A DNA stretch of 36,237 nt from Acidobacteriota bacterium. GTDB lineage: Bacteria > Acidobacteriota > Vicinamibacteria > Vicinamibacterales > UBA2999. Positions 1 through 36,237 of this stretch are shown piece after piece (positions within the stretch are counted from its first letter, which is position 1; each line of letters begins with the position of its first letter). The position numbers were made by a program, and so were the translations under genes. The stretch is taken from contig JAUSDY010000103.1 in assembly GCA_030650395.1 (NCBI GenBank), positions 1 to 36,237 on the forward strand. Reading direction: 5' to 3'. The notes under the pieces were generated by a model. That model was not told the origin of the DNA and ran no database searches. It saw nothing but the letters and a program-made list of their open reading frames with translations.

Positions 1-1
1 G

Positions 2-1360
2 CAGCTGTATCGCCATGGCCTCACGTTCCGCGACCAGGCGATCGATGTCAGCGCCTTGTCGCCGGACGGCCGCGGGCTGGTGCTGTGGAACGACGGCGGC
101 AAGACCGTCGAGGGGCTGCGGCAATGGTCGCCGAAGGATGCGGCCGCATGGCCGGCGTTCCAACAATCGGTGTCGCGGCTCGGCGGCCTGATCGGCACGC
201 TGTTCATGTCGGCGCCGCCGTCGGTCGACCACCCCGGCACGCGCGACGCGTGGGCGTTGATGCGCACGCTGAGGGCCTTCCGCGGTTTGCCGAAGGCGGA
301 TCAATTCCGGCTGCTTCGGTGGGGCCCGATGGCGGTGGCCGACCTCGTCAGCGAATCGGTCGACACGGAATTGCTGCGTGCCATGCTGGCGGCCGACGGT
401 ATTTTCGGCGCTATGCTCGGCCCATGGTCGGCGGGCAGCGGCTTGCAGATGCTGCTGGCTGCCGCCAACCGATCGCTGGCCTGGCCTGGCGGGCACACGG
501 TCGAGGGCGGTCCAGCGGCGCTGGCCCGCGCGCTGACACGAGCAGCGATCCGCTTCGGCGTCGAGATCCGCACCGGTGCCGCGGTGACCCGGGTCGACGT
601 GACGAGCGATCGGGTCACGGGCGTCACCCTCGCAAATGGCGATCGCATCGAGTCACGCGCTGTGGTGTCGGGGGTTGATCCGAGACGGACATTCCTGACC
701 TTGTGCGATGCCGATTACCTGCCGCCCGAGTTTCTCTGGCGGCTCACGCACTACCGATCGCGTGGCACCCTCGCGAAGGTCAACCTCGCGTTATCGGCGC
801 TGCCCGATTTCACGGGCGCCACGCGCGAGATGCTTGGCGCGCGCGTGCGGATCGGGCCCGACCTCGATTACCTCGAGCGCGCGTTCGATCACGCGAAGTA
901 CGGGCGGTACTCGCCGCAGCCGTGGATCGAATTCACGATTCCCTCCCTCAACGATCCGACGATGTCGCCGAAGGGCGCGCATGTGCTGTCGGCGTACGCG
1001 CAATTCGCGCCGTACCAACTACGCGAATCGGATTGGGACCGCGAGCGCGATGCACTCGGCAAAACCGTGGTTGCGGCGCTCGAACAATACGCCCCCGGGT
1101 TGAAGGCCCTGATCGTCGCCAGCGAAGTGCTGACGCCACTCGACTTCGAACGCGGGTGGGGGCTGACCGGCGGGCAGATTTTTCATGGCGAGCTGTCGCT
1201 CGATCAGTTCTTCACCATGCGCCCGCTTCTGGGATTTGGACAGTACGCCACGCCGATACGCGGCCTGTTTCTGTGCAGCTCGGGGTCGCATCCCGGAACC
1301 GGGCTTACGGGAGGCTCGGGGGCTAATGCCGCGCGCGTTGTTGCTCGCGAGCTGAGTTGA
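2..1360 (+). CDS. Phytoene-desaturase/PYROXD2-like FAD-dependent oxidoreductase, 5'-truncated by window edge
   Basis: The reading frame is open from base 2, so the gene begins outside the window; about 452 residues are visible and the N-terminal FAD-binding GxGxxG region is missing. The protein resembles NAD(P)/FAD-dependent oxidoreductases of the phytoene desaturase/PYROXD2 group: a central stretch with AWPGGHTVEGGPAALARAL, where such enzymes load the flavin-binding fold, a VVSGVDPRRTF segment that typically follows the second dinucleotide-fold strand, and a C-terminal end with LFLCSSGSHPGTGLTGGSG, the usual last FAD-contact motif before a closing helix. The substrate cannot be told from this fragment. 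The stop is followed directly by an AT-rich array of TTGAAAG words and then by an unrelated secreted protein, so it is probably the last gene of its transcript. Confidence 0.8.
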   Translation, partial: QLYRHGLTFRDQAIDVSALSPDGRGLVLWNDGGKTVEGLRQWSPKDAAAWPAFQQSVSRLGGLIGTLFMSAPPSVDHPGTRDAWALMRTLRAFRGLPKADQFRLLRWGPMAVADLVSESVDTELLRAMLAADGIFGAMLGPWSAGSGLQMLLAAANRSLAWPGGHTVEGGPAALARALTRAAIRFGVEIRTGAAVTRVDVTSDRVTGVTLANGDRIESRAVVSGVDPRRTFLTLCDADYLPPEFLWRLTHYRSRGTLAKVNLALSALPDFTGATREMLGARVRIGPDLDYLERAFDHAKYGRYSPQPWIEFTIPSLNDPTMSPKGAHVLSAYAQFAPYQLRESDWDRERDALGKTVVAALEQYAPGLKALIVASEVLTPLDFERGWGLTGGQIFHGELSLDQFFTMRPLLGFGQYATPIRGLFLCSSGSHPGTGLTGGSGANAARVVARELS

Positions 1361-1439
1361 AAGTTGAAAGTTGAAAGTTGAAAGTTAATAGTTCAAAGTT
1401 TCAGTTTGAAGTTCAGTGTTAGGTTTCAAGTTTAGAGTC
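1358..1439. repeat. TTGAAAG heptad array
   Basis: The sequence TTGAAAG is repeated in tandem with a 7-base period four times and then degrades into variants such as TTCAAAG, TTTCAG, TTTGAAG and TTTCAAG. It is much richer in A and T than the surrounding genes. It fills the whole gap between the oxidoreductase stop and the GGAGG ribosome binding site of the next gene. A matching array in the same orientation relative to its downstream gene lies at 23340-23398, before the TonB-dependent receptor. Confidence 0.85.
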
Positions 1440-1449
1440 GGAGGACCAT

Positions 1450-3216
1450 ATGCGCGTTTTCGGCGTCCTCGCCTTCACTCTCGTCATCGGCGTTGGCTCG
1501 ATCGCCGCGGGCCAGTCGCCGCAACCATCCACACCAGGGCAAACCGCGCAGCCCGGCCAACCCGCGCCCGGACCGCCGTCCCGAACGCCGGCGCGGCCGC
1601 TGCGCCCCGGTGAGCTCGCGCCAAAAGGAACCGCGGTCCTTCGCGGGCAGGTGCTCGCCGCAGGCTCAGGCACGCCGATCCGGCGCGCGCAGGTTCGGGC
1701 GATGTCGATGGACGGGCGCGGCGGCGGCGTGACCGGCACCGATGCGGAAGGCCGATATGAGATCAAGGACCTGCCCGGCGGGCGCTACTCGATCAGCGCA
1801 ACCAAGACCGGTTTCATCAGCAGCCAATACGGCCAGCGTCGTCCGGGCGAACCAGGCACGCCGATCGAGATTACTGACGGCATGGCCGCGGACAAGCTGA
1901 ATTTCACGCTGGCGCGAGGAGGCGTGATCGCGGGCCGCATTCTCGACGACACCGGCGACCCGATGGCGGGCGTGCAGGTCGCGGCGATGCGCTACGGCTT
2001 CATGGCCGGTTCGCGCCGGCTGATCGGCGCCGGCAGCGAAGGCGGCAACGATCGCACCGACGACCAGGGCGGGTTCCGCCTGTATGGTCTGCCGCCTGGC
2101 GATTACTACGTCAGCGCGACGTATCGCAACATGATGATATTGGGCCCCGAGATCAACAACACGCAAGCCGATGGCTACGCACCGACGTACTTTCCGGGCA
2201 CACCGAACCTCGCGGAAGCGCAGCGGGTGTCTCCGAAAGCGGGACAGGAAGTATCGGGCGTCATCTTCTCATTGATGGTCTCGCGCCTGGCGCGCATCAG
2301 CGGGCGGGCGTTGAACTCCCGCGGTGAGCCGGCGACGCGCGCGACGGTGATGCTGATGCCCGCCGAAACGATGTCTGGAATGTTCATGACGATGGGCAAT
2401 GCCATGGTCGGCGCCGACGGGGCATTTCAGATTCCCAACGTGGCGGCAGGTCGCTACCTCCTTAATATTCGTCCGATGGGCATGCCCACCCCGACCGACG
2501 AGTTTGCGGCGCTGCCAGTCACGGTCGGTACCGAAGACATCGACAACGTGATCGTCTCGACCGCCGTCGGGGGCACGGCGCGCGGCGTGGTGATGAGCGA
2601 TACCGGCGAGCCGTTGCCGGTCCGTCCGGAGCAAATCCAGTTGTTTGCCGGCTCAGTCGATCCGACGGTGATGTCGCCCAGCATGGGCGGCCCACCGCGT
2701 GTCAACGACGACTTCTCGTTCGAGCTGACGTCGCTGTTCGATCGCCGGATCATCCGCGGAGGGATGATGGGAGCCCCGGGCTGGTCACTCAAGGCCGTGC
2801 GCTTCGACGGTGAAGACATCACAGACGAGGGAATGGAATTCGTGCCGGGCCGGAACATCGAAGGCCTGCAGGTGGTGTTCACGCAGAAGATAACGGACCT
2901 GTCGGGACTCGTCACCGATGAGCGCGGCAAGCCGGTGCTCGACGCGTCGGTCGTGATCTTCCCGGCGAATCGGGATAAGTGGAGAGCGCAGTCACGCTAC
3001 GTGCGGACGCTCCGTCCCGACACGCAGGGCCGCTACAACATCAAGTCGCTGCCGCCGGGCGAAGATTACCTGGTGATCGCCGTCCAGAACCTCGAGTCGG
3101 GCCAGGGCGGAGACCCCGAGTTCCTGGCGCGCGCCAAGGAAGAGGCGAAGCCATTCACGCTCAACGAGGGCGAAACCAAGTCCGTTGACGTCAAACTCTC
3201 AACCCTCGTTCCTTAG
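1450..3216 (+). CDS. Secreted multi-domain carboxypeptidase-regulatory-like protein, copy 1
   Basis: This 588-residue protein starts with a signal peptide (MRVFGVLAFTLVIGVGSIAAG, residues about 1-21), followed by a proline- and glutamine-rich linker to residue about 60. It then carries several immunoglobulin-like CarboxypepD_reg modules. Recognisable anchors are AVLRGQVLAAGSGTPIRRA (about 62-80), GVIAGRILDDTGDPMAGV (about 157-175), ARISGRALNSRGEPATRA, TARGVVMSDTGEPLPVR and DLSGLVTDERGKPVLDA near the C-terminus. These modules have no known catalysis and usually serve as surface or adhesive scaffolds. The ATG is preceded by GGAGG five bases upstream, which fixes the start. The next gene is a clear paralogue of similar length with the same module order, indicating a tandem duplication. 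Cell envelope or extracellular location is inferred. Confidence 0.85.
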   Translation: MRVFGVLAFTLVIGVGSIAAGQSPQPSTPGQTAQPGQPAPGPPSRTPARPLRPGELAPKGTAVLRGQVLAAGSGTPIRRAQVRAMSMDGRGGGVTGTDAEGRYEIKDLPGGRYSISATKTGFISSQYGQRRPGEPGTPIEITDGMAADKLNFTLARGGVIAGRILDDTGDPMAGVQVAAMRYGFMAGSRRLIGAGSEGGNDRTDDQGGFRLYGLPPGDYYVSATYRNMMILGPEINNTQADGYAPTYFPGTPNLAEAQRVSPKAGQEVSGVIFSLMVSRLARISGRALNSRGEPATRATVMLMPAETMSGMFMTMGNAMVGADGAFQIPNVAAGRYLLNIRPMGMPTPTDEFAALPVTVGTEDIDNVIVSTAVGGTARGVVMSDTGEPLPVRPEQIQLFAGSVDPTVMSPSMGGPPRVNDDFSFELTSLFDRRIIRGGMMGAPGWSLKAVRFDGEDITDEGMEFVPGRNIEGLQVVFTQKITDLSGLVTDERGKPVLDASVVIFPANRDKWRAQSRYVRTLRPDTQGRYNIKSLPPGEDYLVIAVQNLESGQGGDPEFLARAKEEAKPFTLNEGETKSVDVKLSTLVP

Positions 3217-3249
3217 CACCAAGGTAAGCAGACGGGCGGTCAGTGCTCG

Positions 3250-3255
3250 TATGCT
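3250..3255 (+). promoter_or_regulatory. Putative -10 element of a leaderless transcript (TATGCT)
   Basis: TATGCT ends six bases before the GTG start of the following gene and there is no Shine-Dalgarno sequence in the gap. The same geometry recurs before several other genes in the window, which supports leaderless transcription here. No convincing -35 element was identified. Confidence 0.45.
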
Positions 3256-3261
3256 GTAGTT

Positions 3262-5013
3262 GTGAGGCTCCAACTACTCGCCATCGTGCTCGCCGGCGTG
3301 TGCGCGACCACCGCGTTCGCCCAGGTTGCTCCGCCGGGTGCGGGGCGCGGACAGGGCGTCGGTCCCGGACAGGGTCAACGGCCGGCGCGCGCCCAAGCCG
3401 CACGGCCCGAGCCGCCGCGTGGCACGGCGATCATGCGGGGTCAGATCGTGGCGGCCGATAGCGGCTCGCCGATTCGCCGCGCGCAGGTTCGCGTGATTTC
3501 GGCACAGGCACGCGACAGCCGCATTGCCACCACCGACGCGCAAGGACGATTCGAGATCAAGGAGCTGGTCGGCGGCCGTTACACGATGACGGCGAGCAAG
3601 GGCGGCTTCGTCTCGCTGCAATACGGCCAGCGCCGCCCCTCTGAATCGGGCACGCCGATCGAGCTGGCCGACAGTCAAACCCTCGACAAGCTGGTGATTG
3701 CCCTCCCGCGCGGCAGCGTGCTCGGCGGGCGCATCACCGACGAGTTCGGCGAGCCCGTCGCCAGCGCGACGGTGGTCGCATTCAGGTACGGCTATTCCGC
3801 GGGCGCGCGGCGGATCATGCCGGTGGGCAACGCCAGCTCGCGCGATACCACCGACGACCAGGGCCAGTACCGGCTGTTCGGCCTGCCGCCCGGCGAGTAC
3901 TACGTCAGCGCCACGCTGCGGAGCACCGACGGTGAGGTCACCGATCCGATGGGCGGCGAACCCTCGGGATACGCCGGTACCTACTACCCCGGCACGTCGA
4001 ACATGGCCGAGGCATCGCGGATCACCCTTGCCGTCTCGCAGGAAAACACCACCGTGTCGTTTGGATTGATCGCGACGCGACTGGTGCGTATCTCTGGACA
4101 GGTGATGAGCTCCGACGGCGCGCCGGCCGCCGGCGGGATGGTGATGCTGCTGCCGGCGAGTAGCGCCGGCGGGCGGGCGATGACGCAGGGCGTCAGCGGC
4201 GCCCGCACCGATCAGACCGGCGTCTTCCGTCTGTCGAACGTGCCGCCTGGCCGCTATCAGGCACAAGCGCGCACCGGCATGCGCGGCGAGGGCGAGCTCG
4301 CGAAGATGGATCTGGTGGTCGGCAACGAAGACGTCGCCGGCATCTTGATGATCACGGCACCGGGCGGGCGCGCCACCGGCACCGTCGTGAGCGATACCGG
4401 CGAGCCGTTCGACTTCCGCGCACAGCAGCTCCAGATTGCGGCCCGCATCACCAACGTTGACGCGATGTCGTTCGGCGGCGGCCCCGCGGCCGGCGGCAAC
4501 GCCCGGGTCGGCACCGACTGGACGTTCGAGCTGGCCAACCTGACGGATGCGCGCTTGATCCGCACGAACGCGCCCCCGGGTTGGACGCTCAAGTCCGTAT
4601 CCCTCAACGGACAAGACATTACCGACGTGCCGATGGAGTTCCCGCCGGGGCAGGCAGTCGCGGGCCTGCAGGTGATGCTCACGAAGAGAGTGAGCGCGCT
4701 GTCGGGCCTCGTGAGCGACGCCAAAGGCAATCCCGTGCTCGATGCCACCGTGGTGGTGTTCCCGGCAGATGAGACGCTGTGGACGTATCAATCGCGCTTC
4801 ATCAAGGCGGCGCGTCCTGACCAGGACGGCAAGTATCAGATGCCGGCGCTCCCGGCCGGCAGCGACTACCTCGTGGTGGCGGTGCAGGGCCTCGAAGACG
4901 GCCAGGCCAGCGACCCGGATTTTCTCGCCACCATCAAAGAGCTGGGCGCGAAATTTTCACTCGGAGACGGCGAAACCAAGGCGGTGGACGTTAAACTGTC
5001 CGCGCGCCCATGA
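3262..5013 (+). CDS. Secreted multi-domain carboxypeptidase-regulatory-like protein, copy 2
   Basis: This 583-residue paralogue of the preceding gene has the same plan: a signal peptide (MRLQLLAIVLAGVCATTAFAQ), a Pro/Gly/Gln-rich linker, then repeated Ig-like regulatory modules. Diagnostic segments shared with copy 1 are AIMRGQIVAADSGSPIRRAQ, YGQRRPSESGTPIELAD, LPPGEYYVSATLR and LSGLVSDAKGNPVLDATV, plus a conserved tail ending in KAVDVKLSARP. GTG is chosen as the start because it gives a clean signal peptide and lies six bases after a TATGCT hexamer; there is no Shine-Dalgarno sequence. The gap to copy 1 is 45 bases. Function is unknown; a surface or matrix role is inferred from the family. 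The TGA is overlapped by the TGAGG that serves the next small gene. Confidence 0.85.
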   Translation: MRLQLLAIVLAGVCATTAFAQVAPPGAGRGQGVGPGQGQRPARAQAARPEPPRGTAIMRGQIVAADSGSPIRRAQVRVISAQARDSRIATTDAQGRFEIKELVGGRYTMTASKGGFVSLQYGQRRPSESGTPIELADSQTLDKLVIALPRGSVLGGRITDEFGEPVASATVVAFRYGYSAGARRIMPVGNASSRDTTDDQGQYRLFGLPPGEYYVSATLRSTDGEVTDPMGGEPSGYAGTYYPGTSNMAEASRITLAVSQENTTVSFGLIATRLVRISGQVMSSDGAPAAGGMVMLLPASSAGGRAMTQGVSGARTDQTGVFRLSNVPPGRYQAQARTGMRGEGELAKMDLVVGNEDVAGILMITAPGGRATGTVVSDTGEPFDFRAQQLQIAARITNVDAMSFGGGPAAGGNARVGTDWTFELANLTDARLIRTNAPPGWTLKSVSLNGQDITDVPMEFPPGQAVAGLQVMLTKRVSALSGLVSDAKGNPVLDATVVVFPADETLWTYQSRFIKAARPDQDGKYQMPALPAGSDYLVVAVQGLEDGQASDPDFLATIKELGAKFSLGDGETKAVDVKLSARP

Positions 5014-5023
5014 GGTAACAAGC

Positions 5024-5236
5024 ATGCAATGCAAACACTGCGGCGAGGCTTTTCCGAAGAACCAGAAGTACGACATCTGGTCACTTCGTAAGGACCACGT
5101 CATGCCGGCTGACACCGAGGGCCTGACGCACAGCGTCCATCTGGAAGACGCCGGCGTGTTTTGTTCCCGGAAGTGCATCCGTGATTACTTGGCCGCCGAT
5201 CGCTCAGGCATGTTCGCGCCCCGCCAGCCTTCGTGA
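5024..5236 (+). CDS. Small zinc-ribbon-like protein
   Basis: This 70-residue protein begins MQCKHCGEAF and has two cysteine pairs: CKHC at residues 3-6 and CSRKC near residue 47. This spacing fits a single zinc-binding treble-clef or ribbon fold. No other domain is visible and I do not recognise the family by name. The ATG at 5024 is chosen because TGAGG, overlapping the stop codon of the upstream gene, is well placed as a ribosome binding site; this suggests translational coupling with the secreted protein. A longer overlapping frame begins inside the upstream gene but its extra residues look like out-of-frame translation. The gene ends 17 bases from the convergent acetyltransferase. Confidence 0.65.
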   Translation: MQCKHCGEAFPKNQKYDIWSLRKDHVMPADTEGLTHSVHLEDAGVFCSRKCIRDYLAADRSGMFAPRQPS

Positions 5237-5253
5237 CCTCTTCGTGGCTTCTT

Positions 5254-6225
5254 CTAGAAATAGTCCGCGTGCCAATACACGACTTCCTCAGCAGCGAGCG
5301 GCGGGAGCGGCAGCATCCGGTCCTTCAGCGGGCGGATCATCAGGACTTCCTGCGTCGATGTCGACGCCGCGACGCGCAGTTGCGGCGGCACCAGCGCGTG
5401 CGGCCACCAGGCGCGGATCTCGGGTAGGCGCTCCCCTGGAGTGCGCGCGAGCATTACTTGCAGCATCGCGCCGAGGCGCGCGCCGGCTGGATCGCGATCG
5501 CCGGCCTCCTCGATGATCCATCGGCCGTCGATCGAGGTGCAGACCAAGTACGCCACCGCCTGATGGCCCTCTTCCACGACGAGAAACTCAGTGTCCCGCG
5601 TGGCGGCCGGCGAGAATCCTGACAACAGCCGTTTCCTGGAAATGCCGAACTTGACGAAGTCTTCACTGCGATCGAGCGCGAGCCTCGCGCCCTCGGCGCG
5701 CTTGGCGCTCATCTCGACGATGTTGTGGAGGTCGCGGTCGTCGCCGCTCCTGACCAGCATTGCCGGGGCGCCGCCGCGCTTCTGATCCACTTCGATCGTC
5801 CACTCGGCCAGCGGCACCGGCACGAAGTCGAGCCGCTCGTAGAAGGCCGGCGCGATTTCCGAGAACAGCATTGCAAACTCCTGCCCTTCGGCGACCGCCG
5901 CTTCGAGCATGCGTGTCAGCAGCTCGCGCCCCCCTCCCCGGCCGCGATAGGCGGGGGCAGTGAACACCGCGCCGATGCCGAGGCACCGGCGATTGCGGCC
6001 ATCAAGGCGAAGGGAGAGGTCGTAGCGCTTGGCGCTCGACACGACGTGCGGGCCATCGACGAGGGCAACGCGGTCGAGGTGGGTCGAGCCCCACGGAGTC
6101 TTGAGCTGCGCGGCCCACGCTTTTCCGTAGTTGTCGCGCGACAGGCCGTCGTTCCACAGGGAAAAGGTGTCGTCGAGGACCTGTTGGAGGACGGCGCCGG
6201 TCGCCGGCACTACTTGAAATGGCAT
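5254..6225 (-). CDS. GNAT family N-acetyltransferase
   Basis: This 323-residue protein carries the acetyl-CoA binding core of the GNAT fold: a beta strand LGIGAVFTAPAYRGRG followed by GGRELLTRMLEAA (about residues 82-110), which contains the RGxGG-type pyrophosphate-binding loop, and then FYERLDFVPV, the usual strand-turn near the end of the domain. The remaining 170 residues form a second, less conserved lobe, as in longer GNAT proteins of the Eis type, but the similarity is not strong enough to name a substrate. It is transcribed away from the DUF1800 gene; the two start codons are 57 bases apart and are embedded in a perfect 10-base inverted repeat. Confidence 0.8.
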   Translation of the reverse strand: MPFQVVPATGAVLQQVLDDTFSLWNDGLSRDNYGKAWAAQLKTPWGSTHLDRVALVDGPHVVSSAKRYDLSLRLDGRNRRCLGIGAVFTAPAYRGRGGGRELLTRMLEAAVAEGQEFAMLFSEIAPAFYERLDFVPVPLAEWTIEVDQKRGGAPAMLVRSGDDRDLHNIVEMSAKRAEGARLALDRSEDFVKFGISRKRLLSGFSPAATRDTEFLVVEEGHQAVAYLVCTSIDGRWIIEEAGDRDPAGARLGAMLQVMLARTPGERLPEIRAWWPHALVPPQLRVAASTSTQEVLMIRPLKDRMLPLPPLAAEEVVYWHADYF

Positions 6226-6281
6226 GGGTTAAACGATCGGGGCGGCAACCGGGTCGAACAGGACAGGTAAGAGGTTAACCC

Positions 6282-6284
<3 letters not shown>
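6223..6284. promoter_or_regulatory. Divergent intergenic region with inverted repeat at both start codons
   Basis: CATGGGTTAA at 6223-6232 and TTAACCCATG at 6275-6284 are exact reverse complements. Each arm contains one of the two divergent start codons (the acetyltransferase on the reverse strand, DUF1800 on the forward strand). A GAGG seven bases before the DUF1800 ATG can serve as its ribosome binding site. The symmetry could be an operator for one regulator, or simply shared translation-start context. Confidence 0.4.
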
Positions 6285-7816
<1,532 letters not shown>

Positions 7817-7817
<1 letters not shown>

Positions 7818-7883
7818 TTCCTCACAGAGGTTCCTTACCAGGGTTCCTCACGAGGGTTCCTCACGGCGGTTCTCTTTACGGAG
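7817..7883 (+). repeat. 13-bp tandem repeat between DUF1800 and DUF1501
   Basis: Four consecutive 13-base units of the form GTTCCTCACNNNG occupy 7817-7829, 7830-7842, 7843-7855 and 7856-7868. A 15-base variant follows at 7869-7883 and a final GTTCGT sits immediately before the ATG of DUF1501. The last unit supplies the GGAGG ribosome binding site. The first unit overlaps the final base of the DUF1800 stop codon, so the array fills the whole intergenic space. Confidence 0.9.
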
Positions 7884-7889
7884 GTTCGT

Positions 7890-9143
7890 ATGACGTCGCG
7901 AAGAGTATTTCTGAAAAGCGGCGCGATGGCGATGGTCACGGTGGGGTTTGCGCCGTCGTTCCTGGCGCGCACGGCGGCGGCGGCGGGCACGCGCAAGAAG
8001 CTCTTCATCTCCGTGTTCCAGCGCGGGGCGGTGGACGGCCTCAACATGGTGGTGCCGTTCGGTGAGGCGGATTACTACCGCGCGCGGCCCAGCATCGCGA
8101 TTGCACGGCCGGGCGGCAGTGACGGTGCGATCGATCTCAACGGCTTCTTCGGCCTGCACCCGCGCATGGCGTCGTTCAAGCCGTTGTGGGATCGCGGCGA
8201 GCTGGCGATCGTCCATGCGTGCGGCTCGCACGACACCACAAGGTCGCACTTCGACGCGCAGGACTACATGGAGTCGGCGACGCCCGGCGTGAAGAGTACG
8301 AAAGACGGCTGGCTCAATCGGTACCTGCAAGTGCGACACGAGCGCGCAGGCGAGTCTGAAGACCCGCCTCTACATGATTCTCCTCTACAGGCCGTGGCGC
8401 TCACGAAGACTATGCCGCGAGCGCTGCAAGGCGTTGCGCCGGCGCTGGCTGTCGGCAATACCGACGACTTCAATGTCAGCGACATGGGAGCGAAGGCGTC
8501 GTTCGAGGAAATCTACGCGGCGGCCAAAGACAAGACGCTGCATGGCACCGCCGGAGAGACCTTCGACGCGATGCGAACGTTGAACCAGAAAACGAAGGGC
8601 ACGTATCGGCCCGCCAACGGCGCCGTGTATCCGCGCTCGCCGTTTGGACAGGCCCTGCAGGAGATCGCCCGGCTGGCCAAGGCGGACGTCGGCCTCGAGA
8701 TCGCCTTTGCGGAAAGCACGCAGTGGGACCATCACGTCAACGAGGGTGCGGCCACCGGCCAGATCGCCAATCGGCTCGACGATTTCTCACGCGGCGTCGC
8801 CGCGCTCGCGCAGGATCTCGGCGAGCGCATGGCCGACACCGTGATCCTGACGATGTCGGAGTTTGGGAGGGCGGTGGCGGAAAACGGCAGCCGCGGCACC
8901 GACCATGGCCACGGCAACGCGATGTTCGTGATCGGCGGCGGGGTCAAGGGCCGTGAAGTCTACGGCAAGTGGCCAGGGCTCGCCCTCGATCAACGCTATG
9001 AAGGACGCGACCTCGCGGTCACCACCGATTTTCGCGACGTCTTCAGTGAGGTGGTCGTCAAACATCTCGGGGCGGATCGGAGCGTCGCCGCCCGTGTGTT
9101 CCCCGGCTACACCACGCCCAGATTCCCCGGGGTCATTGCCTAA
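7890..9143 (+). CDS. DUF1501 family protein with Tat signal
   Basis: This 417-residue protein starts MTSRRVFLKSGAMAMVTVGF, with the SRRxFLK twin-arginine motif and hydrophobic stretch of a Tat export signal, so it is expected to fold in the cytoplasm before export. DUF1501 proteins belong to the alkaline-phosphatase/sulfatase superfamily. Segments typical of the family are FISVFQRGAVDGLNMVVPFG (about 32-51), IDLNGFFGLHPRMASFKPLW, ESTQWDHHVNEG, DTVILTMSEFGRAVAENGSRGTDHGHGN and MFVIGGGVKG. The acidic and histidine residues in the last segments sit where metal ligands occur in the superfamily, but activity is unproven. The start is fixed by GGAGG and the Tat motif. It pairs with the upstream DUF1800 gene, as is usual in Acidobacteriota and Planctomycetota. 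Confidence 0.9.
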   Translation: MTSRRVFLKSGAMAMVTVGFAPSFLARTAAAAGTRKKLFISVFQRGAVDGLNMVVPFGEADYYRARPSIAIARPGGSDGAIDLNGFFGLHPRMASFKPLWDRGELAIVHACGSHDTTRSHFDAQDYMESATPGVKSTKDGWLNRYLQVRHERAGESEDPPLHDSPLQAVALTKTMPRALQGVAPALAVGNTDDFNVSDMGAKASFEEIYAAAKDKTLHGTAGETFDAMRTLNQKTKGTYRPANGAVYPRSPFGQALQEIARLAKADVGLEIAFAESTQWDHHVNEGAATGQIANRLDDFSRGVAALAQDLGERMADTVILTMSEFGRAVAENGSRGTDHGHGNAMFVIGGGVKGREVYGKWPGLALDQRYEGRDLAVTTDFRDVFSEVVVKHLGADRSVAARVFPGYTTPRFPGVIA

Positions 9144-9172
9144 CAAGAGACCAGAAGACTCAAACAGGAGAC

Positions 9173-9200
9173 CAGGAGATCCTGACCTCCTGATCTCCTG
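9173..9200. terminator. Hairpin after the DUF1501 gene, possible terminator
   Basis: CAGGAGATC at 9173-9181 and GATCTCCTG at 9192-9200 are perfect reverse complements separated by ten bases. They lie within a run of AGGAGACC/AGGAGATC words that starts near 9147. There is no T-tract, so intrinsic termination is only a possibility. The word repetition suggests it also belongs to the short-repeat class seen throughout the window. Confidence 0.4.
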
Positions 9201-9240
9201 TGAGGATGTGAAATAATTCGCCCAGCAGGGGGTTTCTCAC

Positions 9241-10104
9241 ATGCGCTGGGTGTCAGTTCTGCAAGCCTCGGTCGTGGCCGGCGTGGCCGCAGCCGTAGTG
9301 GCGTTGGTCTCGGGCCAGGACGTCAGTAGTCAATCTCGCACGACGAATGTTCCGCGCCTGAATGGCAAGCCGGATCTGAACGGCCTCTGGCAGGCGGTCA
9401 ACACCGCCAACTGGGACATTCAAGCGCACACGGCCAAAGCCGCGCTGGCGATGCGACCGGGGCCCATCGTCCCGGTCCCGGCCAAGGAAGTCCTCGCGCT
9501 GGGCGCCGTCGGTTCGGTCCCGAGCGGCGCCGGCGTCGTCGAGGGCGACGAGCTGCCGTACAAGCCCGAAGCGCTCAAAAAGAAGTTAGAGAACCAGGAG
9601 AACTGGCTGACGCGCGATCCGGAGATCAAGTGCTACCTCCCCGGCGTGCCGCGCGCCACCTACATGCCGTTCCCGTTTCAGATCATCCAGAGCAATGCCG
9701 CGGTCTTCATGGCCCACGAGTACGCCGGCGCGGTGCGTCACATCTACCTGAAGGACCCCGGCCCGCCCGCCATCGATAGCTGGATGGGCATTTCGCACGG
9801 ACGATGGGAGGGCGACGTCTTCGTGGTCGAGACCTCGGGCTTCAACGATCAATCCTGGTTCGATCGCGCCGGCAATCATCACTCCGAGCAGATGAAGGTC
9901 ACCGAGCGTTACACGATGACCGACGCCAATCACATCAACTACGAAGCCACCATCACCGACCCGGTGACGTTCACGCGGCCGTGGAAAATGAGCATGCCGC
10001 TCTATCGCCGGGTGGAGCGCAACGCGCAGCTCGGCCAGTTCAAGTGCGTCGAATTCGTGACCGAGTTAATGTACGGTCATCTGCGCAAGGAGCCGATCAA
10101 ATGA
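9241..10104 (+). CDS. Exported protein of unknown function, copy A
   Basis: This 287-residue protein has a hydrophobic N-terminus (residues about 5-27) that fits a signal peptide or anchor. Its body contains motifs of a secreted family that is abundant in Acidobacteriota and has no assigned function: RLNGKPDLNGLWQAVNTANW near residue 40, EIKCYLPGVPRATYMPFPFQ, DSWMGISHGRWEGDVFVVET and MTDANHINYEATITDPVTF. The next gene shares the order PDL-GxW, SxGRWEGDxxVxET, KVTER and a DPxTFT segment, so the two are paralogues. They overlap by four bases (ATGA), which indicates translational coupling and a joint role. A GGGGG run 9-13 bases before the ATG may serve as the ribosome binding site. No catalytic motif was recognised. 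Confidence 0.75.
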   Translation: MRWVSVLQASVVAGVAAAVVALVSGQDVSSQSRTTNVPRLNGKPDLNGLWQAVNTANWDIQAHTAKAALAMRPGPIVPVPAKEVLALGAVGSVPSGAGVVEGDELPYKPEALKKKLENQENWLTRDPEIKCYLPGVPRATYMPFPFQIIQSNAAVFMAHEYAGAVRHIYLKDPGPPAIDSWMGISHGRWEGDVFVVETSGFNDQSWFDRAGNHHSEQMKVTERYTMTDANHINYEATITDPVTFTRPWKMSMPLYRRVERNAQLGQFKCVEFVTELMYGHLRKEPIK

Positions 10105-11216
10105 GAATCGCCGGCCTTACACTGACCGCCGTCCTCCTGGGACTGGCTGTTGCGGGTGCCCAAGCGCCGCAAAAGCCCACTATTCAGCCGACTGGCAAGC
10201 CCACAGCCAAGCCGGCTAGCGTTCCGCGCATGGCGGATGGCCGTCCTGATCTGCAGGGCAACTGGACCAACGCGACGATCACGATGCTCGAGCGGCGTCC
10301 GAATACACCGCTGGTGATCACGGAAGAGGCGGCGCGGCTGGATGAGAACAACACGGCGGCGGCGCTCGAAGCGCGCGAGGCGCCGAGCGATCCGAATCGT
10401 GGCGCGCCACCAGTCGGCGGTGAAGTCCGCAAGAGCCCCAATGCTGAACCGACCTACCTCGAGCTCCTCTGGCGGGCCGGCGGCGGCGCGGTGGGCGGCT
10501 ATAACTCGTTCTGGGTCGATCCCGGCGATCGCGTGCTGCGCATCGACGGCCAGCCGCGCAGCTCGATCATCATCGATCCGCCAACCGGCCGCATACCGGG
10601 GTACACGGAGGAGGCACGCGCGCGCATGGCGAAGGCCGCCGAGATCCGCAAGACGCAGGGCAGCGAGTTCGATCATCCCGAGCTGCGCCCGCTCGCCGAG
10701 CGGTGCATCACCTCGTTCGGCAGCAACGCCGGGCCGCCGATGCTGCCGAACTACTTCTACAACAACAGCTACAGCATCGTGCAGAGCAAGGACACGGTGA
10801 CGATCCTCACCGAGATGGTCCACGATGCGCGGGTCGTGCGCATGGGCGGCACGCATCCGCCTTTCGGGCTCCGGAAATGGTTTGGCGACTCGATCGGCCG
10901 GTGGGAAGGCGACACGCTCGTGATCGAGACCACCAACTTCCACCCCAACCACGGCTTCCGCAACTCGTGGGAAAACCTCAAGGTGACCGAGCGGATCACG
11001 CGCAAAGACGCGAACACGCTGCTCTACCGGTTCACGGTCGAGGATCCGACGACGTTCACGGCGCCGTTCACGGGCGAGCTGGTGTTCAACGCGATGCCGC
11101 CGGGCGAGATGGTTTACGAATACGCGTGCCACGAAGCCAACTACGGGCTCGAAGGGGTGATGAGCGGCGCCCGCGCGCAGGAGCGCGAGGCCGCGAAGAA
11201 GAAGTCGCCGCAGTAA
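10101..11216 (+). CDS. Exported protein of unknown function, copy B
   Basis: This 371-residue protein starts at the ATG of an ATGA overlap with the preceding gene; longer upstream frames are shadows. A signal peptide is clear (MRIAGLTLTAVLLGLAVAGAQA), followed by a Lys/Pro/Thr linker. The mature part shares the family pattern with copy A: MADGRPDLQGNWTNA, GRWEGDTLVIETTNFHPNHG, NLKVTERITRKDANTLLYRF and DPTTFTAPFTGELVF. It ends in a charged ExxAAKKKS tail. Relatives are annotated only as hypothetical secreted proteins. Coupling to copy A suggests that the two products act together in the periplasm or outside the cell. Confidence 0.78.
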   Translation: MRIAGLTLTAVLLGLAVAGAQAPQKPTIQPTGKPTAKPASVPRMADGRPDLQGNWTNATITMLERRPNTPLVITEEAARLDENNTAAALEAREAPSDPNRGAPPVGGEVRKSPNAEPTYLELLWRAGGGAVGGYNSFWVDPGDRVLRIDGQPRSSIIIDPPTGRIPGYTEEARARMAKAAEIRKTQGSEFDHPELRPLAERCITSFGSNAGPPMLPNYFYNNSYSIVQSKDTVTILTEMVHDARVVRMGGTHPPFGLRKWFGDSIGRWEGDTLVIETTNFHPNHGFRNSWENLKVTERITRKDANTLLYRFTVEDPTTFTAPFTGELVFNAMPPGEMVYEYACHEANYGLEGVMSGARAQEREAAKKKSPQ

Positions 11217-11227
11217 CTCGGTTCCTT

Positions 11228-11253
11228 TGAGGGCTTGAGGGCTTGGGGGCTTG
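11228..11253 (+). repeat. 8-bp GAGGGCTT word array
   Basis: The word GAGGGCTT appears three times in succession (the last as GGGGGCTT) between the preceding stop codon and the TTG start of the aldolase-like gene. The TTG start codon itself lies at the end of the third copy. Confidence 0.7.
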
Positions 11254-12432
11254 ACGATCCATTCGCTTCGGACCCCCGCTGTCCTGATCGACAAGGCGCG
11301 CGCGATTCGCAATCTCGATCGGATGCAGGCGGCCGCCGACGCGCGCGGCGTCCGCCTGCGTCCGCACAGCAAGACGCACAAGAGCCCGGTCGTCGCCCGG
11401 TGGCAGATCGACCGCGGCGCCGTCGGCATCTGCTGCGCGAAGCTGGGCGAAGCGGAAGTCTTTGCCGACGCCAGCATCGCCGACATCCGGCTGCCCTATC
11501 CGATCAATCCCTCTAACGCCGATCGCGTGATCGCGCTTCTCGGGCGCACGCGGCTGTCGTTCATCGTCGATCATCCGGTCGTGGCGAAGCAGTGGTCCGA
11601 CGCGATGACGCGGGCCGGCAAGAAGGTGGACGTGCTGGTCAAGGTTGACGTCGGCTTCCACCGCTGCGGCATCGACCCGTTCGCGCGCGACTCGGTCGAG
11701 ATGGTCCGCGCGATAGCCGCCCTGCCTGGCCTCAACTTCCGCGGTTTGCTTTCGCACGCCGGGCACACGTATCACGCGCACTCAGAAGCCGAACTTCACG
11801 GCATGGCGGACAACGAGGCGGCGCGGCTTCGTGACCTCGTAGGCCGGTGCCGCGACGCCGGTGTGCCGGTCGAGGAAGTGAGCGCAGGCGCGACGCCGCC
11901 GGCGCGATTCTCGCTGCAGCAAGACGGCTTCACCGAGTTCCGGCCCGGCAATTACGTCTACTTCGATCGCACGCAGGTGGCGCTCGGCGCCGCCGCCCTC
12001 GACGACTGCGCCCTCACCGTGCTGGCGACGGTCGTCAGCAAGCCGGCGAAGGACCGTGTCATCTTCGATTCAGGAAGCAAGACCCTGACTAATGACGGGG
12101 CCCGCGGTTTCACACCGGCCCCGGGTTACGGGATAGTACTTCGGGGGTCGGGAGGGCAACTCACGTCGGGAGGGCAATCCTTGTCGGGAGGGCACTCCTT
12201 GTCGGGAAACGGGGTGCCCGTGCCCGACGACAATCTCTTGATCGAACGCTTATCCGAGGAACATGCGACTGTTCGCGCGCTCAATGGCACGACCGATCTG
12301 GAGCCCGGTGATCAAGTTCGAATCATTCCCAACCACTCGTGCGTGGTTTCGAATCTGGTAGATCAAGCCTGGCTATTGGAGGGAGACCGAATCGAACCTC
12401 TCGAGATTGCCGCACGGGGCCAAATTACCTAA
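11251..12432 (+). CDS. D-threonine aldolase / D-serine dehydratase-like PLP enzyme with in-frame repeat insertion
   Basis: This 393-residue protein has the alanine-racemase-type TIM barrel of the D-threonine aldolase family. RPHSKTHK at residues 38-45 carries the PLP-binding lysine (K41), followed by KVDVGFHRCGI (about 130-140) and EVSAGATPPARF (about 209-220), and the C-terminal PNHSCVVSN supplies the His-x-Cys zinc pair used by eukaryotic-type D-serine dehydratases. It is predicted to cleave or deaminate a D-3-hydroxy amino acid in the cytoplasm; the exact substrate is open. Residues about 300-321 are three in-frame 18-base repeats, read as SGGQLT, SGGQSL and SGGHSL, inserted between the barrel and the C-terminal lobe where relatives have a short loop. 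TTG is the likely start. A diverged second copy of the last 45 codons lies downstream at 12841. Confidence 0.82.
   Translation: MTIHSLRTPAVLIDKARAIRNLDRMQAAADARGVRLRPHSKTHKSPVVARWQIDRGAVGICCAKLGEAEVFADASIADIRLPYPINPSNADRVIALLGRTRLSFIVDHPVVAKQWSDAMTRAGKKVDVLVKVDVGFHRCGIDPFARDSVEMVRAIAALPGLNFRGLLSHAGHTYHAHSEAELHGMADNEAARLRDLVGRCRDAGVPVEEVSAGATPPARFSLQQDGFTEFRPGNYVYFDRTQVALGAAALDDCALTVLATVVSKPAKDRVIFDSGSKTLTNDGARGFTPAPGYGIVLRGSGGQLTSGGQSLSGGHSLSGNGVPVPDDNLLIERLSEEHATVRALNGTTDLEPGDQVRIIPNHSCVVSNLVDQAWLLEGDRIEPLEIAARGQIT
12147..12212 (+). repeat. 18-bp unit array lying in frame inside the aldolase gene
   Basis: Three units at 12147-12164, 12165-12182 and 12183-12200 share the 18-base pattern GTCGGGAGGGCANTCCTT, and a partial fourth begins at 12201. 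They belong to the same family as the intergenic arrays at 13851, 16704, 18399, 20561, 24412, 33504 and 33961. An 18-base period equals six codons, so the reading frame is kept. Confidence 0.88.
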
Positions 12433-12455
12433 GTCCATTGAGCACGGGTGGGGTT

Positions 12456-12597
12456 GCCGCGCGGAGGGTAACCTCCAGGCGTTCGCGCTCGTCTCGGCGG
12501 GTGGAGCTCGCCCCGTGTGGCCTCCGGTCGATTTGAACAGCAATCCTTGTCTCGCCTCGCTCGCACGCTCACACCTGGAGGTCACCCTCCGCGCGGC
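12456..12597 (-). repeat. Structured repeat R1 with 24-bp inverted ends
   Basis: The ends 12456-12479 and 12574-12597 are reverse complements with one mismatch in 24. The interior contains the conserved words CGCTCGTCTCGGCGG and GGCCTCCGGTCGATTTGA. It aligns, in opposite orientation, with R2 (12643-12825) and R3 (13629-13813) but has a shorter middle. No protein is expected from it. Confidence 0.75.
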
Positions 12598-12642
12598 AGC
12601 TGCGGCGATTCGCTCGACGCCGCTCGCCGGCGCTCGGGTGCG

Positions 12643-12825
12643 GACGCGGGGACATGCCTGCCGGCGTGAGCGTCCGATGAGCCGAGACAAGTGGCACGCG
12701 ACAAATCGAACGGAGCCTGCGCTGGCGAGTTGCGGGTTCAGATGTCCATAGCGTGGGCGGCCAATGCGGCGAGTGAGACTTGTCCGGCAAAGGAGGGCGA
12801 ACGCCGGGAGGCATGTCCTCGCGTC
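12643..12825 (+). repeat. Structured repeat R2 with 25-bp inverted ends
   Basis: The ends 12643-12667 and 12801-12825 pair at 23 of 25 positions. The interior shares CGGCGTGAGCG, ACAAATCGA, GGCGAGTTGCGG and GGGCGAACGCCGGGAGG-like words with R3 in the same orientation. The arm sequences differ between R1, R2 and R3, yet each copy keeps its two arms complementary. Confidence 0.75.
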
Positions 12826-12840
12826 GGCGCCCTCAGCCGC

Positions 12841-13008
12841 TCGACGGACATCGAGCCCCGCGATCGCGTGCGGATCGTTCCCAACCATTCGTGCGTCGTG
12901 TCGAATCCCGTCGATCAGGCGTGGCTTCTGAACGGCGCGAGACCCGAACCACTTGAGATCACTGCAAGGGGTCTAATCTCATGGCCTGACAGAAAACCCT
13001 CCGGCTAA
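12841..13008 (+). pseudogene. C-terminal fragment of a second D-threonine-aldolase-like gene
   Basis: The frame from 12841 to the TGA at 13006-13008 encodes a segment matching the last 45 residues of the upstream aldolase-like protein, including PNHSCVVSN with the zinc-ligand His and Cys, VDQAWLL, and EPLEI-ARG near the end. The DNA differs from the upstream copy at many third codon positions, while the protein is largely kept. It is therefore an old paralogue or foreign homologue fragment, not a recent duplication. It has no start codon of its own and abuts repeat R2. Confidence 0.75.
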
Positions 13009-13088
13009 CAGGCTGAAATCGGGACCAATGCACTCAGCTGGCGGATGTTGTTTTTTGCTGTCTTCAGGCTGGGTGAGTGATCTACTGC

Positions 13089-13400
13089 TCAGAGCTTATG
13101 CGTTGGCTCAAACTGCTGATGGTTGCGTGACGTTGCCTTTGGTTGTGGGAACAGATTGGCAGCACTTCGGCGACCTACCCAGCATCTCCAAGTTTCTTGA
13201 GTAACTCGATTACGTGGAGCTGCGCTAATTGCCTTTCCGCCCCATTTCACAACAATATCTCCTGCTTGGTCGAGTGACTTGATGCGCTCTTTAAGCTTTG
13301 ACCTCTCACCAGCATCAACCTTGGTAATCTCTGTTCCGTCCGGACGCGAAGGATGACGAGTCCCAACCGTCACGTCACAGGTCACGTCACAATCCGACAA
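13089..13400 (-). CDS. Hypothetical protein, uncertain
   Basis: A 103-residue open frame on the reverse strand has lower GC content than its surroundings and a plausible charged central part (KVDAGERSKLKERIKSLDQA). I do not recognise a family. The N-terminus reads through a direct repeat of TGTGACGTGAC, and no ribosome binding site or -10 element is clear. It may be a remnant of a mobile segment that ended near the tRNA-Asn fragment. The GC drop is the main reason to think this stretch was acquired. Confidence 0.3.
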   Translation of the reverse strand: MSDCDVTCDVTVGTRHPSRPDGTEITKVDAGERSKLKERIKSLDQAGDIVVKWGGKAISAAPRNRVTQETWRCWVGRRSAANLFPQPKATSRNHQQFEPTHKL

Positions 13401-13438
13401 CCTAGTCTAGACACGACCTAGTCGAACTTGTAGGGATT

Positions 13439-13518
13439 TGGCTCCTCCGGCTGGACTCGAACCCGCCTCTGCTGAAGGCTAAGGCGGGCCGGGCCAGCAA
13501 CCAACCGCTTAACGCCGG
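13439..13518 (-). pseudogene. tRNA-Asn 3' part, T-arm interrupted by a 32-bp palindrome
   Basis: Read on the reverse strand, the sequence ends with the 3' acceptor strand CGGAGGA, discriminator G and encoded CCA (ending at 13439), preceded by the T-loop TTCGAGT and T-stem CCAGC. This matches bacterial tRNA-Asn, whose 5' acceptor is TCCTCNG. The other T-stem strand GCTGG is present, but 32 bases (13462-13493) separate it from the loop. Further upstream GTTAA, with flanking bases similar to a tRNA-Asn anticodon arm (GTT anticodon), is still visible to about 13518. No D-arm or 5' acceptor strand follows, so it cannot be a functional tRNA. tRNA 3' ends are common phage and island attachment sites. 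Confidence 0.6.
13462..13493. repeat. 32-bp palindromic insertion within the tRNA-Asn remnant
   Basis: The insertion has complementary arms CCCGCCT and AGGCGGG-like ends around a loop containing GCTGAAGGCTA. It belongs in style to the CCCGCC...GGCGGG palindromes found inside the 18-bp arrays at about 13879-13913, 18421-18450 and 24455-24485. Removing it restores a perfect five-base T-stem. Confidence 0.55.
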
Positions 13519-13628
13519 ATGCGCTGTGTCTGGGCCTGATTCGTGAAACGGGGACGCAGCGATCCGGGACCGCGAGGCTCCCCGAGCCCAGCTACCGCTT
13601 GTCACGCGACCCTGGCGTGGTCGCGGGC

Positions 13629-13813
13629 GCGCGGCGAGGTGCCTCGCGGCGTGAGCGTTCGAGCGAGGCGAGGACAAGCAACCCGTCGTCAAATCGACCG
13701 GAGGCCACATGCGGCGAGTTGCGGTTTTGGCGCCCATAGCCCAAGCGCTTGATGTGCCGAGGGAGATTTGACCGCCGAGACGAGAGCGAACGCCGGGAGG
13801 CGCCTCTCCGCGC
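13629..13813 (+). repeat. Structured repeat R3 with 24-bp inverted ends
   Basis: The ends 13629-13652 and 13790-13813 pair at 21 of 24 positions. The interior has GTGAGCGTTCGAGCGAGGCG, AAATCGACCGGAGGCCACAT and GAGAGCGAACGCC, shared with R2 in the same orientation and with R1 in reverse. Short open frames crossing it are not considered genes. Confidence 0.75.
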
Positions 13814-13850
13814 GACCGCCACCGGCGCTTCGCGAGAGCCATTGATAACA

Positions 13851-13964
13851 AGTGCCTTCCCGACAAGCATTGCCCTCCCCGACCCGCCGTCGCGCTTGCG
13901 CGCTATGGCGGGCAAGCAAGAGTGCCTCCCGACAAGGAGTGCCGGCCCGTTAGCGGCAAGAAGT
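13851..13964. repeat. 18-bp unit array with embedded palindrome, upstream of the BMC gene
   Basis: Degenerate 18-base units of the type GTGCCTCCCGACAAGGA are interrupted by a CCCGCC...GGCGGG palindrome at about 13883-13913. The array ends immediately before the TAGAAT promoter element of the BMC-H gene. It occupies the whole space between repeat R3 and that promoter. Confidence 0.8.
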
Positions 13965-13965
13965 G

Positions 13966-13971
13966 TAGAAT
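13966..13971 (+). promoter_or_regulatory. Putative -10 element of a leaderless transcript (TAGAAT)
   Basis: TAGAAT ends six bases before the ATG of the BMC-H gene, with no Shine-Dalgarno sequence between them. The identical hexamer and spacing occur before the antitoxin gene at 19607. Confidence 0.5.
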
Positions 13972-13977
13972 GCGTGC

Positions 13978-14280
13978 ATGGCACCGAAGACCGACGGCGG
14001 CGAAGCGATCGGCATGGTCGAAACCCGCGGGTTCGTGGGTCTAATCGAGGCCGCCGATGCGATGGTGAAGACCGCCAACGTAGTGTTTGTCGGCTGGCAA
14101 AAGGTCGACGCCGGCCTGGTCACCGCCATCGTCCGTGGCGATGTCGGCTCGGTGAAGGCCGCCACAGATGCCGGCGCCGCGGCCGCCCGCCGCGTCGGCG
14201 AGCTCGTCGGCGTGCACGTTATTCCCCGCCCCGCGGACGATCTCGAGAAGATCTTCCCGATGCTGAAGGCGAAGATCTAG
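13978..14280 (+). CDS. BMC-H bacterial microcompartment shell protein, orphan
   Basis: This 100-residue protein matches single-domain hexameric shell proteins of the PduA/EutM/CcmK type over its whole length: [20 protein letters not shown] (residues 12-31), [40 protein letters not shown] and [15 protein letters not shown]. Such proteins form the hexagonal tiles of bacterial microcompartments. The pore loop normally reads KIGSG or KIGAG; here it is KVDAG, putting an acidic residue where the central pore lies. No other shell gene, aldehyde dehydrogenase or signature enzyme is in the window, so it is a satellite or orphan shell gene. It appears to be transcribed as a leaderless mRNA from TAGAAT and is followed by a perfect-stem hairpin. 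Confidence 0.92.
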
Positions 14281-14282
14281 GA

Positions 14283-14304
14283 GGACAAACCTAAAGGTTT
14301 GTCC
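14283..14304. terminator. Palindromic element GGACAAACCT/AGGTTTGTCC after the BMC gene
   Basis: Ten-base complementary arms, GGACAAACCT and AGGTTTGTCC, are separated by two A residues and followed by CCCAC. As RNA this forms a strong hairpin right after the BMC stop codon, so it may help to terminate the transcript, although no U-tract follows. The same element occurs in frame inside three protein genes in this window, so it is better viewed as a dispersed repeat. Confidence 0.7.
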
Positions 14305-14335
14305 CCACGCGCCCTTCAGTTATACGCTTCCACCC

Positions 14336-16282
14336 ATGAAACGGGTAGGCGCCTTTACCGTCCTTTCCTTCGCCATCTCCTTTCTGGTCCTGGGTGTTGC
14401 GCCCGCACAGGTGCAGCAGCCAGGGAGCGCCGCCGACCGGTTCGAGGTCAGCGACGTGATGATCCCGACGCGCGATGGCACCCGGCTGCACACCAAGGTA
14501 TTCGTGCCCCGCCTTCGCCAAGGCTCCGGCGCGGCAGGCTCAGGCAGCGAGCTGCTGCCGATTATCTTCAAGCGCACGCCGTACGGCATCGAAGGGTCGG
14601 CCGGGAATTTCAACGCCTACTTCAAGGCACTCGAAGCCGACGGCTACATCTTCGTGTTCCAGGATATTCGCGGCAAGTTCGGTTCCGAGGGCCAGTTCAT
14701 GATGCAGCGCCCAGCCCGGACGCCTCCGCCCAAGGGCTTCGGCGGTCCAAGCGGCGCTGTCAACACAGGGGCCATCGACGAAGGGACCGACACCTACGAT
14801 TCGATCGACTGGCTGCTGAAAAACATCCGCAACAACAACGGCCGCGTCGGCATGCTCGGCGTGTCGTACGACGGCTGGACCACGATCATGGGCGCGATCG
14901 AGCCGCATCCGGCGCTCAAGGCGATCTCGCCGCAGGCCTCCCCCGCCGACATGTGGATGGGCGACGACTTCCACCATAACGGCGCGTTCCGCCTCAGCTA
15001 CGGCTTCGAGTACGCCGCGATGATGGAGAGCGGCAAGGACGTCCAGCAGTTCAAGTTCGATCGCTACGACACGTTCGACTGGTACTTGAATCTCGGTTCG
15101 CTGGCCAACGTGAACTCCAAGTATCTGCACGGCAAGATCCCGACCTGGAACGATTACGTCGCACACCCGGACTACGACGAGTTCTGGAAGCGCCAGACGA
15201 TGATCCCCCACTTGACGAGCGTCAAGGTGCCAACGCTGAACGTGGCGGGATGGTGGGACCAGGAGGATTTCTACGGGCCCGTGCGCATCTACGACGCCTT
15301 GGAACGCTTCGACACCAAGGGCATGAACTACCTGGTGGTCGGTCCGTGGCGCCACGGTGGCTGGTCGGGCGGCGCCGGCAACGCGCTCGGCGCGATCCCG
15401 TTCGGCAGCAACACCGCCGAGTACTTTCGCGAGCAAGTGCAGGCGCCGTTCTTCGCGTACTTCCTGAAGGACAAGGGCACGGGCAACTTCGCGCAGGCGC
15501 TTACGTTCGAGGCGGGCACGAACGAATGGCGCCGGTGGAATCAATGGCCGCCGACCGCACGGACCGAAACCCGGGGCCTGTATCTTGGACCCGGTGAGAC
15601 TCTCGTGATCGACAAACCTAAAGGCTTGTCGCCACAGGGTGGGGCCGAACCTTCAGGTTCGGCCTTCGACGAGTTCGTATCGGATCCGGCGCATCCGGTG
15701 CCGTATCGTCACCGTCCCATCCAGCCGACCTACTTCCCCGGCGGCTCGAAGTGGTCGACGTGGCTGGTGGAAGATCAGCGCTTCGTTGACGACCGCGCCG
15801 ACGTGCTCAGCTGGGAAACCCCGCCACTGGATGCCGACGTCACCATCGCGGGCGAGGTCATGGCCCACCTGTTTGCGTCAACGACCGGCAGCGATGCCGA
15901 TTGGATCGTGAAACTGATCGACGTCTATCCCGAAGATCACCCGTCGAACTGGGAGCTCGCCGGGTTCCAGCTGATGGTGTCGAACGAGGTGTTCCGCGGT
16001 CGCTACCGCACCAGCTTCGAGAAGCCCGCCGCGATCGAGCCGAACGCCGTGCTCGAGTACACGTGGAGCCTGCACACGCAGAACTACACCTTCAAGAAGG
16101 GCCACCGCATCATGGTGCAGGTGCAGAGCACGTGGTTCCCGATCATCGACCGCAACCCGCAGACGTTCGTGCCGAATATTTTTCAGGCGAAGGAAAGCGA
16201 CTTCAAGGCCGCGACGCACCGGATTTACCGGACGCCGCAGTACCCTTCGCGCGTCGACGTGCCGGTCGTTCGCGCGCGATGA
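14336..16282 (+). CDS. Secreted CocE/NonD (X-Pro dipeptidyl-peptidase S15) hydrolase
   Basis: This 648-residue alpha/beta hydrolase has a signal peptide (MKRVGAFTVLSFAISFLVLG). The S15/CocE pattern includes VMIPTRDGTRLHTKVFVPR, IIFKRTPYG, VFQDIRGKFGSEG, the nucleophile elbow GVSYDG with Ser177, YLVVGPWRHGGW and FLKDKGTG; the C-terminal jelly-roll domain starts near EFVSDPAHPVPYRHRP. Members hydrolyse acyl esters or proline-linked peptides or antibiotics outside the cytoplasm; the substrate is unknown here. Two insertions relative to relatives come from dispersed repeats: about residues 58-71 (Gly/Ser-rich, before LLPIIF) and about 426-444 (GLSPQGGAEPSGS). TACGCT seven bases before the ATG suggests a leaderless start. 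The last 80 bases overlap the convergent MerR gene. Confidence 0.88.
   Translation: MKRVGAFTVLSFAISFLVLGVAPAQVQQPGSAADRFEVSDVMIPTRDGTRLHTKVFVPRLRQGSGAAGSGSELLPIIFKRTPYGIEGSAGNFNAYFKALEADGYIFVFQDIRGKFGSEGQFMMQRPARTPPPKGFGGPSGAVNTGAIDEGTDTYDSIDWLLKNIRNNNGRVGMLGVSYDGWTTIMGAIEPHPALKAISPQASPADMWMGDDFHHNGAFRLSYGFEYAAMMESGKDVQQFKFDRYDTFDWYLNLGSLANVNSKYLHGKIPTWNDYVAHPDYDEFWKRQTMIPHLTSVKVPTLNVAGWWDQEDFYGPVRIYDALERFDTKGMNYLVVGPWRHGGWSGGAGNALGAIPFGSNTAEYFREQVQAPFFAYFLKDKGTGNFAQALTFEAGTNEWRRWNQWPPTARTETRGLYLGPGETLVIDKPKGLSPQGGAEPSGSAFDEFVSDPAHPVPYRHRPIQPTYFPGGSKWSTWLVEDQRFVDDRADVLSWETPPLDADVTIAGEVMAHLFASTTGSDADWIVKLIDVYPEDHPSNWELAGFQLMVSNEVFRGRYRTSFEKPAAIEPNAVLEYTWSLHTQNYTFKKGHRIMVQVQSTWFPIIDRNPQTFVPNIFQAKESDFKAATHRIYRTPQYPSRVDVPVVRAR
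15611..15664 (+). repeat. Two adjacent palindromes in frame inside the S15 hydrolase gene
   Basis: GACAAACCT and AGGCTTGTC (15611-15630) form one palindrome. GGCCGAACCT and AGGTTCGGCC (15643-15664) form a second of the same design. They lie between the catalytic and jelly-roll domains and are translated in frame. The first is the element also seen at 14283, 24661 and 35947. Confidence 0.85.
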
Positions 16283-16703
16283 GCTGGCGCAGCTTGATGT
16301 CTTCGCCCAGCATCAACAGCGGCTGCGCGGCATCGTCCAGCAGGTTGAAGAGCTCGCCGCTTTCGGCGCGGGCGTAAATGTTCTCGCCGTCGATGAAGAG
16401 CGTGATCGAGCCGCCGCCCTCGATGGCGTCGTAGAGACGCGTCTTGAATCGCGTCTTGAGGACGTGCAGCAGCTTTCGAATCCGCGAGACGGTGAATCCC
16501 TTGCGCCGCAGGTCGGCCAGCACCATCAGCTCGAGCAGCTCGATCGGCGAATAGCGCCGCTCGGTGAAGCCGCCGGCCTCGGTCTTGTGCGATGCGACGG
16601 TCGCCGGAAAGAATTTCTTCTGCGCCCACCACTGCAGCTGCCGCGCCGTCAGCCCCGTGAGCTGCGCCACTTCCCGCGAGCTGTACAGCTTTTTCAGTTT
16701 CAT
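16203..16703 (-). CDS. MerR family transcriptional regulator
   Basis: This 166-residue protein begins with a winged helix-turn-helix of the MerR type: KLYSSREVAQLTGLTARQLQWW (residues about 5-26) followed by RRYSPIELLELMVLADLRRKGF (about 49-70) and SRIRKLLHVLKTR. There is no cysteine-rich metal site, and the C-terminal half (ITLFIDGENIYARAESGELF) is not a recognised ligand domain. The last 25 residues are basic and low-complexity and are encoded by sequence that overlaps the 3' end of the convergent S15 gene by 80 bases. The start codon touches the first unit of the 18-bp repeat array upstream, so any promoter would lie in or beyond that array. Confidence 0.8.
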   Translation of the reverse strand: MKLKKLYSSREVAQLTGLTARQLQWWAQKKFFPATVASHKTEAGGFTERRYSPIELLELMVLADLRRKGFTVSRIRKLLHVLKTRFKTRLYDAIEGGGSITLFIDGENIYARAESGELFNLLDDAAQPLLMLGEDIKLRQLIARERPARRRAKGTAASGKSGASRP

Positions 16704-16878
16704 GACGGGAGGACACCTCTTGTCGGGAGGGTAATTCCTGTCGGGAGGAAACCTCTTGTCGGGAGGAAACCTCTTGTCGGCAAAATGCGCACCTGCACCC
16801 TCGACAAGAAATAACTTCCCGTCACGGATTGCCGTCCCGTCAAGGATTGCGTTCCCGACAAGAGTTGTCCTCCCGTCA
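16704..16878. repeat. Inverted 18-bp unit arrays (four units, 21-base centre, four units)
   Basis: Units at 16704-16721, 16722-16739, 16740-16757 and 16758-16775 have the form GTCGGGAGGAAACCTCTT. After a non-repeated centre (about 16781-16801), units at 16802-16819, 16820-16837, 16838-16855 and 16856-16873 are in the opposite orientation. The two arms can therefore fold on each other. The array fills the gap between the pterin dehydratase stop and the MerR start. Confidence 0.88.
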
Positions 16879-16886
16879 TGATCGGT

Positions 16887-17201
16887 TTACCCGTCGCCGA
16901 ATTCTTCGAGGTGCGGAAGGCTGTCGGCCACCATATCAGCCATCGCCGCGCCGTCGATGTCTTTCTCGGTGATGCCGCCTTCGGAGTGCGTCGAGTAGAC
17001 GAGGACGACCTTCTTGTAATGGATCTCGATGTCGGGGTGATGGTCGGCGTCTTCGGCGCCGGGCACCAGCGCGCTCACGAACAGCACGGCTTCGGGAAAA
17101 TCCTGGAAGACGAATTCCTTGCGGATGGTGTCGCCGCTCAGCGTCCAGCCGTCGAGGCTTTTCAGCTTCTCGGTCACGTCAGCGCGTTTCAGTACGGCCA
17201 T
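16887..17201 (-). CDS. 4a-hydroxytetrahydrobiopterin (pterin-4a-carbinolamine) dehydratase
   Basis: This 104-residue protein matches the family over its full length: a start with LKSLDGWTLSGDTIRKEFVF, the central DADHHPDIEIHYKKVVLVYSTHSEGGIT carrying the catalytic His pair (EDADHHP) and the second His of the STH segment, then DIDGAAMADMVA. The enzyme dehydrates 4a-hydroxytetrahydropterin to regenerate the cofactor of aromatic amino acid hydroxylases. No such hydroxylase is in the window; many bacteria use this protein in folate or molybdopterin metabolism instead. It lies on the same strand as the ThiO-like gene (68 bases apart) and the MerR gene. Confidence 0.92.
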   Translation of the reverse strand: MAVLKRADVTEKLKSLDGWTLSGDTIRKEFVFQDFPEAVLFVSALVPGAEDADHHPDIEIHYKKVVLVYSTHSEGGITEKDIDGAAMADMVADSLPHLEEFGDG

Positions 17202-17269
17202 GGCGGTTGCTGCTCCCGAATTAGATTCAATCTCAGCCGATGATACGCCGCTTCGACGGTCTGCCGCGC

Positions 17270-18385
17270 CTAGAGGTGGCCATGCCGGGTTGGCGACAGA
17301 TCGCGGAGCGCCGGGTCGGCGCCGCGATCGAACACGAGGTCTGTGACGAGCTGGGCGGTCAGCGGCGCGAGCATCACGCCGTTCCTGTAGTGGGCGGTCG
17401 CGTAGATGAGGCCGGGCACGGCCATCGACGGTCCGAGTATCGGCAGGTCGTCGGGGCCGCGCGGCCGAAGGCCGGTGCGCACTTCCATCATCGGCGCATC
17501 AGCCAGCGAGGGGACCAGCCCGGCTGCGGCGTTTCGCAGCTTGGTCACGCCCTCTTCGGTGTAGTTCTCGTCGAATCCGACATCTTCAACCGTGGATCCG
17601 ACCAGCACCGATCCGTCGGGCCACGGCACTAAATACCCATCGGGTCCCCACACCACGTGGTGGATCGCACCCGCCGTCGTCTTCAACTGAATCAGCTGGC
17701 CGCGAACTGGTTTCACCGGGATGGGGTCCGCGCCTTCGACCGTGATCTGCGACGACCAGCTGCCCGCGCACAGCACCACGCGGTCGGCGTCCCAGCTCGA
17801 CGACATGGTGTCGACGCCGACCCTGCCGGCCGGAATGTGATGAATCCGGATGGCGCCGGTTTCGACCTTGAACCGGGCACCCAGGCGCTCGGCGGCCGCG
17901 GCGGATGCGAGCGTGAGGGACGTGACGCCGACAAATCCATGCGGCGTGATCAAGAGCGCGCCCTTTGCGTCAGCGTTCACGAGCGGCTCGTGATCCCCGA
18001 AGGCCTGCGGCGGCACCCACCGGGCTTCGACGCCTTCTTTCCAGAGCGCCGCCGACAGCGCGCTCAGGCGATCGACGTCGGCATCACTGAATGCCAGCTC
18101 GAAGGTGCCGTTACGTTGATAGATGACGTCCTGGCCGCTGTCGCGCCGCGCGCGATCGATGAAGGCATCGAAGAGGCCGAGGCTGCGGCCGCCGAACGTT
18201 CGAAGCGCCGACAGACCGTGGCCTTCGATGTAGGGCGCGAGAATGCCGGCCGAGGCCCGCGTCGCGCCCTGTCCGGGCCGGCGCGCATCGATGACCTGAA
18301 CGCGCGCCCCTGCCGCCGCAAGCTCGTGGGCGACGGTGCATCCGATGATGCCGGCGCCGACGACGATGACTGCCGGGGTACTCAC
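17270..18385 (-). CDS. thiO: Glycine oxidase ThiO / D-amino-acid-oxidase family FAD enzyme
   Basis: This 371-residue flavoprotein begins with a dinucleotide-binding fold VIVVGAGIIGCTVAHELAAAG (GxGxxG near residues 9-14), followed by GATRASAGILAPYIEG, typical of ThiO. The C-terminal half has GQLIQLK, YLVPWPDGSVLVGSTVEDVGFDENYT, GLRPRGPDDLPILGP and YATAHYRNGVMLAPLTAQL, the conserved substrate and FAD-capping motifs of glycine oxidase. It would oxidise glycine to the imine needed for the thiazole ring of thiamine; other small amino acids are possible and no thi genes are visible nearby. The GTG start is preferred over a longer frame because TATTCT lies six bases upstream and the extra N-terminal residues would be translated repeat array. 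Confidence 0.85.
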   Translation of the reverse strand: MSTPAVIVVGAGIIGCTVAHELAAAGARVQVIDARRPGQGATRASAGILAPYIEGHGLSALRTFGGRSLGLFDAFIDRARRDSGQDVIYQRNGTFELAFSDADVDRLSALSAALWKEGVEARWVPPQAFGDHEPLVNADAKGALLITPHGFVGVTSLTLASAAAAERLGARFKVETGAIRIHHIPAGRVGVDTMSSSWDADRVVLCAGSWSSQITVEGADPIPVKPVRGQLIQLKTTAGAIHHVVWGPDGYLVPWPDGSVLVGSTVEDVGFDENYTEEGVTKLRNAAAGLVPSLADAPMMEVRTGLRPRGPDDLPILGPSMAVPGLIYATAHYRNGVMLAPLTAQLVTDLVFDRGADPALRDLSPTRHGHL

Positions 18386-18391
18386 TCTTAC

Positions 18392-18397
18392 AGAATA
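18392..18397 (-). promoter_or_regulatory. Putative -10 element of a leaderless transcript (TATTCT, reverse strand)
   Basis: On the reverse strand TATTCT ends six bases before the GTG start of the ThiO-like gene and no Shine-Dalgarno sequence is present. The 18-bp repeat array begins two bases upstream of the hexamer, so a -35 element would be inside the array. Confidence 0.5.
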
Positions 18398-18398
18398 T

Positions 18399-18572
18399 GA
18401 CGGGAGGGCACTTCTTGCCTGCCCGCCGAAGCGCAAGCGCGAAGGCGGGACGGGATCGAACCTCTTGACGGGAGGGTGATACCTGACGGGATCTCGCTAA
18501 GCAAGATCCCGCCAAGTAGTTCGATCCCGTCAGGCAGTGCGATCCCGTCAGGTAGTGCTATCCCGTCAGGTG
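18399..18572. repeat. Inverted 18-bp unit arrays with two internal palindromes
   Basis: Forward units start at 18399 (GACGGGAGGGCACTTCTT) and 18467. A CCCGCC...GGCGGG palindrome sits at about 18421-18450. A second palindrome with arms GGGATCT/AGATCCC at 18488-18510 marks the centre. Beyond it, units of the opposite orientation (CGTCAGGNAGTGCNATCC) continue to about 18572. The plan is the same as at 16704-16878. Confidence 0.85.
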
Positions 18573-18686
18573 CCGACGCTTGTTACTGCCGTGCTATCAT
18601 CCCGCCCTCTTCGACATGCGAGTGATCGAAACGAAGGCGGCTGTCCTGATAGGCCGCGTGTGCTCTGTTCCGGTCTACTCCATAGA

Positions 18687-18698
18687 CTGTTAGCCGGA
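18687..18698 (+). other. CTGTTAGCCGGA core, possible cassette boundary
   Basis: The 12-base word is repeated exactly, in reverse complement, at 13000-13011 at the end of the aldolase fragment. It contains GTTAGCC, one base off the integron core consensus GTTRRRY. It lies before the toxin-antitoxin cassette whose 3' end carries an attC-like hairpin. Confidence 0.35.
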
Positions 18699-18749
18699 CT
18701 TGGCAGATCGACGAAACCCTGCGATCATCAGGCGGTGGAGTCGAATTGA

Positions 18750-18992
18750 ATGCCAAAGATTGTCGGCATTCCAGGGCCGTATTGGTTCTTCTTCTACAGT
18801 TTCGACTGCAACGAACCAATACACGTCCATGTTCGGCGAGATCGACAACAATGCAAGTTCTGGTTGACGCCGATCGCGCTGGCATGGAATCAGGGCTTCA
18901 GCGCGCGTGAACTCAACGAGATCCGCCATCTGATTACTGAGAACGAATCCTCTATCATTGGGGCTTGGCATGAACACTGCGGTCAGCGTTGA
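18750..18992 (+). CDS. DUF4160 family protein (toxin-antitoxin-type partner of DUF2442)
   Basis: This 80-residue protein begins MPKIVGIPGPYWFFFYSFDC and continues with EPIHVHVRRDRQQCKFWL, matching DUF4160 almost end to end: the I-x-P/G-hydrophobic start and the E-P-x-H-x-H-V segment are family signatures. DUF4160 genes are usually followed by DUF2442, as here, and the pair behaves like a small mobile toxin-antitoxin-type module, although the biochemical activity is not settled. The ATG has a GGTGGAG ribosome binding site. It overlaps the DUF2442 gene by 23 bases, which points to coupled translation. Confidence 0.85.
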   Translation: MPKIVGIPGPYWFFFYSFDCNEPIHVHVRRDRQQCKFWLTPIALAWNQGFSARELNEIRHLITENESSIIGAWHEHCGQR

Positions 18993-19329
18993 AAGTCGCA
19001 TTGGGCACATCGTCGTAACCGACGAGACGATCACCGCGCATCTTGTCGACGGTCGCGTCATTAGCGTGCCCCTCGCGTGGTCGTGGCGGCTCTCAGACGC
19101 GACACCGGCTCAGCGCGCGAACTGGCAGCTCATCGGAGATGGCCACGGCGTGCATTGGCCCGATGTCGACGAAGATCTTAGTGCGGACGGTCTGCTCAAT
19201 GGTGTTCCGGCTCGCCGTCCTCGACGGAGTGCCGCTCAGCACTCGCTGGCTAACCAGGCGCTGCAGCCGACGAGCCGCGCTCGACCGAAATCCAAGCCGA
19301 AGAAGCGATCACGCGCGGCTCGCGGCTGA
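18970..19329 (+). CDS. DUF2442 family protein with C-terminal extension from an attC-like repeat
   Basis: This 119-residue protein contains the DUF2442 core: VTDETITAHLVDGRVISVPLAW (residues about 18-39), RLSDATPAQRANWQLIGDGHGVHWPDVDEDLS (about 42-74) and a short GLLNG segment that normally ends the family. From about residue 85 the protein is a Ser/Arg/Lys-rich tail (LANQALQPTSRARPK) that is the translation of the attC-like hairpin and is probably not functional. ATG 18970 lies inside the upstream DUF4160 gene, which gives the coupled arrangement usual for this pair. DUF2442 is thought to act as the antitoxin or partner subunit. Confidence 0.82.
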   Translation: MNTAVSVESRIGHIVVTDETITAHLVDGRVISVPLAWSWRLSDATPAQRANWQLIGDGHGVHWPDVDEDLSADGLLNGVPARRPRRSAAQHSLANQALQPTSRARPKSKPKKRSRAARG

Positions 19330-19334
19330 GCGCC
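19248..19334 (+). repeat. Integron attC-like imperfect hairpin
   Basis: GGCTAAC at 19248-19254 resembles the inverse core site of integron attC. It is followed by a long stem: 19257-19280 (GGCGCTGCAGCCGAC... onward) pairs with 19313-19334, interrupted by single unpaired bases on one strand as in attC extrahelical bases. A clear closing GTTRRRY core was not found; GCAAGCAC lies where it is expected, so the site is degenerate. The hairpin overlaps the 3' end of the DUF2442 gene, where an attC would lie in a cassette. Confidence 0.55.
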
Positions 19335-19594
19335 GCAAGCACTTTCGCGTCGCTGTGAGTAAGACCTACCGCACTCAAGCGGACTCTCTATCTGCTACCC
19401 GGTCCAGCCGATTCGATCAGGATGACTTTCGATCGTTCCTTCTTTCGTGGCGGAAGCTAACGCTTCAGCAACGTAATCCTCGTCTACAAGCAGGCCCTGC
19501 GGATTGCAGGGAGTATTCGCTTGCGCCAATTGTGCGAGAATCCGCCAAATTCCGAATCGTTCGGCGGCACCAGGCAAGCGCGCTCGCTGAGAGG
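19335..19594. other. Non-coding gap in the toxin-antitoxin cluster
   Basis: This stretch has lower GC content than its flanks. Reverse-strand frames here (one ending in a plausible acidic segment LLVDEDYVAEALASATKEG) have no recognisable family or start signal, so I leave them uncalled. A decayed cassette is the simplest reading. Confidence 0.4.
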
Positions 19595-19600
19595 TAGAAT
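19595..19600 (+). promoter_or_regulatory. Putative -10 element of a leaderless transcript (TAGAAT)
   Basis: TAGAAT ends six bases before the ATG of the antitoxin gene, the same hexamer and spacing as upstream of the BMC-H gene. There is no Shine-Dalgarno sequence. Confidence 0.5.
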
Positions 19601-19606
19601 TTAGCC

Positions 19607-19828
19607 ATGAAAGTCGCAACTGGAAGAGTCGTAGGGGGTAAAGTCGTTCTTGAGGGCGAACCTTTGCCCGAAGGGTCGGTGGTCACTGTTGTCGCGAGAG
19701 AAGATGACGAGACCTTCGATGTTTCCCCTGAGGAGGAGCGCGCGCTCCTTGAGGCGATCGCCCAGGCCGACCGGGGTCAGGTCGTCTCTTGGGAACAATT
19801 GCGGGAGCAGTTGCGCCGCTCCGCGTGA
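19607..19828 (+). CDS. Antitoxin-like protein upstream of ParE
   Basis: This 73-residue acidic protein begins MKVATGRVVGGKVVLEGEPLPEGSVVTVVAR, a short beta-strand-rich start like SpoVT/AbrB or DUF104-like antitoxins, and ends with a helix-rich tail DVSPEEERALLEAIAQADRG and SWEQLREQLRRS. The C-terminal pattern is that of antitoxin tails that wrap a RelE/ParE toxin. The next gene, a ParE-type toxin, starts at a GTGA overlap with this stop codon, the standard coupled arrangement. Expression appears to start from TAGAAT six bases upstream. Since the toxin's C-terminus is altered, the module may no longer be functional. Confidence 0.78.
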   Translation: MKVATGRVVGGKVVLEGEPLPEGSVVTVVAREDDETFDVSPEEERALLEAIAQADRGQVVSWEQLREQLRRSA

Positions 19829-20142
19829 ACACACCGCTGCGAATCGAGATCACGGACGACGCTCGGATGCAGATTGGGGCTGCAGTGGCGTGGTGGGCCG
19901 AGAACAGGCCCACTGCCCCCGGAGCGGTTCTTGAAGATCTTGACCGCATCCTTGGTCTGCTTTGCGTGCAACCCGCCATGGGCACACGAGCGCGCCGAGC
20001 CATCTTGTCAGGAGTGCGGCGGGTCACACTTTCTCGAATTCGGTACTACGTGTACTACCGAGTAGTCGACGACGCCCTTCAACGAAGTCGATCTGCGGCG
20101 TATGCTCGAATACGCGGGCGGTCAGCGGCCCGACATTCTTGA
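19825..20142 (+). CDS. RelE/ParE family toxin, C-terminus replaced
   Basis: Starting at GTG 19825 in the GTGA overlap, the protein reads TPLRIEITDDARMQIGAAVAWWAENRPTAPGAVLEDLDRIL, then GTRARRAILSGVRRVTLSRIRYYVYYRVVDDAL, which are the helical hairpin and beta strands of a ParE/RelE toxin. In relatives the strand after YYR-V is followed by a final segment such as a conserved WH-x-x-RG. Here, after about residue 84, the frame runs into the N-terminus of a different gene (DUF4258) and continues as unrelated Arg/Ser-rich residues to a TGA at 20142. This is what a deletion joining two cassettes would leave. The longer frame from 19789 adds residues inside the antitoxin gene and is not used. Confidence 0.7.
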   Translation: MNTPLRIEITDDARMQIGAAVAWWAENRPTAPGAVLEDLDRILGLLCVQPAMGTRARRAILSGVRRVTLSRIRYYVYYRVVDDALQRSRSAAYARIRGRSAARHS

Positions 20143-20263
20143 AGGACGATTCGTAATCGATACCCAACACGGAGGGCGGCCTTGGGAAGTGATCGTCGAG
20201 CCGGACGACATGCGTCAACTCCTCGTGGTCATTACCGCGTATCCTGTCGATGAGGCGTCATAA
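20072..20263 (+). pseudogene. DUF4258 family protein, start codon lost
   Basis: The frame from 20072 encodes xPFNEVDLRRMLEYAGGQRP, EGRFVIDTQHGGRPWEVIVE and LLVVITAYPV, the full DUF4258-type toxin pattern. The first codon is ACG where an ATG would be expected, one base different. Internal ATG 20102 would remove about ten residues. Upstream sequence belongs to the ParE gene in another frame, so there is no longer start. Either a single T-to-C change or a fusion junction removed the start. The downstream DUF2283 partner has also lost its ATG. Confidence 0.7.
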
Positions 20264-20529
20264 AAGAACCCTACCTTGAAGTCACGTTTCGGCATGGCCG
20301 ACCGATCGCGGCGTACTACTATCTCCCACGGGAGGCGCATCAGAAGAGCGCGCGGACCCGGCGGGTCGAGCCTGGGTTGGTTATCGATTTCACGACCGAA
20401 GGCCAAGCCATCGGGATTGAGATGACCACGCCGACGATGGTCACGCTCGCGGCGCTGAATGCCGTTCTTCGGGAACTCGGGCACCAGCCGGCCAGTCAAG
20501 CAGATCTCGCTCCCGTTCTCGCGGCGTGA
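20260..20529 (+). pseudogene. DUF2283 family protein, start codon ATA
   Basis: The frame from 20260 reads KEPYLEVTFRHGRPIAAYYY, then VEPGLVIDFTTEGQAIGIEM and TLAALNAVLRELGHQP, the DUF2283 pattern, ending in TGA at 20527-20529. The expected start overlaps the DUF4258 stop as ATGA in typical pairs. Here the bases are ATAA, so a single G-to-A change keeps a stop (TAA) for DUF4258 but destroys the ATG. Translation from ATA is rare, so it is called a probable pseudogene. DUF2283 usually acts as the partner or antitoxin of DUF4258. Confidence 0.7.
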
Positions 20530-20560
20530 GTGCCGCGGCGGCTGGCCCGGACGTCAGATA

Positions 20561-20677
20561 GTGCCTTCCCGTCAAGAATCACCTTCCCGTCAAGGAGTGC
20601 GATCCCGTCAAGAAGTGCTTTCCCTTCAGGTATTGCTTTCCCGCCTGCCCTGAGCGAGCGGAGCGAGTCGAAGGGTC
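20561..20677. repeat. 18-bp unit array ending in a GAGCGAGCGGAGCGAGTC palindrome
   Basis: Units of the form GTGCCTTCCCGTCAAGAA follow at 18-base spacing (20561, 20579, 20597, 20615). The array runs into GCCCTGAGCGAGCGGAGCGA and CGAAGGGTC, a palindromic word common between genes of many environmental genomes. The array ends at the stop codon of the receptor gene. It occupies the gap between DUF2283 and the receptor. Confidence 0.82.
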
Positions 20678-23333
20678 AGAATCCGAGAGAGGCGCCGATC
20701 TCTATGCGGCGCGGAGCGCCCGCCGACGTCGCGGCGCCGAAGTACCGCGACAACTGGTTGCCGACGAAGGCGTTGTAGTTGACCTTGTTGAACAGGTTCT
20801 GAAAGTTCACGTAGAGGTCCAGGCGATAGCGCTGGTTGCCGCCGCCTTCCATCACCACCATCTGCGGACCGTCGCCGCCGCCACCGCCAGGGCCGCCGGG
20901 ACCACGCTGAGCGGCCGCACCGCCGGGGGGCGGCGGAGGTGGCGGAGGCATTCCCGGCATGCCGGGGGCGCCGGCGCGCAAACCGCCGAGGCCGATCGAC
21001 TTGTTCAGCCGCAGGCCCGAGTTCCACTGCGCCGCGCCACGCGCGCTGTTGCGCTCGACGCCGGCGGGACGATCGTTGAACACCGTGTCGCCGTTGGCGT
21101 CGAAGCCGGTCGTGATGTTGTAAGGCAGCGCCGATGAGCCCTGCACGTTGAGGCCGGCCCGAATGCCGCGGCCGAGCGGCGCATTGAAGTTGAAGAAGAT
21201 CCGGTGCCGCACATCCTGCGCCGACGGACCCCAATCCTGATTGGGGTTGTTGCTGTCGGACGGCAGCGCCGTCGGGCCATCGGCATAGTTGCGGGTGCCG
21301 CCGAATTGGTACATCACCATCCCGAGAATGCGCCTGGGAATGTAACGCGCGTTGAGCGCAACGGCCACGCGATCCGACGCGCGCTTGCCGCTCGACTGAA
21401 CCTCGGTGATGTTGCCGACGAGCAGATTCGGACGCACGCCGTCGAGGTGCGCGGGCGCGTTGACGTTGATCGAGCGCAGCATGTTCGAGCCACGAGTCCA
21501 CATGTAGTCGGCTCGGAAGTCGGCCCACGGCGCCAGCGGACGCTCGAGGCCGAACGAGGCCTGCTGGATGATCGGCTGGCCGAGCGACGCCGACCGGATC
21601 ACGCTCGCCGGCAGCCGTGTGCCGCCGCCCTCGGCGACCGGGAAGCCGGGGTTCTGAATCACCTGGTCGACCTGGTGGTTGCCGTCGACGCGAATCGTCT
21701 GCTCGTAGAGGTTCGATTCGTACCAGTCGTAGAAAATCCCGTAGCCGCCGCGCATCGTCGTCTTCTTGGTGGCGTTCCACGTGAACGCGGCGCGCGGCGC
21801 GAGGTTCCACTTCGAGTCGACGTGCGTCTGAATCTCCTGGCGAAGCCCGAAACTGAGCTGCAGCGTGCGCGAGGGACGGAAGTCGTCCTGAAGGAACCAG
21901 CCAGCCTTGGTCTGCGAGTAATTGACCAGCGGATCGCCGACACGAATCGTGTAGGTGGCGGGCGTGCCGGGATACGCGTCGAGGCTCGTGAACGTATAGG
22001 TGCCGTTCGCATTCGAGCGCTGCGTGCTGTTCCACCAGCCCGACTCGAGCAGCACGCCGGCGCGGAATGAGTGCTTCCTGCCCAGAGTGAAGTCGAAGTT
22101 CTGCGCGATCTGGATTTCGCGCGCGTTGCGATCGCCCGACTGGCCGGCACCGCCGGCGGTGAAGGCGTCGTTCACGCGGATGGTCGGCAGGATCGATCCC
22201 GGCCTGGTCGCGTTGGTCGTGTCGTTGAACTCGAACAACAACTCGCTGAACACCTTCTTGCCGATCACGCGCGTGTTGCGGAGCCGGAACGTGTCGGTGC
22301 TGTTGTCGGTGGCGTAAGCACGCTCGGGCAAGTCGAAGTCGCCGACGCCGATGTTGCTGCGCTCGTTCTGCCGCCGCGCGTACTCCATGCGCAGCTGGCT
22401 GCTGCCGCCGAGCAGGTGCTCGACCCGAGCGCTGAAATTCATCGCATCGGTCGGCGCCACGGCCAAGGCGTTGACCTGGCCCGCCGGCGCGTCGGCGACG
22501 ATAGTGCGGGAGTCGTAGGCGCTGTTGCCGTCGAAGGTCAGCGACAGTCCGGTCTTGCCCTTGGCGATCGGGCCCTGGAAGTTCACCATGTAGCGGCGCA
22601 TCTGCTCGGGGCCCTTCTCGTTGGCGAAGGCCTGCTTCGAGTTGAGCGATTCGTCGCGGAAGCCGAAATTGGTGTTGCCGCGCCAGCCGCCCATGCCGGG
22701 CTTGGTGATCACTTCCACGCGGATCATGCCGGCTTCGTGATACTCCGCCGAGAACGAGTTGGTGTGGAAGCGGATCTGCTGGATCTGATCCTTCGGCGGC
22801 AAGCGGCCGCCGCGGAAGCCGTCGACGAAGATCTGCGCGCCGGGTCCGGCTATGCGCGCAAGCTCCTCCGCCATCTCGTCGGGATCGTCCGGCAGCGCGT
22901 CGATCTCGTCTTGCGTCAAGGTCTGGGTGAAACCGTTGTCGCGCCGATCGGCGGCGCTCTGATCCTCGACGATCACCGTCTGCTCGATGGTGGCAAGGGC
23001 CAGCCGCAGCGTCGTCTGGTTGCGTCCCTGGCGAACGTTGTACGGCGTCGTGAGGGTACGGAAGCTCTCGGCGCTCGCCTTCACCTGATAGGAGCCGGGG
23101 TTGAGTGCGGTGAACTCGGCCACACCCCGCTCGTCGACCGGCATGGTCTGCTCGACACCCTTCGAGTCGACCAACGTGACCTGCGCGATGATGAGCGCCG
23201 CCTCGGTCTGGTCGAGCACGGTGACGCGCAGGGTCGAACCCGCGCCGGTGCCCTGGACCACCTGCGCCGCCGCGGTCGACGTGACCGCGGCCACCAGCGC
23301 CAGTGCTATTACGAGTGTTCTGAGTGCTGACAT
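20676..23333 (-). CDS. TonB-dependent receptor with N-terminal carboxypeptidase-regulatory-like domain (Oar-like)
   Basis: Starting at MSALRTLVIALALVAAVTST (signal peptide), this 885-residue outer-membrane protein has a regulatory Ig-like domain (TLRVTVLDQTEAALIIAQVT through LRLALATIEQTVIVED, about residues 33-125), a plug region with IFVDGFRGGRLPPKDQIQQI and NSFSAEYHEAGMIRVEVITK (about 170-220), and a long beta-barrel ending in IEIGASLGF with the terminal Phe typical of barrel insertion. A Pro/Gly-rich low-complexity stretch (MPPPPPPPPGG and GGPGGGGGDG) lies in a late extracellular loop. Oar-like receptors are numerous in Acidobacteriota and their ligands are unknown. The start is placed after the heptad array; four extra upstream codons would also be open. 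It is followed downstream by no same-strand partner. Confidence 0.85.
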   Translation of the reverse strand: MSALRTLVIALALVAAVTSTAAAQVVQGTGAGSTLRVTVLDQTEAALIIAQVTLVDSKGVEQTMPVDERGVAEFTALNPGSYQVKASAESFRTLTTPYNVRQGRNQTTLRLALATIEQTVIVEDQSAADRRDNGFTQTLTQDEIDALPDDPDEMAEELARIAGPGAQIFVDGFRGGRLPPKDQIQQIRFHTNSFSAEYHEAGMIRVEVITKPGMGGWRGNTNFGFRDESLNSKQAFANEKGPEQMRRYMVNFQGPIAKGKTGLSLTFDGNSAYDSRTIVADAPAGQVNALAVAPTDAMNFSARVEHLLGGSSQLRMEYARRQNERSNIGVGDFDLPERAYATDNSTDTFRLRNTRVIGKKVFSELLFEFNDTTNATRPGSILPTIRVNDAFTAGGAGQSGDRNAREIQIAQNFDFTLGRKHSFRAGVLLESGWWNSTQRSNANGTYTFTSLDAYPGTPATYTIRVGDPLVNYSQTKAGWFLQDDFRPSRTLQLSFGLRQEIQTHVDSKWNLAPRAAFTWNATKKTTMRGGYGIFYDWYESNLYEQTIRVDGNHQVDQVIQNPGFPVAEGGGTRLPASVIRSASLGQPIIQQASFGLERPLAPWADFRADYMWTRGSNMLRSINVNAPAHLDGVRPNLLVGNITEVQSSGKRASDRVAVALNARYIPRRILGMVMYQFGGTRNYADGPTALPSDSNNPNQDWGPSAQDVRHRIFFNFNAPLGRGIRAGLNVQGSSALPYNITTGFDANGDTVFNDRPAGVERNSARGAAQWNSGLRLNKSIGLGGLRAGAPGMPGMPPPPPPPPGGAAAQRGPGGPGGGGGDGPQMVVMEGGGNQRYRLDLYVNFQNLFNKVNYNAFVGNQLSRYFGAATSAGAPRRIEIGASLGF

Positions 23334-23339
23334 ATCCGT

Positions 23340-23398
23340 AACTTTCAACTGAAACTTAAAACTGAAACTTCAAACTTTCAACTTTCAACTTTCAACTT
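23340..23398. repeat. TTGAAAG-type heptad array, reverse orientation
   Basis: On the reverse strand, TTGAAAG words with a 7-base period are followed by degenerate TTTGAAG, TTTCAG and TTTAAG variants leading to the receptor start. It is the counterpart of the array at 1358-1439. In both cases the array is upstream of a secreted protein with CarboxypepD_reg modules. Confidence 0.82.
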
Positions 23399-23404
23399 GA
23401 GAGC

Positions 23405-24361
23405 TCACTTCTTCTCCCAAGTGTCGGCTTTGATGGTCGGATTGACCTTGTACTTCTCGACCGTCCACTCTTCGTTCGGCTCGCCGTCGAGCGAGATGTC
23501 GATCTTGTGCGGCAGCATCACGCCGTCGACCTTCTTGTAATCGCCGAGATGCATCGCGTAGGTTCCCATCTGCGGCGGGGTGCGGCGCATCTCTTCGAGG
23601 CGCTTCTCTCGTTCCTCCGCCGTCATCGGCGGCGGCCCCCCAGGACCACCAGGACCACGCACGGCGCCGCCCTGCATCATGATCATCGGCTTCGGATCCT
23701 GGTACTGCACCATCACCGGCAGGTGCGTGGCCTGATCGATGAAGAGGCGCAGCGTGCGGCCGGTGTCTTCCTTGGCTTCGAGAATGTCGGCCTTGCCATC
23801 GGGAGACTCGGCGACGCCGGCGTCGACCCACGTCTGCGGTCCTTCGACGACGAGCGCGGCCATCAAGCGCTGGAGCTGCACGCGCATGCGACGGACCCGC
23901 ACTTCATTCAGTTGCTCGGGCGTTGGCCCGGGGCCGCCTCCGGGCGGGGGCGCATCGCCGGGCCCGCGCATCACGATCTGCATGCCGCCGCCCATGCCGC
24001 CGCGATTGGCGGTGTCGTCCCATGCGGTGTGGCCGGCGAGCACCGAGGTGCGCTCGATCATCGGCCCGCCGACCATGCCACCCATCGCCATCTCTTCGAC
24101 TCGGCGCATCTTGTCGGGGCGCACGATCGTGAGGGTCGACGTGCCTTCCATGTCGCGCCCACCCATCGATCGGCGGAACGGCCCTTCGGCGGTGAGACCC
24201 TTGAGGGCCGCGACCTTTTCTTCTCCGCCGAGCGCCTTGCGCGCGGCAGCGATGACGCCGGCCACGCGATCCTGCGCCTGCAGCGGCGACATCGAGATGC
24301 GATCGACTTGAACGGTTGACGCCAACATGACGGCGGCGGCGGTTATCAGTAGTGCGCGCAT
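23405..24361 (-). CDS. Exported protein of unknown function next to the TonB-dependent receptor
   Basis: This 318-residue protein starts MRALLITAAAVMLASTVQVD, with an AAGGAG ribosome binding site; a longer frame is rejected because it would translate the repeat array. It has the segments LGGEEKVAALKGLTAEGPFR, TLTIVRPDKMRRVEEM, LRLFIDQATHLPVMVQYQDP, MGTYAMHLGDYKKVDGVMLP and HKIDISLDGEPNEEWTVEKY. This order resembles periplasmic LolA/LppX-fold or outer-membrane lipoprotein-sorting relatives that bind lipids, but no lipobox is seen and I would not assign a function. Met/Gly-rich linkers are present in the middle. It lies directly upstream of the receptor on the same strand (72 bases, with a heptad array between), so the two may be co-transcribed. 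Confidence 0.72.
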   Translation of the reverse strand: MRALLITAAAVMLASTVQVDRISMSPLQAQDRVAGVIAAARKALGGEEKVAALKGLTAEGPFRRSMGGRDMEGTSTLTIVRPDKMRRVEEMAMGGMVGGPMIERTSVLAGHTAWDDTANRGGMGGGMQIVMRGPGDAPPPGGGPGPTPEQLNEVRVRRMRVQLQRLMAALVVEGPQTWVDAGVAESPDGKADILEAKEDTGRTLRLFIDQATHLPVMVQYQDPKPMIMMQGGAVRGPGGPGGPPPMTAEEREKRLEEMRRTPPQMGTYAMHLGDYKKVDGVMLPHKIDISLDGEPNEEWTVEKYKVNPTIKADTWEKK

Positions 24362-24411
24362 TCTCTGCTCCTTGATTAGCTGTAAGCCTTTGGCTGTCAG
24401 CTCGTGCTTCG

Positions 24412-24512
24412 TGATCCCGACAAGAAGTGCGCTCCCGACAAGGAGAACTCTCCCGACCCGCCTTCGCGCCCTCGCTTCGGCGGGCAAGCTACCTTGCCCT
24501 CCCGGCGGGTCA
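24412..24512. repeat. 18-bp unit array with CCCGCC...GGCGGG palindrome
   Basis: Units of the type GATCCCGACAAGAAGTGC and CTCCCGACAAGGAGAACT are followed by a palindrome (about 24454-24485) and a final CTTGCCCTCCCGGCGGG. The array lies between the exported protein and the histidine kinase and ends before an AT-rich stretch (24513-24632) in which I see no gene. Confidence 0.8.
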
Positions 24513-24632
24513 CTTACTGGTCTCTTTGCATATTACGGTGGTGGCCTCTCATCAGACGTTAAGGCTGAGCAAAGAGGTTGTTAAGGATGTTAAATCGTTG
24601 ATTTTGCAGGATTTATCGCAATTTCTGCGTGT

Positions 24633-24638
24633 TAGACT
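24633..24638 (+). promoter_or_regulatory. Putative -10 element of a leaderless transcript (TAGACT)
   Basis: TAGACT ends seven bases before the ATG at 24646 of the histidine kinase gene, with no Shine-Dalgarno sequence. It sits at the end of an AT-rich segment, which fits a promoter. Confidence 0.5.
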
Positions 24639-24645
24639 TTCGTTC

Positions 24646-26775
24646 ATGAACTGGGGAATGGACAAACCTCCCGCCTTCGCGCCGAGCGCTTCCGCCTTCG
24701 CTCGGGCTACGGCGGACAAGTCGGTGGGCAAGAAAGGTTTGTCCCCACGCACCGGTTTGTCCCCACGCACCGGCTTCTCCCCACGGCGTGTGTCGGCGGT
24801 CACGGTGCTCGCCGGCCTCGTGCTGTTGCTCGTGCCGGCGCTCGCCTACATGCAATACCAGTGGCTCGGCCAGTTGAGCGAGGCCGAACGCGAGCGGATG
24901 CAGCGAACACTGCGCACCGCCGCTGCGCAATTCGCGGTGGAGTTCGACACCGAGTTGTCGCGGGCGCTCGTCAGCCTGCAGGTCGACGGCCAGACGATCC
25001 GCGATGAGAACTGGGCCAGCTACGCGCAGAAGTACTCGGCGTGGACGGCCGGCGCCAGCGAGCCGCGGCTGGTCCGCGACGTGCTGCTCGTCGACACACT
25101 GCCAGGAACCGAGTTGCCGACGTTTGAAGCGGCGGGATCGGTTCCCGTCGAGCGCCTCCGGATCCGCCGATGGAACAACCAGGCGATTGCGTTCGACGCT
25201 GCGGAGTGGACGCCCGACCTCGCGAAGGTCCGCGAATCGCTGGCCTCGCATTTCATCGGATTTCAAGTCCGCACCAGCGCCCCCTCCGGTCCGGCGGGCG
25301 GGGACCGGGGCCGCCGCGAAGGCACGATCGCGCTCTCGCTCGGCGACGACGACACGTTGATCGCGCCGGTCACGCTGGTCGAGCTGCCCGAAGGGCGCCG
25401 GGGCTCGCCGAAGATCACCATTCTTGGTTTTACTCTCGTGAGGCTCGATCCAGTGGTGATGCGCGACACGCTGCTCGCGTCGCTCACCGCGCGGCACTTT
25501 CATGGTGACGACGAGCAGGTCGATTACCGCGTGGCCGTGGTCGATCGCAACGATCCGGCGAGGGTGGTGTGGGAATCGGAGCCGGGCATCGCGACGTCGA
25601 TTGTGTCCAGCCCCGACGTCACGCAGCACTTCATGGCGCCGCGGCCGGATCAAATGTTCATCTTCGCGCGGGGTTCCGGACCACGAGAGCGCGGTCCCGT
25701 AACAGGAGTGCCTCCGCTACCACCGCCACCCCCTGTCCCGGGCGAGCGCGCACGAGCTGAGGTTCCTCGACAGAACAATGTTGTGGTCTCGGTCATCGAG
25801 CGCGAAGACCGAAACGGCGGCCGCATGATCACCCGGAGCGGTCCGATGACGCCTTTCGATGGCCGATGGGCGCTCGTCGCCCAGCATCGAGCGGGGTCGC
25901 TCGAGGCCGCGGTTGCGGCGGTGCGCAAGCGCAACCTGATTCTGAGCTCGGGCATCCTGCTGCTGCTCACGATGGCGGTCGGCCTGATCATCGTGTCGTC
26001 GCGTCGCGCGCAAGAGCTCGCGCGGCAGCAAATGGAGTTTGTCGCGGCGGTGTCGCACGAGCTGCGCACGCCCGTGTCGGTGATTGGCGCCGCCGCCGGC
26101 AACCTCGCCGACGGCGTGGTCGGCGATCCACAGCGCGTCCGCAAGTACGGCGAAACCATTCAAACCGAAGCGCGCCGGCTGGCCGAAACCGTCGAGCGTG
26201 TGCTGCAACTGGCGGGCATCGCGGCCGGGCGCGCCGCTGCCGCGCCGGTGCGGGTCGATCCCGCGGATCTCGTCAACGATTCGATCGCCAACTGCCGCGT
26301 CGAGATCGAGGCGGCCGGCGTCAAGGTCGAAAGCCTCGTCGGCGACGATTTGCCCTTCGTGCAAGGCGATGCCACCGCGCTTCGTTCGGCGTTACAGAAT
26401 CTGATCAGCAATGCCGTCAAGTACGGTGGTGACGCGCACTGGGTTCGCGTCACGGCGCGCGGATCGGGGACCGGGGATCAGGGATCAGCGCACAACAACG
26501 TCATCTTCACCGTGGAAGATCGCGGGCTCGGCATCGACGCCGACGATCGCCGCCACATCTTCGAGCCGTTCTACCGCGGGCGCGAAGCGGTCAGCCGGCA
26601 GATCAAGGGCAGCGGCCTGGGGTTGAACCTGGTGCAGCGCATCGCGGAAGCGCACGGCGGCCGCGTTACCGTTACGAGCGAACCCGGCGAGGGCAGCACC
26701 TTCACGATCACGCTGCCGGGCGTGCCCGATCCGCCGGTGGTCGAAACCGGCGCGGCGCTCAGCCTTGCCAGATAA
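24646..26775 (+). CDS. Sensor histidine kinase with repeat-derived N-terminal extension
   Basis: From ATG 24646 this is a 709-residue membrane kinase. Residues 5-47 are translated dispersed repeat (GLSPRTGLSPRTGFSPRR at the end). TM1 is at about 49-70 (SAVTVLAGLVLLLVPALAY), then comes a periplasmic sensor region with a proline-rich stretch (PPLPPPPPVPGE), and TM2 is at about 428-450. The H-box FVAAVSHELRTPVSVI has the phosphoacceptor His471. The ATPase domain has ISNAVKYGG (N box), VEDRGLGIDADDRRHIFEPFYRG (G1 and F boxes) and GSGLGLNLVQRIAEAHGG (G2). A second short repeat-like insertion lies at about residues 606-614 (GSGTGDQGS). The last codons overlap the start of the response regulator by 11 bases, so they form one operon. 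The signal sensed is unknown. Confidence 0.9.
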   Translation: MNWGMDKPPAFAPSASAFARATADKSVGKKGLSPRTGLSPRTGFSPRRVSAVTVLAGLVLLLVPALAYMQYQWLGQLSEAERERMQRTLRTAAAQFAVEFDTELSRALVSLQVDGQTIRDENWASYAQKYSAWTAGASEPRLVRDVLLVDTLPGTELPTFEAAGSVPVERLRIRRWNNQAIAFDAAEWTPDLAKVRESLASHFIGFQVRTSAPSGPAGGDRGRREGTIALSLGDDDTLIAPVTLVELPEGRRGSPKITILGFTLVRLDPVVMRDTLLASLTARHFHGDDEQVDYRVAVVDRNDPARVVWESEPGIATSIVSSPDVTQHFMAPRPDQMFIFARGSGPRERGPVTGVPPLPPPPPVPGERARAEVPRQNNVVVSVIEREDRNGGRMITRSGPMTPFDGRWALVAQHRAGSLEAAVAAVRKRNLILSSGILLLLTMAVGLIIVSSRRAQELARQQMEFVAAVSHELRTPVSVIGAAAGNLADGVVGDPQRVRKYGETIQTEARRLAETVERVLQLAGIAAGRAAAAPVRVDPADLVNDSIANCRVEIEAAGVKVESLVGDDLPFVQGDATALRSALQNLISNAVKYGGDAHWVRVTARGSGTGDQGSAHNNVIFTVEDRGLGIDADDRRHIFEPFYRGREAVSRQIKGSGLGLNLVQRIAEAHGGRVTVTSEPGEGSTFTITLPGVPDPPVVETGAALSLAR
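24661..24788 (+). repeat. GGACAAACCT-type element with 18-bp tail, in frame inside the kinase gene
   Basis: Inverted ends GACAAACCT (24661-24669) and AGGTTTGTC (24735-24743) enclose a GCGCCGAGCGC-containing core. They are followed by two copies of the 18-base unit GGTTTGTCCCCACGCACC and a partial third. The structure is nearly the same as at 35947-36055 in the addA-like gene. It lies in the cytoplasmic N-terminus just before the first membrane segment. Confidence 0.85.
26461..26488 (+). repeat. GGATCGGGGACC word repeat inside the kinase ATPase domain
   Basis: The words GGATCGGGGACC, GGGGATCA and GGGATCAG follow each other and are translated in frame as GSGTGDQGS. This is between the N box and the G1 box, where the kinase family has a variable loop. 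Confidence 0.55.
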
Positions 26776-27457
26776 ACGACTGCTGCTGGTCGAAGACGAG
26801 CCAGGCCTGCAGCTGGCGCTCTTCGATCGCCTGACGGCCGAAGGCTACACGGTGGAAACCGCCGGCGACGGCAACCTCGCGGTCACGCGCGCCACCGGTG
26901 AGCCCTTCGACGTGATCGTGCTCGACGTGATGTTGCCGGGGCGCGACGGATTCGACGTGGCGAAGACGATCCGCCAGCAGGGGGTCCAGACACCGATCCT
27001 CATGCTCACCGCCCGCAGCCAGGTTGTCGATCGCGTCGTCGGCCTGAAATTGGGCGCGGACGATTACCTTACCAAGCCGTTTGAAACGATCGAGCTGCTG
27101 GCGCGCATCGAGGCGCTTCTGCGTCGCGCGCCGTCCAGCGCATCGGGCGTGTCCCTGGAGCGCTACCAGTTCGGCGACATCACAGTCGATGTGCGCAAGG
27201 CTGAAGTGAAACTCAAGGGCGTAGCGCTGGACCTGTCGGCGAAGGAATTCCAGTTGCTGAAGTACTTCATCGAGCACCGCGGCGCCACGGTGTCTCGCGA
27301 TGAGCTGCTGCAGGAAGTGTGGGGTTACAGTTCGATGCCGTCGACGCGCACGGTTGACGTGCACGTGGCCTGGCTGCGCCAGAAGCTCGAGCCCAATCCG
27401 CGCGTGCCGCAGTTCATCCTCACCGTGCACGGCCTCGGCTACAAGTTCGCGGGATAA
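26765..27457 (+). CDS. OmpR/PhoB-family response regulator
   Basis: This 230-residue regulator has a receiver domain: LLLVEDEP (residues 6-13, acidic pocket), phospho-acceptor Asp54 in VIVLDVMLPGRDG, and LTARSQVVDRV followed by GADDYLTKPFE with the conserved Lys. The C-terminal winged helix of the OmpR type reads DLSAKEFQLLKYFIEHRGATVSRDELLQEVWG, then TRTVDVHVAWLRQKLEPNP and ILTVHGLGYKFAG. TTG 26765 is the start that gives the canonical N-terminus; it overlaps the kinase gene by 11 bases, so the two are translated together and form a two-component pair. Target genes are not evident. Confidence 0.93.
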   Translation: MPDKRLLLVEDEPGLQLALFDRLTAEGYTVETAGDGNLAVTRATGEPFDVIVLDVMLPGRDGFDVAKTIRQQGVQTPILMLTARSQVVDRVVGLKLGADDYLTKPFETIELLARIEALLRRAPSSASGVSLERYQFGDITVDVRKAEVKLKGVALDLSAKEFQLLKYFIEHRGATVSRDELLQEVWGYSSMPSTRTVDVHVAWLRQKLEPNPRVPQFILTVHGLGYKFAG

Positions 27458-27460
27458 GGG

Positions 27461-27547
27461 CGCGCGACTTCGTCGCGCGTAGGCTCGGCGCTGCGCGCCG
27501 TCGTAGGAGTCGGGCCTTCGGCCCTCCTGGGACTCGCTTCGCTCGTG
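27461..27547. repeat. String of four short palindromes after the response regulator
   Basis: CGCGCGAC/GTCGCGCG (27461-27479, three-base loop), CGGCG/CGCCG (27486-27500), GGGCC/GGCCC with flanking GGAG/TCC (about 27506-27527) and a weaker CGCTTCGC-type palindrome (about 27534-27545) follow each other with short gaps. The first can act as a terminator hairpin for the two-component operon, though no T-tract follows. TACAAT at 27551-27556 may be a -10 element for the next frame. Confidence 0.6.
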
Positions 27548-27566
27548 GGATACAATCCGGGGCACT

Positions 27567-29387
27567 TTGGCGAAAGCGAAGGCTCCGAAGGCTCGGAAGG
27601 TTTTGAAGGTTTCGAAGACCGCCACGCCATACCTCCATCCGGATCAGCAGGCAGCCATGCGTCCCGACGTCGGGACGCAGGCAAACTTCCGTAAGAAGAA
27701 GGCCCCGACTACAAAGAAGCCAAAGCATCGGGCGGATGGGCCTTTAATCAGATCGAGCTTCCCGATAAAACGCGGCGGCCGCTGACAACAGAAGAGAGAC
27801 AGGGTGACGTGCCGCTCCCGGACAACGCGCGACTCTACACGCTCGACAATCTAACTTCCCAGGGTTCAACACCTTCCGGGACGGTTAATTTCGAATTCAA
27901 TGGCAGATCGTTTCATCCGGGAGCCAGGTCGCACTGGAAGACGACCTCAATGGGCATGCATAAGCTTGCTGCTGCGCGCCGAATTGAAGACTCAGCGAAT
28001 CAGATTCGGTACGTTCGTTTTTCTAACGATTTTCCTGTCCAGCCGATTTCCAACATTTGGACGGATTCAACTCAGGCCGGATTTGTTGACGCCAAGATCT
28101 ACGCCGTGCAGACTCTGACAAAAGTGGTTCAGAGGTGCATTCTCATGACTACAGACCCGGGCGACCTAGTAATCGACCCAACTTGTGGAAGCGGAACGAC
28201 CGCGCTTGTCGCAGAACGATGGGGTCGCCGGTGGATCATGATTGACACCTCTCGGGTTCCTCTCGCGCTCGCTCGACAACGCCTCCTGACAGCGACCTAC
28301 GATTATTTCGAATTGACGGATTCGGCTCGGGGTCCAGCCGGCGGATTCGTATACAAGAGAAGACAAAACAAGAAGGGCGAGGAGGCCGGGGGGATCGTTC
28401 CTCATGTAACCCTAGGAAGTATCGCAAACGACGAACCACCCGAAGAAGAGGTACTTGTCGACAGGCCTGAGATTGACGGCAAGATCGTTCGAATCACTGG
28501 GCCATTCGCTTTCGAGGCGACCATCCCGACTCCGGTGGACTGGGAAGGCGATGGCGAAGAGGATTCGGGAAGCGAGCAAGCGCAGGAGTACGGGTCGTTT
28601 GTCGAACGCATGATTGAGGTCCTGCGGCGTTCGCCTGTCCTGCACGTCGGCGGCGGCAAGACGGTCACGGTCGGTAATGTTCGACCGCCGGCGAGATCGC
28701 TTTCGCTGTCGGCGGAGGCGCTCAGCCTCAACGGCAGCGACAAGCCCGTCGCGTTCGTGTTTGGTCCAGAGAACGGCGCCATCAGCGAGAAGCTCGTTCA
28801 CGGCGCGCTGAGCGAGGCGCACCTTAAAGGCTACACGCATCTCTACGTTATTGGCTTTGCGATTCAGCCGCATGCGCGGACGCTGATCGACAGCGCGGCG
28901 GCGATGGGGCTCGTGCCCGCAACCTACGTGCAGGCAACGCCGGACCTGATGATGGGCGACCTGCTGAAGAACATGAGATCCAGCCAGATCTTCAGCGTCT
29001 GCGGCCTGCCGGACATCAAGGTCCATACGCTGCCACCCGAGAAAAAGGGCGGCCCCTCACGGTTTCAGGTTGAGCTGCTCGGTCTCGACACGTTCGACCC
29101 CCATCTCGATGGAACCGGATCATCGTTCTGGAAACGACGTGCCGGCGTGGTTCCTCGATGTCGACTACAACCAGCTGTCGTTCCACGTCTCGCAGGCGTT
29201 CTTTCCCCGCACCGGCGCCTGGAACGATTTGCGAAAAGCGCTGAAGGGTGATTACGACGACAGCGTTTGGGAACACCTGTCCGGCACGAAGAGCGCGCCG
29301 TTCGAAGCGGGCGGCCACGCGCAAATTGCCGTCAAGGTGATTGACGACCGCGGCAACGAATTACTGGTCGTGCAGAAGCTGCCGTGA
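27567..29387 (+). pseudogene. Site-specific DNA (adenine/cytosine-N4) methyltransferase, internal deletion and frameshift
   Basis: Three frames together give a family I recognise from its parts. 27567 to about 27705 encodes the usual N-terminus (VSKTATPYLHPDQQAAMRPD, VGTQANFRKKK). From about 27700 a different frame gives WAFNQIELPDKTRRP, LPDNARLYTLDNLTSQG, then LVIDPTCGSGTTALVAERWG (SAM-binding motif I of a beta-class enzyme). From about 29105 a third frame gives DVPAWFLDVDYNQLSFHVSQ, IAVKVIDDRGNELLVV and the stop. The segment that should lie between the first two parts, including the catalytic DPPY/DPPF-type motif IV, is absent: several hundred residues are missing. With the late frameshift, this methyltransferase cannot be active. 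It begins with a 9-base word repeat. It is the partner of the downstream helicase-nuclease. Confidence 0.78.
27577..27620 (+). repeat. 9-bp word repeat at the methyltransferase N-terminus
   Basis: CGAAGGCTC occurs twice, followed by GGAAGGTTT, TGAAGGTTT and CGAAGACCG at exact 9-base spacing. The period is three codons, read as KAP, KAR, KVL and KVS. It is another of the short word-like tandem repeats of this window. Confidence 0.7.
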
Positions 29388-29389
29388 AA

Positions 29390-29662
29390 TCAGGAATCGG
29401 TTTCTTTGATCGGACCGAGCGCGGGCAAATGCTTCTTCGCACACTTCATGCGGATGTTGAGGGCCTCGACCATCCGTCGGACTTGCCACGCGGCCACCTG
29501 GTAGTCACGGCCGCCGGTTCCCGGACCCTTGGGAAATTCGATCCAGGAACGGCCGTCGTAGTTGATCCAGCGATGATGCAGCTTGAGTTTTTCCGACCAG
29601 CCCGGCGCACACGCATCCAGCATCTTTCGGATGTGCGACCACCAGATGCCGGCGGCCGCCAT
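29390..29662 (-). CDS. Small protein of unknown function, second gene of a reverse-strand pair
   Basis: This 90-residue protein reads GIWWSHIRKMLDACAPGWSE, then HHRWINYDGRSWIEFPKGPG and YQVAAWQVRRMVEALNI. The composition (Trp, His, Cys, balanced charge) looks like a real folded protein and the shape resembles small toxin- or defence-associated hypotheticals, but I cannot name a family. It starts nine bases after the stop of the preceding 162-residue gene on the same strand, so the two form a likely operon. The pair is inserted antiparallel between the two halves of a restriction-modification locus. Its stop lies two bases from the end of the methyltransferase. Confidence 0.6.
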   Translation of the reverse strand: MAAAGIWWSHIRKMLDACAPGWSEKLKLHHRWINYDGRSWIEFPKGPGTGGRDYQVAAWQVRRMVEALNIRMKCAKKHLPALGPIKETDS

Positions 29663-29671
29663 GACGAATGC

Positions 29672-30160
29672 CTAGGCGGCGACGAGGTGTTCGGGTTCGC
29701 TGAGAATATTCTGGGCCGGCGCCAGCTCAGTGTGGACAATCGCAACGCTCGCCGGCATGTCGGCGGGCTGTCTCGGCACGTTGACATCAGCCCCGACCGC
29801 CTGGCGCGACGCCGCTACAGCGCGATTCCATTCGTCGATGACCGACGGCGAGGTTTGATGCACGAAGCGCTCGACGGCAGTCTTGAACGCGTCGAACGTC
29901 TCCTCTTCCGCGGCGATGTCGAACAGGATGGTCGTGAACATCTTGCGGAACGCGTACTGTGCGAGTTCCCGTGTCGCGCCGCTCGCGGCCATGCCGCCGG
30001 GCTCGACTCCGGCCATGACGAACTCATCGTCCTCACGTACACACAGCGCCCGTCCCGTCGTTTCAATCGTCGCGGCGAAGCCGCGGCCGAAGATGACGTC
30101 GCGGTACCGAAAGAACAACGGCAGCGAATCGAGTTCGAGCGAAAACGGGGACAGGGCCAT
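29672..30160 (-). CDS. Protein of unknown function, first gene of a reverse-strand pair
   Basis: This 162-residue protein begins MALSPFSLELDSLPLFFRYR, DVIFGRGFAATIETTGRALC and contains the helix-rich EEETFDAFKTAVERFVHQTS. It is intact, with a GAGG ribosome binding site seven bases before the ATG. I do not recognise its family; the N-terminal part has a beta-strand pattern and the middle is helical. Together with the following 90-residue gene it looks like a two-component cassette (toxin-antitoxin or defence accessory are guesses). The cassette is intact, whereas the genes on both sides have internal deletions. Confidence 0.62.
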   Translation of the reverse strand: MALSPFSLELDSLPLFFRYRDVIFGRGFAATIETTGRALCVREDDEFVMAGVEPGGMAASGATRELAQYAFRKMFTTILFDIAAEEETFDAFKTAVERFVHQTSPSVIDEWNRAVAASRQAVGADVNVPRQPADMPASVAIVHTELAPAQNILSEPEHLVAA

Positions 30161-30315
30161 AAGAAGCCTCGGTTACTGTATCGGCAGATCCGCGAACGCT
30201 TGCACTGCGAAACCGGCGACCGAGTACGCCATCTACGACGCGGATGGGTGGCACTGCACCCATGCGTGCCAGCCATCCAGAAGATCATTATACCGTCGTC
30301 CTCAGCCCCCTTCCA

Positions 30316-32900
30316 ATGAACGCCCAGTTCGAGGTCCCCGAGCCCATTATCTGCTCTCCTTACGAGGAGCCGGCTTTTCATTGGCATCTCGAAGAGGGCC
30401 GCGATCCCGAAAAGCGGCCCAAACGGCGCCCGGCCAGCTACTTCTACCGGGAGCCATCGAGAGGCGAGGAGGGTGAGGCCGCGGGCGTGGCCGTGGCGCT
30501 TCCGTTGGTGAACCTCGTCCGCGAACGGCTCGCGCAATGGCGAACCGATGGCTACCCCGGCTCGACGCGGACGACGCTCGAGCTGCTCAACTATTGGCGC
30601 CGCGACGGCCGGCAGCACCGGCTGTTCTTCGCGCAGCTGGAGGCGGTTGAAACCATCGTGTTTCTCACCGAAGCGCGGCGCGACTACCTCCAGGGCATCG
30701 ACATTCCGGCCGACGAGCCAAGCGACCGCCAGAAAGCCGATCTTGGCTACAAAGCATTCCGCCGTTACGCCTGCAAGATGGCCACGGGTTCCGGCAAGAC
30801 GACGGTGATGGGATTGCTGTCGGCGTGGAGCATCCTGAACAAGGTCCACGACCGCGGCAACGCGCGATATTCCGATGTCGTGCTTGTGGTGTGCCCGAAC
30901 GTGACGATTCGTAGCCGGTTGGCGGAAATCGATCCACGTCTCGGTGATGCCAGTCTCTATCGGACCCGCGACCTCGTTCACCAGGACCTGATGAAGGACC
31001 TCGGGCAGGGCCGCGTGCTCGTCACCAACTGGCACGTGTTCGAACCGCAAGGCATTCAAGCAGGCGGCGTTTCTTCGAAGGTGGTGAAGGCGGGCGTTCG
31101 GCAGCGCACGCGCGAATTCATCACGATTGGAGCCAAGACCACTACGGCGCGCGGCAGGCGCTATCTGACCCACGACGAGTTCGAGCGGCAGGTCAACGGC
31201 GGAATGCTGACCGTGCTCGAACGTGAGGAAGACAAGGACGGGAACCTCAGTCGTGTTTATGTCGCGGCCGAACGTTACGTTGAAAGCGACACGGCGTTAG
31301 TGAAGCGGGTCCTGGAACGCGAAGGCGTCGGAGGAAAGCAGAACATCCTGGTGTTCAACGACGAGGCCCACCATGCTTACCGGATCCGAAAAGAGGAGCC
31401 TGATCCCGACGAAGTGGACTTGTACGGCGATGCGGACGACGCGGAGGATTTCTATAAGGAGGCGACCGTCTGGGTGGAAGGCCTCGACCGCATTCATAAA
31501 TTGAAGGGCATCAACACCTGCATCGATCTGTCCGCGACGCCGTATTTTCTGGGCCGCGTGGGTCAGGATAGTAACCGGCCGTTCCCATGGGTCGTGAGCG
31601 ATTTTTCACTGACAGACGCAATCGAGTCCGGCTTGGTGAAGATTCCACAACTGGCGGTCCGCGATACGAGCGGCGCGGAGGTCCCCGGCTACTTCAATGT
31701 CTGGCGATGGATTCTGCCCAAGCTCACGCCGGCCGAGCGTGGCGGCAAGAAAGGATCGCCAAAGCCCGAGGCGATTCTCAAGTATGCGAATACCCCCGTC
31801 GCGATGCTCGCCGGTCTCTGGGACGAGGTCCGGCGCGAGTGGGAGAACACGCACAGTGGCGATCCGCGGCCACCGGTGTTTATCGTGGTGTGTAAGAACA
31901 CGGCCATCGCCAAGGCCGTGTACGAGTGGCTCGGCAACAACGCACCGCCGACCGGTATTCCCAAGCACTACATCACGGAGTTCGTGAACACGGCCGAGCG
32001 GCTGAACACGATCCGGGTCGACTCAAAAGTCGTACACGAGACCGACACGGGACATGCCAAGTCGGATGAGTCACAGTGGATGCGCTTCACGTTGGATACG
32101 GTTGGTAAGACGGCATGGCCGGTTGATCGTCAAGGACGACCGATCTATCCCGAGGGATTTGAGGAGCTGGCCGCAAACCGGCACGCCGGCCTCCATCCGC
32201 CGGGCCGGGACGTTCGGTGCATCGTGTCGGTGGGCATGCTGACCGAAGGCTGGGACTGCAACACGGTCACGCACATCGTCGGGCTTCGCCCGTTCATGTC
32301 GCAACTGTTGTGCGAACAAGTGGTGGGCCGCGGCCTCAGGCGTTCAAACTACGAAGTTCGCGACAACGGATTGATGACCGAAGAGGTCGCCAAGGTGTTT
32401 GGCGTGCCGTTTCAAGTCGTGCCGTTCAAGGCCAACGCCACGGCCGCTCCAGCGGAACAGTCGACGCGGCATCATGTCTATGCGCTTCCGGGACGGGCAC
32501 GCTTCGAGATTCAGTTCCCCCGCGTCGAGGGATATCGCCAGGCGATCCGAAACCGCGTGACGGTGAATTGGGATACCGTCGCTCCGCTGTTTCTCGACCC
32601 GCTCAAGATCCCGCCCGAAGTTGAGATGAAGGCATCGCTCCCCACTAACTCCGGTCGTCCTTCGCTGACGGGACCAGGTCAGCTCGCGCGGGTTGACTTG
32701 AACCGGACTTCATCGTACGGTTAGGCACAAACACTCACCTAATCCTTGAAACGAAAGGGTTCGATGAACTTGCGGACGTCAAAGCGCACGCGGCCGAACG
32801 GTGGGTCGCGGCCCTAAACGCGGACGGATCTTTGGGTACCTGGAGCTTTGCAATGGCGCGAAAGGTCTCCGAGGTCCGCGACATCCTGGATCGCCAATAG
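30316..32900 (+). pseudogene. Type III-like restriction helicase-nuclease (BPTD_3080-like), internal deletion and frameshift
   Basis: The frame from ATG 30316 to TAG at 32722-32724 gives 802 residues: FEVPEPIICSPYEEPAFHWH, Walker A ATGSGKTT (near residue 158), motif II FNDEAHHAY (near 349), LSATPYF, and motif VI CEQVVGRGLRR (near 670), a complete superfamily 2 helicase. Relatives continue for roughly 150-200 more residues. Here the frame breaks at about 32700. A second frame from 32703 to TAG 32898-32900 encodes PDFIVRLGTNTHLILETKG, the PD-(D/E)xK nuclease core (PD...ETK), and the family C-terminus. The region joining them is missing and out of frame, so cleavage activity is lost although the helicase part may still be made. 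A longer upstream frame start was not used. Confidence 0.78.
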
Positions 32901-32904
32901 GCCA

Positions 32905-33486
32905 TTACGTTTCGTCAGGGCGGATCCACTTCGGAACATCCGGCAGATCGATCGTCGACAACGTCCCGAGCAGGCGGTTCGGGTCGTCGTCGACCACGAT
33001 GGCCGTGCGGTGGACAGGCCTGATGAATCCTTCGGTCACGGCTTGATCGATGAAGCGCTCGAGTGGTGTGTAGAACCCGTCGACATTGAGCAAGCCGCAC
33101 GGCTTGCGGTGCAGCCCCAACTGCGTCCAGGTGATCGCCTCGAAGAATTCCTCGAAGGTGCCGACGCCGCCGGGCATCGCGATGAACGCGTCAGACAGCT
33201 CCGCCATCATCGCCTTGCGAGTGTGCATCGAGTCGACGACGTGGAGCGTGGTGAGGCCGGTGTGGGCGATTTCGCGATCGGCGAGCGCGCGTGGAATCAC
33301 GCCGATCACTTCCCCGCCCGCTTCGAGCGCGGCATCAGCGATCACGCCCATCAGGCCGACATTGCCGCCGCCGTAGACGAGGCCGATGCCTTTCGAAGCA
33401 ATCAACCGGCCCATCTCCCTCGCGGATTCAGCGTAGACCGCCTTGGCTCCGACGGACGAGCCACAGAAAACACACGCTCGCTTCAT
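32905..33486 (-). CDS. LOG family (TIGR00730) Rossmann-fold protein
   Basis: From MKRACVFCGSSVG the protein has 193 residues and the whole LOG/lysine-decarboxylase-like pattern: GSSVGAKAVYAESAREMG, GLVYGGGNVGLMGVIADAAL, MHTRKAMMAELSDAF and PGGVGTFEEFFE, the last being the phosphoribohydrolase signature. Members release cytokinin-type bases from nucleoside monophosphates or act as general 5'-monophosphate phosphoribohydrolases. The longer frame is rejected because its first 34 residues (SPRQAVSPRQEV) translate the adjacent 18-bp array. It sits on the reverse strand, four bases from the convergent end of the restriction remnant, and its start is 18 bases from the left arm of the four-helix-bundle element. 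Confidence 0.88.
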   Translation of the reverse strand: MKRACVFCGSSVGAKAVYAESAREMGRLIASKGIGLVYGGGNVGLMGVIADAALEAGGEVIGVIPRALADREIAHTGLTTLHVVDSMHTRKAMMAELSDAFIAMPGGVGTFEEFFEAITWTQLGLHRKPCGLLNVDGFYTPLERFIDQAVTEGFIRPVHRTAIVVDDDPNRLLGTLSTIDLPDVPKWIRPDET

Positions 33487-33503
33487 GGGCGAATACTGAC
33501 ACA

Positions 33504-33599
33504 GACGGGAAGGCACTTCTTGACGGGGCGACACTGCTTGACGGGGCGATAACTCTTGACGGGACGACACCTCTAGACAGGGCGGCAACTCTTAACGGG
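33504..33599. repeat. 18-bp unit array, left arm beside the four-helix-bundle gene
   Basis: Five contiguous units at 33504, 33522, 33540, 33558 and 33576 follow the consensus GACGGGRNGRCACTNCTT, and a partial sixth runs into the GTG start codon at 33600. The right arm at 33961-34050 carries the same units in the opposite orientation. Confidence 0.9.
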
Positions 33600-33959
33600 G
33601 TGGATAAAATTGTCTCATTTCGTGATCTCGAGGTATGGCATCTCGCAATGGACCTTGTCGACCTGGTTATTGCGAGCACAAATGATATTCCGCGCGTCGA
33701 GTTCGACTTGCGGCGTCAAATGCGACGCGCGGCTATCTCTGTTCCATCAAATATTGCAGAAGGATGGCGGCGAAAGCGTCGGCGTGGTGCATACCAAAAC
33801 CACGTCTCAATCGCGATGGGCTCGCTTGGTGAGCTCGAAACTCAACTTGAAGTGTGTTTCCGAAATGTTTTCCTAAAGCGCGAACGCTGCCTCAAGGTCG
33901 TGAATCTTTGTCCCCGAATCGCCTTGATGTTGGAACGACTGCACGATTCTCTGGATTAG
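33600..33959 (+). CDS. Four-helix-bundle (23S rRNA intervening-sequence-protein-like) protein
   Basis: This 119-residue protein starts at GTG inside the last repeat unit and reads DKIVSFRDLEVWHLAMDLVD, DLRRQMRRAAISVPSNIAEG, then GAYQNHVSIAMGSLGELETQLEVC and a final amphipathic helix with LMLERLHDSL. The pattern FRDLEVW...A, LRRQMRRAA-SVPSNIAEG and GSLGELETQL is that of TIGR02436 four-helix-bundle proteins, first known as products of intervening sequences in bacterial 23S rRNA and structurally related to the Avd accessory protein of diversity-generating retroelements. The function of the free-standing type is unknown, and nucleic-acid binding is often proposed because of the basic second helix. 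The gene is bounded on both sides, without extra sequence, by inverted 18-bp arrays. Confidence 0.88.
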   Translation: MDKIVSFRDLEVWHLAMDLVDLVIASTNDIPRVEFDLRRQMRRAAISVPSNIAEGWRRKRRRGAYQNHVSIAMGSLGELETQLEVCFRNVFLKRERCLKVVNLCPRIALMLERLHDSLD

Positions 33960-33960
33960 A

Positions 33961-34050
33961 CGTCCGTCAAGATGTGCCTCCCCGTCAAGGAGTGCCGTCC
34001 CGTCAAGGAGTGCCGCCCCGTCAAGCGTTGTCGCCCCGTCAATCAGTATC
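33961..34050. repeat. 18-bp unit array, right arm beside the four-helix-bundle gene
   Basis: Units of the form GTGCCTCCCCGTCAAGGA at about 33974, 33992, 34010 and 34028, plus a partial first copy, are the reverse complement of the left arm's units. The array begins one base after the TAG of the four-helix-bundle gene and ends just before the stop codon of the convergent addA-like gene at 34063. Confidence 0.88.
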
Positions 34051-34062
34051 CGGCCCGCCCGT

Positions 34063-36237
34063 CTACACCCGGAGCAATACTCCCATTGCGGGCCTGCCAG
34101 TGGCCCTGGCCACGGCGTCGACATAGATCGCGACCTGCCGGCGGTAGGCGTCCTCGGCGGACGCCATCTCCACGTCGGTCTTGAAGTCGACGACGACCCA
34201 AGCCTCGCCGGTTTCGTAGGCGAGGTCGATCTGGCCGTCGACCAGCGTCAGCCCGGCGGTTGCCGCATCCAGACGCATCGTTACCGGGGCTTCGCGCCAG
34301 ACCCGGCGGCCGCCGGCTTCGGCCTCACGCGCGGCGGCCAGCCGCGGATGCTTCAGCACGTGATGCACGATGGTGCTCGCGGCGCCGCATTCTTCGTCAG
34401 TCGCAGCGAGCAGGCGGGTGTGCAGCGTCGCCAGCTCGTTGACTTGTTCGCGGGTCGCGTCCAGCGGAACCGACGCGAGCAGGGCGTGCACAAGCGAGCC
34501 GAAGCGTTTACCGGAAGGACGCGGCGATTGGAGAGAGCCGTCTTCGACCGTGATCTGAGCATTTGTATTTGAGATCTGTGTCATCTGCGTCATCTGCGGC
34601 CCTGGTGTATTCATCTGCGGCACCTGCGTCGCCGTGATCACCGTCATCGACGGCACCGCGCCCGCCGCCTGCCACTCGGCGCGGCGCCGGCGCCACGTGT
34701 CGTAGCGCGACCGATCGGCGGCGACGTCTTCGGGCCGGGCATCTTTCGAGATCAACTCTTCCCGCCGCAGGCCGCGCGGATCCTCGGCCCGCGTTTCGAG
34801 CAGCAGCGGATCCCACCACACCACGGTGTAGTTGTCCTGTGATTCCGGATCGGTGAACTCGTACGCACCAGGCCGTACGGTCGACGCGTCGGGTTGCTGG
34901 CCGTCGGGCCTCGCCTCCGGGATTACCGTGTCTTTGCCCTTGAACAACGGCACGCCTCGCGCCGAAGACGGCGATTGCCGTTGTTCTTTCGGCGGGTAGA
35001 GCGCGCGGTTGAGCGGGCGCACCCAGCCCTTGTCGTGGGGACCGTCGCCGACGGCCGGCACGACGAGCAGATCGCGCGCGCGGGTGGCGGCCACGTACGC
35101 CAGCCGCACGCCTTCGGCTTCATCGCGCTTGGCCTCTTCGTCGTTGTGCTCGAGCAGGTCAACCGGCGACCATCCGCCGATGCGAATCGCGCAGAGGCCG
35201 CGGGTCGAATCGAGATAGCGCGACGCGTCGTCCTGGCTCAGCTTGCAGCCGATGTCGGCAAGGATCACGACCGGGAACTCGAGGCCTTTGGCCTTGTGCA
35301 CCGTCATCAAGCGCACGCCTTCGCTGCCCTCTTCGAGAATCGGCGCTTCGGGCGAGTCGGCGCGGCCCGACGCGTCGTGCAGCGTGTCGACGAAGCCGCG
35401 GAACGACAGCCCGCCTTCCATCTCGTAGCGCCGCGCGAGGTCGGCGATGTGCAGCACGTTGGCGAGCACCTGCTCGCCGCCGCGCCACAGGATGAAGCCG
35501 GCGTGCGCGCGGGTCACGGCGACGATGCGGCCGAGCGTGTCGGCCACGGGCCTGTGATTGCGCGCGGCATGAAGCTCGCGAAGCGTGCCGAGCGCCTGGG
35601 CGGCCGGCTTGAGGTGATCGGGCAGGTTGTCGGGCACGCGGTACGGGTGAAACACCTTCGCGCGCGCGTGGTATTCGAGCAGCTCCTCTTCGCCGATCGC
35701 GAACAGCGGGCCGTGCAGCGTGGCGTAAACGGAGAGCTCGTCTTCAGGCCATTCGATCGCGGTGAGCGCGGCTCGAATCGCATCGACTTCTTCGCGCTCG
35801 TGAAAGGTCTTGCCGCCGACCAACAGATGCGGCACGCCTCGTGCCTCCAGGGCCTCGACGTAATCACGCGTCACGTCGTCTCCGAAATGCAGGAAGCGGC
35901 GGAATAACAGACAGACGTCGCTGGCGGCGATCTTTCGGCGATCTTTGGACAAACCTTCCGCCTTCGCGCTCGGCGCTTCGGTGGACAAGAAAGGTTTGTC
36001 CCCACCAGCGTGTTTGTCCCCACCAGCCATACCCGCCTCACCAGCCCTACCCGCCTCTACGGTCCACGAGCATTCCGGCGAGAGCAGCCAGCGGACGAAC
36101 TCGGCGATCGCGCCGGGTTGAGATTCCGCCAGGGCGCCCTGTGTGATGTCGCGTTTGCCGTATGGTCTCGGCACAGGCAACGCGACCACGGCAGGCTGGC
36201 TCGGATGCTCGGCCCGGCTGGTGGCGAGCGGGACGTA
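34063..36237 (-). CDS. AddA/UvrD-type helicase-nuclease, 5'-truncated by window edge
   Basis: The reverse frame is open to the window end, so only the C-terminal 724 residues are seen. Helicase motifs present are SDVCLLFRRF, VRLMTVHKAKGLEFPVVILA (motif V region) and EGVRLAYVAATRARDLLVV (motif VI). The end carries a RecB-type nuclease: LVDGQIDLAYE followed by VVVDFKTD and a final YRRQVAIYVDAV, with the catalytic Asp and D-x-K. This is the AddA-type subunit of an AddAB double-strand-break repair nuclease; addB is not in the window. Two insertions come from dispersed repeats: near 35947-36055 (MAGGDKHAGGDKPFLS) and near 34573-34625 (PGPQMTQMTQIS), both in frame. The Walker A region is outside the window. 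Confidence 0.85.
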   Translation of the reverse strand, partial: YVPLATSRAEHPSQPAVVALPVPRPYGKRDITQGALAESQPGAIAEFVRWLLSPECSWTVEAGRAGEAGMAGGDKHAGGDKPFLSTEAPSAKAEGLSKDRRKIAASDVCLLFRRFLHFGDDVTRDYVEALEARGVPHLLVGGKTFHEREEVDAIRAALTAIEWPEDELSVYATLHGPLFAIGEEELLEYHARAKVFHPYRVPDNLPDHLKPAAQALGTLRELHAARNHRPVADTLGRIVAVTRAHAGFILWRGGEQVLANVLHIADLARRYEMEGGLSFRGFVDTLHDASGRADSPEAPILEEGSEGVRLMTVHKAKGLEFPVVILADIGCKLSQDDASRYLDSTRGLCAIRIGGWSPVDLLEHNDEEAKRDEAEGVRLAYVAATRARDLLVVPAVGDGPHDKGWVRPLNRALYPPKEQRQSPSSARGVPLFKGKDTVIPEARPDGQQPDASTVRPGAYEFTDPESQDNYTVVWWDPLLLETRAEDPRGLRREELISKDARPEDVAADRSRYDTWRRRRAEWQAAGAVPSMTVITATQVPQMNTPGPQMTQMTQISNTNAQITVEDGSLQSPRPSGKRFGSLVHALLASVPLDATREQVNELATLHTRLLAATDEECGAASTIVHHVLKHPRLAAAREAEAGGRRVWREAPVTMRLDAATAGLTLVDGQIDLAYETGEAWVVVDFKTDVEMASAEDAYRRQVAIYVDAVARATGRPAMGVLLRV
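34573..34607 (-). repeat. 35-bp dispersed repeat inside the addA-like gene
   Basis: Read on the reverse strand it begins CACCAGGGCC and ends ACACAGATC, differing at three positions from 7027-7061 in the DUF1800 gene. Further CAGATGA-type words follow downstream in the gene. It lies between the helicase and nuclease parts of the protein. Confidence 0.8.
35947..36055 (-). repeat. GGACAAACCT-type element with 18-bp tail, in frame inside the addA-like gene
   Basis: GGACAAACCT (35947-35956) and AGGTTTGTCC (35992-36001) enclose a 35-base core with TCCGCCTTCGCGCTCGGCGC. They are followed by 18-base units TTTGTCCCCACCAGC plus three bases, and then ACCCGCCTCACCAGC-type variants. Translated, the tail gives AGGDKHAGGDKP. 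The organisation matches the element in the kinase gene at 24661-24788. Confidence 0.85.

Follow-up and report, generated by a model that had tools for sequence, protein, structure and literature searches.

REP-like palindromes at the T-stem/T-loop junction of tRNA fragments in an Acidobacteriota genome and its relatives

To our knowledge, the choice of insertion sites by REP hairpins and their way of moving are still open. The closest described system to the repeat examined here is that of REP/REPIN elements with their TnpA-REP (RAYT) transposases. In both, a short imperfect palindrome occurs in tens to about 100 copies per genome, has a conserved foot on one side, and can form a hairpin in single-stranded DNA. 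The present repeat differs in that its foot is CYTG-like rather than GTAG/GTGG or CGTC, that a copy lies inside a tRNA fragment, and that no linked transposase gene appeared in a crude motif scan. GTAG or CGTC tags are carried by the main REP super-families (PMC3733652). The available part of that source also describes REP families within palindromes, namely GTAG-15 of A. variabilis, GTAG-23 of T. roseum and CGTC-1 of H. neapolitanus. Like these, the hairpins considered here are REP-type hairpins seated in other palindromes; unlike them, in that account, they do not keep to palindromes of one consensus, since the hosts vary from copy to copy and include three T-arms (PMC3733652).

TnpA-REP-like Y1 transposases have been reported from Acidobacteria (PMC3733652, PMC6006769, as far as the accessible text of each extends), and class 3 TnpA-Y1 enzymes with CnGA-foot structures from Acidobacteria, Planctomycetes and Proteobacteria (PMC6006769). 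The class 3 structures resemble the present ones as high-copy atypical DNA hairpins of the same phylum, a comparison made by the hairpins alone; they differ in the foot, CnGA there and CYTG here. A further parallel is provided by the ssrA islands of Dehalococcoides, where one island boundary after another is marked by a repeated 3' end of a single RNA gene. The enzyme in Dehalococcoides is a serine recombinase, whereas a tyrosine integrase is found here (in relative G004), and the accessible portion of that account describes no REP insertion in the repeats (PMC3146451). Rickettsia palindromic elements (RPEs) are likewise palindromic repeats inside genes, and an initial annotation of the present locus had cited them as palindromes in tRNA genes. 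In the available text this is not borne out, since the RPEs described there are 100-150 bp long and lie in protein genes, and their tRNA-related hosts are enzymes, not tRNA genes (PMC3767692). No description of a REP insertion in a tRNA T-arm was found in the literature searched, which mostly lay outside subscription journals.

The DNA analysed here (the window, 36,237 nucleotides) is an entire contig of a 5.4-Mb, 180-contig assembly (genome G000). The features of the locus are as follows.

11251-12432, plus strand: Ala-racemase/D-Ser-dehydratase-like gene, conserved on the left side of the insertion block (Pfam, locus comparison)
12995-13015, minus strand: tentative second attachment core, containing CTGTTAGCCGGAGGGTT, profile positions 27-47 (7.7 bits, E 0.22; weak)
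13016-13438, minus strand: low-GC segment between the two cores, with ORF 13089-13400 (GC 0.511 vs 0.641 for the window)
13439-13461, minus strand: tRNA-Asn q53-75, with T-loop TTCGAGT, T-stem CCAGC, acceptor strand, discriminator G and encoded CCA (sequence, alignment, profile)
13462-13493, minus strand: inserted REP-like palindrome, 32 bp, stem CCCGCC/GGCGGG, at the T-stem/T-loop junction (tRNA-Asn profile, pairwise alignment, folding; missed by the REP profile)
13494-13526, minus strand: eroded tRNA-Asn q19-52, with the end of the D-stem, anticodon arm (GTT), variable loop and T-stem GCTGG (nhmmer profile positions 19-55, alignment)
13624-13819, plus strand: dispersed repeat, about 200 bp, present in this species and a congener and having copies in inverted orientation (near the composite in both)
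13978-14280, plus strand: BMC-domain gene, right conserved neighbour (Pfam, locus comparison)

Here q denotes a plain count along the 75-nt tRNA-Asn gene; the joint q52|q53 is the conventional 53|54. The minus strand of 13439-13526 carries the 3' part of a tRNA-Asn gene (profile positions 19-75), split by the 32-bp interrupter. By hand count on this strand, the anticodon lies at 13513-13511, T-stem strand GCTGG at 13498-13494, the T-loop at 13461-13455 and T-stem strand CCAGC at 13454-13450; then come the acceptor strand CGGAGGA, the discriminator G and CCA, whose last base is 13439. A sequence profile HMM (not a covariance model), built from 30 full tRNA-Asn loci with 4 distinct sequences, matches the uncut window in two pieces, 19-55 (15.0 bits) and 48-75 (16.7 bits). 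Excision of the 32 nt gives one continuous tRNA-Asn alignment over 19-75 with 42.8 bits (E 2.5e-12) and restores a 5-bp T-stem; the maximum among 1000 mononucleotide shuffles of the excised 350-nt neighbourhood is 10.1 bits.

These results confirm what the initial annotation had seen, a tRNA-Asn 3' end with 32 palindromic bases between GCTGG and the T-loop, the removal of which gives back a perfect T-stem. The tRNA-Asn similarity that it had expected of the excised sequence is also found, with the profile HMM standing in for a covariance model, as is the intact tRNA-Asn that it had proposed to locate elsewhere in the genome (G000:C14:21481-21555). In calling the 5' half missing it went too far: the 5' end is lost, but the unrecognisable part is confined to about 18 nt at the start of the gene, and the anticodon arm is present, eroded by substitutions and one lost base in the alignment.

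ARAGORN found no tRNA gene in the intact window. After excision it made no call at -ps95 and a single tRNA-Gly call at -ps80, taken as spurious; the lack of a tRNA-Asn call at either setting is expected of a truncated remnant. Rfam gave nothing at the gathering threshold in the window, and nothing at E<=10 in the 351 bases around the locus. With the insert removed, the window copy does not form the complete cloverleaf of a functional interrupted tRNA gene; it has what an attachment-site remnant should have, a tRNA 3' part running through CCA and lying apart from the intact gene. Two other descriptions were dropped. A single full degenerate tRNA of all 82 nt with another acceptor pairing (TCCGGC/GCCGGA) was discarded by eye, the tRNA-Asn profile and the relatives explaining the sequence, and a tRNA-derived repeat element was set aside as the fragments differ in extent. 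The feature is a genuine tRNA-Asn fragment with an insert exactly at the T-stem/T-loop junction.

The inserted palindrome itself appears to be kin to a dispersed family of REP-like hairpins, as a divergent copy that pairwise alignment recognises and a profile search misses. Searched with the pattern CCGCCGNAGCNTNNGCGNAGGCGG at up to 2 mismatches, this genome yields 103 matches, against 5 for a control in which the same pattern is read backwards. Among relatives, the matches (reversed control in brackets) number 59 (1) in G001, 109 (4) in G004, 43 (2) in G009, 27 (3) in G021 and 46 (2) in G090. The family is thus REP-like in the broad sense, an imperfect palindrome of 20-40 bp in many copies, and the window insert forms a hairpin on folding. 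The consensus unit, drawn from 66 distinct copies in this genome and relatives, is mostly C[T/C][T/G]G[T/C] followed by CCGCCG[T/A]AGC[C/T]T[T/C][G/A]GCG[A/G]AGGCGG; the next base is most commonly A, then G. In these 66 copies the foot is mostly C, T/C, T/G, G, and is not the GTAG or CGTC tag of the main REP super-families.

In pairwise alignment, the window insert scores 39.5 and 27.5 with two typed REP consensus forms, and 34.0 with the insert of the congener G001; in each case, 0 of 5000 dinucleotide shuffles reach the score. For the G009 insert, one consensus form gives 32.0 (0 of 5000 shuffles) and the other 17.0, a value that 120 of 5000 shuffles reach. A profile of 59 REP copies has no match at E<=1 to the window insert or the G009 insert; the same profile detects the inserts of G001 and G090 and all three of G092, and reaches a half copy on G000:C14 only at E 0.061. 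The stem of the G009 insert is TCCCC/GGGGA, compared with CCCGCC/GGCGGG elsewhere, both arms having changed together. The foot CYTG begins five of the seven full composite inserts, and is absent from the window and tRNA-Asp inserts. Composites (a tRNA copy with its insert) fold into hairpins, yet the fold is not in itself unusual, because the z-scores are only -0.5 to -1.7. Two more REP-like copies are found in the window at 24691-24719 and 14509-14532 (profile E 3e-6 and 1.4e-5), within mechanical ORFs.

The joint is occupied in the same way in other genomes and other tRNAs. A REP-like insert lies at the T-stem/T-loop junction of tRNA-Asn in five genomes, namely in the window, G001:C171, G009:C50, G090:C270 and G092:C307. 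At the same joint, a tRNA-Pro fragment (G092:C58) carries a 30-bp REP-like insert, and a tRNA-Asp copy (G092:C186) a 77-bp insert with a second palindrome inside. With their inserts removed, the G092 tRNA-Pro and tRNA-Asp copies align across the joint with the tRNA-Pro and tRNA-Asp of G000, and ARAGORN calls tRNA-Asn(GTT) in the G009 copy. On G000:C14, a bare q53-75 fragment has a half REP copy immediately before it and is 933 bp away from the corresponding point of the intact tRNA-Asn. As judged from these alignments, the recurrence of one insertion joint in relatives and in three tRNA identities is the new part of the finding; like the kinship of the palindrome to a dispersed REP-like repeat, it goes beyond the initial annotation.

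An insert-blind pattern has nine matches in 162 genomes, three of which are composites, the other six being judged from the matched stretch alone; a second such pattern, run on 396 genomes across the phylum, has three matches, two of them composites and the remaining one likewise judged from its matched stretch. The exact pattern of a REP right end followed by a T-loop has six matches in 161 genomes, all at tRNA 3' ends, and none for its reversed control. The G001 composite was found by scanning individual loci and stands outside these genome-wide counts. In 50 loci around other REP copies, a T-loop follows the REP-like right end in 0 of 87 cases (not made distinct). Insert orientation is the same in all seven composites, this being the only orientation that the exact pattern sees; an orientation-blind search of 162 genomes also gives the same orientation in three of three. 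In viral contigs, a broad pattern has at least 120 matching stretches, and those within the 80 listed loci resemble, when read by eye, ordinary viral tRNAs or tRNA neighbourhoods; a narrower pattern has five matching stretches, which are pattern matches only.

REP-like copies also occur directly before CCYGAGGAGCCA, in L318 (G090:C270) at 3464-3490 and in L315 (G004:C22) at about 554. These cases look as if the hairpin had replaced the T-loop and most of the 3' strand of the T-stem.

The congener G001, of the same genus, has the same neighbour genes with a composite between them, and the two loci are orthologous. The G001 composite is followed on its 3' side by restriction-modification-like genes, for a D12-class adenine methylase and a PD-(D/E)XK nuclease, together with an unmatched ORF. 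In L063 (MAG ND5_Bin_50), about 165 bp separate the matches to the neighbour genes, compared with 1545 bp in the window, figures that are not base-precise; the short interval fits a relative that lacks the inserted block, but L063 may instead have lost it. Relatives L065 and L066 have a different arrangement. In the window, the 423-bp segment on the 3' side of the composite (GC 0.511, compared with 0.641 overall) is taken as a decayed island interior; its ORF 13089-13400 has no family match in Pfam or PHROGs. Besides its inverted copies in the window, the repeat at 13624-13819 has others, 81-87% identical, in this genome and in the congener.

The window holds 144 mechanical ORFs, and none of the 21 scanned with Pfam or the 10 scanned with PHROGs (one ORF is in both sets) is an integrase; the locus is therefore classed as a decayed remnant rather than an intact island. 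The proposal of the initial annotation that an island boundary lies here at an integrase target holds in part. The tRNA-Asn attachment fragment and the loci of relatives agree with it, while the window itself speaks for it weakly, with no integrase in the scanned ORFs and a second core of 7.7 bits.

An intact tRNA-Asn was used to search 44 genomes (43 of the family, and G090); 39 of these have matches, some of which are other tRNAs at 76-82% identity, and 33 have full-length matches at >=92% identity. Another 15 places, in 13 genomes, hold 3' fragments of tRNA-Asn; their starts range over q21-38, their ends are q71 or q75, and one of them, G061:C139, is at a contig end. Eleven compared fragments, including the weak second core of the window, start exactly at q31, and some end at q56-57 instead of q75. 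G004 has an intact tRNA-Asn and, at a distance of 18.7 kb, a q21-75 fragment; the opposite-strand ORF that reaches the intact gene encodes a tyrosine integrase (Phage_integrase, E 1.2e-26) and adjoins a type I restriction subunit gene. Fragments of q21-75 are also present in G008 and G017, and the composite of G009:C50 is separated from a second core by a PIN-domain gene. By these comparisons, tRNA-Asn is an integration hotspot in these relatives. Its start being close to that of the q21-75 fragments in G004, G008 and G017, the window fragment is read as a decayed island fragment of attR type. An integron-cassette arrangement, in which repeated tRNA ends would enclose toxin-antitoxin or restriction genes, was not retained, the G004 island at tRNA-Asn having a tyrosine integrase of its own.

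A second palindrome family precedes tRNA-Asn 3' ends (q55-75 or q60-75) in L308 (G021:C36, 277-297), L315 (G004:C22, 696-676) and L317 (G061:C139, 12967-12952), and lies inside the T-loop of a core in L397 (G028:C6, about 6542). It may represent an att arm or another REP-like family. In L390 (G005:C7), tRNA-Asn cores at 7358-7386 and 8118-8136 end at q52 and q49, about 760 bp apart, and have the non-tRNA flank CCGGTCCCACTGTGGTTT in common.

The composite is probably best explained as a decayed tRNA-Asn attachment fragment (about q19-75) from an integrative element, into which a REP-like hairpin was later inserted at the tip of the T-arm. This account builds on the tRNA homology and its exact split, the pairwise kinship of the insert, the composite at the orthologous congener locus and the one joint in three tRNA identities. 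In outline, the element would leave its attachment fragment, close in extent to the q21-75 fragments of G004, G008 and G017. The T-arm, with its 5-bp stem and 7-nt loop, would fold in single-stranded or extruded (cruciform) DNA, and the REP-like unit would be joined at the 5' stem-loop junction of the folded arm. The insertion would be tolerated, and its product persist, since such host copies would not be working tRNA genes. The mover may be a Y1/HUH transposase of the TnpA-REP kind; a TnpA-REP-like Y1 transposase is the likely enzyme class for the movement of REP-like hairpins. A crude motif scan of individual loci for a TnpA-REP gene near REP copies gave 10 matches, none a transposase by eye.

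Several observations count against this explanation. The REP profile misses the window and G009 inserts, and the latter is unremarkable against one consensus form; the window and tRNA-Asp inserts are without the CYTG foot, and the foot of the family is neither GTAG nor CGTC. Only a minority of REP copies is nested in palindromes (see below), the crude motif scan showed no TnpA-REP gene near REP copies, and the scanned window ORFs include no integrase. As regards host copies that do not work, the G001 composite is the sole tRNA-Asn match of an assembly that is 91% complete.

Among other explanations, it is possible, if unlikely, that a single ancestral att fragment with its REP gave rise to the tRNA-Asn composites, either by descent or by travelling with an element; the site would then have been hit only once or twice. 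The orthology of the window and G001 loci is in keeping with this, as are the G009 and G090 inserts, which have in common a GCAGC loop start and a CTTG foot. A single ancestor is harder to reconcile with an insert in three tRNA identities and with the different left ends of the tRNA-Asn copies; that of G009 is nearly the whole gene, those of the window and G001 start at about q19-25, and those of G090 and G092 at about q30-31.

A slightly less probable alternative is that the palindrome is an arm of the att site of an integrative element, GG|TTCGA being the strand-exchange point of the integrase, and that imprecise excision kept the arm. The G000:C14 arrangement is attR-like in this respect, a half REP and bare q53-75 lying 933 bp from the corresponding point of the intact gene with small ORFs between; the second palindrome family before q55-75 or q60-75 fragments in G021, G004 and G061, and the two G005 fragments that end at q52 and q49 with a common non-tRNA flank, also lend themselves to it. 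Yet the family to which the insert is kin has some 100 pattern matches in the genome, the insert starts at the family foot CYTG in five of seven full composites (the window and tRNA-Asp being the exceptions), the same junction is used in tRNA-Asp and tRNA-Pro, and imprecise deletions would not be expected to produce an identical left end every time.

That a working tRNA-Asn gene carries an intron-like insert which is spliced out is very improbable. The G009 copy, nearly a whole gene in which ARAGORN calls tRNA-Asn once the insert is removed, and G001, where no tRNA-Asn match other than the composite was found, would suit this idea, but the window copy is without its first 18 nt or so, G000, G009 and G090 have full tRNA-Asn matches, and the G009 copy shows changes in its 5' acceptor strand. 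A chance resemblance in GC-rich intergenic DNA, for which nothing speaks beyond GC richness, is hardly credible in view of the E value after excision (2.5e-12, shuffles reaching at most 10.1 bits) and the composite at the orthologous G001 locus.

If the T-arm was targeted because it is a hairpin, as the attachment-fragment explanation with later insertion supposes, other REP-like copies are expected inside other palindromes. Nesting was counted when the flanks pair over >=8 bp within 10 nt of the unit, leaving out T-loop-followed cases and near-duplicates. By this measure, 7 of 58 REP-like copies outside tRNAs lie in outer palindromes, examples being the outer pairs GGGCGAGGCA/TGCCTCGCCC and AGGCGGGTCTT/AAGACCCGCCT; shuffles of the right flank give a mean of 0.6, and none of 1000 reaches 7. 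An earlier version of the count had given 6 of 67; its 200 shuffles averaged 0.74 and reached 4 at most. Nesting of REP-like copies is above chance but a minority habit.

More generally, and with rather less than even confidence, it can be proposed that in this order of Acidobacteria REP-like hairpins spread partly by inserting at the stem-loop junction or tip of existing DNA hairpins, tRNA T-arms being one natural class of target. Hits in working tRNA genes would be lethal, so that insertions would survive in the tRNA copies left by integrative elements, a natural trap in which they are recorded. Recurrence at one T-arm joint suggests that REP-like repeats can land in existing DNA hairpins. 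Since REP-like copies occupy a single joint in tRNA fragments whose ancestral sequence is known, they amount to before-and-after pairs: the target can be seen empty, the inserted unit has readable ends, and what is targeted looks like a structure and not a sequence motif. If this is correct, an attachment core split by the insert could no longer serve an integrase, which could explain why some attachment sites are dead.

Some further observations concern the surroundings. Positions 12853-12977 of the window are a 74% copy of the 3' end (12301-12425) of the D-Ser-dehydratase-like neighbour gene, and beside the locus lies a gene for a PepX protein whose closest named matches come from MAGs labelled Acidobacteria, except the fourth, which is labelled Cyanobacteria. 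The BMC (bacterial microcompartment shell) gene at 13978-14280 is the only shell gene that Pfam showed in the 21 ORFs scanned with it. At 27809-32724, the window contains DNA methylase (N6_N4_Mtase) and ResIII helicase genes, a restriction-modification-like pair. Elsewhere in the same assembly, a 15-kb contig has a dense array of about 30 tRNA genes (G000:C75:2858-6051, L040), many of them low-scoring, at roughly one per 80-100 bp.
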